The notes under the pieces were generated by a model, which worked only from the letters and a program-made list of their open reading frames with translations, searched no databases and had not been told where the DNA came from. A DNA stretch of 64,000 nucleotides from Micromonospora peucetia (GTDB lineage Bacteria > Actinomycetota > Actinomycetes > Mycobacteriales > Micromonosporaceae), in assembly GCF_900091625.1 (NCBI RefSeq), contig NZ_FMIC01000002.1, positions 1,240,001 through 1,304,000 of the forward strand, given 5' to 3'. The translations under genes and the position numbers were made by a program. Below are positions 1-64,000 of the stretch, in pieces (position 1 is the first letter of the stretch; each line of letters begins with the position of its first letter).

Positions 1-1
1 C

Positions 2-1000
2 ACCCTCGAATCGCTCAACGCCAAGGGCGTGCCGGTCGGCAACCTCCGCCGCGCCGTACGGCTGGAGGTTCGGGACAACACCGGCGACGCCGCGCTGGCG
101 GCCCGGCACGCCACCGAACTGGCCCGCGACACCGGCGTGCACGCCCTGGTCGGCGGCACCATGGCCGAGACCTCGATCGCCCTGGCCGGGGTCGCGCAGA
201 AGGAGCGGGTGCCGTTGCTCTCCCTCGCCTTCGGCGACGGGATCGTGCTGCCGCTGGCGCAGCGGACGTACGTCTACAAGATGACTCCGGACGCCGGCGA
301 CATGGCCCGGCGGCTCGCCCGGCTCATCGCCTCGCAGCGGCTGTCCCGGGTGGCGTTGCTGGCCGCGGCCGGCCTGCACGGCGACTCCGGCGTACGGGCG
401 ATGACAGGGGCCCTGCGTACGGCCGGGGTGGCGCTGGCCTCCGGCACCCGGCTGCCCCGCACCGGCGAGGACTTCCGCCGGGCGGCCCGGGCGGCGACGG
501 GCTCCCGCCCCGACGGGGTGGTGGTGTGGGCGACCGCCCCGGACTCGGCCGCCGCCGTCGGGGCGCTGCGCCGGGCCGGCTACGACGGCCCGGTGTTCCT
601 CGACGCGGGTGCGGTCGCCGAGCAGACCCTGGAGGCCGGGAACGCGGCCCTCATGGAGGGCGCGCACGCCGTCCATCCGACCTCGCTGGGCGGGGCGATG
701 CTCACCAACACCACCATGTCGGCGTTGGACCGCAAGGAGTTCATCTACCGCTACGTCCAGCTGCACGGCGGATTCAGCGGCTTCGCCCCGTACGCGTCCG
801 ACGCGGTGCAGCTGATCGCCGACGCGGCGCGGCTCTCCACCAGCGTCGACCGTGGGCGGATCCGGGCGTTCCTGCAGAACCAGGTCACCGAGGGGATGGC
901 GGGAATGTACTCCTTCACCCCCATCCGGCACGGCGGCATGGACCAGGGCTCGCTGGGCATCTACACCGTCAGCGCGGGTGCCTGGACGCGGGTGTCCTGA
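2..1000 (+). CDS. ABC transporter substrate-binding protein, LivJ/Peripla_BP_6-like (5' end outside window)
   Basis: The frame is already open at the window edge, so the signal peptide and start are missing; about 332 residues remain. The fold pattern is that of the branched-chain amino-acid receptor family (Peripla_BP_6): an early ALVGGTMAET strand-loop, a second-lobe segment RVALLAAAGLHGDSG, and the hinge-like FAPYASDAVQLIADA near the C-terminus. Family members bind amino acids or similar small ligands outside the cell and deliver them to an ABC permease; no permease gene is in view, and the ligand cannot be read from sequence. The gene converges on the conservon, with a hairpin between them. 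The family is fairly clear; the ligand is unknown. Confidence 0.8.
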   Translation, partial: TLESLNAKGVPVGNLRRAVRLEVRDNTGDAALAARHATELARDTGVHALVGGTMAETSIALAGVAQKERVPLLSLAFGDGIVLPLAQRTYVYKMTPDAGDMARRLARLIASQRLSRVALLAAAGLHGDSGVRAMTGALRTAGVALASGTRLPRTGEDFRRAARAATGSRPDGVVVWATAPDSAAAVGALRRAGYDGPVFLDAGAVAEQTLEAGNAALMEGAHAVHPTSLGGAMLTNTTMSALDRKEFIYRYVQLHGGFSGFAPYASDAVQLIADAARLSTSVDRGRIRAFLQNQVTEGMAGMYSFTPIRHGGMDQGSLGIYTVSAGAWTRVS

Positions 1001-1033
1001 CGCCGGCGGTGCGCGCCCGGCAGCGCCGCCTCG

Positions 1034-1103
1034 TCGACGGTCCGAGCCTGGCGCCGCCGCATCGACGGTCCGAGCCCGGCAGCCCGCGTCGACGGTCCGA
1101 GCC
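1034..1103. repeat. Three direct copies of a 15-bp motif, 27-28 bp apart
   Basis: TCGACGGTCCGAGCC occurs identically at 1034-1048, 1062-1076 and 1089-1103. The spacers between copies are GC-rich and only loosely alike. The array sits in the 3' region between two convergent genes, just before a strong hairpin. It does not resemble CRISPR, because the units are too short and the spacers are not unique 30-mers. It is either a local tandem duplication or a cluster of binding sites. Confidence 0.75.
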
Positions 1104-1142
1104 CGCAGAGGTGGCCCGGTGCCGTGGTGCGGGCAGCGACGA

Positions 1143-1177
1143 GCACCCGGTGGCGGCCGAGGCCGTCCACCGGGTGC
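1143..1177. terminator. Bidirectional hairpin terminator between convergent genes
   Basis: GCACCCGGTGG (1143-1153) is the exact reverse complement of CCACCGGGTGC (1167-1177), an 11-bp GC stem with a 13-nt loop. It lies between the stop of the binding protein (1000) and the stop of the GTPase gene (1189), so it can serve both strands. No U tract follows, which is usual for high-GC actinobacteria. Confidence 0.7.
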
Positions 1178-1188
1178 GGTCGCGTCGA

Positions 1189-1803
1189 TCAGGCCGGCGC
1201 GACGGCGCGCGTACGCCGCATGGTCAGCACGTACTCGACCAGCGAGATCAGCACGTGCTTCGTCGACTCCCGGTTACGGGCGTCGCAGGCCACCACCGGC
1301 ACGTCGCCGGAGATCGCGAGCGCGTCCCGGACGTCCTGCGGGTCGTGGTACTGCATCCCGTCGAAGCAGTTGATGGCCACCAGGTACGGCAGCCGCCGAT
1401 GCTCGAAGAAGTCGATCGCCGCGAAGCAGTCGGCCAGCCGACGGGTGTCCACCAGCACGACCGCGCCGATCGCGCCGCGGACCAACTCGTCCCACATGAA
1501 CCAGAACCGGGTCTGACCCGGCGTACCGAACAGGTACAGAATCAGGTCACGGTCGATCGAGATGCGGCCGAAGTCCATCGCCACCGTGGTCGTCGTCTTG
1601 CCCGGCACCTGCCGGGTGTCGTCGACGCCCACGCCGGCGGAGGTCATGATGGCCTCGGTCGTCAGCGGCGTGATCTCCGAGACCGAGCCGACCAGCGTCG
1701 TCTTGCCGACGCCGAATCCCCCGGCGATAACGATCTTCGCCGACGTCACGCGCCCACTCGGGGTCGGCGGGCGGTGCGACATGTCAGAGCCTGCGAAGTC
1801 CAC
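1189..1803 (-). CDS. cvnD: Conservon GTP-binding protein (CvnD type)
   Basis: Small Ras-like GTPase of the actinobacterial conservon systems. The P-loop GGFGVGKT is at residues 28-35 and a switch-II-like GTPGQTRFWFMW follows near residue 95; the guanine-specificity loop is the divergent NCFDG. It is the last gene of a four-gene set (kinase, roadblock, DUF742, GTPase). The GTG start at 1803 gives the family-typical MDFA N-terminus and overlaps the DUF742 stop by 20 nt; an internal ATG at 1782, one base after that stop, is the alternative. Conservon GTPases are thought to act with the roadblock protein at the membrane, downstream of the kinase-like protein; the signal here is unknown. Confidence 0.9.
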   Translation of the reverse strand: MDFAGSDMSHRPPTPSGRVTSAKIVIAGGFGVGKTTLVGSVSEITPLTTEAIMTSAGVGVDDTRQVPGKTTTTVAMDFGRISIDRDLILYLFGTPGQTRFWFMWDELVRGAIGAVVLVDTRRLADCFAAIDFFEHRRLPYLVAINCFDGMQYHDPQDVRDALAISGDVPVVACDARNRESTKHVLISLVEYVLTMRRTRAVAPA

Positions 1804-2161
1804 TCAGCACCCTCTCCAGCAGTTCAGTGCCCACCGCGTCGTCCGAGTCGTCCAGAATAGTCGGCTCGTGGACCGCGACCAGGCCATCCGTCGCCATGTC
1901 GGCGATGAGCACCCGGGCCACACCGAGCGGGAGCTGCATCCGCGCCGCGATCTCGGCGAGCGACTGCACACGTCCGTCACACAGCGCGGCGATGTACTGG
2001 TGCTCGCGGCCCTGGCCGCCGTTGCCAGTGGCAGCGGCGCGGCCGCGCACCGTCGTCTCGACGAGCGCCTCCAGCGCGATGTCGAGGCGGGGGCGGGTAC
2101 GACCACGGGTCACGGCGTATGGACGGACCAACGCTCCGGTCGGTTCGTCACGATCGGCCAT
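1784..2161 (-). CDS. cvnC: DUF742 conservon protein (CvnC type)
   Basis: A 125-residue DUF742 protein, third gene of the conservon. The body carries a winged-helix-like segment, SLAEIAARMQLPLGVARVLI, followed by a GLVAVH strand, the pattern that makes DUF742 members candidate DNA- or protein-binding adaptors. The ATG at 2161 is chosen because a perfect Shine-Dalgarno, AAGGAGGTGA (2170-2179), sits 8 nt upstream; an in-frame GTG at 2191 lacks this. The C-terminus LSGLRRL overlaps the start of the GTPase gene. Its biochemical role is not established. Confidence 0.9.
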   Translation of the reverse strand: MADRDEPTGALVRPYAVTRGRTRPRLDIALEALVETTVRGRAAATGNGGQGREHQYIAALCDGRVQSLAEIAARMQLPLGVARVLIADMATDGLVAVHEPTILDDSDDAVGTELLERVLSGLRRL

Positions 2162-2257
2162 GTCGCCGTTCACCTCCTTCGCACCCGGCACCGGCTCCGG
2201 ATGGAGCCCGTCGTCGTTGTCGTTGTCGCCCCGCGGACCTCACGGGTCAACAGGTCG

Positions 2258-2662
2258 TCAGCCCAGCATTCCCGCAGCCGCACGTGGCTGCGGGGTCAAC
2301 GCGTCGCCCACCCGGTCGACGAGCAGGGCCATCTCGTAGCCCACCTGTCCCACGTCGCTGCTGCGGGCGGCGAGCACCGCGAACGACGATCCGTCCGAGA
2401 TGGACATCAGGAACAGGAAGCCATTGTCCATTTCCACCACTGTCTGCAGCACCGCGCCTCCCTCGAAGCAGCGGGCCGCCCCCTGGGTGAGGCTGACCAG
2501 GCCGGACGCGATCGCGGCCAACTGATCGGCCCGGTCACGCGGAAGGTCCCGTGACGACGCCAGGAGCAGTCCGTCCGCGGAGACGGCGACCGCGTGCGCG
2601 ACACCGGGTACCCGGTCGGCGAAGTTGGCCAGTAGCCAACCGAGATCCTGCGTAGTTGTCAT
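2258..2662 (-). CDS. cvnB: Roadblock/LC7 domain protein (CvnB type)
   Basis: A single-domain roadblock/LC7 protein of 134 residues, matching the family in length. It begins [20 protein letters not shown] and contains the typical [12 protein letters not shown] strand pair and the central [11 protein letters not shown] helix. Roadblock proteins dimerise and regulate small GTPases, which fits the GTPase two genes downstream. The ATG at 2662 overlaps the kinase stop by 4 nt (ATGA), and AAGGAG lies about 8 nt upstream, so translation is probably coupled to the kinase gene. Confidence 0.93.
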
Positions 2663-5600
2663 CGTTCTTGCTCCTTCTGCCCGCTCCCGGCCATCGGGCC
2701 TGAGCCAGACTGCGAGGATTGCTGCCCTCCCGGAGCCGCCTCCGGGTTGGTCGGGTTGCTGTCCGACGGGTTCGTACGACCCCGTTGCACGCCCCGATGG
2801 TAGGCCGAAAGCAGGCCCCGGACACCCTCCGGCGTACGCCGCTGCACCGATGCGGCCGGCTTCTCCACCGCACCGGGCACCAACTGCGCCATCGGGGTGC
2901 GCTTGGGCAGCCCCGTCGTGGTGGTCGCCACGACGGGCACCTCGGTCGCCGCCGAAGCGGCACGCCACCCGTCGTCGGCCGAGGTCTGCCAACCGCCGGT
3001 CTGCTGCTGAGAGGGGCGGCGGTGACCGAAGCTGCCGGCGACGCCGGAGCGACCGCCCTCGTTGGCCGTCGGTCCGTTCTCGCGCGGCGCCCCTCCGGCC
3101 GCCGGGGTGTCTGCCATCGGTGCGTTACCTGTCGTCCCGGGTGATGTCGGCTGCACGGCCCGACCGCCGGCGTCGACCCGGGCGAACTGCTGGGTCGGCG
3201 CACCGCTGGTCGGCGTCTTCGCGGCGGCCGTCGGCGTCTCCTCCTCCGTCCCCGGGCGGCGGGTACGGAACCAGGCCGACTCGAGCTCCCGGAAGATCGG
3301 CAGCTCCATCGTCTCGTCCGCGTACCGCTGCCGGCTCTGGGCTGGCGGCGTGGTCGGCCGCGCCTGCGGGGCGGCCGGCGCCGGCGGAGCTGCCTGCTCG
3401 GGAGCCTGGGCAGCCGGGGCCGGCGCACCGGACCGCGACACTCGCGGCAGTTCGGTGGTCATGTCCAGCGCGGCGGCCAGACGCTCCGGTACCGGCGGGG
3501 TCGCCGCGTCGCGGTCCGCACCGACGACCGGCGGCCAGGCCGGCGGCGCCGGCGTGCTCGGACCCGGCAGGCCGGGGGCCTGACGTTGGGGCAGCGGGCC
3601 GGCCGGCGGCGCCGAGACCGGCGGGCCGGAGTACGGCACGGCCGAGACCGGGCCGGAGTACGGATGGCCGGAGACCGGAGACGCGGAGACCGGCATGCCG
3701 GAGACCGGCGGGCTGGACACCGGCGGCGCGGAGTAGGGCGCCGGCGGGGTGGACACCGGCGGGCCCGCGTAGGGCACGGGCGGCGCGGAGACCGGCGGGG
3801 CGGAGTACGGCCGGGCCTCGGGGCTGCTGGGCAGCTGCCGCGGGATGGCCTGCTGCTGGCCCGTGGCGTCCTGGTCGTCGGCGGACCGCCGCTGCGGCAG
3901 CGGGTCGATCGGCTGGCCGTTCGACGTGCGGGGCCGGAAGGCCTCGCCGCCGTTGAACCCGCTGGCGCCGGTCAGGTCGGACCAGGCCGGCATGGACCGC
4001 GTGGTGCCGGCCGAGGCCGGCGTGCCGGCCCCGTTGCGCGGCGCCGGGTCGAACGGCCGGCCGCCCAGGGTGACCTGGTTGCCGGACTCGCCGGGGCGCT
4101 GGGTGGGCAACGGACTGGCCGGGCTGTTGCCGAGCGCCGGCAGCGGACTGGCCGGGCTGTTGCCGAACGCCGGCAGCGCGCCGAAGGCCGGGGCCGGGCC
4201 GGGCGACTGAGGGCCGGGCGACGGCAGCGGACGGCCGGAGAGCGCCCGGGGCACGAGCACCGAGGTCGGCATGACCACCTCGGCGACGGTCCCCCGGTCG
4301 GTGCCGGGACGCAGCTCGACCTTGACGCCGTGCCGGGACGCCAGGCGGGCGACCACGACCAGGCCCATCATCCGCGAGACGGCCACGTCCACCTGCGGCG
4401 GTGTGGCCAGCCGCTCGTTGAGGTCGTGGAGCTGTTCGGGGCTGATCCCGATGCCCTGGTCCTCCACGTAGAGCGACGCGCGGTCGCCGACGCGCCGGGC
4501 CTCCACCATGACGTGCGAGTCCGGCGACGAGAAGGCGGTGGCGTTGTCGAACAGCTCGGCGACCAGGTGGACCAGGTCGTTGACCGCGTGCGCCGAGACC
4601 TCGATGTCGCGGTCGATGACCCCGAACTCGATCCGGGTGTAGTGCTCGACCTCGGACTGGCCCGCCCGGAGCACGTCGATCAGCGCGGCCGGCTCCCGCT
4701 GCACGCGGGTGGAGTCGGCGCCCGCGAGCACCAGGAGGTTCTCGTCGTTGCGGCGCATCCGGGTCGCCAGGTGGTCGAGCTGGAACAGCTCGGCCAGCCG
4801 GTCCGGGTCCTCCTCGCCGCGCTCCAGCCGGTCGAGGTGGCCGATCAGGCGGTCGACCAGGATCTGCGACCGGCGGGCCAGGTTGACGAACATCGTCGCG
4901 ACGGACGCGCGCAGGGCGGCCTGCTCGGCGGCGGTGCGGACGGCCTCCAGGTGGACCGCGTTGAACGCCTCGGTCACCTGGCCGAACTCGTCCTTGCTGC
5001 GCACCGGCAGCGGTTCGGCGATCTGGTTGGCGAGCTGCACCGGGGAGAGCTGCCCGGTGACCTGGGGGTCGCGCAGCCGGGCCACCGCCTGGGGCAGGCC
5101 GTACTGCGCGATGGAGAGGGCGCCCTGGCGCAGGTCGCGCAGGGATCGGGCCATCGAGCGGGCGACCAGGTAGGCGAAGAGGATCGCCAGGAGCAGCATG
5201 CTGAGCAGCAGGCCGGTCTCCAGGAACACCTGGCGCTGCACGTCCGAGCGCAGGTCCTCGGCGAGCGCGACCACGTCACGGTCGATCTTCGTCTCGACCG
5301 TGCGGATCAGCTTGGCGTTGGCCACCATGGCCGCGTCCCACTGGTCGGCGTCGAACGGTGCGCCGGTGAGGCTGTCGGCGGTGGTGATGCCGTTGAGCCA
5401 ACTGTTGTACGTGTTCGCCTCGCGCAGGTCGGGGCCGGCGACCGCCTGGGCGTAGTACTCCTGCTCGGGCTGGCTGGCCACCACCTGGAAGCTCTGCAGC
5501 CACTGGCTGGAGCCGGTGCTGGTGGCGATGTACTCGTTACGCAGGTTCGGGGTGAGCCGCTGCTGGATGAACGCCCGGTGCACCACGTCCCGGCGGCGGG

Positions 5601-6228
5601 ACAGGAACTCCTTGTTCCGGGCGGTGGCGGTCGACGCGCGCATCTTGTCGCTCAGCTCGTTGTCACCGGCGAGCTGGGTGGCCGAGTCGCGGATGCTGAT
5701 CAGGTCGTCGATCAGTCCGTCGTACGCCTGCATCGCCGGGACGAGCCCGAGCTTGCCGTTGAAGACCTGGCTCCGGGTGCCGGGCAGGTCGATCAGCGTC
5801 TGGTCGATCTCGCCCAGCAGGGTGTCGAAGTTGGCCGGGAGGTCCTCGACCTCGGCCCGCTGCTGGGAGTACAGCCCCTTGGCCTTGTCGACGCCGGCGT
5901 TGGCCTGCTCGTACGCCTGCTTGTAACGGGCGTTGTCCTGGTTGCGCGGCACGCCCAGCAGGCGCAGCGCGTTGGTCCGCTCGTTCTGGAGGGTGTCGAC
6001 CAGGTCACCCGAGTAGCCGACGAGGTTGGCCAGGTCGCCGGCCCGGTTGGCGTTGTTCAGGGTCTCCAGGTGGTCGACGAGGCCGCTGGTGCCCACGACC
6101 ACCGTGGCGATGGTCGGCACGATCATGATGAGACCGAGCTTGGACCAGATCGGCATGTCGCGGAGCCGACCGGTGGGCCGGCGCAGACGCGACAGGAAGG
6201 AGCCCTCCGCCTTCGGCCGTTTACTCAC
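2659..6228 (-). CDS. cvnA: Conservon sensor histidine kinase with nitrate/nitrite-sensing (NIT) extracellular domain (CvnA type)
   Basis: A large membrane sensor of about 1189 residues. Order: TM1 (31-51), an extracellular NIT-like helical domain (about 55-325), TM2 (331-355), HAMP, a kinase-like block with [18 protein letters not shown] near residue 485, an ATPase N-box [11 protein letters not shown] near 550, VEDQGIGIS near 588, and [11 protein letters not shown] near 646. The last 500 residues are low-complexity and Pro-rich, including PPVS/YSGPP repeats at about 807-880. The NIT class suggests nitrate/nitrite or a similar ligand, but this is not shown. The GTG at 6228 (VSKRPKAEG) puts TM1 at a normal distance; ATG 6315 is an alternative. 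It heads the conservon and overlaps cvnB by ATGA. Confidence 0.9.
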
Positions 6229-6420
6229 GTCACCGCCCTCGCGATTTCCGGACTGCGCTGCCCCTGGACAACGCCCAGCGTCCGACCCTGGGGGTCGGAC
6301 CATCCGAGATTCCATCACGCCACCCCTGAAAGAGAAAGCCCAGGTTGGCCGCAGCCGGAGGTGTGATGAGATGTTGATGCAATTTGATAGCAATCCGTCT
6401 GGCCGGAGTCACTGAAGGTA
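6229..6420. promoter_or_regulatory. Divergent intergenic region with an inverted repeat and AT-rich core
   Basis: This 192-bp region separates the conservon kinase (minus) from the uridine-kinase-like gene (plus). A perfect 9-bp hairpin, GTCCGACCC/GGGTCGGAC at 6280-6300 with a TGG loop, lies in the kinase leader (or inside the N-terminus if the ATG at 6315 is used). The stretch 6370-6400 is unusually AT-rich for this DNA and is the likely position of both promoters, but no convincing -35/-10 pair stands out. Confidence 0.4.
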
Positions 6421-7026
6421 ATGAAGCACCCTCATCGCGTTGTCCTGCTCGCCGGGCCCTCCGGGTCCGGAAAGTCGTACATAGCGCAGCGAACCGGCCT
6501 TCCGGTGCTCTGCCTGGACGACTTCTACAAGGACGGTGACGACCCCACGTTGCCACGAGAAAACGGCGTGGTGGACTGGGAGTCGCCCCGCTCCTGGGAC
6601 GCCGCGGCAGCCGTGGCGACGATTACCCACCTGGCCAGGGAGGGCAGGGCCGATGTGCCGGTCTACGCCATCGGTGAGGACCGCCGGGTGACCACCCGGC
6701 CATTCGAGGTCGCCGATTCGCCACTTTTCGTGGCCGAAGGGATCTTCGCCGCCGAGATCGTCGAGGAGTGCCGCCGGCGCGGGGTCCTCGCCGGGGCGTA
6801 CGCCCTGCGGCGGCCCCGGGGCGCGACCTTCGTCCGCCGGCTGGCCCGCGACCTCGCCGAACAGCGCAAGGCACCCGGGCTGCTGGTGCGTCGCGGCCTG
6901 ACGCTGCTACGCGCCGAGCCGGCCGTGCTGCGCAGGCAGACCGGCCTGGGCGCCGAGGCGGCCCGGGCTGGCGAGGTGCTGCGTGGGGTGGCCGGCCTGC
7001 TCGCCGGCCACCCGCACCGGTCCTGA
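6421..7026 (+). CDS. Uridine-kinase-like P-loop kinase
   Basis: A 201-residue P-loop kinase with Walker A GPSGSGKS at residues 12-19 and the acceptor-site motif LDDFYKDGDDP shortly after, as in uridine/cytidine and panthothenate-type small-molecule kinases. Uridine kinases phosphorylate uridine or cytidine to the monophosphate using ATP or GTP. The N-terminus is short and compact; there is no signal peptide. It converges with adenosine deaminase, so the two salvage genes share a terminator, but they are not co-transcribed. The nucleoside substrate is inferred from family likeness only. Confidence 0.75.
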   Translation: MKHPHRVVLLAGPSGSGKSYIAQRTGLPVLCLDDFYKDGDDPTLPRENGVVDWESPRSWDAAAAVATITHLAREGRADVPVYAIGEDRRVTTRPFEVADSPLFVAEGIFAAEIVEECRRRGVLAGAYALRRPRGATFVRRLARDLAEQRKAPGLLVRRGLTLLRAEPAVLRRQTGLGAEAARAGEVLRGVAGLLAGHPHRS

Positions 7027-7032
7027 CGCGGA

Positions 7033-7058
7033 GCGCCGCCGCCCGTCGGCGGCGGCGC
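7033..7058. terminator. Bidirectional terminator
   Basis: GCGCCGCCGCC (7033-7043) and GGCGGCGGCGC (7048-7058) form a perfect 11-bp stem with a 4-nt CGTC loop, placed within 35 bp between the convergent stops of the kinase-like gene (7026) and adenosine deaminase (7061). Confidence 0.8.
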
Positions 7059-7060
7059 GG

Positions 7061-8140
7061 TCAGCCCAGCAGCTTGCCGTACGCGGGCTTGATCACCTCG
7101 TCGATGATCTCCAGCCGCTCGTCGAACGGGATGAAGGCGCTCTTCATGGCGTTGATGGTGAACCACTGGAGCTCCTTCCAGCCGTAGCCGAAGGCGTCCA
7201 CCAGCAGGGCCATCTCCCGCGACATCGACGTGCCGCTCATCAGCCGGTTGTCGGTGTTCACCGTCACCCGGAACCGCAGGTCCCGCAGCAGCCCGATCGG
7301 GTGGTCGGCGATCGAGGCGGCGGCGCCGGTCTGCACGTTCGAGGACGGGCAGAGCTCCAGCGGGATCCGCTTGTCCCGCACGTACGCGGCCAGCCGGCCG
7401 AGCACCGGCTCCGGACCGGGGGTGATGTCGTCCACGATCCGCACCCCGTGGCCGAGCCGGTCCGCCCCGCACCACTGGATCGCCTGCCAGATCGACGGCA
7501 GGCCGAACGCCTCGCCGGCGTGGATGGTGAAGTGGAAGTTCTCGCGCTGGAGGTACTCGAAGGCGTCCAGGTGCCGGGTGGGCGGGAAACCCGCCTCGGC
7601 ACCGGCAATGTCGAAACCGACCACCCCGGCGTCCCGGTGCCGGACGGCCAGCTCGGCGATCTCCTGCGACCGGGCGGCGTGCCGCATCGCGGTGAGCAGG
7701 GTGCCGACCCGGATCTGCCGTCCCGCCTCGGCGGCCGACGCGCTGCCCTCGACGAAGCCGGCCAGCACCGCCTCGACCACCTCGTCCAGGGTCAGGTCCC
7801 GCTCCAGGTGCTGCTCGGGGGCGAACCGCACCTCGGCGTAGACCACCCCGTCGGCGGCCAGGTCCTGGGCGCACTCCCGGGCGACCCGCCGCAGCGACGA
7901 CGCGGTCTGCATGACGGCGACGGTGTGCGCGAACGTCTCCAGGTAGCGCTCCAGGGAGCCGGAGTTGGCCGCCTCGACGAACCACCGTCCCAGCGCCTCG
8001 GGGTCGGTGGTGGGCAGTTCGTGGCCCACCTCGGCGGCCAGTTCGACGATCGTCGCCGGCCGCAGGCCGCCGTCGAGGTGATCGTGCAGCAGCGCCTTCG
8101 GGACCTTGACGATGTCCTCGTAACGGATTGTCGCGACCAT
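7061..8140 (-). CDS. add: Adenosine deaminase
   Basis: A 359-residue enzyme that deaminates adenosine and deoxyadenosine to inosine in purine salvage. The zinc ligand motif HDHLDGG is near residue 19, the substrate-loop EVRFAPEQH near 125, the HAGEAFG catalytic Glu/His region near 215, and the [10 protein letters not shown] segment near 267 is characteristic of the family. Length and order match bacterial Add. It is read alone on the minus strand with its own hairpin terminator; the main nucleoside operon lies 8 kb away. Confidence 0.95.
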
Positions 8141-8214
8141 GCACAGACCCTAGTCGCCTCCGCCGGTCCCGTCGGCGGGCCCGGCGGTCGGCGTGGCGCC
8201 GTTTCGGACCGGCA

Positions 8215-8249
8215 CCGGCCCCGGGAAGCGGTCCGGGAGGCCGGGCCGG
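8215..8249 (-). terminator. Probable terminator of the yczE-FMN reductase-PPOX operon
   Basis: CCGGCCC (8215-8221) pairs with GGGCCGG (8243-8249) directly downstream of the PPOX stop at 8256 on the minus strand. The stem is only 7 bp and the loop is long, so this is a modest call. Confidence 0.4.
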
Positions 8250-8255
8250 ATCCGG

Positions 8256-8669
8256 TCAGGGACGCCAGCCGTACACCCGATTGACGGCGAGCCGGAGCAC
8301 CAGCCGGCCGTCGGCGACCATCGCCGCCCGGTATTCGGCCCAGTCGGGGTGCTCGCCGCGGATCCGCCGGTAGACCTCGACCAGTTCCTCGACGCTGGCA
8401 TCGTCGGGTGCCGCCGCCGGCGGGGTGAGCGTGACCACCCCTTCCGCGACCGCGTACGCCTCGCCGTCGGCGGTGGTGACGTGCAGGCTGGCCCGGGGAT
8501 CTCGGCGCAGGTTGCGCACCTTGGCCCGGTCGGCGGTGGTGGAGCAGCGGATCAGGCCGGGCTCGGCGAGGAAGTCGAGGTTGGACAGCTGGGGCCGCCC
8601 GTCGCGGCGCAGGGTGACCAGCACGCCCCGGCCGTGCTCCCCGAACAGCTCCCACAGCCGGGCGTTCAC
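8256..8669 (-). CDS. PPOX-class (probably F420-dependent) oxidoreductase
   Basis: A 137-residue split-barrel flavin/F420-binding protein. The run VTLRRDGRPQLSNLDF followed by a basic RAKVRNLRRDPRASLHV segment is typical of actinobacterial PPOX-class F420-dependent enzymes, which reduce or bind diverse cofactors and substrates using F420H2. The GTG at 8669 overlaps the upstream FMN-reductase stop by 4 nt (GTGA), so translation is probably coupled. Two redox proteins and a membrane protein under a MarR switch suggest response to a redox-active or toxic small molecule; that role is inferred. Confidence 0.8.
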   Translation of the reverse strand: MNARLWELFGEHGRGVLVTLRRDGRPQLSNLDFLAEPGLIRCSTTADRAKVRNLRRDPRASLHVTTADGEAYAVAEGVVTLTPPAAAPDDASVEELVEVYRRIRGEHPDWAEYRAAMVADGRLVLRLAVNRVYGWRP

Positions 8670-9235
8670 GCCGGCACCCGCAGCGGGGCGAGGGCGGCGG
8701 CGAGCCGGGCCATCTCGTCGAGCATCACCTCGGCGGCGGCGGCGCGCGCCGGGTCCGGCAGCAGCTCGCCGGCGTCGCCGAGGGCCTCCCGCAGGAACAC
8801 GGTCACCGCCTCGTTGGCCGGCATCATCTTGAGGGTGGTCACCACCTGCTTGATCATCTGGACCGCGCGCAGGCCGCCGGAGGTCATGCCGTAACTGACG
8901 AAACCGACCGGCTTGTACTGCCACTCTGTGTAGAGGTGGTCGATCGCGTTCTTCAACGGCGCGCTGAAGCCGTAGTTGTATTCCGGCATGACGAAGACGA
9001 AGGCGTCCCCGGCGTCGACGGTGGCGCTCCACCTGCGGGTGTGCGGGTGCAGGTAGCGCCCCTCGGAGGGGTGGTGCGGCTCGTCGTGGAAGGGCAGGCC
9101 CACCTCGGCGAGGTCGACGAGGCGTACGTCGTCGAAGGCGTCGTGCGCGGTGGCGACGGCGGTGAACCAGTCGCCGATCCGGCGGCCCACCCGGCCGGGC
9201 CGGGTGCTGGCGACGATGACGGTCAGGCAGGGCAT
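8666..9235 (-). CDS. NAD(P)H-dependent FMN reductase-family flavoprotein
   Basis: A 189-residue flavodoxin-fold protein. The phosphate loop VIVASTRPGRVGRRIG is at the N-terminus and the flavin contact MPEYNYGFSAPLKNAIDHL near residues 82-101 is the hallmark of the NADPH-dependent FMN reductase/azoreductase family. Such enzymes transfer electrons from NAD(P)H to FMN, quinones or azo and nitro compounds. Its start overlaps the end of the YczE-like gene by 13 nt and its stop overlaps the PPOX start by 4 nt, so the three genes form one tightly packed operon. Confidence 0.88.
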   Translation of the reverse strand: MPCLTVIVASTRPGRVGRRIGDWFTAVATAHDAFDDVRLVDLAEVGLPFHDEPHHPSEGRYLHPHTRRWSATVDAGDAFVFVMPEYNYGFSAPLKNAIDHLYTEWQYKPVGFVSYGMTSGGLRAVQMIKQVVTTLKMMPANEAVTVFLREALGDAGELLPDPARAAAAEVMLDEMARLAAALAPLRVPA

Positions 9236-9852
9236 GGCGGTGTCGCTCCTCTGGTGGCGGGCCGGCCCGGGGCCGGCACGGTGAACTTCGGGATGAGGTG
9301 GTGCGCCAGCGGCCCGATGCTGACGGCGAAGAGGAGGGTGCCGGGGCCGACGGTGCCGCCGAGTGCCCAGCCCAGCGCGAGCACGCCGAGCTCGATGGCC
9401 GTGCGTACCCGCCCGATCGGCAGGCCGCGGGAGGCCAGCCCGGTCATCAGTCCGTCGCGCGGCCCGGGCCCGAGGCGCGCACCGAGGTAGAGGGCCGTGG
9501 CGAGCCCGTTGAGCAGGATGCCGGCGACCAGCAGGCCGATCCGGCCGGAGACGGGGGTCACGGGCGGCAGGACGGCAAGCGTGGCATCGGCGGTGACCCC
9601 GACCACCACAGCGTTCGCGAGGGTGCCGAACCCGGGTCGCTGCCGCAGCGGGATCCAGAGCAGCAGCACGACCACGGCGACCAGGTTCACCACCTGACCG
9701 AGGGGCAGCCCGGTCCGCTCGGCGAGCCCCTGGTGCAGCACGTCCCAGGAGGCGAGGCCCAGGTCGGCGCGGACCATCAGGGCCACGCTGACGCCGAACA
9801 GCACGAGGCCGGCCAGCAGGCGGGACAGCCGGCCCGGCAATCTGGTTGACAT
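9223..9852 (-). CDS. YczE/YitT-like multipass membrane protein
   Basis: A 209-residue integral membrane protein with about five to six hydrophobic segments and the YczE-family pattern LGLASWDVLHQGLAE after TM1, then GPGPRDGLMTGLA in a central loop. YczE-type proteins have no settled function; some sit next to MarR or GntR regulators. The ATG at 9852 lies inside the operator repeat and only 7 nt after a TAGGGT -10 box (9865-9860), suggesting a leaderless or nearly leaderless message; a GTG at 9861 is in frame but would fall inside the promoter. Confidence 0.82.
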   Translation of the reverse strand: MSTRLPGRLSRLLAGLVLFGVSVALMVRADLGLASWDVLHQGLAERTGLPLGQVVNLVAVVVLLLWIPLRQRPGFGTLANAVVVGVTADATLAVLPPVTPVSGRIGLLVAGILLNGLATALYLGARLGPGPRDGLMTGLASRGLPIGRVRTAIELGVLALGWALGGTVGPGTLLFAVSIGPLAHHLIPKFTVPAPGRPATRGATPPCPA

Positions 9853-9895
9853 GTCACCCACCCTAGGAACTGAATTGATGACATGTCAACCAGAT
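9840..9895. promoter_or_regulatory. Symmetric MarR operators with divergent promoters
   Basis: The 17-mer ATCTGGTTGACATGTCA (9840-9856) is repeated exactly in reverse complement as TGACATGTCAACCAGAT (9879-9895); each contains the 10-bp palindrome TGACATGTCA. Overlaid on them are two promoters: minus strand TTGACA (9889-9884), 18 nt, TAGGGT (9865-9860); plus strand TTGATG (9875-9880), 18 nt, TAGGGT (9899-9904). A dimeric MarR protein bound at these sites would block both. Autoregulation of marR and control of the yczE operon follow by inference. Confidence 0.82.
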
Positions 9896-9911
9896 GGCTA
9901 GGGTGGTCGGC

Positions 9912-10385
9912 ATGGAACAACCACGCTGGCTCGACGAGCGGGAACAGAGCGCCTGGCGGGGCTACCGGCAGATGCGCCGCCTGCTCGACCTGGAGCTGGC
10001 CCGCGAGCTGATGCGGGACGCGGGGCTCTCCGAGCCCGACTACGACGTCCTCTCCGACCTGTCGGAGACGCCCGACCAGCGGCTGCGGCTCAGCGAACTG
10101 GCCGACCGGATGCTCTGGTCACGCAGCCGGCTCTCCCACCACCTGACCCGCATGCAGCAACGTGGCCTGGTCACCCGCGAGGAGTGCGCGACGGACGGGC
10201 GGGGCGCGGTAGTCGCGCTCACCGCCGAGGGCCGACGCGCCGTCGAGGCAGCGGCCCCCGGCCACGTGGCGGCGGTCCGCCGGCACCTCATCGACCTGCT
10301 CACCCCCGACGAGATCGTCGCGCTGGACGCGCTGACCCACCGCGTGGTCGACCACCTGACCGGCCCGGACGACGCGCGGCGGTGA
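9912..10385 (+). CDS. MarR-family transcriptional regulator
   Basis: A 157-residue winged-helix regulator. The recognition region RLRLSELADRMLWSRSRLSH and wing DGRGAVVALTAEG are standard MarR features, with long N- and C-terminal helices for dimerisation (WLDEREQSAWRGYRQM; LTPDEIVALDALTHRV). MarR proteins usually repress their own and neighbouring genes until a small ligand binds. The ATG at 9912 is chosen because it falls 7 nt after a TAGGGT -10 box, fitting a leaderless transcript; the ATG at 9894 would lie inside the operator. Confidence 0.9.
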   Translation: MEQPRWLDEREQSAWRGYRQMRRLLDLELARELMRDAGLSEPDYDVLSDLSETPDQRLRLSELADRMLWSRSRLSHHLTRMQQRGLVTREECATDGRGAVVALTAEGRRAVEAAAPGHVAAVRRHLIDLLTPDEIVALDALTHRVVDHLTGPDDARR

Positions 10386-10499
10386 CCGGTGGTGGTGCGG
10401 GCACCACCATCGGACCGGCGTACGCGCACCATCGAAGTGACCCGTCCGGCTGCCTAGCGTCAACGGCATCACCAGAAGCCGACGCGGGGAGAAGCACAC

Positions 10500-12662
10500 G
10501 TGTTCACCACATTGGCCACGGCGGTGGTCAGGCGCCCGGGACGGGTGATCGCCACCTGGCTGCTCGTCATCACCGCGCTGACCGCCGCCACCTTCGCCGT
10601 CTACGGGCCGGAGGGACCGCGGCCCGCCGACAGCCAGGCCGAGTTCCTGCCCGACCGGTTCGAGTCCGCGCGGGCGGCCGGGATCGGCTCCCGGATCTTT
10701 CCCGAGCCCGCCGGCAGCAGCGCGGTGCTGGTCGTCCGCCGGGCCGACGGGTCACCGCTGACCCCCGACGACAGCGCCCGGATCGACGCGCTGCCGCAGC
10801 GACTGCGGGTCGCGGGGGTCACCGCGGTGACCCCCGGGGCGGTCGCCTCCGACGGGCGGCTACGCCTGGCCGAGGCACGCCTGGCCGGCGACGCCTACGC
10901 GGAGACGACCGTCCAGGCGGTCGACCGGCTGCGGGACGCCACCGACGACGCGCTGGCCGGCACCGGCCTGGTCGCCGGCTGGACCGGCGAGGCCGCCGGC
11001 GCCGCCGACAGCTTCCTGCTCGACCTGATCGTCCACGGCGCGATGATGCTGGTGATCCTGGTCCTGCTGCTGGTCGTCTTCCGCAGCCCGGCGATCGCGC
11101 TGCTCAACCTGTTCCTGGTGCTGCTGGTCGCGCAGGCCGCCACCGGCCTGCTCGCCCTGGGCGGCAAGGTCTTCGGGTACGCCCTGGACAGCTCCACCAC
11201 CGGCCTGCTCCCGGTCGTGCTGCTCGGCATCGGCACCGACTACGCCGTCTTCCTGCTGTTCCGCTACCGGGAACGGCTCCGGGCCGGCGACGACCGCCGT
11301 ACCGCGATGGTCCACGCGGTCAGCCGGATCGGCGGGGCGGTCACCGTGTCCGCGCTGGTGGTGGCGGTGGCGTTCGGCGCCCTGCTGCTCTCCCGGCTCA
11401 CTTCCTTCCAGGTGCTCGGGCCGGCCCTGGCAGTGGCCGTACTGCTCATGGTGGCCGCCGCACTGACCCTGTTCCCCGCGGTCTACTCGCTGCTCGGCCG
11501 GCGGGCCTACTGGCCGGCGAAGCTGGTCGACCCGGGTGCCGGCCGCACCGACGCCACCGCGGCGACCGGGCCGGCGGCCCGGACCGCCCGCCTGGTCGCG
11601 CGCCGGCCGGCCCTGGTCGCGTTGGCCACGGTCGCCGTCCTCGGGCTGCTCGGTCTCGGCGCGCTGCACCACCGGCCGAGCTACGAGATGGACGCGCTGC
11701 CGCCCGGCTCCGAGTCGGCCCGGGCCCTGGAGTGGCTCCGCTCGGGGCTGCCGGCCGGGACGCTCTCCCCGACCGTCGTCTACCTCACCGGGCCCGGGAT
11801 GGACGCGACCGCCGCCGAACGGTTCGCCGCACGGCTCGCCGAGGTGCCCATCGTGGCGGCGCCGGGCGGGGTCGAGGTCGAGGGCGACGTGGCGCGGGTC
11901 CAGGTGCTGCTCGCCGAGCCGCCGTACTCGCGGCAGGCCATGGACGCGGTGGAGCACCAACTGCGCCCGGCCGCGCACGCCGCCGCGCCGCCCGGCACCC
12001 GGGCGTACGTCGGCGGGGAGACCGCCACCTTCGCCGACATCCGGGCCGTGCTCGACGAGGACCTCCGGTTGGTCTTCCCGGTGGCCGCCGGGCTGATCGG
12101 GCTGCTCCTGCTGCTGATGCTGCGCGGGCTGCTCGCCTCGATCGGGCTGCTCGCCGCCGTCGCGCTCGGCTTCGCCGCCACCCTCGGCACCAGCGTGCTG
12201 GTGTTCCAGGTCCTCGGCGGGCAGTCCGGGCTCAACTTCCAACTGCCGCTGGTCGTGTTCCTCTTCGTCACCGCGATCGGAACCGACTACAACATCCTGA
12301 TGGTCGCCCGGCTCCGGGAGGAGCTGCGCGCCGGGCGCCCGCCCCGCCAGGCCGCCGCGGAGGCGGTACGCCGGGCCGGGCCGGCGGTCGCCGCGGCCGG
12401 GGTCATCCTGGCCGGCAGCTTCGGGGTGCTCGTGGCGTCGCCGATGATGGCCCAGATCGGGCTCGCCGTCGCCGTCGGCGTGCTGATCGCCACGTTCGGG
12501 CTCTCCTGGCTGCTGGTGCCGGCGCTGGCCGCGCTCACCGGCCGGGCGGCCTTCTGGCCGGCCCGTATCCGCCCCGAGCCCGACCCGGGCGTCGCGCCGG
12601 GGGCCAGCCCGGTCTCGGCGCAGTCGGAGGCCGTCGTGCCGGCTGGGACAATGGCCCGATGA
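10500..12662 (+). CDS. MMPL-family RND transporter
   Basis: A 720-residue transporter with the duplicated MMPL layout: TM1 near residues 14-35, an external domain, a bundle of five or six helices (about 178-335), a second external domain (about 390-520), and a second bundle (about 530-695). The paired motifs GIGTDYAVFLLFR (first half) and AIGTDYNILMVAR (second half) contain the Asp-Tyr pair of proton-relay sites. MMPL proteins export lipids, siderophores or drugs by proton antiport; the substrate is unknown. GTG start with GGGGAG about 8 nt upstream. Its stop overlaps the sensor kinase start (ATGA). Confidence 0.9.
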   Translation: MFTTLATAVVRRPGRVIATWLLVITALTAATFAVYGPEGPRPADSQAEFLPDRFESARAAGIGSRIFPEPAGSSAVLVVRRADGSPLTPDDSARIDALPQRLRVAGVTAVTPGAVASDGRLRLAEARLAGDAYAETTVQAVDRLRDATDDALAGTGLVAGWTGEAAGAADSFLLDLIVHGAMMLVILVLLLVVFRSPAIALLNLFLVLLVAQAATGLLALGGKVFGYALDSSTTGLLPVVLLGIGTDYAVFLLFRYRERLRAGDDRRTAMVHAVSRIGGAVTVSALVVAVAFGALLLSRLTSFQVLGPALAVAVLLMVAAALTLFPAVYSLLGRRAYWPAKLVDPGAGRTDATAATGPAARTARLVARRPALVALATVAVLGLLGLGALHHRPSYEMDALPPGSESARALEWLRSGLPAGTLSPTVVYLTGPGMDATAAERFAARLAEVPIVAAPGGVEVEGDVARVQVLLAEPPYSRQAMDAVEHQLRPAAHAAAPPGTRAYVGGETATFADIRAVLDEDLRLVFPVAAGLIGLLLLLMLRGLLASIGLLAAVALGFAATLGTSVLVFQVLGGQSGLNFQLPLVVFLFVTAIGTDYNILMVARLREELRAGRPPRQAAAEAVRRAGPAVAAAGVILAGSFGVLVASPMMAQIGLAVAVGVLIATFGLSWLLVPALAALTGRAAFWPARIRPEPDPGVAPGASPVSAQSEAVVPAGTMAR

Positions 12663-13876
12663 GCGGGGTGCGGCGGGCATGGCGGGAGCTGAACCAGCTG
12701 GCCGTCGCGGCGGGGCTGGCCTGGGTGGGCATCGTGCCCTTCCTGGCCACCCTCCTCACCGCCGGGCTCAGCCTGATCGGCGTCGGCCTGCCCCTGCTCG
12801 ACCGCACCCTCGTCGGCACCCGGACGCTGCTGGACCGGCAGCGCCGCCGGTTGCCGGGCCCGCCGGTCCGGTCCCCGTACCGGCCGGTGGGCGGACCGCT
12901 GGTGGCCCGGCTGCGGACCATGGCCGGGGATCCGGCCACCTATCGCGACCTGGCCTTCCTGTTCGCGCACTTCTGCCTCGCCCCGGTCGCCGTGGTGCTG
13001 GCCGTGGGGCTCTGGCTCGGCGCCGCGCAGGGCGTCGCCATGCCGCTGATCCACACGGTGGCGCCCGGCGCGATCGACAACTACCTCGGCCTGCCGATCG
13101 ACTCGCTGCGCAACGCCGCGCTGGCCGTGGTGCCCGCGCTGCTGGTGGGGGTCGGGGCGTACTGGCTGCCCCGGGGGCTGCTCCACCTGGAGGACCTGCT
13201 CACCCGGGCGCTGCTCGGACCGAGCGCCCGGGCGGCCCTGGCCGAACGGGTGGTGGAACTGGCCGACACCCGCGCCCAGACCGTCGACACGCAGGCGGCC
13301 GAGCTGCGCCGCATCGAGCGGGACCTGCACGACGGCGCGCAGGCGCGGCTGGTCGCGATGGCGATGAACCTCGGCCTCGCCGAGGAGCTGCTGGCCCGCG
13401 ACCCGGAGGCGGCCCGCGGGCTGGTCACCGAGGCCCGTACGAGCGCCGGCACCGCCCTGTCCGAGCTGCGCGACGTGGTACGCGGTATCCACCCGCCGGT
13501 GCTGGCCGACCGGGGACTCGCCGGTGGCCTCGCCGCCCTCGCCCTCGGCGCGGCCCTGCCGGTCGACCTGGACGTCGACCTGCCCGATCGGCTGGCGCCC
13601 CCGCTGGAGTCCGCGCTCTACTTCACCGCCGCCGAGCTGCTCACCAACGCGGCCCGGCACAGCGGGGCGGCGCGGGTGGCGGTGCGGCTGCGCCGGGTCG
13701 ACACGACGGTCCGGCTGACCGTCTCCGACGACGGCCGGGGCGGCGCCGACCCGGAGCGGGGCACCGGGCTGGCCGGCATCCGGCGGCGGCTCGCCGTCTT
13801 CGACGGCCGGGTGCGGATCAGCTCGCCGGCCGGTGGGCCTACCGTGGTCGACGTGGAGCTGCCGTGCGAATCGTGA
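12659..13876 (+). CDS. Sensor histidine kinase, NarL-system type (HisKA_3)
   Basis: A 405-residue membrane kinase. The N-terminal half holds four membrane-spanning segments in the pattern of the actinobacterial 'sensor' domain (PF13796 type). The dimerisation and phospho-acceptor motif RRIERDLHDGAQARLVAMAM is at about 219-238, with His at about 226. The ATPase domain follows, with AELLTNAARHSGA and VSDDGRGGADPERGTGLAGI. It starts on ATG overlapping the MMPL stop by 4 nt and overlaps the response regulator by 13 nt, so the three are probably translated together. Such kinases usually sense membrane or cell-envelope conditions; the signal is not known. Confidence 0.9.
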   Translation: MSGVRRAWRELNQLAVAAGLAWVGIVPFLATLLTAGLSLIGVGLPLLDRTLVGTRTLLDRQRRRLPGPPVRSPYRPVGGPLVARLRTMAGDPATYRDLAFLFAHFCLAPVAVVLAVGLWLGAAQGVAMPLIHTVAPGAIDNYLGLPIDSLRNAALAVVPALLVGVGAYWLPRGLLHLEDLLTRALLGPSARAALAERVVELADTRAQTVDTQAAELRRIERDLHDGAQARLVAMAMNLGLAEELLARDPEAARGLVTEARTSAGTALSELRDVVRGIHPPVLADRGLAGGLAALALGAALPVDLDVDLPDRLAPPLESALYFTAAELLTNAARHSGAARVAVRLRRVDTTVRLTVSDDGRGGADPERGTGLAGIRRRLAVFDGRVRISSPAGGPTVVDVELPCES

Positions 13877-14508
13877 TCGCCGAGGACCTGGCGCTGCTGC
13901 GCGACGGGCTGATCCGGCTCCTCACCGCGTACGGCGACGAGGTGGTGGCCGCCGTGGAGACCGGTGACGAGCTGCTCGCCGCCCTGCTGGAGCACCGTCC
14001 CGACGTGGCGGTGGTGGACGTCCGCCTCCCGCCGACCCACACCGACGAGGGGCTGCGCGCCGCACTGACCGCCCGGGAACGGATTCCCGGACTGCCGGTG
14101 CTGGTCCTCTCCCAGTACGTCGAGCAGCTCTACGCCCGGGAGCTGCTCTCCGACGGCGCCGGGGCGGTGGGCTACCTGCTCAAGGACCGGGTGGCCGACG
14201 TGACGCAGTTCGTCGCCGCCGTGCACCGGGTCGCCGACGGCGGGATGGCGATGGACCCCGAGGTGATCTCGCAACTGCTGGCCCGGCCCGCCCGGGCCGC
14301 GCCGCTGCGCCGGCTCACCCCGCGCGAGCACGAGGTGCTGTCGCTGATGGCCGAGGGGCGCTCCAACGGCGCGATCGCCCAGCGCATGGTGGTCACCGAG
14401 AAGGCGGTCAGCAAGCACATCAACTCGATCTTCGCCAAGCTCGACCTGCGCGACTGCGACGACGACCACCGCCGGGTACGCGCGGTGCTGACCTATCTGG
14501 ACGCCTGA
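13864..14508 (+). CDS. NarL/FixJ-family response regulator
   Basis: A 214-residue two-domain regulator, partner of the upstream kinase. The receiver has the acidic pair ED at residues 7-8, the phospho-acceptor Asp in VVDVRLPP near residue 56, and the conserved Lys in YLLKDRV near 106. The C-terminal LuxR helix-turn-helix is LTPREHEVLSLMAEGRSNGA onward with VVTEKAVSKHINSIFAKL. The GTG at 13864 (VRIVIAEDLALL) gives the normal receiver start. It probably controls the MMPL exporter and the adjacent methyltransferase, as inferred from their packing. Confidence 0.92.
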   Translation: MRIVIAEDLALLRDGLIRLLTAYGDEVVAAVETGDELLAALLEHRPDVAVVDVRLPPTHTDEGLRAALTARERIPGLPVLVLSQYVEQLYARELLSDGAGAVGYLLKDRVADVTQFVAAVHRVADGGMAMDPEVISQLLARPARAAPLRRLTPREHEVLSLMAEGRSNGAIAQRMVVTEKAVSKHINSIFAKLDLRDCDDDHRRVRAVLTYLDA

Positions 14509-14509
14509 G

Positions 14510-15373
14510 GTGGATTCCCGCATCGTCGACCGGCTCCGCTGCCCGGTCTGCGCCGAGCCGCTGGCCGAGGTCGCCGCCGGCGGTGCCCACGCGCTGCGTT
14601 GCCCGCGCCGGCACAGCTTCGACATGGCCCGCCAGGGCTACGTGAACCTGCTCACCGGCCGCGCCCCGCACGCCGGGGACACCGCCGAGATGGTGGCCGC
14701 CCGCGCCGACTTCCTCTCCGCCGGCCACTACGACCTGATCTCGACCGCCCTCGCCGCCGCCGCGACGCAGGCCGTGGAGCAGGTGGTCGGTGCGTACCCC
14801 CTGGTGGTGGATGCCGGGGCGGGGACGGGCCGGCACCTCGCGGCGGTGCTGGCGGCGCTGCCGGACGCCGCGGGTCTCGCCCTGGACGTGTCGAAGCCGG
14901 CGCTGCGCCGGGCCGCCCGGGCGCACCCGCGCGCGGCGGCGGCGCTCGCCGACACCTGGCAGCGGCTGCCCCTGGCCGACGCCGGCACGGCCGTGCTGCT
15001 GAACGTCTTCGCGCCGCGCAACGGGGCGGAGTTCCACCGGGTCCTCGACCCGGCCGGGTCCCTGTTGGTGGTGACGCCGGCCGAGGACCACCTCACCGAA
15101 CTGGTCGGTGCCCTCGGCCTGCTGCGGGTGGACCCGGCCAAGGCGGACCGGGTCGCTGACAGCCTCGGCGGGCACTTCACCCCGGCGACGTCCACCGTGC
15201 ACCGGCGGAAGCTGACGCTGACCGGCCCGGAGGTCGCGACGCTGGTCGGGATGGGCCCCAGCGCCTGGCACACCGACCCGGCCGGGCTCGCCGCCCGGGT
15301 GGCCGCGCTCGCCGAGCCGGTCCGGGTGACGGTCGCGGTGGATCTCACCGTCTGGCGCCCGACGTCCCGCTGA
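14510..15373 (+). CDS. 23S rRNA (guanine-N1)-methyltransferase, RlmA/TlrB type
   Basis: A 287-residue SAM-dependent methyltransferase with the RlmA zinc finger C11-X2-C14-X16-C31-X3-H35, the conserved HSFDMARQGYVNLL block after it, a SAM loop VVDAGAGTGRHLAAVL near residue 100, and the NVFAPRNGAEFHRVL segment near 165. RlmA(I) methylates G745 in Gram-negatives and RlmA(II) methylates G748 in Gram-positives; TlrB and MyrA of this group give resistance to mycinosylated macrolides in producers. Sequence alone cannot say which guanine is modified. It starts one base after the response-regulator stop, so it belongs to the transporter/two-component operon. Confidence 0.87.
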   Translation: MDSRIVDRLRCPVCAEPLAEVAAGGAHALRCPRRHSFDMARQGYVNLLTGRAPHAGDTAEMVAARADFLSAGHYDLISTALAAAATQAVEQVVGAYPLVVDAGAGTGRHLAAVLAALPDAAGLALDVSKPALRRAARAHPRAAAALADTWQRLPLADAGTAVLLNVFAPRNGAEFHRVLDPAGSLLVVTPAEDHLTELVGALGLLRVDPAKADRVADSLGGHFTPATSTVHRRKLTLTGPEVATLVGMGPSAWHTDPAGLAARVAALAEPVRVTVAVDLTVWRPTSR

Positions 15374-15399
15374 CCGCCCGTCGCTCTCCCGGCGGTCAG
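15370..15399. terminator. Bidirectional terminator overlapping a stop codon
   Basis: CTGACCGCC (15370-15378) pairs exactly with GGCGGTCAG (15391-15399) around a 12-nt loop. It begins at the methyltransferase stop and covers the stop codon of the converging DUF4272 gene. Confidence 0.65.
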
Positions 15400-16076
15400 G
15401 TGGAGAGGTCGACCTCTTCCCAGCCGGGAGGCTCGTCGTGGTACGGCCCGCGCAGGATCACCGCCCACTCCAGGGCCCACCGGCGCTGGCCGATCGCGTT
15501 CGCGTCCACCAGCCCCGGTGGCGTCCGGCCGGACCGCTCCGTCTCCAGATATGCCCAGTCCAGGCAGTAGTGCAGGTCCAGCAGGGCCGCCGCGTCGGCG
15601 GGATGCTGCGGGGCGGTGAGGATCCGGGCCCGCCACTGGCCGAAGTTCTCCCCGTCGGGGATCTGCGGCATCCGCTCCACCAGCCGCTCGTCGACCGGCA
15701 GCGTCGGGTCGAGCTGCTTGGTCAGGCCGAGCACCCAGGCCAGCGCGAAGAGCGCGTCGTGGTGCAGCACGAACGACCGGTGGTCGCCCCTGCCGCCGGT
15801 CACGAACTGGAACTCCGGCGGCGTGACCATGTCGACCAGGTGCGAGGCGAGCAGCCAGCTCATCGCCGACTGCGGCGGCATCCCGAAACAGCGGGCCAGG
15901 ATCAGGTGCAGCACCGCGATGCGGGCCTCGATCTCCACCGTTGGTCGGAGCTCGATCTGGTCGCCAGGCTCCCACACGAGCGGGAACTGGGCTGGCGGCA
16001 GCGGGAGACGCAGCCGGGACAACTCGTCCAGGCTCGCCTCACGCACCTCCCGTGGATCGGGGGCAGGTACGGTCAC
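15396..16076 (-). CDS. DUF4272-like protein
   Basis: A 226-residue soluble protein without signal peptide or membrane segments. Features that suggest DUF4272 are the early SRLRLPLPPAQFPLVW, the helix-rich IEARIAVLHLILARCFG, a buried FALAWVLGLTKQLDP, and the late DLHYCLDWAYLETERSG followed by a QRRWALEWAV segment. The function of the family is unknown. It is the last gene after thymidine phosphorylase on the minus strand, 111 bp downstream, so it may be co-transcribed with the nucleoside operon. The GTG at 16076 is the likely start. Confidence 0.6.
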   Translation of the reverse strand: MTVPAPDPREVREASLDELSRLRLPLPPAQFPLVWEPGDQIELRPTVEIEARIAVLHLILARCFGMPPQSAMSWLLASHLVDMVTPPEFQFVTGGRGDHRSFVLHHDALFALAWVLGLTKQLDPTLPVDERLVERMPQIPDGENFGQWRARILTAPQHPADAAALLDLHYCLDWAYLETERSGRTPPGLVDANAIGQRRWALEWAVILRGPYHDEPPGWEEVDLST

Positions 16077-16187
16077 GGCGGAAAAATCCTGTCTGCTCGC
16101 GACGACTCAGCGCCGGTTGTCCCCCTGGCCAGGGAGGATAGCGCTCCGAGCGGGCCAGCACCATGCCCGCCCCGGCGACCGTCGCGC

Positions 16188-17468
16188 TCAGCCGATCCGC
16201 TCGATCACCAGCTGCGTCGTGGCGGGCGCGACCGGCGAGATCCGCACCGCCCGCGCGGCGTCGTCCCGCGCCGCCGGAAGCCGGGCGGCGTCGTCCGTGC
16301 GCAGTTCGTAGATCGGGTCGCCGGCCCGCACCGGGTCGCCCGGACGCCGGTGCAGCACGACCCCCGCCGGCACGCTGACCGGGTCCTCCTTGCGGGCCCG
16401 CCCGGCGCCGAGCCGCCACGCGGCCACCCCGATGGCGTACGCGTCGACCGCCGCGACGAAGCCGTCCGCGTCCGCGCGGACCACCTCGACCTCCTTCGCG
16501 ACGGGCATCGGGGCGTCCGGGTCCCCGCCCTGGGCGCGGATCATCGCCCGCCAGGAGTCCATCGCCCGGCCGTCACGCAGGGCGGCCTCCGGGTCGGCGT
16601 CCGGCAGCCCGGCCGCGTCGAGCATCTCGCGGGCCAGTGCCAGGGTCAGCTCGACCACGTCGGCGGGGCCGCCCCCGGCGAGCACCTCGACGGACTCGGT
16701 CACCTCGACGGCGTTGCCGATGGCCAGGCCGAGCGGGGTGGACATGTCGGTGAGCAGGGCGACGGTACGCACGCCGTGCGCGCCGCCCAGCTCGACCATC
16801 GTCCGGGCCAGCTCGCGGGCCTGCTCGACGGACTTCATGAACGCGCCGGAGCCGACCTTCACGTCGAGCACCAGCGCACCGGTGCCCTCGGCGATCTTCT
16901 TGCTCATGATCGAACTGGCGATCAGCGGGATGGCCTCGACGGTCCCGGTCACGTCACGCAGCGCGTACAGCTTGCGGTCGGCGGGGGCGAGGCCCGCGCC
17001 GGCCGCGCAGATCACCGCGCCGACGTCGCGGAGCTGGGCGGTGAACTCGTCGTTGCTCAGCGCCGCCCGCCAGCCGGGAATCGACTCCAGCTTGTCCAGC
17101 GTGCCGCCGGTGTGTCCGAGGCCCCGGCCGCTGAGCTGTGGCACGGCGGCGCCGCAGGCGGCGACCAACGGGGTGAGCGGCAGGGTGATCTTGTCGCCGA
17201 CGCCACCGGTGGAGTGCTTGTCGACGGTCGGCCGGTCGACGGCGGAGAGGTCGAGCCGCTCCCCGCTGGCGATCATCGCGGCGGTCCACCGGGCGATCTC
17301 CGGCCCGGTCATGCCGCGCAGCAGGATCGCCATGGCCAGCGCCGACATCTGCTCGTCGGCGACCATCCCCCGGGTGTACGCGTCCACCACCCAGTCGATC
17401 TGCGCGTCGGAGAGCACTCCCCCGTCCCGCTTCACCCGAATAACATCAACCGCCGCAAACCCACTCAT
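16188..17468 (-). CDS. deoA: Thymidine / pyrimidine-nucleoside phosphorylase
   Basis: A 426-residue glycosyltransferase that splits thymidine or deoxyuridine with phosphate into base and deoxyribose-1-phosphate. The N-terminus MSGFAAVDVIRVKRDGG and the phosphate-binding signature DKHSTGGVGDK (near residue 80) are diagnostic, as are SGRGLGHTGGTLDKLESIPG near 115 and the LDVKVGSGAFMK segment near 190. The ATG at 17468 gives the standard length; AGGAAG lies upstream. It follows the cytidine deaminase gene, so imported cytidine or deoxycytidine can be deaminated and then cleaved. A 74-bp hairpin element lies between the two genes. Confidence 0.95.
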   Translation of the reverse strand: MSGFAAVDVIRVKRDGGVLSDAQIDWVVDAYTRGMVADEQMSALAMAILLRGMTGPEIARWTAAMIASGERLDLSAVDRPTVDKHSTGGVGDKITLPLTPLVAACGAAVPQLSGRGLGHTGGTLDKLESIPGWRAALSNDEFTAQLRDVGAVICAAGAGLAPADRKLYALRDVTGTVEAIPLIASSIMSKKIAEGTGALVLDVKVGSGAFMKSVEQARELARTMVELGGAHGVRTVALLTDMSTPLGLAIGNAVEVTESVEVLAGGGPADVVELTLALAREMLDAAGLPDADPEAALRDGRAMDSWRAMIRAQGGDPDAPMPVAKEVEVVRADADGFVAAVDAYAIGVAAWRLGAGRARKEDPVSVPAGVVLHRRPGDPVRAGDPIYELRTDDAARLPAARDDAARAVRISPVAPATTQLVIERIG

Positions 17469-17522
17469 CACAAAAGATCTTCCTAGTCGTATGGCAATAC
17501 CGATTCGCGCACCGCGCCCACC

Positions 17523-17596
17523 GGGGATGGGCCGACCGTGCCCGGCGGAGGGATCAAGCCTGACCGCCCGGAGCCGGGCACGGTCGGCCCATCCCC
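17523..17596 (-). repeat. 74-bp constant-loop hairpin element, copy 1
   Basis: Arms 17523-17546 and 17573-17596 are perfect 24-bp reverse complements (left arm begins GGGGATGGGCC). The 26-nt loop (17547-17572) contains GGATCAAGCCTGACCGCCC. The element starts 5 nt after the cytidine deaminase stop and ends about 55 nt before the deoA start in transcription sense. Copy 2 (53922-53995) has the same arm and loop lengths and the same loop apart from one base, but different arms. A partial terminator or an RNA regulatory or stability element between operon genes is possible. Confidence 0.9.
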
Positions 17597-17601
17597 CAAG
17601 C

Positions 17602-18306
17602 TCAACCCGCCCAGCGAACCGGAATCTCCATCGGCGGCTCACCCTCGCCGGCCCAGAAGATGCCGCCGGCCGCGTCCACGACCACCACCCGGGGCGTACG
17701 GGCCAGGCCCCAGGCAATCGCCTCCGCCGGGTCACCCCAGCTCGGACCCTCCTCCAGCACGCCGGTCTCGGCGTCCTCGCTGTCGCCCGCGGACCGCTCC
17801 CAGTAGGCCGTCCAGACCTGCTGGCCGGCGGAGAGGTCGGGGTGCGCGAAGACCGTGCCGCGCCCACGCCAGGCGGCCAGCCGCTCCGGCACCACGGGCA
17901 CCGGGGCCTCCCCGGTCACGGCCTCCAGGTCGGTCACGTCGAAGGCGTGCGGCAGCAGCTCGGCCATCCGCAGCGGCCCGCCCCTGGCCTCGATCAGGCA
18001 CTCCGGGCCACCCTGCTCCCAGAGCAGCTGACGGCACCGGCCGCACGGCATCAGCGGCTCGCCGGTGGCGTCGACGCAGGACAGGGCCACGATCCGGCCA
18101 CCGCCGGTGGCGTGCAGCGAGGAGACCACCCCGCACTCGGCGCAGAGCACCACGCCGTACGCGGCGTTCTCCACGTTGCAGCCGACCACCACCCGGCCGT
18201 CGTCGACCAGGGCGGCGGCCCCGACCGGGAATTTCGAGTACGGCACGTACGCGTGCCGCATCACCTCGGTGGCGGCGGCCCGCAGCCGCTCCCAGTCGAT
18301 CTCCAT
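17602..18306 (-). CDS. cdd: Cytidine deaminase with an extra C-terminal domain
   Basis: Residues 1-130 form a standard zinc cytidine deaminase that converts cytidine and deoxycytidine to uridine and deoxyuridine: PYSKFPVGAAA (22-32), NVENAAYG, the catalytic C55-A-E57, and zinc ligands C88 and C91 in MPCGRCRQLLW. Homotetrameric enzymes of this type are normally about 130-140 residues. Here the frame runs on for about 104 more, a Trp- and acid-rich tail (WRGRGTVFAHPDL, QQVWTAYWERSAG, IFWAGEGEPPMEIPV) that I cannot assign. No frameshift or low complexity is apparent. Fifth gene of the nucleoside operon, between the ABC permease and deoA. Confidence 0.92.
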   Translation of the reverse strand: MEIDWERLRAAATEVMRHAYVPYSKFPVGAAALVDDGRVVVGCNVENAAYGVVLCAECGVVSSLHATGGGRIVALSCVDATGEPLMPCGRCRQLLWEQGGPECLIEARGGPLRMAELLPHAFDVTDLEAVTGEAPVPVVPERLAAWRGRGTVFAHPDLSAGQQVWTAYWERSAGDSEDAETGVLEEGPSWGDPAEAIAWGLARTPRVVVVDAAGGIFWAGEGEPPMEIPVRWAG

Positions 18307-18320
18307 GTGGTACTCCCCCG

Positions 18321-19601
18321 TCAGCCCTTGATGTACGGCTTGCCGTCGGCGGCCGGCGCCCGGACCCGGCCGACCAGCCCGGCCACCGCCAGGATCGTCG
18401 CCAGGTAGGGCAGCATGGCCAGGAACTGGTTCGGGATCACGCTGTTGATCGCGCCCAGGTAGGTGGCGAGCTGGTCGGCGAAGCCGAAGAAGAGCGCCGC
18501 GAGCAGCGCCCCCGTCGGGCTCCACCGGCCGAAGATCAATGCGGCCAGGGCGATGAAGCCCTTGCCGCCGATCATGTTCTTGGTGAACGAGTAGAGCGCC
18601 AGCGTGTAGGAGGCCCCGCCGATGCCGGCGACCACCCCGGCGAGCAGCACGTTGCGGTAGCGCAGCCCGAGCACCTTGACGCCCAGCGTGTCGGCGGCGG
18701 TGGGGTGCTCGCCGACCGAGCGGGTGCGCAGGCCCCACCGGGTGCGGAACAGCGCTATGTGGATCACCAGCACCAGCAGCAGGGCGAGGTAGAGGAAGAT
18801 GTTGCCCCGGAACAGCGCCGGGCCGAGCAGCGGGATGTCCGACAGCAGCGGGATCTCCCAGTTGCTGAACCGGGGGGCGCTGTTGTACTTCTGCGCGTTG
18901 GTCTGCATCAGCCGCTCGTAGAGGAAGCCGGTGATGCCGAGCGCGAGCAGGTTGAGCACGATGCCCATGACCACCTGGTCGACCAGGTAACGGATCGAGA
19001 AGACGGCCAGCAGCAGCGAGATGAACGCGCCCCCGATGGCCGCGGCGACCAGGCCCACCCAGACGCTGCCGGAGAGGCTGCCGAAGAGCGCGCCGCTGAA
19101 GGCCCCCATCAGCAGTTGCCCCTCGATGGCCACGTTCACCACACCGGAGCGTTCGCAGAGCACGCCGGCCAGGGCGCCGAAGATCAACGGCAGGGCCAGG
19201 AAGAACGTGCCCCGGATGATGTTGACCAGCGGCATGAAGTTCTGCCCGGCGGGCGCGGCGGAGACCTGCCAGCAGAGGAACGACAGCACGAACCCGACCA
19301 GGCCGACGCCGAGCACCAGGGTGAACCAGCGCTTCGGCAGCCCGGCGAGCATCGTGACGCCGGCGGCGACCGCGACGAGCCCGAAGAGGATCGCGCCGAA
19401 GGTGCCGTCGATCTTCAGCGCGGCGCCGGCAGAGTCCTCGCTGAGGGTGAAGCGGGCCTGCTCGCCGGTGGCGAGCGCCCCGAACAGCACCGTCGCCAGC
19501 AGGCCGAGCGCGAGCAGCACGGCGCCGACCTTGCGGGTACGGGTCCAGAAGCCCTGGTCGACGGGGGCGACCGCGACGTCTTCGACAGCCATGGTGGACA
19601 T
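18321..19601 (-). CDS. Nucleoside-type ABC transporter permease (BPD_transp_2)
   Basis: A 426-residue inner-membrane permease with about ten helices of the RbsC/BPD_transp_2 class. The motifs SGVVNVAIEGQLLMGAFSGA and SVGEHPTAADTLGVKVLGLR (the coupling-helix region) are typical of the second permease in BMP-dependent nucleoside transporters such as NupC/YufQ. It carries an N-terminal extension with an extra pair of membrane segments before the core. It follows the first permease by 3 bp and precedes cytidine deaminase by 14 bp, which supports a nucleoside rather than sugar substrate. Confidence 0.88.
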   Translation of the reverse strand: MSTMAVEDVAVAPVDQGFWTRTRKVGAVLLALGLLATVLFGALATGEQARFTLSEDSAGAALKIDGTFGAILFGLVAVAAGVTMLAGLPKRWFTLVLGVGLVGFVLSFLCWQVSAAPAGQNFMPLVNIIRGTFFLALPLIFGALAGVLCERSGVVNVAIEGQLLMGAFSGALFGSLSGSVWVGLVAAAIGGAFISLLLAVFSIRYLVDQVVMGIVLNLLALGITGFLYERLMQTNAQKYNSAPRFSNWEIPLLSDIPLLGPALFRGNIFLYLALLLVLVIHIALFRTRWGLRTRSVGEHPTAADTLGVKVLGLRYRNVLLAGVVAGIGGASYTLALYSFTKNMIGGKGFIALAALIFGRWSPTGALLAALFFGFADQLATYLGAINSVIPNQFLAMLPYLATILAVAGLVGRVRAPAADGKPYIKG

Positions 19602-19604
19602 GAG

Positions 19605-20936
19605 TTACCAGCCCTTCGCCAGGCTCGTCTGCAACCGGGCGGCGCGGGCGGCCCGGAGCTGGAAGATCGCCTTCACCAGGGCCGGCGCGGCGATGAAGAT
19701 GACGATCAGCGCCTGGAGCACGGTGACCAGCTCCAGCGAGATCCCCGAGTACGACTGCATCCGGTTGCCGCCGGCCTGGAGCGCGCCGAAGAGCAGCGCG
19801 GCCAGCGCGACGCCCCACGGCTTCACCCGGCCGAGCAGCGCCACCAGGATGCCGTCGAAGCCGATCTGCGCGGCCACCAGCGGGGTCAGCGCGCTGGCGG
19901 TGGAGCCGAGCACCATGTTGGAGCCGCCGAGGCCGGCCAGCGCCCCGGCGAAGACCATGATCAGGACGTACGTCCGGGTGACGCTGATGCCGGCGGTCCG
20001 CGCGGCGTCCGGGTTGGCGCCCACGGCGCGTAGCTCGAAGCCCAGCGTGGACCGGTTGAGCAGCCACCAGACCGCCCAGGTGGCCAGCACCGCCAGGATG
20101 ATGCCGGCGTGCACCCGCAGCCCGTCACCGAACAGGCGGGGCAGTTGGGCCGAGCCGTCCACCGGCCGGCTGATGGCGTCCGCGCGGTTCGGGTCCTGGA
20201 CGCCGTTCTGCACGATGATCCAGGTCAGGAAGTACGTGGCGATGTAGTTGAGCATGATCGTGTTGATCACCTCGTGGGCGCCGGCCCGGGCCTTGAGGAT
20301 GCCCGGGATGAAGCCCCAGACCGCCCCACCGAGCGCGCCGGCGAGCACCGCGACGAGCAGGTGCAGGCCGGGCGGCAGCGGCAGCAGGAAGCCGGCCAGC
20401 GCGGCCACGATCACGCCCACGATGGCCTGGCCCTGGGCACCGATGTTGAACAGGCCGCCCCGGAAGGCCAGCGCCACCGACAGGCCGGTGAAGACCAGCG
20501 GCGCGGTGTAGGTGAGCGTCTCCGAGATCGGGCTCATCACCGCCTGGAAGCCGACCGCCTCCGGGTCGAAGATGGCGCCCTTGAACAGGTTCCCGTACGC
20601 CTCGCTGACCAGCGTCCAGCTCGCGTTCAGCGCGTCGCCCGGCCGGGCGGTGATGTAGCTGAAGGTGGCCAGCACCTCGGGGTCGGAGACGATCATCAGC
20701 AGCGCGCCGACGACCATCGCCAGCACCAGCGACAGCAGGGTCACCGTGAAGGTGTTCGCCGCCCAGAGGTTGTCCAGGAACAGCCGGCCCAGCGAGGGCT
20801 TCGCCTCCGGGGCCGGCGACTTCGGGGTGCTGGCCGGCTCGGCGCGCTCGGTGTTCTCCAGCGCGGTCTCCGCCGCCTGCGCCTCGGTCGCCGGGTCCTT
20901 GTCCGGGGAGCCCGAGTCAGGGTTCGGGTTGGTCAT
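19605..20936 (-). CDS. Nucleoside-type ABC transporter permease (BPD_transp_2)
   Basis: First permease of the transporter, 443 residues, NupB/YufP-like. A hydrophilic acidic and Pro-rich N-terminus of about 55 residues precedes roughly nine to ten helices. Family motifs are [19 protein letters not shown] in the middle and [20 protein letters not shown] at the coupling loop near residue 325. Its ATG at 20936 overlaps the ATPase stop by 4 nt (ATGA), and the second permease follows after 3 bp, so ATPase and permeases are made together. Confidence 0.88.
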
Positions 20937-22531
20937 GCCTCGTCCTCGCTACCAGGGCCTTCGGCGGCCGGGGCCGGCGCGGCGCCGTCAACCGGGGTCG
21001 TGCCGTCCACTGCGGCGGGGGCCGCATCGGGGGTGATGCCGGCCATCAGCAGGCCGATCTCCTCGCGGGGGGTGTCCGGGCCGACGATGCCGATGATCCG
21101 GCCGCGGTACATCACCGCGATCCGGTCGGCCAGGCCGATCACCTCGTCGAGCTCGCTGGAGACCACCATGACGGCGGTGCCGACATCCCGCTCCCGGATG
21201 ACCTGGCTGTGGATGAACTCGATCGACCCGACGTCGACGCCGCGGGTCGGCTGGGCGGCGATGAAGAGCTTCAGCGGCCGGGACAGCTCCCGGGCCACGA
21301 TGACCTTCTGCTGGTTGCCGCCGGAGAGGGTGCCGACCGGCGCGTCGGCCGAGGAGGTGCGGACGTCGAACTGCTCGATCCGCTCCTTCGCCGACTTCGC
21401 GATGGCGTCCGGCCTGAGCGCCAGGCCCTTGCCGAAGGGCGGCCGGTCGTAGATGTCGAGCACCAGGTTCTCCGCGACGGAGAACTCCTTGACCAGGCCG
21501 TCGACGCTGCGGTCCTCGGGCACGTAGCCGACACCCGCGCGGAGCACCTTCTTGGTGGACCAGCCGTGGACCTGCTGGCCGTCGAGCGTGACCGTGCCGG
21601 CGAGCATCGGGCGCAGCCCCATGATCGCCTCGATCAGTTCGGTCTGGCCGTTGCCCTGCACGCCCGCGACACCGAGCACCTCGCCCGCGTGCACGGTCAG
21701 GTCGATCCCGTCGACCGCCCGGATCTGCCGGTCGTCGTCGACGACCAGGCCGGCGACCTCCAGGATCGGCTTGCCGGGGGTGGCGGGCTCCTTCTCCACG
21801 GTGAGCCGGACGCTGCGGCCGACCATGAGCGCGGCCAGTTCGTCCCGGCTCGCCTCGGGGGACGCGGTGCCGACGGTCCTGCCGCGCCGGATCACGGTGA
21901 TCCGGTCGGCGATGGCCTTGACCTCGCCAAGCTTGTGGGTGATGAAGACGATCGACTTGCCGGCGGCCTTGAGCGACCGCATCACGGCGAGCAGTTCCTC
22001 GGTCTCCTGCGGGGTGAGCACGGCCGTCGGCTCGTCGAGGATGAGCAGGTCGACGTCGCGGGTGAGCGCCTTGACGATCTCCACCCGCTGCTGGATGCCG
22101 ACCGGCAGGTCCTCGATCACCGCGTCCGGGTCGACCCGCAGGTTGTACCGCTCGGAGACCTCGGCGACCTCGCGCCGGGCCCGCCGCCGGTCCAGGAAGC
22201 CGACGATGCCGCCCCGGACCTGCTCGGAGCCGAGCATGATGTTCTCGGTGACGGTGAAGACGGGCACCAGCATGAAGTGCTGGTGCACCATGCCGATCCC
22301 GGCCGCGATCGCGTCGGACGGCCCTCTCAGCTTCAACGGCTGTCCGTCGACCAGGATCTCGCCCTCGTCGGGCTGGTAGAGCCCGTAGAGCACGTTCATC
22401 AGGGTCGACTTGCCGGCGCCGTTCTCGCCGAGCAGGGCGTGAATCTCTCCAGGCTCCACCGTCAGGTCGATGTGGTCGTTGGCGACCAGATCACCGAACC
22501 GCTTGGTGATGCCGCGCAGTTCGAGTCTCAG
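20933..22531 (-). CDS. Nucleoside/simple-sugar ABC transporter ATP-binding protein (CTG start)
   Basis: A 532-residue protein with two fused ABC domains, as in the RbsA/NupA class. First domain: Walker [10 protein letters not shown], signature [15 protein letters not shown], Walker [12 protein letters not shown]. Second domain: degenerate Walker [10 protein letters not shown], signature [15 protein letters not shown], and [11 protein letters not shown]. The normal N-terminus [13 protein letters not shown] is present only if translation begins at CTG 22531-22529: AGGAGG lies 5 nt upstream and no in-frame ATG, GTG or TTG exists there. The next start, GTG 22459, would delete the first strands of the domain. 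A low level of ATPase relative to binding protein may result. Confidence 0.93.
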
Positions 22532-22620
22532 CGCAACCTCCTGGAGTGCGAAGCGATGGTGCAGCGTAGCTGCCGGGTGACCGCTCGCGGCGCGGGGCCG
22601 TCGTCGGGTGGAGCGGGATC

Positions 22621-22665
22621 GGCCGCCCCGGCGCCGCAGGGTTTTCCCGCGACGCCGGGGCGGCC
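22621..22665 (-). terminator. Intercistronic hairpin between binding protein and ATPase genes
   Basis: GGCCGCCCCGGCG (22621-22633) and CGCCGGGGCGGCC (22653-22665) form a perfect 13-bp stem in the 203-bp gap between the BMP lipoprotein stop and the ATPase start. In this position such hairpins act as partial terminators or mRNA stabilisers, keeping the binding protein in excess over the membrane components. Confidence 0.7.
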
Positions 22666-22734
22666 GGATCTTCGTGCTGTACCGCCCGCCGGCCTACCCG
22701 GGTGATCGTCTCACCGCGGTCGGCCGGCGGAGCC

Positions 22735-23820
22735 TCACTTCGGCTGGGCCGCGGAGGTGACCGGGACGGTACCGGCGGCGATGTCCGCCTTCAGCTTGTC
22801 GATCTCGGCCTTCAGCTCGGCCGGGACCTTGCTGTCGAACTCGTGGAACGGGGCGAGCCCGACGCCGTTGTTGGACAGGTTGCCGAGGTAGCCCGGGGTC
22901 GGCGACAGCTTCTCGCCGCCGGCGGCCTTGACGACGGCCTCCTTGACGGCGTCCGGGATGTTCTTCTCGACGGTGGTGATGATCGCCGAGCAGTCCTGGG
23001 TGCTCTCGCAGCCGTCGACGTCCACCCAGATGGTGTTGTACTTGCCGCCGGACGCCTTGGCCGCGCCGGTGGTGCCGAGGCCCGCTCCGCCGGCAACCGG
23101 CATGACGATGTCGGCGCCCTGGGCGACCAGCGCGTCGCTGATCTTCTTGCCCTCGTCCTGCTTGACGAAGTCGTTGGTGAAGGAGCCCTTCTGGGCGGCC
23201 TTGTCCCAGCCGACGACCTTGACGGTCTTGCTCTTCGTCTTGTTGTAGTGCGCGACGCCGTCGGCGTAGCCGTCCATGAAGATGGTGACCGGCGGGATCG
23301 GCAGGCCGCCGTAGGTGCCCACCGTGCCGCTCTTGCTCATCCCGGCGGCCAGGTAACCGGCGAGGAAGCCGGCCTGGGCGGTGTCGAACTGCATCGGGTA
23401 GACGTTGGTCTCCGCGACCTTCGCGTCGACGATGCCGAACTGCTGGTTCGGGTTCGCCTTGGCGATCTTGGAGGTGGCGTCACCCATCAGGCCACCGACG
23501 GCCAGGATGAAGTCGCACTTCTGGTTGACGTACTGGGTCAGGTTGACCTCGTAGTCCGCCTCGGCCTTCGACGCCGTGTACTTGATGTCGATGTTGGGGT
23601 TGGCCTTCTTGGCCTCCTCCAGGCCCTTCCAGGCGGAGGTGTTGAACGACTTGTCGTCGATGCCACCAACGTCGGTCACCATGCAGGCGCTGTACTTCTT
23701 GCTGTCGCCACTGCCGGCCTTGTTGTCGTCCTCGGGAGCCTCACCACACGCGGCGGCGCCCAGCACGAGCCCACCGACCGCGAAGACGGAGGCAATCCGC
23801 ATCCCACGCACAGAGCGCAA
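22735..23820 (-). CDS. BMP-family nucleoside-binding lipoprotein
   Basis: A 361-residue lipoprotein of the basic membrane protein (PnrA/BmpA) family, receptor for purine and pyrimidine nucleosides in BMP-type ABC systems. The signal sequence VFAVGGLVLGAAAC ends in a plausible lipobox Cys. The mature protein has the family pattern MVTDVGGIDDKSFN, followed by GLEEAKK, FILAVGGLMGDAT, and QAGFLAGYLAAGMSK. The start is set as TTG 23820 because AAGGAG lies 5 nt upstream; GTG 23811 and ATG 23802 are in frame but 14 and 23 nt away. It heads the uptake operon, and salvage enzymes cdd and deoA follow downstream. Confidence 0.92.
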   Translation of the reverse strand: MRSVRGMRIASVFAVGGLVLGAAACGEAPEDDNKAGSGDSKKYSACMVTDVGGIDDKSFNTSAWKGLEEAKKANPNIDIKYTASKAEADYEVNLTQYVNQKCDFILAVGGLMGDATSKIAKANPNQQFGIVDAKVAETNVYPMQFDTAQAGFLAGYLAAGMSKSGTVGTYGGLPIPPVTIFMDGYADGVAHYNKTKSKTVKVVGWDKAAQKGSFTNDFVKQDEGKKISDALVAQGADIVMPVAGGAGLGTTGAAKASGGKYNTIWVDVDGCESTQDCSAIITTVEKNIPDAVKEAVVKAAGGEKLSPTPGYLGNLSNNGVGLAPFHEFDSKVPAELKAEIDKLKADIAAGTVPVTSAAQPK

Positions 23821-23972
23821 GACGTCTCCTTCCCAATTGCACACCGCGTCCTGCACGGTGGCAGCCCTTTTGAGCCGGCCTGCACTGCGCCGCCGGCGTC
23901 CCACGTTACGGACGGGAGCGTACGCCCGCGCCCACCCACCGGCCGACAATCGTGCACGACTGTTGAGTGCCT

Positions 23973-23988
23973 GTTACCCCTACGTAAC
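23973..23988. promoter_or_regulatory. Short inverted repeat upstream of the nucleoside operon
   Basis: GTTAC (23973-23977) and GTAAC (23984-23988) flank a 6-bp spacer, about 150 bp before the TTG start of the BMP gene. It is in the only AT-richer part of the leader and could be an operator, but arms of 5 bp are weak evidence. Confidence 0.25.
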
Positions 23989-24081
23989 CCTTAGGTGGGG
24001 CAGATCACTCAAAGTGCTGGTAAGTGTGCGGCGGGGCACCGCGAAACGTCCGGTTCTGTGCGTCGCCCCCTGCCGGTGACG

Positions 24082-24432
24082 TTACCGCCAGAAAACCGCC
24101 ACCGCCGCGTTGACCAGGGTCAACCCGACGATTGCCAGGAAGTGCCCGCGGTTGACCGCGTCGCGCTTCCGGGAAAAGAAGACCATGACGAAGATCAGTA
24201 TGGCGAGCACCAACTTGGTAACAAGTTTCGCGGGGTCCGGCTCGTTGCCGTCGCGCAGCGGCGCGGAGAGGCCGATCCCGGTCAGCAACATGATCACGGC
24301 CCCCCAGAGCATGGCCGGGTTGATCCGCAGCTTTCCGCTGATGTACTGGACGATCGCGCCGCCGAGCAGCAGGGCGAACCCGATCAGATGGACGTAGCGC
24401 AATATCAGTCTCAAGGCTTCCACGCGCACCAT
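24082..24432 (-). CDS. Small four-helix membrane protein, conserved hypothetical
   Basis: A 116-residue protein made almost entirely of four hydrophobic helices: LRYVHLIGFALLLGGAIV, AMLWGAVIMLLTGIGLSA, VTKLVLAILIFVMVFF, and FLAIVGLTLVNAAVAVF. A His near the start of helix 1 and the overall size recall small uncharacterised actinobacterial membrane proteins of the DUF2269/CopD-like type, but I cannot assign it. Start ATG 24432. It is 39 bp downstream of the YhgE-like gene on the same strand, possibly in one transcript. Confidence 0.7.
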   Translation of the reverse strand: MVRVEALRLILRYVHLIGFALLLGGAIVQYISGKLRINPAMLWGAVIMLLTGIGLSAPLRDGNEPDPAKLVTKLVLAILIFVMVFFSRKRDAVNRGHFLAIVGLTLVNAAVAVFWR

Positions 24433-24470
24433 CCTCCCCCACCAACGACGGATCGTAGTAGTGGGGCGGC

Positions 24471-25538
24471 TCAGCGCGTGTCGGCCGCCGTCCGGGCACC
24501 GGCCGGGCGGGACACCTCGGCACCGGCTGGACCGGTCGGGTGGGGCGCCCCGGCACCGGCTGCACCGACCTGGTCAGGCGCCCCGGCACTGGCCGGGCCG
24601 CGCGCCACCAGCACCAGCACGAGGCCGACCAGCGCGTACCCGGCCAGGACGGCAAGGGGCTGACCGGCGCCGGCACCGTCGAAGAAGGTCACCGAGCGGA
24701 GCAGGGTGCCGCCAGCGCCCACGGGCAGGAACTGGCCTACGGCACCCCACGGCTGCGGCAGCAGCTCGGGGGCCGCGCCGACCGCCGAGATCGGATTGCC
24801 GACCAGGAAGACCAGCAGCGCGCCCAGGCCGATGCCCGGCCGGCCGAGCACCGCTCCGAAGCCGGCCACCGTGGCTGCGCCGGCCAACGCGAAGATCCCG
24901 ACCGCCGCAGCCTCGGCGAACGGGTTGCCGTCGAGCACGCCGAGCCAGCCGTGCAGCACGATCGCGCCGACTCCCCCGGCGAGGGCACCGAACGCCACCA
25001 GGCCGAGCAGCCGGGCGACCCGGCTCGCGACCAGCAGGATGAGCAGCGCGCCGGCCGCCATGGCCGCCATCGCGAACGGCAGGAAGCCGGCGGCGAATCC
25101 GACGCCCCGGGGATCGTCGGGGGCGGCCGGAACCACCTCGACCACTGGCACCGGGCGGCCGGTGCCGGCGGAGAGTTGGGCCGCCGCCTCGGTGAGGAGC
25201 GCCGCGACCGTCGGGCTGGCCGCCGCCGCGGTGTGTAGGGCGACCCCCGCCGGACCGATGACGAAGGCCCCGTACACCTGCCGGTCGCGCAACGCCCGGT
25301 CGGCGGTCGCGGCGTCCGGCAGCGTGGTCACCTCGAACGCGCCCGGCCGCGCGGCGGCGAGCCGGCCGGCCAGTTCGTCGGCGGCGGGCGCCGGGCCCGC
25401 GACGGCAACGGGCAGGTCACGCGGCGCCAGGTTGGCCGCCGGAGCCGCGAAAAGGGGTACGAGCAGCGCCATCAGGACCGCCGCCAGCGCGGCGATTCCG
25501 AGGGCGGTCGGCAGGGGCCGTCGGATGCGGTTCAGCAT
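24471..25538 (-). CDS. YhgE/Pip- or ABC-2-like membrane protein
   Basis: A 355-residue protein with one N-terminal helix (about 11-31), an external domain of about 140 residues (VAVAGPAPAADELAGRLA, DRQVYGAFVIGPAGVALHTA), then about five or six clustered helices and a disordered Ala/Gly/Pro tail. That layout is shared by ABC-2-type and YhgE/Pip proteins, which include exporter subunits. AGGAG lies about 8 nt before ATG 25538. It is divergent from a TetR gene across palindromic sites, the usual layout of a TetR-controlled exporter. No ATPase gene is nearby. Confidence 0.7.
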   Translation of the reverse strand: MLNRIRRPLPTALGIAALAAVLMALLVPLFAAPAANLAPRDLPVAVAGPAPAADELAGRLAAARPGAFEVTTLPDAATADRALRDRQVYGAFVIGPAGVALHTAAAASPTVAALLTEAAAQLSAGTGRPVPVVEVVPAAPDDPRGVGFAAGFLPFAMAAMAAGALLILLVASRVARLLGLVAFGALAGGVGAIVLHGWLGVLDGNPFAEAAAVGIFALAGAATVAGFGAVLGRPGIGLGALLVFLVGNPISAVGAAPELLPQPWGAVGQFLPVGAGGTLLRSVTFFDGAGAGQPLAVLAGYALVGLVLVLVARGPASAGAPDQVGAAGAGAPHPTGPAGAEVSRPAGARTAADTR

Positions 25539-25554
25539 CGGTCCACTCCTAAAA

Positions 25555-25620
25555 CGAACATTCATTCTTTTAAAAACCAGGTTCCCCCTCGCTTGCATCA
25601 CTGTCAAGAACGAACGTTCG
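25555..25620. promoter_or_regulatory. Divergent TetR operator region
   Basis: The perfect palindrome CGAACGTTCG (25611-25620) lies 7 nt before the TetR start, and a related CGAACATTCA (25555-25564) lies beside the start of the divergent membrane gene. Between them is an AT-rich stretch (TTCTTTTAAAAA) likely to hold promoter elements. Paired sites are consistent with TetR repression of both genes. Confidence 0.65.
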
Positions 25621-25627
25621 ATTTACG

Positions 25628-26227
25628 ATGCATCCCGTGCCACGCGTCTCGCCGGAACACCTCGCCGCCCGCCGCCTCCAGATCGTCGACGCGGCCCGCA
25701 GATGCTTCCTGCGCGAGGGCTTCCACCGCACGACGATGCAGGACGTGATCGCCGAGGCCGGCCTCTCGGTGGGCGCCGTCTACCGCTACTTCCCGAGCAA
25801 GGCGGATCTGATCAGCGCGATCGCCGAGGAAGCGGTCGGCGGAGCCGAGGTGGTCCTCGACGAACTGCTCCACCGGGAGCCGCCGCTGCCCCTGGTCGAG
25901 GTGCTCGACCGCGCGCTGGCGTACGTGGAGACCCAGACCGGCGACGACGGCGCCCTGCGGATCGCGGTCCAGGTCTGGGGCGAGGCACAGCGGGACCCGG
26001 TGCTGGCCGAACTGGTCGCCGCCAAGTACGACAGCTTCCGCCGTCACTTCGAGGCGCTCGTCCGACGCGCCCAGGGCATTGGCGAGGTGCCCGCCGACGC
26101 CGACCCGGAAGCCGTCGCCGCCGCACTGTTCGGCCTGGTCCCCGGTTGGTTCCTCCAGCGCCTGCTCACCGGCCGCCCGGACCGCGCCACCTACCTGGCC
26201 GGCGTCCGCACCCTCCTCGCCCGCTGA
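25628..26227 (+). CDS. TetR-family transcriptional regulator
   Basis: A 199-residue repressor. The DNA-binding domain covers about residues 14-60: ILxAA-like IVDAARRCFLREGFHRTT, helix-turn-helix IAEAGLSVGAVYRYFPSKAD. The C-terminal domain is the ligand-binding, dimerising half (VQVWGEAQRDPVLAELVAAKY), close to the TetR_C_6 type. ATG 25628 follows palindromic sites. Its likely target is the divergent YhgE-like gene and itself. Confidence 0.9.
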   Translation: MHPVPRVSPEHLAARRLQIVDAARRCFLREGFHRTTMQDVIAEAGLSVGAVYRYFPSKADLISAIAEEAVGGAEVVLDELLHREPPLPLVEVLDRALAYVETQTGDDGALRIAVQVWGEAQRDPVLAELVAAKYDSFRRHFEALVRRAQGIGEVPADADPEAVAAALFGLVPGWFLQRLLTGRPDRATYLAGVRTLLAR

Positions 26228-26293
26228 CCCCGCCCCGCCCTCCCCGCCCTCCCCACCCCTCCCCGCCCGAGCCTCCGAGCTCCGAGCCTCGGC
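26228..26293. repeat. C-rich low-complexity flank
   Basis: Runs of CCCCGCCCTCC-type sequence follow the TetR stop and lead into the left arm of the 67-bp element. Together with the purine-rich right flank the whole stretch has palindromic base composition. I see no gene here. Confidence 0.7.
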
Positions 26294-26360
26294 GATCTTG
26301 CACTTTGTGCCCTTGGTTTGCGACATATGTCCCTGTTGCCCGGGCCGCAAGTGCAAGATC
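26294..26360. repeat. 67-bp inverted-arm element, copy A
   Basis: Arms GATCTTGCACTT (26294-26305) and AAGTGCAAGATC (26349-26360) flank exactly 43 nt. Here the pairing extends two more bases on each side (GC...GC), giving a 14-bp stem. The interior keeps GCCC at its positions 4-7 and GGGC at 37-40, which pair in register. It lies between convergent genes (TetR and the GH13 gene). Copies B (33716) and C (56513) have the same arms, the same length and different interiors. Confidence 0.93.
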
Positions 26361-26498
26361 GCGGGAAGGGGAGGGGGAGGGGGAGGGGAAGGGGAAGGGG
26401 AAGGGGAAGGGGGCGGGCGGGACGAGGCGGGAGGGCGGGGGCGGGGGCGGGGGCGGGGGCGGGGGCGGGGGCGGGGGCGGGGCGGGGTGGGGTGGGAG
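26361..26498. repeat. Polypurine/G-tract low-complexity region
   Basis: GGGGAA-type repeats (about 26363-26412) are followed by at least seven GGGGGC units (about 26438-26482). The strand is almost pure purine plus scattered C, with many G runs of four or more, so G-quadruplex or triplex structure is possible. It separates the 67-bp element from the GH13 stop. I see no gene; open frames here are compositional. Confidence 0.85.
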
Positions 26499-28310
26499 TT
26501 AGGGGAGGCGCCAGGCCTGGAAGGTGGGGCCGTCGGGCGGGAGGGTGATCGTGCCGTCCGCGTCGGGGCGTAGGGCCGGGGCACCGCCGTGGAGGTTCTC
26601 CGCCGGCCGCAGCCCGGTCAGGCGGATCGGGGCACCGGCGGCGCGGCGGGCCAGCACCAGTACCGCGCCGGTCGGGGCCTCGCGCAGGAAGACCAGGGTG
26701 TCCGCGTCGGCGTGCAGCCAGCGCAGGCCACCGTGGCGCAGCGCGGGCTCGGCCCGGCGCAACGCGACCAGCGCCCGGTAGTTGGCGAACGTCGAGGTGT
26801 CCCAGCTCTCCGGCCGGTGCCACGGCATCGGGGTACGCGAGCCCTCGCCGTTGCTGCCGGTCAGGCCCAACTCGTCGCCCGCGTAGATCATCGGGGTGCC
26901 GGGCATGGTGGCGAGCAGACCGGCGGCGACCTCCTGCCGCGCGGCGTCGCCGACCACCGTCCTGATCCGGGCGGAGTCGTGCGAGCCGAGCAACTGCCAC
27001 GAGTGGGTGTACGACCGCCAGGAGATCAGTGAGCGGTAGGCGTTCATGGTGGCGAGCACCGCGTCCGCGTCCCGCCGCACCACTCCGCCCGGGGTGCCGA
27101 GGAAGTTCGGCACGGGCTGGTCGCCGTGCCGCAGCCAGGACCAGACCGGGTCGGTGAAGCCGACGTAGTTCATCGTGCCGTGCCAGCCGTCGCGGTCCAG
27201 GTCGCCGGTGTGGTCGTGGCCGTGCTCGGCCATCAGCAGCCCGTCGGCCCGGGTCCGGACGACCACCTCGCGCAACAGGGCTGCCACCTCGTGGGTGTAC
27301 GCGTCGGCGCCCCGCCGCCCGGTCATGTTCGCGACGTCCACCCGCCAGCCGTCCAGCCCGTACGGCGGGCGCAGCCAGCGGCGCAGCAGCGAGTCGTCGG
27401 CGGTGGCGAAGCGCCGGCGAAGCTCGGCGCTGCCCCAGTTCAGCTTCGGCAGCGACCTGACCCCGTTCCAGGACTCGTAGTCGGCGGTCGCCTCGTCGAA
27501 GTAGTACAGCTCCCGCTCGGGCGCGGACCCGTCGGAGGCGGCCCGGGTGAACCACTCGTGCGCGTCGCCGGTGTGGTTGCTGGTGATGTCGCCGAGCAGC
27601 CGCCACCCCCGGGCCCGTACGGCGTCGGCGAGGCGGGCCAGCGCGGCGTCCCCGCCGAGCAGCGGATCGACGGTGTCGAAGCTGGCCGCGTCGTAGCGGT
27701 GGTTGGAGCGGGCCGGGAAGATCGGGGTCAGGTAGACGGTGTTCACGCCGAGGCGGTCCAGGTGGTCCAGCCGCTCGGTGACGCCGTCCAGGTCGCCGCC
27801 GTAGAACTGGCGGGGCGTCTCGGGGCCACGCCCGATCACCGGGGTGTCCCAGTCGCACGGGACGGCCCAGTCCGGCAGCTCGCGCCCGTCGGCGCCGGCG
27901 GAGCGGGCGAACCGGTCGGGGAAGATCTGGTAGATCACCGCGTCCCGGGCCCAGGCCGGCGGCGGGGCGTGGGTGACCAGCTTGAAGTCGCCGTTGTCGG
28001 GCACGTCGTGGGGCGCCACACCGGCGGCGTTCAGCCAACGGTGGCCACGGCTGCCGGTGAGCATGAACCGGTAGTTGCTGACCGGGTTGCGGGCCTCGAC
28101 GGGGACCCGCCACCAGACGTCACCGCCGTCGGTGCGGTCGACGACCGCCTCGGTGAACCGGGGCTCGCCGTCGCCGGTGGTGCGCACGTGCACCTGCCGG
28201 ACGCCGGCGCCGGCCGGCACCCGGACGAAGACGTCGATGGTCTCGCCGAGCGCGGGTTCCTGCTCGGGGACGTACAGGGCGGATCCGTCGTGGTGCGGCA
28301 ACAGGGACAT
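26499..28310 (-). CDS. GH13 alpha-glucan hydrolase (maltodextrin glucosidase/neopullulanase-like)
   Basis: A 603-residue intracellular glycosidase; no signal peptide. Residues 1-125 are a beta-sandwich like the N-domain of cyclomaltodextrinase and maltodextrin glucosidase; the barrel follows from DAVIYQIFPDRFA. Catalytic sites are visible: nucleophile Asp in GWRVDVANM (near 321), acid Glu in LLMAEHGHD (near 359), and transition-state Asp in LLGSHDSAR (near 441); GDITSNHTGD is conserved region I. It would hydrolyse imported maltodextrins or cyclodextrins to glucose and short oligosaccharides. It lies after malG, but 214 bp and two hairpins intervene, so it may have its own promoter. Confidence 0.88.
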   Translation of the reverse strand: MSLLPHHDGSALYVPEQEPALGETIDVFVRVPAGAGVRQVHVRTTGDGEPRFTEAVVDRTDGGDVWWRVPVEARNPVSNYRFMLTGSRGHRWLNAAGVAPHDVPDNGDFKLVTHAPPPAWARDAVIYQIFPDRFARSAGADGRELPDWAVPCDWDTPVIGRGPETPRQFYGGDLDGVTERLDHLDRLGVNTVYLTPIFPARSNHRYDAASFDTVDPLLGGDAALARLADAVRARGWRLLGDITSNHTGDAHEWFTRAASDGSAPERELYYFDEATADYESWNGVRSLPKLNWGSAELRRRFATADDSLLRRWLRPPYGLDGWRVDVANMTGRRGADAYTHEVAALLREVVVRTRADGLLMAEHGHDHTGDLDRDGWHGTMNYVGFTDPVWSWLRHGDQPVPNFLGTPGGVVRRDADAVLATMNAYRSLISWRSYTHSWQLLGSHDSARIRTVVGDAARQEVAAGLLATMPGTPMIYAGDELGLTGSNGEGSRTPMPWHRPESWDTSTFANYRALVALRRAEPALRHGGLRWLHADADTLVFLREAPTGAVLVLARRAAGAPIRLTGLRPAENLHGGAPALRPDADGTITLPPDGPTFQAWRLP

Positions 28311-28355
28311 GGCGGTGCCTTTCGCGTCGGTCGGACGGGGAGAGAAAGGGGTCAC

Positions 28356-28385
28356 CCGCCGCGGCCGGTCATCCGACCGCGGCGG
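28356..28385 (-). terminator. Hairpin in the malG-GH13 gap
   Basis: CCGCCGCGG (28356-28364) pairs with CCGCGGCGG (28377-28385) around 12 nt. It lies just upstream of the GH13 start in minus-strand sense, so it may shape the leader rather than end a transcript. Confidence 0.45.
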
Positions 28386-28492
28386 TCGATCCGTGACTGC
28401 TCCGGTGTACGTCGGACGCCGACGCCCTTGCCGCAGCGAACGGGAGATCGGGTGGGGGATCAGGCGGCCGACGGAGCCGGCACGCTGACCCT

Positions 28493-28509
28493 GCCCTCCG
28501 CGGGAGGGC
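28493..28509 (-). terminator. Terminator after malG
   Basis: GCCCTCC (28493-28499) and GGAGGGC (28503-28509) form a 7-bp stem with a 3-nt loop, 16 nt after the malG stop. Short but compact and well placed to end or reduce malEFG transcription. Confidence 0.5.
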
Positions 28510-28524
28510 GGCCACCCATCCGAT

Positions 28525-29451
28525 TCATCCCTTGACGGCTCCGGCGGTGAGGCCGGAGACGATGTAGCGCTGGACCATCTGGAAGACCAGCACCGTGGGG
28601 ATCGCGGTGAGCAGGGTGCCCGCCGCGAAGATCCCGAAGTTGTTGTTGCGTTCACCGGCCACCAGGCCGAACATGCCGACCGCGAGGGTCTTCGACTCGC
28701 TGTTGGTCAGGAAGACGTTCGCCATCAGGAACTCGTTGATGGTGCCGATGAAGGCGAGCAGGCCGGTCACCGCCAGGATCGGCGCCACCAGCGGCAGCAT
28801 GATCCGGAAGAAGACCTGGGCGTGCGTGGCGCCGTCCATGGTGGCCGACTCGTCCAGCTCCCGGGGAAGCGTGTCGAAGAAGCCCTTCATCAGCCAGGTG
28901 TTCACGCCCAACGCGCCGCCCAGGTAGAGCAGCAGCAGGCCCCACGGGGTGTTGAAGCCGATCGCCGGCCACAGGTCGGTGACCGTCGTGAAGATCAGGA
29001 AGATCGCCACGATCGCCAGGAACTGCGGGAACATCTGGATCAGCAGCAGCGAGAGCAGCCCGACCCGGCGCCCGGAGAAGCGCATCCGGGAGAAGGCGTA
29101 CGCCGCCAGCGCCGACAGGAAGACCGACACGAACGCGGACACCCCGGCGATCAGCAGCGAGTTGAAGAACCACCACCCGAACGCCGTACGGTCGAACAGG
29201 TTCGTGAAGTTCTCCAGGGACGCCCCGGTCGGCAGCAGCTCCGTCGAGGAGAGCGTGCCGAGCGGGTTGATGGCGGCCGACAGCACGAACAGGATCGGGA
29301 AGAGACTGAACGCGACTGCCAGCACGGCGACCAGGTGACGCCAGCCGACCTGGGCGAACCACCGGTTGCGGCGCCGGCCCGTGTTGCGGTTGACGGCCGG
29401 GGTTGCGCCGGTCGCGCCGCCCGCGACCGGAGTGCCGCTGAGCGAGGTCAC
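28525..29451 (-). CDS. malG: Maltose/maltodextrin ABC permease, MalG type
   Basis: A 308-residue permease with six helices. The coupling EAA loop reads ELDESATMDGATHAQVFFRI, followed by MLPLVAPILAVTGLLAFIG, close to MalG of Gram-positive maltose systems. A disordered 30-residue N-terminus precedes TM1. GTG 29451 overlaps the malF stop by 4 nt (GTGA). No MalK ATPase gene is in the locus; as in Streptomyces, a shared ATPase (MsiK type) elsewhere would be needed, which is an inference from family knowledge. Confidence 0.9.
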   Translation of the reverse strand: MTSLSGTPVAGGATGATPAVNRNTGRRRNRWFAQVGWRHLVAVLAVAFSLFPILFVLSAAINPLGTLSSTELLPTGASLENFTNLFDRTAFGWWFFNSLLIAGVSAFVSVFLSALAAYAFSRMRFSGRRVGLLSLLLIQMFPQFLAIVAIFLIFTTVTDLWPAIGFNTPWGLLLLYLGGALGVNTWLMKGFFDTLPRELDESATMDGATHAQVFFRIMLPLVAPILAVTGLLAFIGTINEFLMANVFLTNSESKTLAVGMFGLVAGERNNNFGIFAAGTLLTAIPTVLVFQMVQRYIVSGLTAGAVKG

Positions 29452-31088
29452 GAGTACACCTCCTCCTGCTTACGGGTGCGCCGGAAGCTCACCGCCGACA
29501 CCACCGCGACGATGGTGAAGATGAAGATCGACACTGCGGCGGCCAGGCCGAACTGGGCGCCCTGCGCACCGAAGGCCAGCCGGTACGTGTACGTGATCAG
29601 CAGGTCCGTCGCCCCCGCCGTCGGGTTGTCCGCCGGGAAGGGACCGCCCTCGGTGGTCAGGTAGATCGCGTTGAAGTTGTTGAAGTTGTACGCGAACGAC
29701 GCGATCAGCAGTGGGGAGAGCGCGACCAGCAGCAGCGGCAGGGTGACCGCCCGGAACGACTGCCACGGTGACGCGCCGTCGACCGAGGACGCCTCGGTCA
29801 GCTCCTTCGGGATGGCCTGGAGCGCGCCGGTGGCGACCAGGAACATGTACGGGTAGCCGAGCCAGAGCTGCACCAGGATCACCGCGATCCGGGCCGACCA
29901 CTCCTGGCCGAACCAGTCCACCCCGAGCCCGAACAGGTTGTTGATCAGCCCGAAGTCGGTGTTGAACATGTCCCGCCAGACCAGCAGCATCGCGAACGAC
30001 GGCATGGCGTACGGCAGGATCAGCAGGACCCGGTAGAGGTTGGTGCCGCGCATCCGGGGCGAGTGCAGCGCCAGGGCGATGAACATGCCCAGGATGAACG
30101 TGCCGCCGGTGGAGCCGACGGCGAAGGCGAAGTTCCACAGCAGCGTGCCGAAGAAGGGCCCGGAGATGGCCGGGTCGGTGAGCACCCGGGAGAAGTTCTT
30201 CAGCCCGACGGTGACCTTCCAGCCCTGGGCCAGCCGCTCGCCGTCGGCGGCGACGAAGGCGCCGGTCTCCTCGTCCGCCGTCCAGGTCCGGCCGGTCTCG
30301 ATGTCCTTGACGCAGTCGCAGCCGGCGTCGTACGCCCGGATGGCCTTGCCCTCGTAGGCGCGGGACAGGCCGGCGGAGCGCAGCGCGCCGCCGGACGTCG
30401 GCACGATCAGGTCGGTGATCTCCTGGCTACGGGCGCTGGCCTGGCCGAAGTTGAGCACCGTGTAGCCGTCGGCGGCGGTGACCTTGCCGCCCGGTGCCAC
30501 GGTGACGTCGGCCGCATCGAGCTGGCGCAGCCCGCCGGCGTCGCCGGCCGATACGGCGCCGGTGCCCGGGTCGCTGACCAGGAAGACGAGCGGGCCGGTC
30601 GTCGGGTCGCCCTGGGTGGCGACGGAGAGGGCGTACTCGGTGGAGCCGGGCAGCTGCTTGACCGAGGCGGTCTGGATGGCGACGACGGCGTCTTCCTTGG
30701 TGCCGCGGTGGCCGTCGCCGAAGTTCGTGAAGGCGGTGCTCGCCGTGTAGAGCACCGGGACCACCTGGAACGCGATCAGGAAGAGCGTGCCGGGGACCAG
30801 GTACTTCGCCGGGATGTGCCGGCGGGTCAGGTAGAGGTAGAAGAGCCCGGCGGTGGTGGCGGCCAGCACGGCCAGCCCGGTCCACTTCTCCGCCTCGATG
30901 AGCGGGAAGGCCGCCCAGATCGCGATCCCGGCGGTCAGGCCGAGCAGGGCCACCTTGACGAGCAGACCGGTCATGGTGGTCGGCGCGTGGTGTCGCGCGG
31001 TGCGGGATTTGCCCGGCAGCCCGGGGCCGACGGGCTCCCGGCCCGGGGGCTGCGTGGCAGCCCCCGGGCCGGACAGCGACGTGCTCAT
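29448..31088 (-). CDS. malF: Maltose/maltodextrin ABC permease, MalF type
   Basis: A 546-residue permease. After a disordered start there are three helices, then a large external domain (about residues 110-290, with YDAGCDCVKDIETGRTW), like the P2 loop of MalF that touches the binding protein. The C-terminal helices carry the EAA loop ELTEASSVDGASPWQSFRAV. ATG 31088 overlaps the malE stop by one base (TAATG), so the genes are coupled. Confidence 0.9.
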   Translation of the reverse strand: MSTSLSGPGAATQPPGREPVGPGLPGKSRTARHHAPTTMTGLLVKVALLGLTAGIAIWAAFPLIEAEKWTGLAVLAATTAGLFYLYLTRRHIPAKYLVPGTLFLIAFQVVPVLYTASTAFTNFGDGHRGTKEDAVVAIQTASVKQLPGSTEYALSVATQGDPTTGPLVFLVSDPGTGAVSAGDAGGLRQLDAADVTVAPGGKVTAADGYTVLNFGQASARSQEITDLIVPTSGGALRSAGLSRAYEGKAIRAYDAGCDCVKDIETGRTWTADEETGAFVAADGERLAQGWKVTVGLKNFSRVLTDPAISGPFFGTLLWNFAFAVGSTGGTFILGMFIALALHSPRMRGTNLYRVLLILPYAMPSFAMLLVWRDMFNTDFGLINNLFGLGVDWFGQEWSARIAVILVQLWLGYPYMFLVATGALQAIPKELTEASSVDGASPWQSFRAVTLPLLLVALSPLLIASFAYNFNNFNAIYLTTEGGPFPADNPTAGATDLLITYTYRLAFGAQGAQFGLAAAVSIFIFTIVAVVSAVSFRRTRKQEEVYS

Positions 31089-32341
31089 TACTTGATCTGG
31101 CCGGAGATGGTCTTGCCGGCCGCGGTGATCGTGGTGGCCGGGTCGGCGCCACCGATGATGGCGGCCTCGGCCTTGCCGAACGGGTCCCAGATGGTGGCCA
31201 TGGCCGGGATCGCCGGGAGCACCTGGCCGTTCTTGCCGGCCTCCTGGAACTTGGCCAGGTCCGGGTCGGTGCCCTTGACCTGGTCGAGGGCGGCGGTCAG
31301 CGCCGGCGGGCGGGCCTCGGCGTTGTAGAGCGCCACGGCCAGCTCGGGGGTGCTGACGTGGTTGGCCACGAACTCCTGGGCCAGGGCCTTGTTCTTGCCC
31401 TTGGAGGCCACGTAGAACGCCTGGACGCCCACGAACGGCTGGGCCTCCTTGCCACCGGCGAAGCCGGGGACCGGCGAGATGTCGTACTTGATGTTGGCCT
31501 TCTTGGCGTCCGCGACGGCCCACGGGCCGGAGACCAGGTAGGCGCACTTCTTGCCGGTGAAGTTGGCGATCGAGTTCTCGGCGGTGATCGAGCGCTTCAG
31601 CGCGCCGTCGCCCTTCTCACCGAGCTTGGCGATCTTCTTGAACGCCTCGATCGACTCCGGCTTGCCCACGCCCAGGTCCTTCGGGTCGTAGTCGCCGTTG
31701 GCGGCGGTGCCGAAGAGGTACCCGCCACCGGAGGTGTAGAGCGGGTAGATGTGGTAGGCGTCGCCGTTCTGGCCGGACTGGAGGCAGAGGATCTCGCTGG
31801 CCTTCTTCTCGGCCTTGAGCTTCTTGCCGGCTGCGACCAGGTCCTCGATGGTCTTCGGCGCCTCGGGGGCCAGCTCGGTGTTGCGGATCAGCGCCAGGTT
31901 CTCCATGGCGTAGGGCACGCCGTAGAGCTGGCCGTTGAACGTGACGGCCTTGACGGCGGTCTCGTTGAAGCCGCTCTTCTGCTCGGCGGCGAGCTGCACG
32001 GGGTCGATGGCGCCATTCTGGACGAGGTTGCCGATCCAGTCGTGCGCGCCGACCACCACGTCCGGGCCACTGCCCTGCTGGGAGGCGGTGACGAAGTTGG
32101 TCTGGAGGTCCTTGGAGACGGCCTGTACCTCGACCGTGACGCCGTTCTCCTGGCCGAACTTCTCGGCGAACGGCTTGAGGGCGGCGGTGCGCTTGTCGTC
32201 GGCCCAGATCACCAGCTTGCCGCCGGTGGCGGCCTTGGTGGATTCCTTCGCGGCCGGCTCGTCGCTGCTGTCGCTGCCGCAGCCCGAGGCGGCGAGGGCC
32301 AGTCCGAGGACGGCGACCACACCCGCGGTACGGATGCGCAT
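31088..32341 (-). CDS. malE: Maltose/maltodextrin-binding lipoprotein, MalE type
   Basis: A 417-residue lipoprotein receptor. The signal peptide ends in the lipobox LAASGC; the mature protein has the type 2 binding-protein pattern KLVIWADDKRTAALKPFAEK, GPDVVVGAHDWIGNLVQNG, and late Trp/Pro contacts SGPWAVADAKK. AGGAG stands 5 nt before ATG 32341, which is preferred over ATG 32359. It heads malEFG, is divergent from the LacI gene and has TTGC/GCAA palindromes upstream, matching the malR-malEFG layout of Streptomyces. Confidence 0.93.
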   Translation of the reverse strand: MRIRTAGVVAVLGLALAASGCGSDSSDEPAAKESTKAATGGKLVIWADDKRTAALKPFAEKFGQENGVTVEVQAVSKDLQTNFVTASQQGSGPDVVVGAHDWIGNLVQNGAIDPVQLAAEQKSGFNETAVKAVTFNGQLYGVPYAMENLALIRNTELAPEAPKTIEDLVAAGKKLKAEKKASEILCLQSGQNGDAYHIYPLYTSGGGYLFGTAANGDYDPKDLGVGKPESIEAFKKIAKLGEKGDGALKRSITAENSIANFTGKKCAYLVSGPWAVADAKKANIKYDISPVPGFAGGKEAQPFVGVQAFYVASKGKNKALAQEFVANHVSTPELAVALYNAEARPPALTAALDQVKGTDPDLAKFQEAGKNGQVLPAIPAMATIWDPFGKAEAAIIGGADPATTITAAGKTISGQIK

Positions 32342-32403
32342 CGGTACTCCTGTCGTCATGGCGGCCCCGGGGGAAGGGCGATCCGCCAGTGGAAGCTCTG
32401 GAA

Positions 32404-32518
32404 ATTTCTTGCCAACCGGCGCCCGGTGTGCTGCGCCGCTGCTCTCGCATGTTGCGGGGACGTTAGCAAGAGGTTGCAGATAATGGAAGGGCTTGCAGAG
32501 GCGTACGCAAGAACTTGC
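32404..32518. promoter_or_regulatory. Probable MalR operator sites in the malE-lacI gap
   Basis: GCAAGAACTTGC (32507-32518) is an inverted repeat with 5-bp arms; GCAAGAGGTTGC (32466-32477) has 4-bp arms; ATTTCTTGC (32404-32412) recurs exactly before the glucosidase gene at 33809. The lacI -10 box TACAGT (32527-32532) lies just downstream of the first site, so repression of both divergent units is plausible. Confidence 0.6.
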
Positions 32519-32538
32519 CCGTGAGCTACAGTGCGGCC

Positions 32539-33618
32539 ATGCGCGCTCGACTGTCCGACATCGCCCAGCAGGCCGAAGTCAGCGAGGCCACGGTGTCGCG
32601 GGTGCTCAACGACCGCCCGGGAGTGGCCCCCGAGACCCGGCAGGCCGTACTGACCGCCCTCGATGTGCTCGGTTACGAGCGTCCGGCCCGGCTGCGCAAG
32701 CGCAGCGCCGGCCTGGTGGGTCTGGTGGTCCCCGAACTCGACAACCCGATCTTTCCCGCCTTCGCCCAGGTGATCGAGTCGACCCTGGCGCAGAGCGGCT
32801 TCACCCCCGTGCTGTGCACCCAGACAGCCGGCGGGGTCACCGAGGACGAGTACGTCGAGATGCTGCTGGACCGGCAGGTCTCCGGAATCGTCTTCGTCTC
32901 CGGCCTGCACGCCGACACCTCCGCCAACCACGACCGCTACCGGGCCCTGATCGCCCGCCCACTGCCCGTCGTGATGATCAACGGATACGCGCCCGGCATC
33001 CCCGCCCCCTTCGTCTCCTGCGACGACGGCGAGGCCACCGAGCTGGCCGTGGCCCACCTGGTGGCGCTCGGGCACCGCCGCATCGGCCTGATCACCGGTC
33101 CGGACCGGTTCGTGCCGGTGCAGCGCCGGGTGGCCGGCTTCCGGGCCGCGGTGAGCCGCCTGGTCGGCGTCACGGAGGCCGGCCTCGACGAGCTGGCCGA
33201 GCTCTCCCTGTTCGGTGTGGAGGGTGGCGAGGCCGCCGCCGCGCGGCTGCTGGACCGCGGCGTCACCGGCATCGTCTGCGGCTCCGACCTGATGGCGCTC
33301 GGCGCGATCCGGGCCGCCCGGCAGCGTGGCATGTCCGTCCCGGGGGAACTGTCGGTGGTCGGCTACGACGACTCCCCGCTGATGGCCTTCACCGACCCGC
33401 CGCTGACCACCATGCGGCAGCCGGTGGCCGCGATGGCGGTCGCCGCCGTCCGGGCCCTGGTCGACGAGATCAACGGGCACGCCGCCCCGAACTCGGAGTA
33501 CGTGTTCCGCCCGGAACTGGTGGTGCGCGGCTCCACCGCGGTCGCCCCCACGCGCCCCGCGCCGGACACCCGGGCCCGACAGCGCCCGGCCCCGCCCGCC
33601 CTAGCCGTCCCAGCCTGA
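32539..33618 (+). CDS. LacI-family maltose regulon repressor (MalR type)
   Basis: A 359-residue repressor. The helix-turn-helix is at residues 4-24 (LSDIAQQAEVSEATVSRVLN) with hinge RPARLRKRSAG, then a type I binding-protein effector domain (LVGLVVPELDNPIFPAFAQ; GHRRIGLITGP; VVGYDDSPLMAFTDPPLTT). The tail is Pro/Arg-rich. ATG 32539 is chosen: it lies 6 nt after a TACAGT -10 box, fitting a leaderless message, and gives the normal distance to the helix-turn-helix. By context it controls malEFG and the downstream glucosidase, with maltose or a maltodextrin as likely inducer. Confidence 0.9.
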   Translation: MRARLSDIAQQAEVSEATVSRVLNDRPGVAPETRQAVLTALDVLGYERPARLRKRSAGLVGLVVPELDNPIFPAFAQVIESTLAQSGFTPVLCTQTAGGVTEDEYVEMLLDRQVSGIVFVSGLHADTSANHDRYRALIARPLPVVMINGYAPGIPAPFVSCDDGEATELAVAHLVALGHRRIGLITGPDRFVPVQRRVAGFRAAVSRLVGVTEAGLDELAELSLFGVEGGEAAAARLLDRGVTGIVCGSDLMALGAIRAARQRGMSVPGELSVVGYDDSPLMAFTDPPLTTMRQPVAAMAVAAVRALVDEINGHAAPNSEYVFRPELVVRGSTAVAPTRPAPDTRARQRPAPPALAVPA

Positions 33619-33715
33619 CCCCCCGCCCCTCCCCGCCCCTCCCCGCCCCTCCTCCCCTCGCCTCGCCTCGCCTCGCCTCGCCCCTCCTCCCCTCCTCCCC
33701 TCGCCTCGCCTCGCC
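33619..33715. repeat. Pyrimidine-rich low-complexity tract
   Basis: A run of CCCCGCCCCTCC and CCTCG units (CCTCGCCTCG repeated several times near 33655-33680 and 33700-33714) between the lacI stop and the left arm of the 67-bp element. It mirrors the C-rich flank of copy A. No gene seen. Confidence 0.8.
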
Positions 33716-33782
33716 GATCTTGCACTTTTGGCCCGCGAATCGCGGCAAATGCACTCTTTGCTGAGGCCGGAAGTGCAAGATC
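33716..33782. repeat. 67-bp inverted-arm element, copy B
   Basis: GATCTTGCACTT (33716-33727) and AAGTGCAAGATC (33771-33782) surround 43 nt. Interior conserved spots match copy A (GCCC at positions 4-7, GGCC at 38-41). It lies between two genes read in the same direction (lacI and glucosidase), so it is not restricted to convergent ends and may attenuate read-through from lacI. Confidence 0.93.
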
Positions 33783-33812
33783 GCGGGCGCGAGGGCAGGG
33801 GCGGCGTCATTT

Positions 33813-33857
33813 CTTGCGCAAGGAATGCTTGACTCTTGCAGTGTCGGGCGGCATTCT
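33813..33857 (+). promoter_or_regulatory. Promoter with MalR-type operator before the glucosidase gene
   Basis: A -35 TTGACT (33829-33834) and -10 CATTCT (33852-33857) are 17 nt apart. The palindrome CTTGCGCAAG (33813-33822) sits immediately upstream, and CTTGCA (33835-33840) lies in the spacer. The sites resemble those at malE, so the same LacI-type repressor probably acts here. Confidence 0.6.
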
Positions 33858-33932
33858 GCTCAGACACCGCATCCGAACCCGCAACCGCGCCGGGTGCAGC
33901 CGTCTTGCGCCACAGAACGGGGAACGCCACAG

Positions 33933-35567
33933 ATGACCGTCAGCAACCCCACGCCGCTGACCTCCGACGACGACTGGTGGCGCTCCGCGGTCGTCTACCA
34001 GGTCTACGTACGCAGCTTCGCCGACTCCAACGGCGACGGCGTCGGTGACCTCCAGGGCATCCGTGAGCGCCTGCCGTACCTGCGTGACCTCGGGGTGGAC
34101 GCGCTCTGGCTGACCCCCTTCTACACCTCACCGATGATCGACGGCGGGTACGACGTCGCCGACTACCGCGACGTCGACCCGATGTTCGGCAGCCTCACCG
34201 ACTTCGACGCGATGATCACCGACGCGCACGCCCTCGGCCTGCGGATCATCGTCGACCTGGTGCCCAACCACACCTCCCACGCGCACCCGTGGTTCCAGGC
34301 GGCGCTGGCCGCCGGGCCCGGCTCACCCGAGCGCGCGCGCTATCTCTTCGCCGAGGGCACCGGCGAGAACGGCGAACTGCCCCCCAACGACTGGGAGAGC
34401 ATCTTCGGCGGCCCCGCCTGGACGCGGATCGACGACGGCCAGTGGTACCTGCACCTGTTCGACCCGGCCCAGCCGGACCTGAACTGGCGCCACCGGGAGG
34501 TACGCGCCGAGTTCGAGGGCGTCCTGCGCTTCTGGCTCGACCGGGGCGTGGACGGCTTCCGGATCGACGTGGCGCACGGCATGATCAAGGCCGAGGGGCT
34601 GCCGGACGTCGGCTTCAGCACGATGACCACCGGTCAGCGCCAGGCGGAACTGCTCGGCAAGGGCCGGCTCCCCTACTTCGACCAGGACGAGGTGCACGAG
34701 ATCTACCGCGCCTGGCGGCCGATCCTGGACAGCTACCCCGGCGGTCGGATGGCGGTCGCCGAGGCGTGGGCCGAGACCCCGCAGCGCCTCGCCCGCTACA
34801 TCGGCCCGGACGAGCTGCACCAGGCGTTCAGCTTCGACTTCCTCGACGCGACCTGGTCGGCCGACTCGTTCCGCAAGGTCGTCGACACCGCGCTCGCCGA
34901 GTCGACAATCGTCGGCGCGCCCACCACCTGGGTGCTCTCCAACCACGACAAGCGGCGGCACGTAACCCGCTACGGCGACGGCGCCGAAGGGCTGCGCCGG
35001 GCGCGCGCCGCCACCCTGCTGATGCTCGCCCTGCCCGGTTGCGCCTACCTCTACCAGGGCGAGGAACTGGGCCTGCCGGAGGTGCTCGACCTGCCGGACG
35101 AGCTGCGCCAGGACCCCGCGTTCCTGCGTACCGGCGAGAGCCGGGACGGCTGCCGGGTGCCGATCCCGTGGAGCGGAGAGCTGGCCCCGTACGGCTTCGG
35201 GCCGACCGGCAGCGAGCTGAGCTGGCTGCCGGCCCCGGCGACCTGGCGTGGCCTCTCGGTCGCCGCCCAGGCGGGCGTGCCCGGCTCGACGCTGGAGCTC
35301 TACCGCACCGCGCTGCGGATCCGCCGGGACCACCCGGCGCTGGCCGCCGACGCGGGCGGGGTCACCTGGTTGGAGGCCGGGCCGGGCGTGCTCGCCTTCA
35401 GCCGCGCCGCCGGCGACACCGTGCTGACCTGCGTGGTCAACATCAGCGGTGCGCCGGCCCTGATCGACGGGTACGGCACGCCGGTCGCCGCCAGTGCGCC
35501 GCTCACCGGGCAGGGCTCCGGCCATCTGCTTCCGGTCGACGCGGCCGCCTGGTTTGAACGACGCTGA
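33933..35567 (+). CDS. GH13 alpha-glucosidase (oligo-1,6-glucosidase/AglA type)
   Basis: A 544-residue intracellular glycoside hydrolase, GH13 subfamily 23/30-like. It starts WWRSAVVYQVYVRSFADSNG, typical of alpha-glucosidases. Catalytic sites: nucleophile Asp in GFRIDVAHGM (near 212), acid Glu in MAVAEAWAE (near 275), and Asp in LSNHDKRRH (near 337); DLVPNHTSHAHPWF is region I. It releases glucose from the non-reducing ends of maltose, maltodextrins or isomaltose. ATG 33933 is preferred because it directly precedes the conserved start and avoids the promoter region. It is downstream of lacI and appears to be the intracellular partner of the malEFG importer. Confidence 0.92.
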   Translation: MTVSNPTPLTSDDDWWRSAVVYQVYVRSFADSNGDGVGDLQGIRERLPYLRDLGVDALWLTPFYTSPMIDGGYDVADYRDVDPMFGSLTDFDAMITDAHALGLRIIVDLVPNHTSHAHPWFQAALAAGPGSPERARYLFAEGTGENGELPPNDWESIFGGPAWTRIDDGQWYLHLFDPAQPDLNWRHREVRAEFEGVLRFWLDRGVDGFRIDVAHGMIKAEGLPDVGFSTMTTGQRQAELLGKGRLPYFDQDEVHEIYRAWRPILDSYPGGRMAVAEAWAETPQRLARYIGPDELHQAFSFDFLDATWSADSFRKVVDTALAESTIVGAPTTWVLSNHDKRRHVTRYGDGAEGLRRARAATLLMLALPGCAYLYQGEELGLPEVLDLPDELRQDPAFLRTGESRDGCRVPIPWSGELAPYGFGPTGSELSWLPAPATWRGLSVAAQAGVPGSTLELYRTALRIRRDHPALAADAGGVTWLEAGPGVLAFSRAAGDTVLTCVVNISGAPALIDGYGTPVAASAPLTGQGSGHLLPVDAAAWFERR

Positions 35568-35658
35568 GCGGGTAACCCGTCATCGACCTGGTCGTCCGTT
35601 GTGCCCCGCGCCGACGGGCGGCCGGGCCATCGACCCCTTGTGGTGGGGGGTGAGGTGG

Positions 35659-35698
35659 CGCCGGCGTTCCCCGGAGTCCGCTCCGGGGGGCGCCGGCG
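35659..35698. terminator. Bidirectional terminator
   Basis: CGCCGGCG (35659-35666) and CGCCGGCG (35691-35698) enclose an inner stem CCCCGGA/TCCGGGG (35669-35675/35682-35688). The composite hairpin, with a small internal loop, lies between the convergent glucosidase (35567) and hypothetical gene (35732) stops. Confidence 0.75.
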
Positions 35699-35731
35699 TC
35701 CGTCTGGAAGCGCCCGCCGGGTCGGATCGGC

Positions 35732-36175
35732 TCAACCGGCCCGGCCGGTGAGCTTCGCGGCGATGCGCTCGAAGCCGGCCCGCAACTCGGCCTCGGTGGG
35801 CGGGGCGAGCGGCTCCGCGTGGTCGTCCTGTGCGGCGGCCTCCTCCAGCTCCTCGTCGATGGTGTCCTCGAAGTCGCCGTAGAGATCGGCCCCCTCCATC
35901 CGCGCCGTCTCGTCCTCCGCGGCAACCTGCGCGGCGACGATCTCGCCCCGGATCTCCTCGGCCGAGACCGCGGGCAGCAGCGGCTCGACCACCGCCATCA
36001 GCTCCTCCTCGGCCACCACCGCCTCCGCGAGCGCGAGCGCGTGCAGGCGCTCGTAGGGACCGCAGACCACCGGCTCCCACTCGTCGATGTCGCCGAGCGG
36101 GCCGAAGGTGATGATCCACGGCAGGCCGAGCATCGGCGAGTCGTCCGGCAGGTCCAGAGTCACGAGTGCGCCCAC
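35732..36175 (-). CDS. Conserved acidic hypothetical protein
   Basis: About 147 residues from GTG 36175, or 143 from GTG 36163. The N-terminus TLDLPDDSPMLGLPWIITFG is likely structured; it is followed by a Trp and a Cys-containing WEPVVCGPYERLHALAL helix and a strongly acidic, Glu/Ala-rich C-terminal half (EELEEAAAQDDHAEPLAPP). No membrane segment or known motif is visible. It looks like a conserved actinobacterial protein of unknown role. Start choice is uncertain because no strong ribosome binding site is visible. Confidence 0.65.
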   Translation of the reverse strand: MGALVTLDLPDDSPMLGLPWIITFGPLGDIDEWEPVVCGPYERLHALALAEAVVAEEELMAVVEPLLPAVSAEEIRGEIVAAQVAAEDETARMEGADLYGDFEDTIDEELEEAAAQDDHAEPLAPPTEAELRAGFERIAAKLTGRAG

Positions 36176-36270
36176 GCGCCCATCATGGTCCGTCGCACCG
36201 GAGACCCGGGTGGCATTCGCCCTATTCACCGTCGCGGAGCCTGTCACCGATCCCGCTTCGCAGTCGCCGG

Positions 36271-36909
36271 TCAGGTGCCGACTGCGGCCCGCCAGCGGGC
36301 CGCCCAGTCGCGGTGCAGGAGGTCGAGCCCGGCCTCGTCCAGGCCGTAGGCGCTGACCGTCAGGCTGACCGTCGAGGCCGCGCCGTCTGCCAGTGGCGCG
36401 CCGGCGGCCACCACGAGCAGCCGCCCCTCGGCGTCCACCACGATCCGCTGACGCGGGCTGTCGTGCCACCGCCGGGTCGGACCTGCCGCGTCGAGCACGG
36501 CGAGCACCTGAGCCCCGGTCGCGCTGCCCGTCAGGTGCACGGTGCTCCGCCGCCCCGCCGGTGCCCGCTCCAGCAGGAAACGCAACTGCTCGAAGAACGC
36601 CCGCCAGCCCTCCACGATCGCGTCCCACCCCGGCTCGGCGTCGGCCGACGGGGGCAGAACCGCCCGCAGCACGGTCCGGTCGCCCTCGCTCGCGAGCTGG
36701 AGCTCCTGCCCGCCGGCCAGCCCGATCCGGTCCGGCGGGGCGGGCACGGCGTGGTCGACGAAGATGAAGCGGATCTCGTCGGCCAGGCCCTCGTGCTCCC
36801 AGCCGAACCACTGCCGGATCTGCTCCGGCTCGGTCAGTGCCCGCCAGACCCGTTCGGCAGGCGCGGACACCGCCGTCTCGACCTGGATGGTGCGGTGCGT
36901 CTCGGGCAT
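36271..36909 (-). CDS. SRPBCC/AHSA1-domain protein
   Basis: A 212-residue START-like protein. The opening RTIQVETAVSAPAERVWRAL plus EPEQIRQWFGWEHEG is the AHSA1/SRPBCC signature; later strands and a C-terminal helix YGLDEAGLDLLHRDWAARWR form the ligand cavity lid. Such proteins bind hydrophobic ligands or act with ArsR/GntR regulators. It follows a GntR gene by 48 bp on the same strand, consistent with a joint transcript. No catalytic motif is apparent. Confidence 0.82.
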   Translation of the reverse strand: MPETHRTIQVETAVSAPAERVWRALTEPEQIRQWFGWEHEGLADEIRFIFVDHAVPAPPDRIGLAGGQELQLASEGDRTVLRAVLPPSADAEPGWDAIVEGWRAFFEQLRFLLERAPAGRRSTVHLTGSATGAQVLAVLDAAGPTRRWHDSPRQRIVVDAEGRLLVVAAGAPLADGAASTVSLTVSAYGLDEAGLDLLHRDWAARWRAAVGT

Positions 36910-36957
36910 CGGTCTCCTCCTCCTGCTGTCGTCGGTGGCCGGACCGGCACCGCGCCG

Positions 36958-37344
36958 TCAGCCCGGTCGCGCCGCGTCCAACGCCGCGCGGACCAGGGCC
37001 AGCGCCGCCGCGGGTGGCACGCCCAACCGGGCGGCCTCGGCGGCGTAGCCGGCCGCCACCCGCTGCAACCGGTCCGTCGCATCATCGCGCCCGGGTGCGA
37101 CGAAAGTGCCGAGCCGGCCCCGGGTCTCCAGCAGACCGGCCGCCTCCAGCTCCCGGTAGGCACGGGCCACCGTGTTGACCGCCAGCCCAAGGTCCGCCGC
37201 GAACCCCCGGACGGTGGGCAGCCGGGTGCCCACCGCCAGCCGGCCCGTCCCGATCAGCTCCGCGAGCTGCCCGCGCACCTGCTCGTACGGCGGCACCGCC
37301 GAAGCCTGGTCGACCGAGATCCGCACGCCCGCTCCCCCGCTCAT
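36958..37344 (-). CDS. GntR-family regulator, YtrA type
   Basis: A 128-residue regulator: winged-helix domain (about 8-75) with VPPYEQVRGQLAELIGTGRL and the helix-turn-helix VRGFAADLGLAVNTVARAYR, then a short C-terminal dimerising helix pair, the layout of YtrA-type GntR proteins, which often regulate transporters and membrane proteins. Its ATG 37344 overlaps the stop of the BrkB-like gene by 4 nt (ATGA). Confidence 0.88.
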   Translation of the reverse strand: MSGGAGVRISVDQASAVPPYEQVRGQLAELIGTGRLAVGTRLPTVRGFAADLGLAVNTVARAYRELEAAGLLETRGRLGTFVAPGRDDATDRLQRVAAGYAAEAARLGVPPAAALALVRAALDAARPG

Positions 37345-38264
37345 CCGGCCCCGCCCGGGGTGCCGGGATCCGTGTCCGCGTCCAGGTCGGCCGGTGCCGG
37401 GCCCTCCGCCAGGTCCACCACCCGGCCGCGCGGGCTGGTCGCGGCCAGCGCCGCACCGAAGAGCACCAGCTGGTTGAGCAGGTAGAGGTAGAGCAACAGC
37501 CCCACCGCACCCGCCACCACCGTGTACGCCGGGTTCCGCTCGGTACGCACCACGTAGTAGCGCCCGACGGTGTTCAGCAGCGTGATGCCGACCGCGACCA
37601 GCACCACCACCGGGCGCAACCGGGACCGGCTCATCCGCAGCCTCGGCACCGCCACCAGCAGCAGGGTGGCCAACACCGCGTTGACCAGCACGCTGAGCAC
37701 CGCGCTGACCGTGGTCAGGCCGACCGAGCCGGTGCTGCGCAGCAGGAAGCGCAGCAGCGATTCCAGGGCGTCCACCGCCGCCACCGAGACGCCGAGCAGC
37801 ACGAAGACGGCCACCATCACGCCCAGGTCCACCAGACGACGGACCACCAGGTTGCCGGGCTGCTGGTTGAGCCCGTACATCAGCCGCTGGGAGGAGCGGA
37901 TCGCCTCCACCCAGCCGACCCCGGTGAACGCCAGGATGATCAGGCCGACCACCCCGACCGTGCCGCTGCTGTCGGCGATCTGCACGGGGTCGAGGAACGG
38001 CAGGTTCTCCCGGAGGAAGTCCGCGGCGGCCGCGCTGACCTCGTCGTTGTCCTCCAGGATGGCCCCGAAGATCGAGTACCCGACCAGCGCCAGCGCGAAG
38101 ACCGCGAAGAAGCCGTAGTAGGCGATCGCGGCGGCCAGCCGCCCGCCCAGCACGTCGTTGTAGAGCACGCCGGCTCGCCACAGGTGGTCGGCGGCGCTCC
38201 ACCGCCGACGGGTGGCGCTGATCCGACGGTCGATGCCCGCCTCGATACGGCCCAGCACGTTCAC
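37341..38264 (-). CDS. YihY/BrkB-family membrane protein
   Basis: A 307-residue protein with six predicted helices. Family marks are AAAIAYYGFFAVFALALVGY after TM1 and GWVEAIRSSQRLMYGLNQQP in the middle, with LYLLNQLVLFGAALAAT near the end. YihY/BrkB proteins were once annotated as RNase BN; their real function is unsettled. GTG 38264 has GAGGA about 7 nt upstream and is preferred to ATG 38303. The GntR gene overlaps its end. Confidence 0.88.
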   Translation of the reverse strand: MNVLGRIEAGIDRRISATRRRWSAADHLWRAGVLYNDVLGGRLAAAIAYYGFFAVFALALVGYSIFGAILEDNDEVSAAAADFLRENLPFLDPVQIADSSGTVGVVGLIILAFTGVGWVEAIRSSQRLMYGLNQQPGNLVVRRLVDLGVMVAVFVLLGVSVAAVDALESLLRFLLRSTGSVGLTTVSAVLSVLVNAVLATLLLVAVPRLRMSRSRLRPVVVLVAVGITLLNTVGRYYVVRTERNPAYTVVAGAVGLLLYLYLLNQLVLFGAALAATSPRGRVVDLAEGPAPADLDADTDPGTPGGAG

Positions 38265-38401
38265 GCCGTCATCCTCGCCGATCTCCCGCCACCGCGCGGG
38301 CAACCGGGCGGCGGCCCGCGCCGGGCGGCGGTCGTGGACCGTGGTGGGCCGGTGTCAGTGGCGTGGAGATCGTGGCGCTCGGGGCACACCCGGGCGACCG
38401 C

Positions 38402-38959
38402 TCAGCCGCCCAGCCGGAAGTCCCGGCGCGGCTGCCACCGGGTCTGCCCACTGTGCGAGAAGAGGGTGAACGCCTCCACCTCGAACATGGCGGAGAAGTC
38501 GGCCAGGTCCTCGTACGCCCGGTCCAGCGCCTCCGGCGCGACGTCCTGCGCGACCGTGACGTGCGGGTGGTACGGGAAGCGCGCTTCGCGGTGCAGTTCG
38601 GGGGCGGCGCGGATCGCGGCGGCGAGCAGTTCGCACTCGCTGATCCCGGCGGCCACCGCCACGAAGACGACCTGGGTCACCGGCCGGAACGTGCCGGTGC
38701 CCCGCAGGTGCAGGGCGAACGGCAGGTGGGCGGCGGCGACCACGCCGAGGTGCCGCTCCACCGCCGGCAGCGTCGCCACCGGGATCTCGGTCGGCCCGAG
38801 CAGGGTCACGTGCGCGGGGACGACCCGGGGGTCGCCGGCCTCGACCCGCCGCCGGGTGAGCAGGCCGCCCCACGGCTCCGGGATGTCGACCGCGATGCCG
38901 ATCTCGATGGTGTCACCGGCGTCCGGCGCCCCGTCCCTGCGATCCACGCTGTGCGTCAT
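38402..38959 (-). CDS. 2'-5' RNA ligase/2H phosphoesterase-family protein
   Basis: A 185-residue protein with two HxT motifs, H50-V-T in PAHVTLLGP and H133-V-T in HPHVTVAQD, about 83 residues apart, which define 2H phosphoesterases. Members act on 2',3'-cyclic phosphates or 2'-5' RNA bonds; the true substrate here is unknown. It stands alone on the minus strand 43 bp upstream of the start of the trpS stop region (39002), so a shared transcript with trpS is possible. Confidence 0.85.
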   Translation of the reverse strand: MTHSVDRRDGAPDAGDTIEIGIAVDIPEPWGGLLTRRRVEAGDPRVVPAHVTLLGPTEIPVATLPAVERHLGVVAAAHLPFALHLRGTGTFRPVTQVVFVAVAAGISECELLAAAIRAAPELHREARFPYHPHVTVAQDVAPEALDRAYEDLADFSAMFEVEAFTLFSHSGQTRWQPRRDFRLGG

Positions 38960-39001
38960 CCCTCCACCGACCCGTCCGCCCTCACCCGTCGCGCCGGGGC
39001 G

Positions 39002-40060
<1,059 letters not shown>

Positions 40061-41086
40061 TCATGACGGGCCGGCGGGTCGGCTGCGCCTCGCCGGTGCC
40101 GGGGCGGCGACCTCGCGTCGTGGTTCCGGCAGGCGCACGGCGGAGACCGTGAGTCGGGCCACCCGTCGCCCCTCCAGCGTGAGCACCCGCAGCAGCCAGC
40201 CGCCGGGCGGGTCGTCGGGTTCCGCGCCACCGTCGCCGGCCCGGCCGGCGGCCACCGGCACCTCGTCGCCGGCGGCCGGGAGCCGGCCCAGCGCCGCCAT
40301 CACGAAGCCGCCAACCGTCTCGTACGGGCCGGACGGCAGGCTCACCCCGGTGCGCTCGGCGAAGTGGGCGAGGTTGAGCCGGCCGTCCACCACGGCGGGC
40401 AGGCCCGCGTGCACCGGGTCGGGGGCGGTGTCGTACTCGTCGTGGATCTCCCCGATCAACTCCTCGATCAGGTCCTCCAGGGTGACGATGCCGGCGGTGC
40501 CGCCGTACTCGTCGACCACCACGGCGAGGTGGTGGCGCTCCCGGCGCATCTCGCTGAGCGCGGCGAGCACCCGTTTGCTGCCGGGCAGCCGCTTCACCTC
40601 CCGGGTCAGCTCGCCGACCGTGGTGCAGGGGTCGAGGTCGGGACGGAGCAGCACGTCGCGTAGGTGCACGAAGCCGACCACGTCGTCGTGGGTGCCGTCG
40701 ACCACCGGGTAGCGGGTGTGTGTCGCGGCCCGGACCAGCCGCTCCGCCTCGGCGATGGTGAGCCGGGCGGAGAGGAAGACCACCTCGGTGCGCGGCATCA
40801 TCACCTCGCGGACCAGGCTCGCGCCCGCGACCAGCACCTCGTCGATGATCCGGCGCTCGACCGGGTCGAGCAGGGTGTTGGCGGCGACCAGATCGCGCAG
40901 CTCCGCCTCGCTGATCCGCTCCCGGCCGGCCGCCGGGCTGGCGCCCAGCAGGGCCGTCACCGCGCGGGTGGCGCCGTCGGCGGCGCGGACCACGATCCGG
41001 GCGACGGCCCGGGCCAGCGGCCCCGGCTCGCGGCGCGGCCGATTCCGGGCGCGTCGCCGCAGCCCGGGACCACCCGATCCCCGCAT
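40061..41086 (-). CDS. CorC/HlyC-like CBS-domain protein without the DUF21 membrane domain
   Basis: A 341-residue protein: an Arg-rich start, a short linker typical of the region after DUF21 in full-length proteins (ERISEAELRDLVAANTLLDP), a CBS pair (about 95-215, MMPRTEVVFLSARL, HHLAVVVDEYGGTAGIVTLE), and a CorC_HlyC domain (LPSGPYETVGGFVMAALGRL). Full-length relatives have about 200 residues of membrane domain first; here there is room for none before the divergent galE at 41265. E. coli CorC also lacks it, so this may be a soluble form rather than a broken gene. CorC proteins are linked to Mg2+/Co2+ efflux. Confidence 0.85.
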   Translation of the reverse strand: MRGSGGPGLRRRARNRPRREPGPLARAVARIVVRAADGATRAVTALLGASPAAGRERISEAELRDLVAANTLLDPVERRIIDEVLVAGASLVREVMMPRTEVVFLSARLTIAEAERLVRAATHTRYPVVDGTHDDVVGFVHLRDVLLRPDLDPCTTVGELTREVKRLPGSKRVLAALSEMRRERHHLAVVVDEYGGTAGIVTLEDLIEELIGEIHDEYDTAPDPVHAGLPAVVDGRLNLAHFAERTGVSLPSGPYETVGGFVMAALGRLPAAGDEVPVAAGRAGDGGAEPDDPPGGWLLRVLTLEGRRVARLTVSAVRLPEPRREVAAPAPARRSRPAGPS

Positions 41087-41264
41087 GACAGTGATGGTAG
41101 ACAGCGTCGGGCCGGATGGGCTGCACCCGCGCTCGCCTCTGTTCGAAGTTGGGAAGTCATGACGGAACTACAAGGCCGCTGACGGAGGGCGGTCACCGGG
41201 CGACCGGCCGTAGGGTGATCACGACACGGGCCGCGTCCGGGCGGCCTGGCAAAAGGAGACCGAC

Positions 41265-42248
41265 GTGAAACTGCTCGTCACCGGCGGTGCCGGCTTCATC
41301 GGCAGCGTGGTTACCCGGCTGCTGCTCGACGCCGGCCACGAGGTGGTGGTGCTCGACGACCTGCGCACCGGCCACCGGGAGGCGCTCGCCCCCGACGCGA
41401 CGTACGTCGACGCGTCCGTGCACGACGCCGCGCGGGTGCTCACCCCCGGCGCCGGCTTCGACGGGGTGCTGCACTTCGCCGCGCTGATCGCCGCCGGCGA
41501 GTCGATGACCAGACCCGAGCTCTACTGGCACACCAACACGGTCGGCACGATCGCCCTGATCGACGCGGTCCGGGCCGCCGGCGTGCCCCGCCTGGTCTTC
41601 TCCTCCACCGCCGCCGTCTACGGCAACCCCACCGAGCTGCCGATCCCGGAGACCGCGGTCAAGGCCCCCACCAACACGTACGGTGCCACCAAGCTCGCCG
41701 TCGACATGGCCCTCACCTCGGAGGCGATCGGGCACGGCCTGGCCGCCGTCTCGCTGCGCTACTTCAACGTGGCCGGCGCGTACCTCGACGGCGACGTCGC
41801 GCTCGGCGAGCGGCACGACCCGGAGACCCACCTGATCCCCATCGCGCTGGAGGTGGCCGCCGGCCGGCGGGAGAAGCTCCAGCTCTTCGGCGACGACTAC
41901 CCGACCGTCGACGGCACCTGTGTGCGCGACTACATCCACGTCGCCGACCTGGCCCGCGCCCACCTGCTGGCGCTCGGCGCCGCGACCGCCGGCCAGCACC
42001 GGATCTACAACCTGGGCAACGGCAACGGCTTCACCAACCGGCAGGTGGTCGACGTGGTCCGCGAGGTCACCGGGCACCCGGTGCCGGTCGAGGTGGCGCC
42101 GCGCCGCGAGGGCGACCCGGCCGAGTTGGTCGCGTCGTCCGCACTGGCCCGCGAGGAACTGGGCTGGGTGCCGCAGAAGCCGACGCTGCCCGACATCGTC
42201 GCCGACGCCTGGGCCTTCTACCGCACCCACGTCGTGGGGCCGCGGTGA
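41265..42248 (+). CDS. galE: UDP-glucose 4-epimerase
   Basis: A 327-residue short-chain dehydrogenase-type epimerase that interconverts UDP-galactose and UDP-glucose. NAD-binding GGAGFIGS is at residues 7-14; the catalytic Y-x3-K is in NTYGATKLAVD; FSSTAAVYGNP supplies the Ser/Thr; and RYFNVAGA follows. AAAAGGAG precedes GTG 41265 by about 6 nt. A TAGGGT box at 41211-41216 may be the -10. It overlaps galK by 4 nt, so this is a Leloir-pathway operon without a visible galT. Confidence 0.95.
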   Translation: MKLLVTGGAGFIGSVVTRLLLDAGHEVVVLDDLRTGHREALAPDATYVDASVHDAARVLTPGAGFDGVLHFAALIAAGESMTRPELYWHTNTVGTIALIDAVRAAGVPRLVFSSTAAVYGNPTELPIPETAVKAPTNTYGATKLAVDMALTSEAIGHGLAAVSLRYFNVAGAYLDGDVALGERHDPETHLIPIALEVAAGRREKLQLFGDDYPTVDGTCVRDYIHVADLARAHLLALGAATAGQHRIYNLGNGNGFTNRQVVDVVREVTGHPVPVEVAPRREGDPAELVASSALAREELGWVPQKPTLPDIVADAWAFYRTHVVGPR

Positions 42249-43405
42249 CCGACGACGTCGCGGCCCGTGCCACCGCCGGGTTCCGTTCGGCGTACGGCGG
42301 GCCGCCCGCCGGCCGCTGGGCGGCTCCCGGGCGGGCCAACCTGATCGGCGAGCACACCGACTACAACGACGGCTTCGTGCTGCCCTTCGCCCTGCCGCTG
42401 CGCACGGTGGCGGCCGCCGTCGGGCAGCCCGACGACACCTGGACGGTCTGCTCCGAACTCTCCGGCGCGACGGTCACCTTCGGCGTCGACGAGGTCGCCG
42501 GGCCCGGCCGGGTCGCCGGCTGGGGCGCGTACGTGGCCGGGGTCGTCTGGGCGCTGCGGGAGGCCGGGCACGCCGTGCCCGGCGCGCGGCTGGCAATCGC
42601 CTCCGACGTGCCGCTGGGCGCGGGGCTGTCCTCCTCGGCCGCGCTGGAGGCCGCCGTGCTGGCCGCCCTGGTCGACCTGGGCGGGCTGGACCTGCCCGCC
42701 GAGCGACGGCCCCGGCTGGCCCAGCGCGCGGAGAACGACTACGTGGGCGCGCCGACCGGGATCATGGACCAGTCGGCGGTGATCCGTTGCCGCGCCGGGC
42801 ACGCGCTCTTCCTGGACTGCCGTGACGAGTCCGTCGAGCAGGTCCCGTTCGACCTGGCCGCCGCCGGCCTGGCCGTGCTGGTCGTCGACAGCCGGGCCCC
42901 GCACCGGCACGCCGACGGCGAGTACGCCGCTCGGCGCGCGTCCTGCGAACGGGCGGCCGGGCTGCTCGGCGTGGCGGCGCTGCGGGACGTCCCGACCGAC
43001 GGGCTGGCCGACGCCCTGGCCCGGCTCGACGAGGACGAGACCCGCCGCCGGGTGCGGCACGTCGTCACCGAGAACCAGCGGGTGCTCGACACCGTCGCGC
43101 TGCTGCGCGCCGGCCGGGTACGCGAGATCGGCCCGCTGCTGACCGCCTCGCACGCCTCCATGCGGGACGACTTCGAGATCACCGTGCCGGAGATCGACAC
43201 GGCCGTCGAGGCGGTCCTGGCGGCCGGGGCGCTCGGTGCCCGGATGACCGGCGGCGGTTTCGGCGGCTGCGTCCTCGCCCTGGTCGACGCGGAGCGGTCC
43301 GACGCGGTCGCCGCCGCCGTCACGGCCGCGTACGCCGAGCGGGGATTCGCCGCACCCGGCCTCGTCACCGTCCTACCCGGTCCGGGCGCGACCCGGCTGG
43401 ACTGA
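42245..43405 (+). CDS. galK: Galactokinase
   Basis: A 386-residue GHMP kinase that phosphorylates galactose at C1. The galactokinase signature GEHTDYNDGFVLPFALP is near residue 36, the GHMP loop PLGAGLSSSAALEAA near 121, and the C-terminal GARMTGGGFGGCVLAL near 336. GTG 42245 overlaps the galE stop (GTGA). The expected uridylyltransferase galT is not in the window. Confidence 0.95.
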   Translation: MTDDVAARATAGFRSAYGGPPAGRWAAPGRANLIGEHTDYNDGFVLPFALPLRTVAAAVGQPDDTWTVCSELSGATVTFGVDEVAGPGRVAGWGAYVAGVVWALREAGHAVPGARLAIASDVPLGAGLSSSAALEAAVLAALVDLGGLDLPAERRPRLAQRAENDYVGAPTGIMDQSAVIRCRAGHALFLDCRDESVEQVPFDLAAAGLAVLVVDSRAPHRHADGEYAARRASCERAAGLLGVAALRDVPTDGLADALARLDEDETRRRVRHVVTENQRVLDTVALLRAGRVREIGPLLTASHASMRDDFEITVPEIDTAVEAVLAAGALGARMTGGGFGGCVLALVDAERSDAVAAAVTAAYAERGFAAPGLVTVLPGPGATRLD

Positions 43406-43489
43406 GCGCCAACGGCGGCGCCGGACGAGGCCCCACACCCCACCCCGACGCCGCTCAACCGCCCCGGACCACACGCCCGCCGGTGCGCG

Positions 43490-44803
43490 TCACTGTGCCT
43501 CGACGATCATCCCCGCGCCGACCGTACGGTTGGTGGCCTCGTCGATGATCACGAAGCCGCCGGTGGTGCGGTTGCGGCGGTACTCGTCCGCGAGCAGCGG
43601 CACGGTGGTCCGCAGCCGCACCCGGCCGATCTCGTTGAGCCCCAGCTCGCCCGCCGACTCGTCGCGGTGCAGCGAGTTGACGTCCAGCCGGTAGTGCAGC
43701 CCGCGCACGATGGCCCGCGCGGAGCGGGTGGTGTGCTTGATGGCGTACCTGCCGCCGACCTGGAGGGGACGGGTCTCGTCCATCCAGCACACCATCGCCT
43801 CGATGTCCTGGGACACCGCCGGGGAGTTGTTCGGACGGCAGATCATGTCGCCCCGGGAAATGTCGATCTCGTCTTCCAGGCGTACGGTCACCGACATCGG
43901 CGGGAACGCCTCCGTGACCGGCCCGTCGGCGGTCTCCACGGCGGCGATCCGGCTGGTGAACCCGGACGGCAGCACCATCACCTCGTCGCCCGGCTTGAGC
44001 ACCCCGGAGGCGACCTGGCCGGCGTAGCCCCGGTAGTCGGTGACGGTGGTGGACTGCGGGCGGATCACGTACTGCACCGGGAACCGGACGTCGACCAGGT
44101 TGCGGTCGCTGGCGATGTGCACCCGCTCCAGGTGGTGCAACAGCGACGGGCCCTCGTACCAGGGCATGTTCTCCGACCGGCTGACGATGTTGTCGCCGCG
44201 CAGCGCGGAGATCGGCACCACCGTCAGGTCGGGCGCGTCGAGCTTCGCGGCGAACGCGGTGAACTCGTCCGCGATCCGCTCGAAGACGTCCTGCGACCAG
44301 TCGACCAGGTCCATCTTGTTGACGCAGAGGACCAGGTGCGGCACCCGCAGCAGCGAGCAGAGGAACGCGTGCCGGCGGGACTGCTCGACCAGGCCCTTGC
44401 GGGCGTCCACCAGGATCAGCGCCAGGTCGGCCGTCGACGCCCCGGTGACCATGTTCCGGGTGTACTGGATGTGCCCCGGGGTGTCCGCGATGATGAACTT
44501 CCGCCGGGGGGTGGCGAAGTAGCGGTACGCCACGTCGATGGTGATGCCCTGCTCGCGCTCGGCCCGCAGCCCGTCGGTGAGCAGCGCCAGGTTCGTGTAC
44601 TCGTCGCCCCGCGCGGCACTGACCGCCTCGACGGCGGCAAGCTGGTCGGTGAAGAGCGACTTCGTGTCGTAGAGCAGCCGGCCGATCAGGGTCGACTTGC
44701 CGTCGTCGACGCTGCCGGCCGTGGCGAATCGCAGCAGGTCCATCGGCCTGGCCCCGGTGGCGGCCGGCCCGTCAGTCGTGTTCGTGACGGTCTCGGTGGT
44801 CAT
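43490..44803 (-). CDS. cysN: Sulfate adenylyltransferase large subunit (GTPase)
   Basis: A 437-residue GTPase that drives sulfate activation with CysD. P-loop GSVDDGKST near residue 31, G3 DTPGH, G4 NKMD; then beta-barrel domains as in EF-Tu. The C-terminus stops after the barrel, so no APS kinase (CysC) is fused. ATG 44803 overlaps the cysD stop by one base (TGATG). Confidence 0.95.
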   Translation of the reverse strand: MTTETVTNTTDGPAATGARPMDLLRFATAGSVDDGKSTLIGRLLYDTKSLFTDQLAAVEAVSAARGDEYTNLALLTDGLRAEREQGITIDVAYRYFATPRRKFIIADTPGHIQYTRNMVTGASTADLALILVDARKGLVEQSRRHAFLCSLLRVPHLVLCVNKMDLVDWSQDVFERIADEFTAFAAKLDAPDLTVVPISALRGDNIVSRSENMPWYEGPSLLHHLERVHIASDRNLVDVRFPVQYVIRPQSTTVTDYRGYAGQVASGVLKPGDEVMVLPSGFTSRIAAVETADGPVTEAFPPMSVTVRLEDEIDISRGDMICRPNNSPAVSQDIEAMVCWMDETRPLQVGGRYAIKHTTRSARAIVRGLHYRLDVNSLHRDESAGELGLNEIGRVRLRTTVPLLADEYRRNRTTGGFVIIDEATNRTVGAGMIVEAQ

Positions 44804-45714
44804 CAGAAGTAGCCCTCCCGCTTGCGGTCCTCCATGGCGGCCTCGCTGACCCGGTCGTCGCCGCGGGTCGCGCCACGCTCGGTGATCCGGGTGGCGGCGA
44901 CCTCCTCGATGACCTTCTCGACCGTGTCGGCGTCGGAACGGACCGCCGCCGTGCAGGAGGCGTCGCCCACCGTCCGGTAGCGCACCCGCTCCTTGAAGCG
45001 GTCCTCGCCCGCCCGAGGACGGAAGAACTCGTTGACCGCGTAGAGCATCCCGTCCCGCTCGATCACCTCGCGCTCGTGCGCGTAGTAGATCGACGGCAGC
45101 GCGATGTGCTCCCGGGCGATGTAGTGCCAGACGTCCAGCTCGGTCCAGTTGGACAGCGGGAAGACCCGGATCGACTCGCCCGGGTGGCGGCGGCCGTTGT
45201 AGAGCGCCCACAGCTCCGGGCGCTGGTTCTTGGGGTCCCACTGGCCGAACTCGTCACGGAAGCTGAACACCCGCTCCTTGGCGCGGGCCTTCTCCTCGTC
45301 GCGGCGGGCGCCGCCGAAGAGCGCGTCGAACCGGTGCTTCTCCACCGCGTCCAGCAGCACCGGCGTCTGGATCCGGTTGCGCATCCCGTCGCCCGACTCG
45401 CGCACCAGCCCGCTGGCCAGCGCCTCGGGCACACTCGCCACCACCAGTTGCAGCCCCAGCTCGGCGACCCGCTGGTCCCGGTACTCCAGGACCTCGGGGA
45501 AGTTGTGCCCGGTGTCCACGTGCATGACCGGGAACGGGATGTTGGCCGGGGCGAACGCCTTCTGGGCCAGCCGGAGCATCACGATCGAGTCCTTGCCGCC
45601 GGAGAAGAGCAGCACCGGCCGCTCCATCTCGGCGACCACCTCGCGCATCACGAAGATGCTCTCGGCCTCCAGCGCGTCGAGGTGCGACACCTGGTAGGCG
45701 GCGGGGGCGGTCAT
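44803..45714 (-). CDS. cysD: Sulfate adenylyltransferase small subunit
   Basis: A 303-residue PP-loop enzyme that makes APS from sulfate and ATP. The PP motif SGGKDS is near residue 39; FPVMHVDTGHNFPEVLEYRD and the LFGGARRDEEKARAKER segment are typical of CysD. It precedes cysN with a one-base overlap. A reductase (cysH) is not visible here. Confidence 0.95.
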   Translation of the reverse strand: MTAPAAYQVSHLDALEAESIFVMREVVAEMERPVLLFSGGKDSIVMLRLAQKAFAPANIPFPVMHVDTGHNFPEVLEYRDQRVAELGLQLVVASVPEALASGLVRESGDGMRNRIQTPVLLDAVEKHRFDALFGGARRDEEKARAKERVFSFRDEFGQWDPKNQRPELWALYNGRRHPGESIRVFPLSNWTELDVWHYIAREHIALPSIYYAHEREVIERDGMLYAVNEFFRPRAGEDRFKERVRYRTVGDASCTAAVRSDADTVEKVIEEVAATRITERGATRGDDRVSEAAMEDRKREGYF

Positions 45715-45794
45715 GACACGGGCTCGCTTCGCTCGAATCCGCTCATCGAATTCCAGACCTTTCCGGTCGGGTATGCCAAGAAGTGCGGCTCAGG

Positions 45795-46628
45795 CTACCC
45801 GGAATGACGCTGCAACGCTGCAAGCAACCGACTGGCGAGATCCTTGCGGCAGACCAGCAGATCGGGTAGGCGCGGATCCGCCTCGTTGTATCTCAGCGCA
45901 GAACCATCGATCCGGGAAGCGTGCAGCCCGGTGGCCGTCGCCACAGCCACCGGCGCCGCCGAGTCCCACTCGTACTGGCCGCCCGCGTGGATGTAGGCGT
46001 CCACCTCACCGGTGACCACCGCCGCGATCTTCGCCCCGGCCGAGCCCATCGGCACCAGGTGCGCGCCGACGTCCTCGGCCAGGTCGGTCAGGAACACCGG
46101 CGGTCGGCTCCGGCTCGCCGCCAGGCGGATCGTACGACCGCCGGGAGTGTTCGCCGCCTCCACCGTCATCGGCGGGTACGCCGGCGGATAGTCGGTGCCG
46201 AGCACCCGGTGCTGCGCCGGCAGCCCGACCGCGCCCGCGACCAGACCGTGCGGCGTCGGCGCGGTACGCGCCCAGAGCGCCACGTGCACCGCCCAGTCCG
46301 AGCGGCCCTCCTCGGAGAACTCCCGGGTGCCGTCCAGCGGGTCGATGATCCACACCCGGTCGGCGGTCAGTCGGGGCACCACCGCGGCGTTCACCTCCGC
46401 GGCCCAGGCCAGCCGTGAGCCCTCGTCCTCCTCGGAGAGGACCGCGTCGCCCGGCCGCCACTTCGCCAGCTCGGTACGGATCAGGTCGTGCGAGACCTTG
46501 TCGCCCGCGGCCTTCAACGCCCCCGCGTCGGCGAAGCCCATCTCGGACCGCAGGCCGACCAGCGCCTGACCGGCCCGGGCCGCCAGCCACCGGGCGAACG
46601 CGCCGTCGATCATCGGAGGACTGCCCAT
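45795..46628 (-). CDS. cysQ: 3'(2'),5'-bisphosphate nucleotidase, CysQ type
   Basis: A 277-residue inositol-monophosphatase-fold enzyme that removes 3'-phosphate from PAP or PAPS. Metal-binding motifs are LSEEDEGSR, WIIDPLDGTREFSEEG and the C-terminal WDSAAPVAVATATGL. It is 81 bp upstream of cysD on the same strand and belongs with the sulfate activation genes. ATG 46628 is chosen; ATG 46613 is possible. Confidence 0.9.
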   Translation of the reverse strand: MGSPPMIDGAFARWLAARAGQALVGLRSEMGFADAGALKAAGDKVSHDLIRTELAKWRPGDAVLSEEDEGSRLAWAAEVNAAVVPRLTADRVWIIDPLDGTREFSEEGRSDWAVHVALWARTAPTPHGLVAGAVGLPAQHRVLGTDYPPAYPPMTVEAANTPGGRTIRLAASRSRPPVFLTDLAEDVGAHLVPMGSAGAKIAAVVTGEVDAYIHAGGQYEWDSAAPVAVATATGLHASRIDGSALRYNEADPRLPDLLVCRKDLASRLLAALQRHSG

Positions 46629-46747
46629 GACTCCTGCTCCCGTCGCTCGCCACGCTCCGCATCCGATCCGCCACACCGCCGACGACCCACGTCGACGGTC
46701 GCGCCGGAATGGCGAAGACTACCGGCCCCCGGCGTCCGGCCCGGCGC

Positions 46748-47338
46748 TCACACCCCGTGGTAGAGGTTCTGCGTCGGCTCCACGCCCCTGGTGATCACCG
46801 ACTCCACCACATCCGCGGCCCGGTCCACCAGAAACTCCAGTTCCTTGCGCTCCGCCGCGCTGAAATCCGACAGTACGTAGTCCGCCGGATCCTGCCGCCC
46901 CGGCGGCCGACCGATACCGAACCGCACCCGGACGTACTCCTTCGTGCCCAGCGACTTCGACATCGACCGCAGGCCGTTGTGCCCGCCCTCGCCGCCGCCG
47001 CACTTCACCCGCAGCTGGCCGTAGCCGATGTCCAACTCGTCATGCACCGCCACCACCTGGCCGGGCGGCACCTTGTGGAACTGGGCCAGGCCGGCCACCG
47101 GCCCGCCGGAGAGGTTCATGTACGTCAGCGGCTTGACCAGCACCAGCTTCGGCCCGCCGAAGCCGAGCCGCCCCTCGGCGACCTCCGCCGCCGCCCGCTT
47201 GTGTCGGCCGAACCGCGCGCCGAGCCGGCCCGCCAGCAGGTCGGCCACCAGGAAGCCGACGTTGTGCCGGTTGCCGGCGTACTCCCGACCTGGATTGCCC
47301 AGGCCGACCACCAGCCACGGCCCCGTCTCGTCCGTCAC
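46748..47338 (-). CDS. pth: Peptidyl-tRNA hydrolase
   Basis: A 196-residue esterase that frees stalled peptides from peptidyl-t[23 protein letters not shown] near the start contains the catalytic His (NRHN), and [20 protein letters not shown] carries the Asp; [12 protein letters not shown] follows. GTG 47338 has GAGGGGCGAG upstream. It follows rplY on the same strand, as in many actinobacteria. Confidence 0.95.
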
Positions 47339-47391
47339 GCCTCGCCCCTCCCGCTGCTCGCCGTCACCCACCCGCATACCGATACGCCGAC

Positions 47392-47419
47392 AGGCGCCCC
47401 CGACCGTGCGGGGACGCCT
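47392..47419 (-). terminator. Terminator after rplY
   Basis: AGGCG-C-CCCC (47392-47401) pairs with GGGG-A-CGCCT (47410-47419), a 9-bp stem with one mismatch, 22 nt past the rplY stop and about 55 nt before the pth start. It may lower pth expression relative to rplY. Confidence 0.55.
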
Positions 47420-47440
47420 GTAGCAGCGAATGCGAACCGA

Positions 47441-48124
47441 TCAGGCCTCGGTCTTCGCCTCGGCGTTCTCCTCGGCGGCCGGAGCCTCGGCGCCCTCGGC
47501 GGTCTCCTCGCCAACCTCGGCCTCGGCCTCCTCGGTGGCCTCCTCGACCTCGGGGAGGGTGGCCTCGAGCTGCTCGGCGGTCGGCGCGGCGGTCACCGAG
47601 GCGACGGTCTGCTCCGGGTCGGCGGCCAGCTCGACACCGGCCGGCAGCTCCACGTCGCCGGCGGTGACCTGGGTGCCGGCCTCCAGACCCGCGATCGAGG
47701 CCTCCAGGTGGTCCGGCACCTTGGTGGCGTCGGCGGTGACCGACAGGGTGTCGTGGTCGTGCACGATCAGGGTGTCCCGCGCGGCCTCGCCGGTCAGCTG
47801 GACCGGGACCTCGACGGTGACCTTCTCGCCCCGGCGGACCAGCAGCAGGTCCACGTGCTCGAAGGTGTCCCTGATGGGGTCACGCTGAATCGCCTTCGGC
47901 AGCGCCAGCACCTGGGTGCCGTCGCTGACCTCGATCGCGAAGAGCTGGTTGGCACCGCCCTTGCGGATCGCGGCCGCGAACTCGCGGGCCGGCAGCGCGA
48001 TGTGCTTGGGCTTCTCGCCGTGGCCGTAAAGCACGGCGGGCACCTTGCCGGCCCGGCGGGTACGACGGGCACCACCCTTGCCGAACTCGGTACGGGGCTC
48101 GGCGCTGATCTTTACCTCGGACAC
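47441..48124 (-). CDS. rplY: Ribosomal protein L25/general stress protein Ctc
   Basis: A 227-residue long-form L25 (TL5/CTC type) that binds 5S rRNA. N-terminal domain about 1-95 (EPRTEFGKGGARRTRRAGKV, LPAREFAAAIRKGGANQLF); second beta domain to about 190; then a strongly acidic Glu/Ala tail. AGGAG lies 8 nt before GTG 48124. Confidence 0.93.
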   Translation of the reverse strand: MSEVKISAEPRTEFGKGGARRTRRAGKVPAVLYGHGEKPKHIALPAREFAAAIRKGGANQLFAIEVSDGTQVLALPKAIQRDPIRDTFEHVDLLLVRRGEKVTVEVPVQLTGEAARDTLIVHDHDTLSVTADATKVPDHLEASIAGLEAGTQVTAGDVELPAGVELAADPEQTVASVTAAPTAEQLEATLPEVEEATEEAEAEVGEETAEGAEAPAAEENAEAKTEA

Positions 48125-48442
48125 GGGGAAACTCCTGATGCTTTCGCTGCGGCGGCTTGTCGTCTGGCGGTGCTGGGGCGAGGGGCTCGCTGGGGCTCAG
48201 CGTCGAGAACGACGGCCCGGAGCACCGCGTCGATGACGGTGCCTCCGTGCGGCGCTTGTCAGCGACCCGCCGGGCACCCTCGCCGTGGCAACCGCACCAG
48301 TCTACCCGAGCTGATTCCGCGCTTTCCGGCAGTCCCCTTATCACCGTTCCCGCAGGCCCGCAGGGTGATACGGATCCGCCCGCCGGCCCCTCGTCCAGGC
48401 ACCTCCCGCGCGGCGGCCGTCCGGTCGCCGGCCGCGACGGCC
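48125..48442. other. Gene-free gap between prs and rplY
   Basis: About 318 bp without a supportable gene. A TAGACT hexamer on the minus strand (48304-48299) might be a -10 box for rplY, about 175 nt upstream of its start, but no clear -35 was found. Repeated GC-rich stems occur without a clear role. Nothing else stands out. Confidence 0.4.
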
Positions 48443-48484
48443 GACGCCTGGGCCGACGGGCAGTGGCCCGCCGGCCCAGGCGTC
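48443..48484 (-). terminator. Terminator after prs
   Basis: GACGCCTGGGCC (48443-48454) and GGCCCAGGCGTC (48473-48484) form a perfect 12-bp stem with a nested CGGGC/GCCCG stem, 7 nt after the prs stop. Confidence 0.8.
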
Positions 48485-48490
48485 AGGCGG

Positions 48491-49471
48491 TCAGCTCAGG
48501 CCGCCGAAGAGGGTGGTCACCGAGCCGTCGTCGAAGACCTCACGGATCGCCCGCGCCAGCAGCGGCGCGATCGACAGCACGGTGATCTTGTCGAGCTGCT
48601 TCTCCGGCGGCAGCGGCAGCGTGTTGGTCACCACGACCTCGCTGATCGGGGCGTTCTTCAGCCGCTCGGTCGCCGGGTCGGAGAGCAACGCGTGGGTCGA
48701 GGCCACGATCACGTCGGCCGCGCCGGACTGCCGGAGGATGTCCGCCGCCCCGCAGATCGTGCCGCCCGTGTCGATCATGTCATCGACGATGAGGCAGACC
48801 CGGCCCTCGACCTCACCGACCACCCGGTTCGCCACCACCTGGTTCGGCTTCAGTGGGTCCCGGGTCTTGTGGATGAAGGCCAGCGGACAGCCGCCCAGCC
48901 GGTCCGTCCACCGCTCGGCCACCCGCACCCGGCCCGAGTCCGGCGCGACCACCGTCATCGGGCGGCCGGCGTACTTGTGCTGGACGTACTCGGCGAGGAT
49001 GTCCATCGCGAAGAGGTGGTCGACCGGGCCGTCGAAGAAGCCCTGGATCTGCGCGGTGTGCAGGTCGACGGTGAGGATCCGGTTCGCCCCGGCCGTCTTG
49101 AGCAGGTCCGCCACCAGCCGGGCCGAGATCGGCTCCCGGCCGCGGTGCTTCTTGTCCTGCCGGGCGTACGGGTAGAACGGCAGCACCACGGTGATCCGTT
49201 TGGCCGAACCGCGCTTCAGCGCGTCGATCATGATGAGGGTCTCCATGACCCAGGTGTTGACCCCGTGCGTGACGGACTGGACCACGAAGGCGTCCGAACC
49301 GCGCACCGAGTCCTTGAACCGTACGAAGATCTCACCGTTGGCGAACTCGTACGCGTCGGCCGGCGTCGGCGCGACGCCGAGCACCTCACCGATCTCCCTG
49401 GCCAACTCCGGAAAGCCACGTCCGGAGAAAAGCATCAGGCTCTTGCGGTTTTCGGCGACGATGCTGCCCAT
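48491..49471 (-). CDS. prs: Ribose-phosphate pyrophosphokinase
   Basis: A 326-residue enzyme that makes PRPP from ribose 5-phosphate and ATP, feeding nucleotide, His and Trp synthesis. FVVQSVTHGVNTWVMETLIM, VDLHTAQIQGFF (PRPP-region His) and CLIVDDMIDTGGT (ribose-phosphate loop) are all present. ATG 49471. It is 53 bp downstream of glmU, as in Mycobacterium and Streptomyces. Confidence 0.96.
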   Translation of the reverse strand: MGSIVAENRKSLMLFSGRGFPELAREIGEVLGVAPTPADAYEFANGEIFVRFKDSVRGSDAFVVQSVTHGVNTWVMETLIMIDALKRGSAKRITVVLPFYPYARQDKKHRGREPISARLVADLLKTAGANRILTVDLHTAQIQGFFDGPVDHLFAMDILAEYVQHKYAGRPMTVVAPDSGRVRVAERWTDRLGGCPLAFIHKTRDPLKPNQVVANRVVGEVEGRVCLIVDDMIDTGGTICGAADILRQSGAADVIVASTHALLSDPATERLKNAPISEVVVTNTLPLPPEKQLDKITVLSIAPLLARAIREVFDDGSVTTLFGGLS

Positions 49472-49524
49472 GGGCCCGTCTGCTCCCGTTGGTCGGTGGT
49501 ACCCGGCGGGTGGTGGGCCGGGGC

Positions 49525-51060
49525 CTATTCGGTTGCAGTATCCCCCGCGCCGGACGCCGACCTGACCGGCTCGGCGTCCCCGTGGATTGCCTCACCTTCA
49601 CTTGCCCCGGACCCCGACGCCGACGCACCCTCATCAGCCGTTCGGGCCCGCCCGGCCGCCTTCGCGGAGGCCGTACCGGCCCGTTTGCGGGTCACCCAGC
49701 CCTCGATGTTGCGCTGCGGCGCCCGGGTCACCCCGAGCGCACCCGGCGGCACGTCCTGCGTGATCGCGCTGCCCGCCGCCACGTACGCCCCGGCGCCCAC
49801 CTCGACGGGCGCGATGAGGCTGGTGTCGCAGCCGACGAACGCGGCCTCGCCGACCGTGGTGCGGTGCTTGTTCACCCCGTCGTAGTTCACGAAGATCGTC
49901 GCCGCGCCGATGTTCGCCTTCGCGCCGATCGTCGCGTCCCCCACGTACGACAGGTGCGGCACCTTCGCGCCCGCGCCCACCTCCGAGTTCTTCACCTCGA
50001 CGAACGTGCCGACCTTGGCCTTCTCGGCCAGCCGGGCGTCCGGCCGCAGGTACGCGTACGGCCCGACGGCGGCGCCCGGGCCGACCTCCGCGCTCACCGC
50101 GTGGCTGCGCAGCACGGTGGCGTCCGGGCCGACGACGGTGTCGATCAGCGTCACGTCCGGCCCGACCACCGCGCCGGTGCCGACCACCGTGCCGCCGCGC
50201 AGCTGGGTGTTCTGGTCGATCACGGCGTCCCGGTCCAGGGCGACCGTCACGTCGATCCAGGTGGTGTCCGGGTCGAGCAGGCTGACCCCGGTACGCATCC
50301 AGGCCTCGTTGACCCGGTCGCGCAGCAGCCGGCGCAGCACGGCCAGCTCGACCCGGTCGTTGCAGCCCAGCGTCTCGACGTGGTCCGCCGCCACGTGCAC
50401 CACCACCGACTCGCCGGCCGAGCCCAGCAGGCCGAAGACGTCGGTCAGATATTCCTCGCCCTGGTCGTTGTCGGTCGACAGCTTGCCCAGCCCGGCGCGC
50501 AGCCGGGCGGCGTCGAACGCGTAGATGCCCGCGTTGATCTCCCGGATCGCCCGCTGTGCTCCGGTGGCGTCGCGCTCCTCGACGATCTGCTCGAGCCGCC
50601 CGTCGGCATCCCGCACGATCCGGCCCAGGCCGGTCGGGTCGGGCACCTCGGCCGCGAGCACGGTCGCCGCCGCGCCCGCACCCTCGTGCGCCTCCACCAG
50701 CGCGGCCACCGTCTCCGGGCGGAGCAGCGGCACGTCGCCGTTGATGACGACCACGGTGCCGGTGGCGTCCGCCGCGGCGTCCAGCGCGATCCGTACGGCG
50801 TGCCCGGTGCCGAGCTGCTCGGCCTGGAGCACCGGGGTGGCCTCGGGGGCGATCTCCGCGAGGTGCGCGCGGACCTGGTCGGCACCGTGTCCCACCACGA
50901 CGATCGTGCGGTCTGCGGTCAGCGGCGCGGCGGCGGCGAGCACGTGGCCGACGAGGGTACGGCCGAGCAGCGGGTGCAGCACCTTGGGCAGCGCCGACTT
51001 CATCCGCTTGCCCTCACCGGCGGCGAGCACGACAACGGTGCGGAGGTGGGGCTGGGACAC
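49525..51060 (-). CDS. glmU: Bifunctional UDP-N-acetylglucosamine pyrophosphorylase/GlcN-1-P acetyltransferase
   Basis: A 511-residue two-domain enzyme that makes UDP-GlcNAc for peptidoglycan. N-terminal nucleotidyltransferase: LAAGEGKRMKSALPKVLH near residue 11, with INGDVPLL and GEEYLTDV. C-terminal left-handed beta-helix of hexapeptide repeats (about 250-455), with ANIGAATIFVNYDG and the acetyl-CoA site ITQDVPPGALG. A disordered Ala/Glu/Ser tail of about 50 residues follows. GTG 51060 has GGGAG 8 nt upstream; ATG 51102 has no ribosome binding site. Confidence 0.95.
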   Translation of the reverse strand: MSQPHLRTVVVLAAGEGKRMKSALPKVLHPLLGRTLVGHVLAAAAPLTADRTIVVVGHGADQVRAHLAEIAPEATPVLQAEQLGTGHAVRIALDAAADATGTVVVINGDVPLLRPETVAALVEAHEGAGAAATVLAAEVPDPTGLGRIVRDADGRLEQIVEERDATGAQRAIREINAGIYAFDAARLRAGLGKLSTDNDQGEEYLTDVFGLLGSAGESVVVHVAADHVETLGCNDRVELAVLRRLLRDRVNEAWMRTGVSLLDPDTTWIDVTVALDRDAVIDQNTQLRGGTVVGTGAVVGPDVTLIDTVVGPDATVLRSHAVSAEVGPGAAVGPYAYLRPDARLAEKAKVGTFVEVKNSEVGAGAKVPHLSYVGDATIGAKANIGAATIFVNYDGVNKHRTTVGEAAFVGCDTSLIAPVEVGAGAYVAAGSAITQDVPPGALGVTRAPQRNIEGWVTRKRAGTASAKAAGRARTADEGASASGSGASEGEAIHGDAEPVRSASGAGDTATE

Positions 51061-51134
51061 GACACGGGCTCCCGTCGGGACAGCGGACAGTCTCGCGGCC
51101 ATGCTAACCAGACATCGTCCGCGACGAGCGGAAG

Positions 51135-51205
51135 CTCCCGGGAGAGGACTCGAACCCCTACAATCAGGACCAAAACCTGACGTCCTGCCATTAGACGACC
51201 CGGGA
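51135..51205 (-). tRNA. tRNA-Gln (anticodon UUG)
   Basis: A 71-nt cloverleaf on the minus strand. Acceptor TCCCGGG pairs with CCCGGGA (51136-51142), discriminator G. The D arm is GTCT/GGAC; the anticodon stem TCAGG/CCTGA holds the loop TTTTGGT, anticodon TTG (Gln); the T loop is TTCGAGT. CCA is not encoded. It lies immediately upstream of glmU on the same strand; no integrase is nearby. Confidence 0.93.
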
Positions 51206-51342
51206 CGGCCTAAAACGGGCAAACCGAACGGCTGCCCGTCCTCTACACCTTAGCGCCCCTGGTCCGTAACGCCATCGCTCATTCCGTGCGGCAGCCTCAG
51301 GCATTCATCCCCGCCGCTGTCCCATGCGTGTCCAGGGAACCT

Positions 51343-51368
51343 AAGTTACGGTGACGTAGGCGTAACTT
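51343..51368. promoter_or_regulatory. Inverted repeat upstream of the desaturase gene
   Basis: AAGTTACG (51343-51350) and CGTAACTT (51361-51368) are exact reverse complements with a 10-bp spacer, about 30 nt before the desaturase start. This size and position suit a TetR-family dimer site; the TetR gene just downstream of the desaturase is a candidate. Confidence 0.6.
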
Positions 51369-51398
51369 CGTGATCTTCCCATCCGTCTGCGAGGTGAC

Positions 51399-52355
51399 AT
51401 GCCAACCACATCCCTCGATTCGTCCGCCGGCCCGAAACCACTCACCCAGGGCACCCAGTCCCGAGGCATCCTCGTCGCCCTCTGGGCGTTCGTGGTGATC
51501 CCCTTCCTGGCCCTCGTCGCCGCCGTACCGGTCGCCTGGGGCGGCTGGCTGAGCTGGACCGACGTGGCCGTCGCCGGGTTCTGGTACGTGCTCTCCGGGT
51601 TGGGCATCACGGTCGGCTACCACCGGTACTTCACCCACGGGTCGTTCAAGGCGAAGCGCTGGCTGCGGGTCGCGCTGGCGGTGTCCGGCTCGCTGGCGGT
51701 GCAGGGCGAGATCATCCAGTGGGTGGCCGACCACCGGCGCCACCACGCCTTCTCCGACCTGGAGGGCGACCCGCACTCGCCCTGGCGGTTCGGGGAGAGC
51801 GTCAGTGGCCTGACGAAGGGCCTGTTCCACGCGCACGTCGGCTGGCTCTTCGGTCGGGAGTTGTCCAACCGGCGGCGGTTCGCCCCGGACCTGCTCGCCG
51901 ACCGGGACATCAACCGGGTGGACCGACTGTTTCCGCTGCTGGTGGTGCTCTCGGTGCTCGGTCCCGCGCTGATGGGCGGCCTGCTCACCTGGTCGTGGCG
52001 GGGGGCGCTGTCCGCGCTCTTCTGGGCCGGCCTGGTGCGCATCGCGCTGCTGCACCACGTGACCTGGTCCATCAACTCGGTCTGCCACGTCTATGGGGAG
52101 CGGCCGTTCGCGATGCGCCAGGGCGACCGGGCGTCAAACTTCTGGCCGTTGGCGATCCTGTCGTTCGGCGAGAGCTGGCACAACCTGCACCACGCCGACC
52201 CGACCAGCGCCCGGCACGGCGTACTACGCGGCCAGGTGGACATCTCGGCCCGGGTGATCTGGCTGTTCGAGAAGGCCGGCGCGGCCCGGGACGTGCGCTG
52301 GCCGAAGCCCGAGCGCATCGCGGCGAAGCTGGTCGAGCCCGGCACTGGGCGGTGA
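51399..52355 (+). CDS. Acyl-CoA (delta-9) fatty acid desaturase
   Basis: A 318-residue membrane di-iron enzyme. The three His boxes are HRYFTH (near 74), HRRHH (near 112) and HNLHH (near 264), with four hydrophobic segments between them. It introduces a cis double bond in C16-C18 acyl chains, probably as acyl-CoA, to adjust membrane fluidity. A distinct operator lies upstream, and a TetR gene follows on the same strand. Confidence 0.93.
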   Translation: MPTTSLDSSAGPKPLTQGTQSRGILVALWAFVVIPFLALVAAVPVAWGGWLSWTDVAVAGFWYVLSGLGITVGYHRYFTHGSFKAKRWLRVALAVSGSLAVQGEIIQWVADHRRHHAFSDLEGDPHSPWRFGESVSGLTKGLFHAHVGWLFGRELSNRRRFAPDLLADRDINRVDRLFPLLVVLSVLGPALMGGLLTWSWRGALSALFWAGLVRIALLHHVTWSINSVCHVYGERPFAMRQGDRASNFWPLAILSFGESWHNLHHADPTSARHGVLRGQVDISARVIWLFEKAGAARDVRWPKPERIAAKLVEPGTGR

Positions 52356-52585
52356 AGCGGGGCAGGTGGGCGCGAAGGCCACCTGGCAGTATGGCCGGGT
52401 GACCGAGCGAAGCGGATGCGATGCCGGGCGGCCCGGCGAACCGGGGGCGGGGCCCGACGGGGATACGGTCACCGGGGCGGCAGCGCCACCCGACCGACGA
52501 CCGGCGAGGGGACGACGTGACCCAGCACGGCGGCGGCAACATCCCACGACAGGGCGGCACCGAGCGCCGGCGGAGTGACGAGAAC

Positions 52586-53275
52586 ATGGCGGATGTCCCT
52601 GGCAGCGACGGCACGGCCGGCCGGCGGCGGGCGGTTCCCGCCGCGGCCCCAAAGCCCTCCTCACGGGTACGCATGTCGGCGGCCCAGCGCCGGGAGCAGC
52701 TGATCTCGATCGCCCGGCAGATCTTCGCCGAGCGCGGTTTCGACGCCACCTCCATAGAGGAGGTGGCGTCCCGCGCGAAGGTCTCCAAGCCGGTGGTCTA
52801 CGAGCACTTCGGCGGCAAGGAGGGGCTCTACGCGGTGGTGGTGGACCGGGAGGTCCGCGCCCTGCTGGACCGGATCACCACGGCCCTGACCGCCGGCCAC
52901 CCGCGCGAGTTGCTGGAGCAGGCGGCGCTGGCCCTGCTGACCTACATCGAGGAGGAGACCAGCGGCTTCCGGGTGCTGGTACGGGACTCGCCGGTGCTGT
53001 CTGCGGCGGGCAACTTCAGCAGCGTGATGAACGACGTGGCGCACCAGGTGGAGCACATCCTGGGTGCGGAGTTCAAGAGCCGGGGCTACGACCCGAAGCT
53101 GGCCGAGCTCTATTCGCAGGCGCTGGTGGGGATGGTGGCGCTGACCGGCCGCTGGTGGCTGGAGGTCCGCAAGCCGCGCAAGGAGACGGTCGCGGCGCAC
53201 CTGGTCAACCTGGCCTGGAGCGGGCTGTCGCACCTGGAGGCGAAGCCGGGCCTGATCACGGTGCGGGGGCGCTGA
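52586..53275 (+). CDS. TetR-family regulator, likely of fatty acid metabolism
   Basis: A 229-residue regulator with a disordered N-terminus of about 25 residues, then the DNA-binding domain: ISIARQIFAERGFDATSIEE and VASRAKVSKPVVYEHFGGKE. The C-terminal domain (LLTYIEEETSGFRVLVRDS) resembles TetR_C regulators of lipid metabolism. ATG 52586 is preferred; in-frame starts at 52517 and 52421 would add only low-complexity sequence. The role in desaturase control is inferred from adjacency. Confidence 0.85.
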   Translation: MADVPGSDGTAGRRRAVPAAAPKPSSRVRMSAAQRREQLISIARQIFAERGFDATSIEEVASRAKVSKPVVYEHFGGKEGLYAVVVDREVRALLDRITTALTAGHPRELLEQAALALLTYIEEETSGFRVLVRDSPVLSAAGNFSSVMNDVAHQVEHILGAEFKSRGYDPKLAELYSQALVGMVALTGRWWLEVRKPRKETVAAHLVNLAWSGLSHLEAKPGLITVRGR

Positions 53276-53290
53276 CCCGGGGGCGGATGT

Positions 53291-53767
53291 TCAGCGGCTG
53301 TGGGCGTCGGAGACCGGGTGGTGCCGGCGGCGCCGCTCCTCCTCGGCGTGCTCGTCGGTGCCGACCTTGTCGTACAGGCCGGTGCCGAGCAGGAGCAGGC
53401 CGAAGAACATCGACACGACGACGGTGGACATCGAGAAGTTGAGGAAGTTGGCGTCGGTCTGGAGCACGGACATCATGAGGATGCTGGTGGCCAGGAAGAC
53501 GACCCCGGCGGTCAGGTTCATGTGGTGACCGAGGTTGCCGCGCCGGGACGCCCCGACGATGAGCACGATCCCGAAGGCGACGGAGATCAGCGAGAAGGCC
53601 AGGTTGGTGCGGAGCCCGAGGGCCCAGTTGCTGCCCCGGTCGAAGAGCGGGTCGCCCCACGTCAGGGCGACGCCCCAGACCCCGAAGACCAGGATGTAGA
53701 GCCCCACCAGGCCGGCGAGGACCCGGTAGACCGGCCGTGCCGGATGGTTCACGGGAAAGTGCGGCAT
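53291..53767 (-). CDS. DUF4383 membrane protein, paralogue 1
   Basis: A 158-residue protein with four helices. It opens PVNHPARPVYRVLAGLVGLY, the DUF4383 hallmark, and ends with an acidic and Arg-rich cytosolic tail (DKVGTDEHAEEERRRRHH). GGAGGGG lies before ATG 53767. Function unknown. A second paralogue lies immediately upstream; the two share MxHxPVNHPARPVYR and a YxKVGTD end. Confidence 0.85.
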   Translation of the reverse strand: MPHFPVNHPARPVYRVLAGLVGLYILVFGVWGVALTWGDPLFDRGSNWALGLRTNLAFSLISVAFGIVLIVGASRRGNLGHHMNLTAGVVFLATSILMMSVLQTDANFLNFSMSTVVVSMFFGLLLLGTGLYDKVGTDEHAEEERRRRHHPVSDAHSR

Positions 53768-53921
53768 GGCCCCTCCGCCCGAGTAGGACAATCGCCCCGA
53801 TTGTCCCCCGGCAGGAGCCGACTGTCCCCCAAACCGCCCAAAGGCAACACCCGACAACGGGCGGAACGAAGAAGATCCCACCCCACCGGACCGCAGGGCC
53901 GGGTCGGAGCGGGACCACGTC

Positions 53922-53995
53922 GGTTGTCGCCGGAGCCCGACCCGCGCAGGGATCAAGCCTGACCGCCCGGAGCGGGTCGGGCTCCGGCGACAACC
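53922..53995 (-). repeat. 74-bp constant-loop hairpin element, copy 2
   Basis: Arms 53922-53945 and 53972-53995 are perfect 24-bp reverse complements (left arm begins GGTTGTCGCC). The 26-nt loop differs from copy 1 at one base only and again holds GGATCAAGCCTGACCGCCC. The arms match copy 1 at 13 of 24 positions, and all 11 changed positions are changed on both arms. It lies 21 nt after the stop of DUF4383 paralogue 2 and upstream of paralogue 1, in the same orientation as copy 1 relative to transcription. Confidence 0.92.
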
Positions 53996-54016
53996 CGGAG
54001 CACAATCAGAGAAAGA

Positions 54017-54472
54017 TCAGAGTACGAGCCGGGCCTTCTGCCAGGCGTCCTGCTCCGCGTCCGTGCCGACCTTGCCGTACATGCCGACCATCAGCAGGAC
54101 CAGGCTGACCACCATCAGCACGATGACCGTGAAGATGCTGAAGTTGAAGATGTTGGCCTCGGTCTGGATGAAGGCGAGACCGGCGAGGCTGATCACCATG
54201 ATGACGTACGCCAGCCACTGGTTGACCATGACGTCGATGTTGCGACCGATCGCGGTGCCGGCCAGCACCGCGGCCCCCAGCAGGACGCTGACCAGTGAGA
54301 ACCCGAGGTTCGTGCCCTGGCCGAGGATCGCGGTGTCATCCTGGGCGAAGACCTCGTCGCCGACGCTCGCGATGATGCCGAGCACGCCGAAGGCCACCAG
54401 GTACAGACCGGTCAGCCCGCCGATCGCCCGGTAGACCGGCCGCGCGGGGTGATTGACGGGGGTGTGGGCCAT
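54017..54472 (-). CDS. DUF4383 membrane protein, paralogue 2
   Basis: A 151-residue four-helix protein starting MAHTPVNHPARPVYRAIGGL, with GTNLGFSLVSVLLGAAVL and QTEANIFNFSIFTVIVLMVV in the membrane. GGAG lies 8 nt before ATG 54472. It is the upstream member of a tandem pair; the products are clearly related but diverged in the loops and tail. Function unknown. Confidence 0.85.
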   Translation of the reverse strand: MAHTPVNHPARPVYRAIGGLTGLYLVAFGVLGIIASVGDEVFAQDDTAILGQGTNLGFSLVSVLLGAAVLAGTAIGRNIDVMVNQWLAYVIMVISLAGLAFIQTEANIFNFSIFTVIVLMVVSLVLLMVGMYGKVGTDAEQDAWQKARLVL

Positions 54473-54585
54473 GTCTGAGTCTCCAACGCCGTTCGGTTGA
54501 GGGGTCGCGGACGATTGTCCCGCACGTCGAAGTGTGACGCCGCACACGGGGGCCTCCCGGTGCGGCGCCGCGACGACGGGATGGC

Positions 54586-56391
<1,806 letters not shown>

Positions 56392-56512
56392 GACCTCACC
56401 TCCCATGATCAAGGCGTCCCGGTGCCGGCCGGCACCTGGGACGCCTGAGCCTCCAGCCTACGCGGACCACCCCACCGCCCGCCCCACGCGGGGTTCCCGC
56501 AGACTTCCCCGC

Positions 56513-56579
56513 GATCTTGCACTTAGCGCCCCGACAAGGGGCACATTCCACCCATATCTCGGGCCAGAAGTGCAAGATC
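56513..56579. repeat. 67-bp inverted-arm element, copy C
   Basis: GATCTTGCACTT (56513-56524) and AAGTGCAAGATC (56568-56579) with a 43-nt interior; GCCC and GGGC pair inside as in copy A. It lies in the 277-bp gap between ABC-F and ispE, two genes read in the same direction, with C-rich sequence to the left and a G-rich tract (to about 56668) to the right. The rest of the gap holds no gene I can support. Confidence 0.93.
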
Positions 56580-56668
56580 GGCGGCGATGGTGCCGAACAC
56601 CAGCGAGCGTCTTGCCCGCGCGGACACGCGCGGGAGGACGGGGGGACGGGGGGGGAACGGGGAGGGGG

Positions 56669-57625
56669 TCAGGCGATGCGGGCGCCGGGGACCGGGCCGT
56701 GGGCGGTGCGGGCGGTGCGGCAGACGTCGGCGGATGCCAGCTCGGTGGCGATCCGTTCGGCGTCGGCGGCATCCGTCGCCAGGAAGACGCAGGTTGGCCC
56801 CGAGCCTGAGACGATTCCGGCCAGCGCGCCCGCCGCCTCGCCGGCCTTCAGCGTCTCCGCCAGCGACGGGCGCATGGCCAGGGCGGCGTCCTGGAGATCG
56901 TTGCCGAGGGTCTCGGCCAGGACCCGGGGGTCGCGTTGGCGCAGCGCGGCGAAGAGCGCGTCGGTGCTGCCCAGCGGCTCGCCGGCCACGCCGGCCTCGC
57001 GGAGCCGGTCCAACTCCCGGTAGGCGGCCGGGGTGGAGAGGCCGCCGTCGGCGATGGCCACCACCCAGTGCCAGGTGGTGGGGCGGGCCAGCACGGGGCT
57101 GACCGTCTCGCCCCGACCGGTGCCCAGGGCGGTGCCACCGTGGATCAGAAACGGCACGTCGGAACCGAGGTCGGCGGCGATCCGGGCCAGCTCGTCGCGG
57201 GACAGCCCGGTCCCCCAGAGCGCGTCGCAGGCGACCAGCGCGGCGGCGGCGTCGGCGCTGCCCCCGGCCAGCCCGCCGGCCAGCGGGATCTGCTTGCGCA
57301 GGTGCAGTCGGGCGTGCGCAGGCACCCCGGCGTGGGCGGCGAGGGCGTGGGCCGCCCGGATGACCAGATTGGTGTCGTCCAGGGCCAGCTCGCCGGTGCC
57401 CTCGCCCTCCATGGTGAGGGTGAGCGTGTCGCCCCGGCGGGCGGTCAGCTCGTCGTGGATGGAGATCGCGTGGTAGACGGTGTTCAGCTCGTGGTAGCCG
57501 TCGCCGCGCAGCGGCCCCACCCCGAGGTGCAGGTTGACCTTGGCGGGCACCCGGACCCGCACCGGCCCGCTGGCTCCGCGCCGCCGCTGCTCGCCCTCGT
57601 CGTCCGGTCCCCAGGCCTCGGTCAC
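56669..57625 (-). CDS. ispE: 4-diphosphocytidyl-2-C-methyl-D-erythritol kinase
   Basis: A 318-residue GHMP kinase of the MEP isoprenoid pathway. VRVPAKVNLHLGVGPLRGDG near residue 23, the ATP loop PLAGGLAGGSADAAAALVA near 112, and SGSGPTCVFL near 280. GTG 57625 overlaps a tiny upstream ORF by 4 nt. It follows rsmA as in most actinobacteria. Confidence 0.95.
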   Translation of the reverse strand: MTEAWGPDDEGEQRRRGASGPVRVRVPAKVNLHLGVGPLRGDGYHELNTVYHAISIHDELTARRGDTLTLTMEGEGTGELALDDTNLVIRAAHALAAHAGVPAHARLHLRKQIPLAGGLAGGSADAAAALVACDALWGTGLSRDELARIAADLGSDVPFLIHGGTALGTGRGETVSPVLARPTTWHWVVAIADGGLSTPAAYRELDRLREAGVAGEPLGSTDALFAALRQRDPRVLAETLGNDLQDAALAMRPSLAETLKAGEAAGALAGIVSGSGPTCVFLATDAADAERIATELASADVCRTARTAHGPVPGARIA

Positions 57626-57762
57626 GGGGCGGTGTCCCGCACGCGCAGGCGGATGTCGAACGGCTTCTCCACGATCAGCTCCTCGGCGGAGTCGACGGCC
57701 AGCTCGTACCGGCCGTCGACCAGGTCGTACGCGTACACGTGCGGATGGCCCCCGGTGGGCAC
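57622..57762 (-). pseudogene. 46-residue ORF between rsmA and ispE, resembling a Uma2 endonuclease C-terminus
   Basis: GTG 57762 lies 9 nt after the rsmA stop; the frame encodes 46 residues, including VYAYDLVDGRYELAVDSAEE and PFDIRLRV, and its TGA overlaps the ispE GTG (GTGA). The strand pattern resembles the end of Uma2/DUF820 proteins (a YEL strand, then a PF-hydrophobic motif), without the catalytic core. Either a remnant of a lost gene or a real small protein kept for translational coupling. The family likeness is tentative. Confidence 0.45.
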
Positions 57763-57771
57763 GGCGTCAGC

Positions 57772-58641
57772 CTACTGCGCGGCGGGTGGGGCGGCCGGAG
57801 CCGACGCGGCGATGGCGGCGAACTGCTCGACGGTGAGTGACTCCCCGCGCGCGCCGGGGTCGACCCCGGCGGCGACGAGGGCCGCAGCCGCCCGGTCCGC
57901 GCCGCCGGCCCAGCCGGCCAGCGCGGCGCGCAGGGTCTTGCGGCGCTGCGCGAACGCCGCGTCCACCACGGCGAAGACCCGTTGCCGGGGTACGTCGACG
58001 CGGGGCGGCTCGCGGCGGGCGAAGGCGACCAGTCCGGAGTCGACGTTCGGCACCGGCCAGAAGACGTTCGGCGGGACCTTCCCGGCGGCGCGGGCCGAGG
58101 CGTACCAGGCGAGCTTGACCGAGGGCACGCCGTACACCTTGGAACCGGGGCCGGCGACGAGCCGGTCGGCGACCTCCTTCTGCACCATCACCAACCCGTG
58201 CCGCAGGCTGGGCAGCTCGGCGAGCAGGTTCAGCACCACCGGCACGGCCACGTTGTAGGGCAGGTTCGCCACCAGCGCGGTCGGCGGCGGATCGGCCAGC
58301 TCGGCGGCCCGGATGCGCAGCGCGTCGGCGTGGTGCATGGTCAGCCGCGCGGCGTGGGGCTCGGCGTGCCGGGCGACGGTGTCCGGCAGCGCGCCGGCCA
58401 GCGTCGGATCGAGTTCCACGGCGTGCACGTGCGCGGCGACCGGGAGCAGGGCGAGGGTGAGCGAGCCCAGGCCGGGGCCGACCTCCAGCGCCACGTCGTC
58501 CGGGGCCAGCCCGGCGGCGGTGACGATGCGCCGGACGGTGTTCGGGTCGTGCACGAAGTTCTGGCCGAGCCTCTTGGTGGGGGTGACGCCCAGCCGGGCG
58601 GCCAGTTCCCGGATCTCCGCCGGGCCGAGGAGACCGGTCAC
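57772..58641 (-). CDS. rsmA: 16S rRNA (A1518/A1519-N6)-dimethyltransferase
   Basis: A 289-residue KsgA-type enzyme. [18 protein letters not shown] near the start, SAM loop [15 protein letters not shown] near 51, NLPYNVAVP catalytic motif near 125, and the C-terminal [12 protein letters not shown]. The GTG at 58641 starts 51 bp after the tatD stop. Confidence 0.95.
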
Positions 58642-58669
58642 GCCCCGTAGCCTATGCGGCCCCCCTCAA

Positions 58670-58696
58670 GTGAAAGGAGGGGCCCCTTCCTTTCAC
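58670..58696 (-). terminator. GGGGCCCC-centred hairpin over the tatD stop
   Basis: GTGAAAGGA-GGGG (58670-58682) pairs with CCCC-T-TCCTTTCAC (58683-58696), a 13-bp stem with one bulged T and no loop beyond the central GGGGCCCC. It covers the tatD stop codon and fills most of the tatD-rsmA gap. It may attenuate rsmA expression; it is also reminiscent of dispersed GGGGCCCC hairpins in this genus, which I cannot verify here. Confidence 0.65.
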
Positions 58697-59601
58697 CACG
58701 GGCCGAAGGTGCGGTTGCCGGTGGTGGAGATGGCGGCGCAGAGCCGGTCCAGGTCCGTACCGGTCGTCTCGGCCAGCGCCCGTACGGTCAGCGGGATCAG
58801 GTACGAGGCGTTCGGCCGGCCCCGGTGCGGCATCGGGGTCAGGTAGGGCGCGTCGGTCTCCACCAGGAGCTGCTCGACCGGGGTCAGCGCGGCGGCCTCC
58901 CGCAGCGCGGTGGCGCTGCCGAAGGTGACCGTGCCGGCGAAACTGAGCAGGTAGCCCCGGCGGACGCACTCGCGGGCGAAGTCGGCGTCGCCGGAGAAGC
59001 AGTGCAGCACCACGGTCTCCGGCGCACCCTCGTCGTCGAGGATCCGCAGCACGTCGGCGTGTGCGTCCCGGTCGTGGACGACCAGCGCCTTGCCGTACCG
59101 CTTGGCGATGGCGATGTGCGCCCGGAAGCTCTCCTCCTGCACGGCGCGGCCCTCCTCGCCGGTACGGAAGAAGTCCATCCCGGTCTCGCCGATCCCGCGT
59201 ACCCGGTCCCGGGCGGCGAGCGCCTCGATCTCGCGCAGCGCCTCGTCCAGGTCGGCCAGGCGGGGGGCCTCGTTCGGGTGCAGCGCCACGGTGGCCAGCA
59301 CGGCCGGGTGGGTGTCGGCGACGTCGGCGCCCCAGCGGGAGGAGGCGACGTCAACGCCGACCTGCACCAGCCGGTCCACCCCCACCGAGGCGGCGACGGC
59401 CACGGCCACGGCGACCGGGTCCTCAGCGGCGCCGCCGCCCGGATCTCCGTCCGCCCGCGGGGGCACGCCGGCCTCGCTGACGGTGATGTCGAGATGGGTG
59501 TGGCTGTCCAGCACGGGACGGGGCAGCGGATCGGGCACCGGCGGGAACTCCCCGGCCCGGCGGGCGGCACGCTGCTTGCGGGTTTCGGTGGGCTCGCTCA
59601 T
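58693..59601 (-). CDS. tatD: TatD-family metal-dependent DNase
   Basis: A 302-residue metal-dependent hydrolase. Metal ligands appear in DSHTHLD, GETGMDFF, VVHDRDAHAD, HCFSGD and ETDAPYL. TatD proteins are 3'-5' DNA/RNA exonucleases or D-Tyr-tRNA deacylase-like enzymes. ATG 59601. In related actinobacteria an rpfB gene often separates it from rsmA; here only 51 bp do. Confidence 0.93.
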   Translation of the reverse strand: MSEPTETRKQRAARRAGEFPPVPDPLPRPVLDSHTHLDITVSEAGVPPRADGDPGGGAAEDPVAVAVAVAASVGVDRLVQVGVDVASSRWGADVADTHPAVLATVALHPNEAPRLADLDEALREIEALAARDRVRGIGETGMDFFRTGEEGRAVQEESFRAHIAIAKRYGKALVVHDRDAHADVLRILDDEGAPETVVLHCFSGDADFARECVRRGYLLSFAGTVTFGSATALREAAALTPVEQLLVETDAPYLTPMPHRGRPNASYLIPLTVRALAETTGTDLDRLCAAISTTGNRTFGPW

Positions 59602-59780
59602 CGCGGCCAGCATCACACACCGCCGTCAGCGCGGCGGAAAAGACCCGCGCGTGACGTACGGGGGCGTGGTGGACCTGCCGTACCCGCTCTGACCGGGCGC
59701 GGCACCCGCAAGCGGCGGCATAACCCCGGGCGGGGCGGGAACCCGCGGGCGTCCGACCGTCACGTGACCAGGAGACGCGT

Positions 59781-60632
59781 ATGCCTTTCATCACCGTGGG
59801 TACGGAGAATTCCGCCCCCATCGACCTGTACTACGAGGACCACGGCCAGGGGCAGCCGATCGTGCTGATCCACGGCTTCCCGTTCAACGGGGCGACCTGG
59901 GAGAAGCTGAGCGGCCCCCTGCTCGCGGCCGGCTACCGCGTGATCACGTATGACCGGCGGGGCTTCGGCAACTCGGCGCAGCCCAGCTTCGGCTACGACT
60001 ACGACACGTTCGCCGCCGACCTCGACGTGCTGATGAACGAGCTGGACCTGCGCGACGCGATCCTGGTCGGCCACTCGATGGGCACCGGCGAGGTGACCCG
60101 CTACCTGGGCGCGTACGGCTCGCAGCGGGTCGACCGGGCGGTGCTGATGGCCCCGCTCGCGCCGTTCCTGCTGAAGACCTCCGACAACCCGGAGGGGGTC
60201 GAGAAGAGCCTCTTCGACGGCTTCCAGAAGGCGATCATCGATGACCGGTTCGCCTACCTCACCACCTTCTGCGAGGCGTTCTTCAACTACCAGGAGAACA
60301 AGGGCAGGGTGGTCAGCGAGGAGGCGTTCCGGGCGCACTGGGAGATCGGCGCGCGGGCCTCGGCGAAGGGTACGCACGACTGCGTGGACGCCTGGCAGAC
60401 CGACTTCCGGGGCGACCTGCCGAACATCGACGTCCCGGTGTTGATCATCCAGGGCGACAAGGACGCCGTGCTGCCCTACCCGGCGACCGGTCAGCGGCTC
60501 GCGTCGATGCTGCCCGACGGGAAGCTGGTGACCCTGAAGGGGGCGCCGCACGGCACTCCCTGGACGCATCCGGCCGAGGTGAACCGCGCGATCATGGACT
60601 TCATCGGCGCCCCCGCGATGGCCCGGGCCTGA
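59781..60632 (+). CDS. Alpha/beta hydrolase (non-haem haloperoxidase-like)
   Basis: A 283-residue hydrolase. Oxyanion loop HGFPFNG, nucleophile S99 in GHSMG, acid in QGDKDAVLP near 230, and His in GAPHGTPW near 258. The layout matches non-haem chloroperoxidases and related esterases; true substrates vary. AGGAG lies 6 nt before ATG 59781. It stands alone between tatD and metG. Confidence 0.88.
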   Translation: MPFITVGTENSAPIDLYYEDHGQGQPIVLIHGFPFNGATWEKLSGPLLAAGYRVITYDRRGFGNSAQPSFGYDYDTFAADLDVLMNELDLRDAILVGHSMGTGEVTRYLGAYGSQRVDRAVLMAPLAPFLLKTSDNPEGVEKSLFDGFQKAIIDDRFAYLTTFCEAFFNYQENKGRVVSEEAFRAHWEIGARASAKGTHDCVDAWQTDFRGDLPNIDVPVLIIQGDKDAVLPYPATGQRLASMLPDGKLVTLKGAPHGTPWTHPAEVNRAIMDFIGAPAMARA

Positions 60633-60641
60633 CGCGTACGA

Positions 60642-60676
60642 CGACGGGCGCGACCCTCCCGGGGTCGCGCCCGTCG
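60642..60676. terminator. Bidirectional terminator
   Basis: CGACGGGCGCGACCC (60642-60656) and GGGTCGCGCCCGTCG (60662-60676) form a perfect 15-bp stem with a 5-nt loop between the convergent hydrolase (60632) and metG (60692) stops. Confidence 0.9.
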
Positions 60677-60691
60677 GCACGCAGGCGGCCG

Positions 60692-62494
60692 TCAGTCGGC
60701 CAGGCGGGCCAGTTCCTCGTCGACGATCGACGGGTCGAGCTTGCGGAAGACCGGCGTCGGCGTGGCCAGCGGCCGGCCGGCCTCCAGCGGCACGGACTCC
60801 CAGCGCGCGCCGACGGTGTAGTCGCCGGTCAGCACCGGGTACGCGGGCCCGCCGTCGAGGTCCTCGACCTCCTCGATGACCGGCATCGGGGCGTGCACGT
60901 CGGTGCCGCCGAGCAGCTCGTGCACCTTCTGCGCGGAGTGCGGCAGGAACGGGGTGAGCAGCGTGTTGGCGTCACTGACCACCTGGAGGACGACGTGCAG
61001 GATGGTGCCCATCCGCGGCTTGTCGGCGTCGCCCTTGAGCTTCCACGGCGCCTGCTCGGAAAGGTATCGGTTGGCCTCGGCGACCACCTTCATCGCCTCG
61101 CCGATGGCCTGCTTCTGGCGGTGCCGGGCGATCAGGTCGCCGACCGTGGTGAAGCCGGCCCGGGCGACCGCGAGCAGCGCCTCGTCGGCCTCGGTGCGGC
61201 CGGCCGGGTCGACCGGCGGGATCGCGCCGAAGTTCTTCGCCGCCATGGAGACGGACCGGTTGACCAGGTTGCCCCAGCCGGCGACCAGTTCGTCGTTGTT
61301 GCGGCGGAGGAACTCGGCCCAGGTGAAGTCGGTGTCGTTGCTCTCCGGGCCGGCGGCGGCGATGAAGTAGCGCAGCGCGTCGGCGTCGTAACGCTCCAGG
61401 AAGTCCCGCACGTAGATGACGACCCGGCGGGAGGAGGAGAACTTCTTCCCCTCCATGGTGAGGTATTCGCTGGAGACCACCTCGGTGGGCAGGTTGAGCC
61501 GGCCCAGCCGGCCCGGCTCGCCGGCCCGGCTGCCCTCGCCGGAGTAGCCGGAGAGCAGCGCCGGCCAGATCACCGAGTGGAAGACGATGTTGTCCTTGCC
61601 CATGAAGTAGTAGCCGCGGGCGTCCTTCCCCTCGCCGTCGGCGGACCAGTACTTCCGCCAGGCCTCGGGGTCGCCGGAGCGGCGGGCCCACTCGATGGAG
61701 GCGGACAGGTAGCCGATCACGGCGTCGAACCAGACGTAGATGCGCTTGTCGGGGCGGTCCCGCCAGCCGTCGAGCGGGATCGGCACGCCCCACTCCAGGT
61801 CGCGGGTGATGGCCCGGGGCTGGAGGTCGTCGAGCAGGTTCCTGGAGAAGCGCAGCACGTTGGGCCGCCAGCCCTCGCGGGTGTCGAGCCACTGCCGCAG
61901 CACGTCGGCCAGGGCGGGCAGGTCGAGGAAGAAGTGCTCGGTCTCGACGAACTTCGGGGTCTCCCCGTTGATCCGCGACTTCGGGTCGATCAGGTCGATC
62001 GGGTCGAGCTGGTTGCCGCAGTTGTCGCACTGGTCGCCACGGGCGCTGTCATAGCCGCAGATCGGGCAGGTGCCCTCGATGTAGCGGTCGGGCAGGGTCC
62101 GGCCGGTGGACGGGGAGATCGCCCCCATGGTGGTCTTCGGGACGATGTAGCCGTTGCGGTACATCCCCTCGAACAGCTCCTGCACCACCGCGTAGTGGTT
62201 GCGGGTGGTGGTGCGGGTGAACAGGTCGTAGGAGAGGCCGAGGCCGTGCAGGTCCTCCACGATCACCCGGTTGTAGCGGTCGGCCAGCTCGCGCGGGGTG
62301 ACGCCGTCGGCGTCCGCCTGCACCTGGATGGGGGTGCCGTGCTCGTCGGTGCCCGACACCATGAGCACGTCGTGGCCGGCCATCCGCATGTACCGGCTGA
62401 AGACGTCGGAGGGAACGCCGAAACCGGAGACGTGGCCGATGTGGCGCGGGCCGTTGGCGTACGGCCAGGCGACCGCCGCGAGAACGTGACTCAT
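60692..62494 (-). CDS. metG: Methionyl-tRNA synthetase
   Basis: A 600-residue class I synthetase. HIGH motif PRHIGHVSG near 16; zinc knuckle [17 protein letters not shown] near 141-157; KMSKS variant GKKFSSSR near 350. It charges initiator and elongator tRNA-Met. ATG 62494. The C-terminal anticodon-binding helix bundle is present; no tRNA-binding EMAP-like domain is seen. Confidence 0.96.
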
Positions 62495-62642
62495 GACCAG
62501 GAAGCCTAGTGACCCGCTCACGGTGACCGCGAACCAATAGGGCCCACGGGTCGTAGGACCGGCCGGGAAGGCCCGCTGTTTGTCCGATTTGTCGCCGACA
62601 CGCGGCCTGAACTGCCGGCCGCCGACCCGGCGGCGGGGTGCA

Positions 62643-63572
62643 ATGAACGTCGTGACTGGCAGACGAGCGGCCCGGGATCGTGACGACCGTCCCTTCGGGG
62701 CGCCGCGCGGCGGCGCGGAGTCGCCACGCGGCGGCGTCGGGTCGCCACGCGGCGGCGTCGCCCCGCACCCCCGCGTCGTACCGGCCGCCGCCGGACCGGA
62801 GGCGCCCGCCGACACCGCCGAGCCCCTCGCGCCCGCCGTCGAGGTGGAGCCCACCACGGGAGCGCCGGTCGACGCGGTGCCGCGCCGGGTCCCGGTCCGC
62901 CGGGGGCACTCCCCCGTCGGGAGTACGCCAGGCGCAGGCGACGCCGCAGGTACGCCGGACGGCGGCGACGGCGCGTACTGGCCGCCGATCGAGCAGGTGC
63001 ACTGGGACGGCACGCCGATCCGGGAGGAGCCGAAGCCGCAGCGGCGGCGGTCACCCGGCGCCGACCGGGGCACCCCACGCCCGCCCGACCCGCTGCCCGG
63101 GTTGGCCGTGCTGCTGTCGTTGAGCCTGGTGGCGGCCTTCTTCGCCTGGGTGAGCGCGGGGCCGTTCTGGCTGGCGACGGGGCACGCCACCCGGGGCGAG
63201 GTGGTGATCGTCGACTGCACCGGGGACGGGCTCGCCCAGCGCTGCCGGGGCACCTTCACGCCGGCCGGCCACCCGTGGGTCGCGCCCGCCGTACGGGTCA
63301 GCGGGGTGGCCGCCGAGGAGACCGCGACCGGTACGACGCTGCCGGCCCGGATGACCGGCCCGGACAGCGGCACCGCGTACGCGGACACCGGCCCCGCCGG
63401 GCACCTGCGTTGGCTGCTCGGCCTGCTGGTGGTGCTCGGCTGCGGCGCCGGGATCGCCCGGTGGACCGGGGCCACCCGGCTCGCCGATCCCCGGCTGCGC
63501 CGCTGGGCGGTGACCGGCGCGCTGGCCGGCCCACTGGTGATCACCCTCGGCTTCCTCGTCGCCGCCTGGTGA
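62643..63572 (+). CDS. Membrane protein with disordered N-terminus, unknown function
   Basis: A 309-residue protein. Residues about 1-155 are disordered and Pro/Gly/Arg-rich, with three tandem PRGG units from a 21-bp DNA repeat near 62700-62765. Three helices follow: [37 protein letters not shown], and [20 protein letters not shown]. The loop between helices 1 and 2 holds two Cys (VDCTGDG, QRCRGTF), which could form a disulfide outside. No known motif. ATG 62643 is preferred to 62580. Confidence 0.7.
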
Positions 63573-63604
63573 CCCCCGGCCCGCGCGGCACACCGGCGGG
63601 TCGC

Positions 63605-64000
63605 TCAGGCGTGCACGACGGTGTAGACGTCGCGGCGGCGCAGGCCGTACCCGGTGGCGACCTCGGTGATGGCGTCCCGGCGGGACAGGCCGGCGGCCTC
63701 CCGGGCGGCGACGGCGGCCCGCAGCGTGTCGTCGTCGGGTCGCTCGGGGGCCGTTTCGGGCGCACCGGCCACCACGAGGGTGATCTCGCCGCGCGGATCC
63801 CCCTCGGCCGCCCAGGCGGCCAGTTCGCCGAGCGGACGGCGGACGATCTCCTCGTACGTCTTGGTCAGCTCGCGGCAGAGCGCGGCGGGTCGGTCGGCGC
63901 CGAACGCGGCGGCCAGGTCGGCGAGCGCGGCGGCGATCCGGTGTGGCGCCTCGAAGAAGACCAGCGTCCGGTCCTCGGCGGCGAGCGCCCGCAGGCGGGA
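63605..64000 (-). CDS. rsmI: 16S rRNA (cytidine1402-2'-O)-methyltransferase, C-terminal part
   Basis: The frame enters from the window edge and ends at 63605; about 131 residues are visible, so it has no start codon here. The segments LVFFEAPHRIAAALADLAAA, ALCRELTKTYEEIVR and GEITLVVAGAPE are diagnostic of RsmI, followed by DDDTLRAAVAAREAAGLSRR and a YTVVHA end. It methylates C1402 of 16S rRNA. The pairing with metG is a conserved actinobacterial order. Confidence 0.92.
   Translation of the reverse strand, partial: SRLRALAAEDRTLVFFEAPHRIAAALADLAAAFGADRPAALCRELTKTYEEIVRRPLGELAAWAAEGDPRGEITLVVAGAPETAPERPDDDTLRAAVAAREAAGLSRRDAITEVATGYGLRRRDVYTVVHA

Follow-up and report, generated by a model that had tools for sequence, protein, structure and literature searches.

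A dispersed hairpin element of Micromonosporaceae with a near-invariant loop and varying, paired arms

Described palindromic repeats and the two copies in the window

REPs keep the sequence of their arms and of a foot (GTAG) and are tied to a Y1 transposase, the family that mobilises them. The hairpin element of Micromonospora peucetia considered here is likewise short and dispersed, lies mainly after genes and within operons, occurs in several copies per genome and carries no reading frame of its own, and in this sense it is a dispersed extragenic palindrome like those of REP and REP-RAYT systems. It differs from them in that its arms vary while its loop is constant, in that no foot tetranucleotide is conserved, and in that Y1_Tnp (PF01797) does not track it. 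Prokaryotic MITEs are comparable in being small and non-autonomous and in having terminal inverted repeats able to form a hairpin. In MITEs these repeats are the recognition sites of a transposase, whereas the arms of the present element have no fixed sequence and a target-site duplication was not found; an empty/filled comparison at the gap downstream of cdd revealed that element-less alleles exist, with insertion and deletion being indistinguishable there. The attC sites are imperfect palindromes next to stop codons, of which the bottom strand folds, and they conserve outer core sites and vary the loop. The present element has the reverse arrangement, with a constant loop, a variable outer stem and no conserved outer core sites.

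Two further systems were compared. RPEs of Rickettsia are described as about 150 bp long, with conserved encoded peptides, and as lying in frame within unrelated metabolic genes (PMC10969869). The element resembles them in being in frame at two sites of one methyltransferase gene, but it is 74 bp long, mostly intergenic and conserved in its loop at the nucleotide level, with drifting arms. Hairpins maintained by template switching share with it the compensatory changes and the inversion of the loop in place; template switching is a mutational mechanism rather than an element family (PMC8794818), and a near-invariant loop in many dispersed copies is left unexplained by it.

The window, a stretch of 64,000 nucleotides of the M. 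peucetia genome, contains two copies (Table 1). We denote as R the strand on which the element was first described (20-nt loop core GGGATCAAGCCTGACCGCCC) and as S its complement (GGGCGGTCAGGCTTGATCCC). Recomputation reproduced exactly the geometry given in the first-pass annotation, with 24-bp arms, a 26-nt spacer and perfect pairing within each copy; the loops agree at 25 of 26 positions and the arms at 13 of 24 on each side, so that all 11 changed positions are changed on both sides. As also claimed there, both copies follow a minus-strand gene directly and precede the next one. In the whole window, 24-nt arms around a 26-nt spacer with at most four arm mismatches are confined to these two 74-mers, and both have none; in a control with complementation but no reversal, no 74-mer had fewer than six. 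The 19-nt loop core occurs twice in the window versus 0.05 times expected from shuffles, and folding z-scores range from -7.5 to -8.6 for both copies and both strands. A run of T 3' of the stem is absent in both window copies. A separate inverted repeat with GTTGACATGTCA, arms of 19-22 bp and differing spacers recurs at 9837-9898 of the window and at two fetched loci (L153 1144-1195, L155 6288-6338), and is perhaps an operator or another repeat family.

Table 1. Positions of the two elements and of their neighbouring genes in the window
Feature	Position	Strand	Basis
Element 1, arm, 5' side on R, 24 nt	17523..17546		exact reverse complement of 17573-17596
Element 1, constant 26-nt loop	17547..17572	+	R reads GGAGGGATCAAGCCTGACCGCCCGGA; 25/26 identical to element 2
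Element 1, second arm, 24 nt	17573..17596		recomputed, perfectly complementary
Element 2, arm, 5' side on R, 24 nt	53922..53945		recomputed
Element 2, constant 26-nt loop	53946..53971	+	recomputed
Element 2, second arm, 24 nt	53972..53995		recomputed
cdd, cytidine deaminase gene	17602..18306	-	ORF; Pfam dCMP_cyt_deam; stop codon 5 nt from element 1
deoA, pyrimidine-nucleoside (thymidine) phosphorylase gene, next after element 1, same direction	16188..17468	-	ORF; Pfam Glycos_transf_3 and PYNP_C
DUF4383-like gene before element 2	54017..54475	-	ORF; Pfam DUF4383 24.6 bits, just below the 27-bit cut-off
DUF4383 gene after element 2, same direction	53291..53767	-	ORF; Pfam DUF4383 49.3 bits

Family size, stem and loop

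In the complete M. peucetia genome (7.37 Mb), a search allowing up to three mismatches in the 19-nt core gave 12 matches: eight exact and one with a single mismatch, all nine with arms, and three with three mismatches and without arms. The genome thus holds nine copies of the element; the first-pass annotation could see only the window pair, and this number, the placement within a coding gene, the loop flips and the uneven stem mismatches described below lay beyond its reach. With at most one mismatch, 21 of 41 genomes matched, including 20 of the 25 of the genus (M. peucetia included; 1-12 copies each) and one of 16 from other families of the order. The search of other Micromonosporaceae proposed with the first description found, at up to two mismatches, matches in 67 of 150 family genomes and 25 of 44 genera; the reversed pattern hit 10 of the same 150 genomes, with one match each, and many of the two-mismatch family matches lack arms. 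The element is rare elsewhere in the phylum. A pattern search with at most one mismatch found it in two of 396 phylum genomes, both of the genus, and a covariance-model search of 296 phylum genomes, with 16 candidates scored per genome, in the genus only; neither sample included the known copies outside the family, so that the element should not be taken as wholly absent beyond it. Micromonospora, Actinoplanes, Plantactinospora, Catenuloplanes, Hamadaea and others were among the matches listed in a contig scan of at least 120 stretches, and, outside the family, the listed matches included Trueperella bonasi and an Actinomycetaceae MAG. Plasmid and phage records contained no match over 80% of the element, and IMG/VR a single loop match without stem.

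Pooling of the loci gave 279 candidates with at most three mismatches, of which 19 with fewer than 12 Watson-Crick arm pairs were dropped; the 260 kept fall into 99 locus clusters by flank similarity. Many loci are common to several species, reflecting inheritance at the same locus, and arms are similar between some different loci. Several unusual copies were seen. The one of T. bonasi (L051 2956-3145) has an imperfect stem and lies 12 nt before a TPP riboswitch, which is followed by a gene for a substrate-binding protein, as read from the translation. Downstream of clpC in a member of another family of the order (L310 9783-10320), units of about 235 bp contain degenerate copies of the element and also a second inverted repeat (GGTCCTGCC...GGCAGGACC). 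An array of units made of one arm and the loop is present at L123 1850-2420; units without the second arm mostly have changed loops (one is exact), and the two-armed unit has the exact loop. In Actinoplanes aureus (L066, about 640-1520), two similar copies with similar flanks lie in inverted orientation 725 bp apart, which suggests a duplication that included the flanks.

The first-pass annotation knew of no named element with this design, and none was found in Rfam or in the openly available literature. No Rfam family matched the element above its gathering threshold in the window or in 11 loci, and a known Rfam family was therefore rejected as its identity; at relaxed thresholds, matches over element 1 were far below the gathering scores and mostly microRNA hairpins. 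Searches of openly available papers (subscription papers aside) gave no account of this loop or of such repeats in these genera, and literature matches to the loop string concern unrelated bacteria. Skipping-rope RNA, considered by name only, would be a possible parallel to the element.

Among 157 elements collected by loop alone, whatever their stem, the Watson-Crick fraction lies between 0.83 and 0.97 at the 23 pairs nearest the loop; it falls to 0.73 at pair 24 and to 0.25 at the next position outward, and this drop indicates a stem length fixed at 24 bp. In a control with shuffled partners (one shuffle), the fraction was 0.30-0.55 at 17 of 24 positions, so that the flanking complementarity is well above random. 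Of 143 elements, 129 had at least 18 paired positions, and from these a set of 49 was selected for mutual diversity. In this set, changes on both sides affect 23 of the 24 pairs of the stem; none of 500 shuffles reached either the pairing or the covariation score, and slid controls were also exceeded. Only columns 20, 21, 24 and 51 of the stem (alignment A1) are at least 90% conserved, all near the loop end, and the outer stem varies. From one locus or lineage to another the arms are very different, and rather than occurring with one arm sequence only, the loop was found with many unrelated arms.

As searches with an exact pattern select for an intact loop, loop conservation was also sampled by host gene. 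Here the 20-nt core was exact in 51 of 54 loops and had one mismatch in the other three. The cdd-deoA gap was examined in 30 instances, the best for the Cdd protein out of 61 genomes: 16 held an exact loop and one a loop with one mismatch, 12 had no loop and one was a contig end; three of the 12 loopless gaps keep arm remnants, which points to deletion as the cause of part of the absences. In 29 ORFs of a methyltransferase, from 30 loci of 61 genomes, 35 loops were exact and two had one mismatch (site 1: 19 exact, one with one mismatch and inverted, nine without; site 2: 16 exact, one with one mismatch, 12 without); the query protein carried both elements, which favours element-bearing genomes. 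Loops with two to five mismatches were found in neither the cdd-gap nor the methyltransferase set, and a given locus has the element whole, partly deleted or not at all, instead of in drifted form. Among 20 mismatched family matches elsewhere, at least 17 paired arm positions accompany nine of ten one-mismatch and three of ten two-mismatch loops.

Among the 63 listed hairpins that do not belong to the family, no other hairpin with a constant loop was noticed, apart from variants of the element itself. Repeated hairpins of other kinds at these loci keep their arms constant and vary in a short loop; one of this opposite design, with near-constant arms (GCTGGCCGGCACCC / GGGTGCCGGCCAGC), was seen at L132 1467-1514, L093 564-609, L142 1963-2007, L061 2564-2607, L126 2250-2293 and L149 6129-6167. 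A pairing between loop and flank of the element (GTCAGG with CCTGAC on R) was noticed and then dropped; the 24-bp stem lies between the two.

Placement, strand asymmetry and loop flips

Gene calls from a home-made gene finder place S in the direction of the nearer or both genes in 62 of the 99 clusters and against them in 13; of the remainder, 16 are at a locus edge, five inside predicted genes and three between divergent genes. Forty-five of the 99 lie between convergent genes. Of 75 clusters with a measured distance between the stem and the upstream stop codon in the S sense, 47 have it at 48 nt or less and 28 at 60-219 nt. The upstream genes listed for 34 of the 99 clusters have no obvious common function and include, by translation, those for aldehyde dehydrogenase, type III pantothenate kinase, DNA polymerase I, rpoB, rho, 6-phosphofructokinase and clpC, in addition to the Pfam-tested cytidine deaminase and DUF4383 genes. 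In three genomes the element lies between rpoB and rpoC, as named from the translations. Intrinsic terminators combine a GC-rich hairpin with a T-tract; in the 99 locus representatives this T-tract is absent (A 0.07, C 0.29, G 0.38 and T 0.25 in the first 10 nt of the sense 3' flank), and the copies between rpoB and rpoC and in frame within a coding gene do not have the position of a terminator either. The sense 3' flanks of the representatives are poor in A (0.07-0.13) and rich in T (0.18-0.25), versus 0.15 and 0.15-0.16 after other genes. In 24 of the 99, GTGGTC is present no more than 25 nt from the stem (1.6 expected), and flanks are shared among Actinoplanes copies.

The coding copies lie in a gene of the genus with the Pfam domain Methyltransf_28, which can have the element in frame at one or both of two sites; the gene reads along S at site 1 and along R at site 2, and L005, among the nine copies of M. 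peucetia, occupies site 2. They keep the same loop with paired arm changes, and the encoded residues often shift in step (GEPTR...RVGSPET, GEPAR...RAGSPET), although unpaired intermediates (GEPTR...RAGSPET) are common. With two sites in one gene and five of 99 clusters inside a predicted gene, in-frame placement is not a general habit of the element.

The mismatches of the stem are distributed unevenly between the strands. At pairs 5-24 from the outside, 241 of the 260 elements (those with at least 19 Watson-Crick pairs) have 21 G-U versus 90 A-C mismatches on S. As distinct events of locus, position and type at pairs 4-24, 23 G-U were counted versus 74 A-C (p = 2e-7), in counts that share ancestry and were made off-tree, with the outer pairs left out after the data had been seen; all 24 pairs together give 50 versus 87 events (p = 0.002), and the outermost pair is reversed (20 G-U, 6 A-C distinct events). 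Since A-C on S is G-T or G-U on R, wobble is tolerated on R. The asymmetry is strongest near the loop (pairs 13-21), with pairs 18 and 19 alone making up 23 of the 67 A-C events of pairs 5-24. Ordinary hairpins at the same loci, which serve as a positive control, behave in the opposite way: 142 others located after stop codons in the fetched loci and the window have 54 G-U and 25 A-C on the mRNA strand. A matching transition bias was not seen in the near flanks (G>A 0.20-0.31 and C>T 0.38-0.39 per site; T>C about equal to A>G), and flanks at 80-300 nt gave G>A 0.158, C>T 0.165, T>C 0.183 and A>G 0.127; the excess of G>T over C>A in the stems is common to the flanks. The asymmetry persists where S reads against both genes (1 G-U versus 7 A-C events) and is also present where both neighbours read along S (9 versus 25 distinct events). 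Within the methyltransferase gene it amounts to 3 G-U versus 12 A-C at site 1 and to 3 versus 3 at site 2. The RNA of S folds 4-5 kcal/mol better than that of R, and the inner hairpin of S has a G-U pair in 49 of 49 sequences and another in 43 of 49, which would suit the strand opposite R and thus speaks against R. Judged from the mismatches, the folded strand under selection is probably R, in most cases the antisense strand of the adjacent gene.

Comparison between species revealed four loci at which the loop is turned round in place and the arms are the same or similar (31 pairs), the two loop orientations being represented by 2 versus 1, 1 versus 1, 18 versus 1 and 10 versus 1 elements. Flanks were compared in opposite orientation and both were required to be adjacent; an unfiltered list of 203 pairs had mixed the two methyltransferase sites. 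Two of the flip loci (L004 and L007) are copies of the M. peucetia genome itself. Monttinen and Loytynoja report inversion of a loop in place as a rare footprint of template switching, and compensation together with loop inversion as its strongest support (PMC8794818).

Across 570 orthologous pairs, a set without those that have fewer than 20 paired positions or no usable upstream gene, the mean fourfold divergence is 0.283 and the per-site divergence 0.156 in the stem and 0.003 in the loop core, the last value being biased by the loop-based sampling. In view of the first two values, faster-than-neutral evolution of the stems was discarded as an idea. One-sided changes reach a plateau at about 1.5-2 per 24 pairs, and two-sided changes rise to 6.8 in the most diverged class. 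In the 50 pairs below 0.15 divergence the two-sided changes are clumped (39 pairs with none, 11 with one to six; variance 3.4, mean 0.86), three of the four sixes involving the same sequence (L104). Nineteen of the 22 orthologous pairs below 0.1 fourfold divergence have no two-sided change, and the other three, with six each, all involve L104. As close pairs differ mostly on one side, most change appears to be stepwise, as under selection, and changes of several pairs in one step come from few cases.

Explanations for the constant loop and the matched arms

The fixed size, the near-invariant loop, the varying paired arms, the placement mostly after stop codons, the in-frame copies, the shared loci, the absences and the flips are direct observations. 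We prefer, and give an even chance to, an explanation that combines several processes, namely a dispersed palindromic element similar to REPs and RPEs, whose arms would be matched by template switching together with selection on one folded strand, and whose loop would be read by a putative factor. The element itself would be a non-autonomous palindromic DNA of Micromonosporaceae, composed of two inverted arms of 24 nt and a near-invariant loop of 26 nt. A polymerase that switches template between the arms of the palindrome may copy one arm from the other, by which complementarity would be kept largely at the DNA level, and the same switching may now and then invert the loop. In addition, the R-strand hairpin (GGGATCAAGCCTGACCGCCC) would be selected as a folded single strand, and its loop would be the recognition site of a candidate trans-acting factor and hence not drift. 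The copies presumably spread by a past process similar to transposition; this step from dispersed to transposed is suggested by the similar arms at different loci and by the tandem array.

Loop and pairing are kept in any context, including coding sequence in both orientations, and a DNA element therefore fits better than an mRNA device. The loop flips and some clumped changes argue for template switching, the wobble for selection on a folded strand, probably R, and the constancy of the loop for a factor that recognises it. Both processes offered in the first-pass annotation are retained in this more specific form: the option that a folded RNA or single-stranded DNA is selected and its loop recognised agrees with the near-invariant loop and the wobble asymmetry (site 2 and the outer pairs being exceptions), and copying of one arm from the other agrees with the in-place loop inversions at four loci. 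Counting against the combined explanation, template switching does not account for the conserved loop, no trans-acting factor was found, the flips number only four, and neither excision nor target-site duplication nor recent transposition was demonstrated at the loci compared. More tentatively, the element may stand for a class that is defined by its loop: a factor would read the loop on one extruded strand, template switching would continually rewrite the arms, which would carry hardly any sequence information, so that the shape and not the sequence is kept and the loop sometimes flips, and loss of the whole element would be tolerated but drift of the loop would not. We hold this joint claim to be possible but doubtful.

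An RNA of the sense strand could explain the data if it formed a hairpin in the 3' UTR and either ended transcription or shielded the mRNA from its 3' side, with a loop bound by a conserved RNA-binding protein and ordinary RNA compensation in the stem. The orientation bias of S (62 versus 13 of 99 clusters), the proximity of stop codons (within 48 nt in 47 of 75) and the very stable S RNA with its inner hairpin fit this, but copies are present between rpoB and rpoC, and others, with the same loop conservation, in frame in a coding gene, which makes a 3'-UTR function unlikely. On account of these copies and the missing T-tracts, a terminator or 3'-UTR regulator was rejected as the general reading; furthermore, G-U on S is depleted relative to A-C in pairs 5-24, the reverse of ordinary 3' hairpins, and the upstream genes share no obvious function. 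A sense-strand RNA is thus an unlikely explanation overall. If the RNA was instead transcribed from R, by convergent or antisense transcription, and after folding used its loop to act either like a small RNA or by blocking antisense reading of the gene, the direction of the wobble asymmetry would be accounted for, as would the 45 of 99 clusters between convergent genes, where R is the 3' side of the transcript of the second gene. Against such an antisense RNA, which we regard as very unlikely, the asymmetry (9 versus 25) is found also where both neighbours read along S and no gene transcript carries R, the coding copies have both orientations, and the wobble exceptions at site 2 and the outer pairs apply here too.

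The least probable of the readings considered is an active mobile element of the HUH/REP-RAYT or integron attC type, in which the folded strand would be the substrate of a recombinase and conservation would reflect continuing mobility. By analogy, a folded bottom strand and a position after stop codons may recall attC sites, and the sporadic copies in Trueperella, the Actinomycetaceae MAG and another family of the order, the tandem array and the shared flanks of the Actinoplanes copies point in the same direction. Most stem columns, however, have no constant sequence, unlike attC core sites, many loci are common across species, and plasmid and phage records gave no match spanning 80% of the element. 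Y1_Tnp (PF01797) is present in 41 of the 150 family genomes but absent from the element-rich G003, G051, G067, G370 and G377, and a HUH/Y1 transposase was rejected as partner, as it does not co-occur with the element in these 150 genomes.

Compensatory changes in a stem are usually taken as proof of an RNA structure, and here the same signal occurs within coding sequence. The mismatches favour the strand opposite to most neighbouring mRNAs and are found alongside loop flips, which makes the element a natural case for separating RNA selection from template switching in DNA; with many orthologous copies and the divergence of the neighbouring genes at hand, the relative rates of both can be tested. 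The direction of wobble may also serve more generally to tell which strand of a hairpin is selected. A 20-nt loop that is near-invariant in an element that is itself often absent as a whole predicts a factor that recognises it, and the loop could be used directly to fish for this factor.
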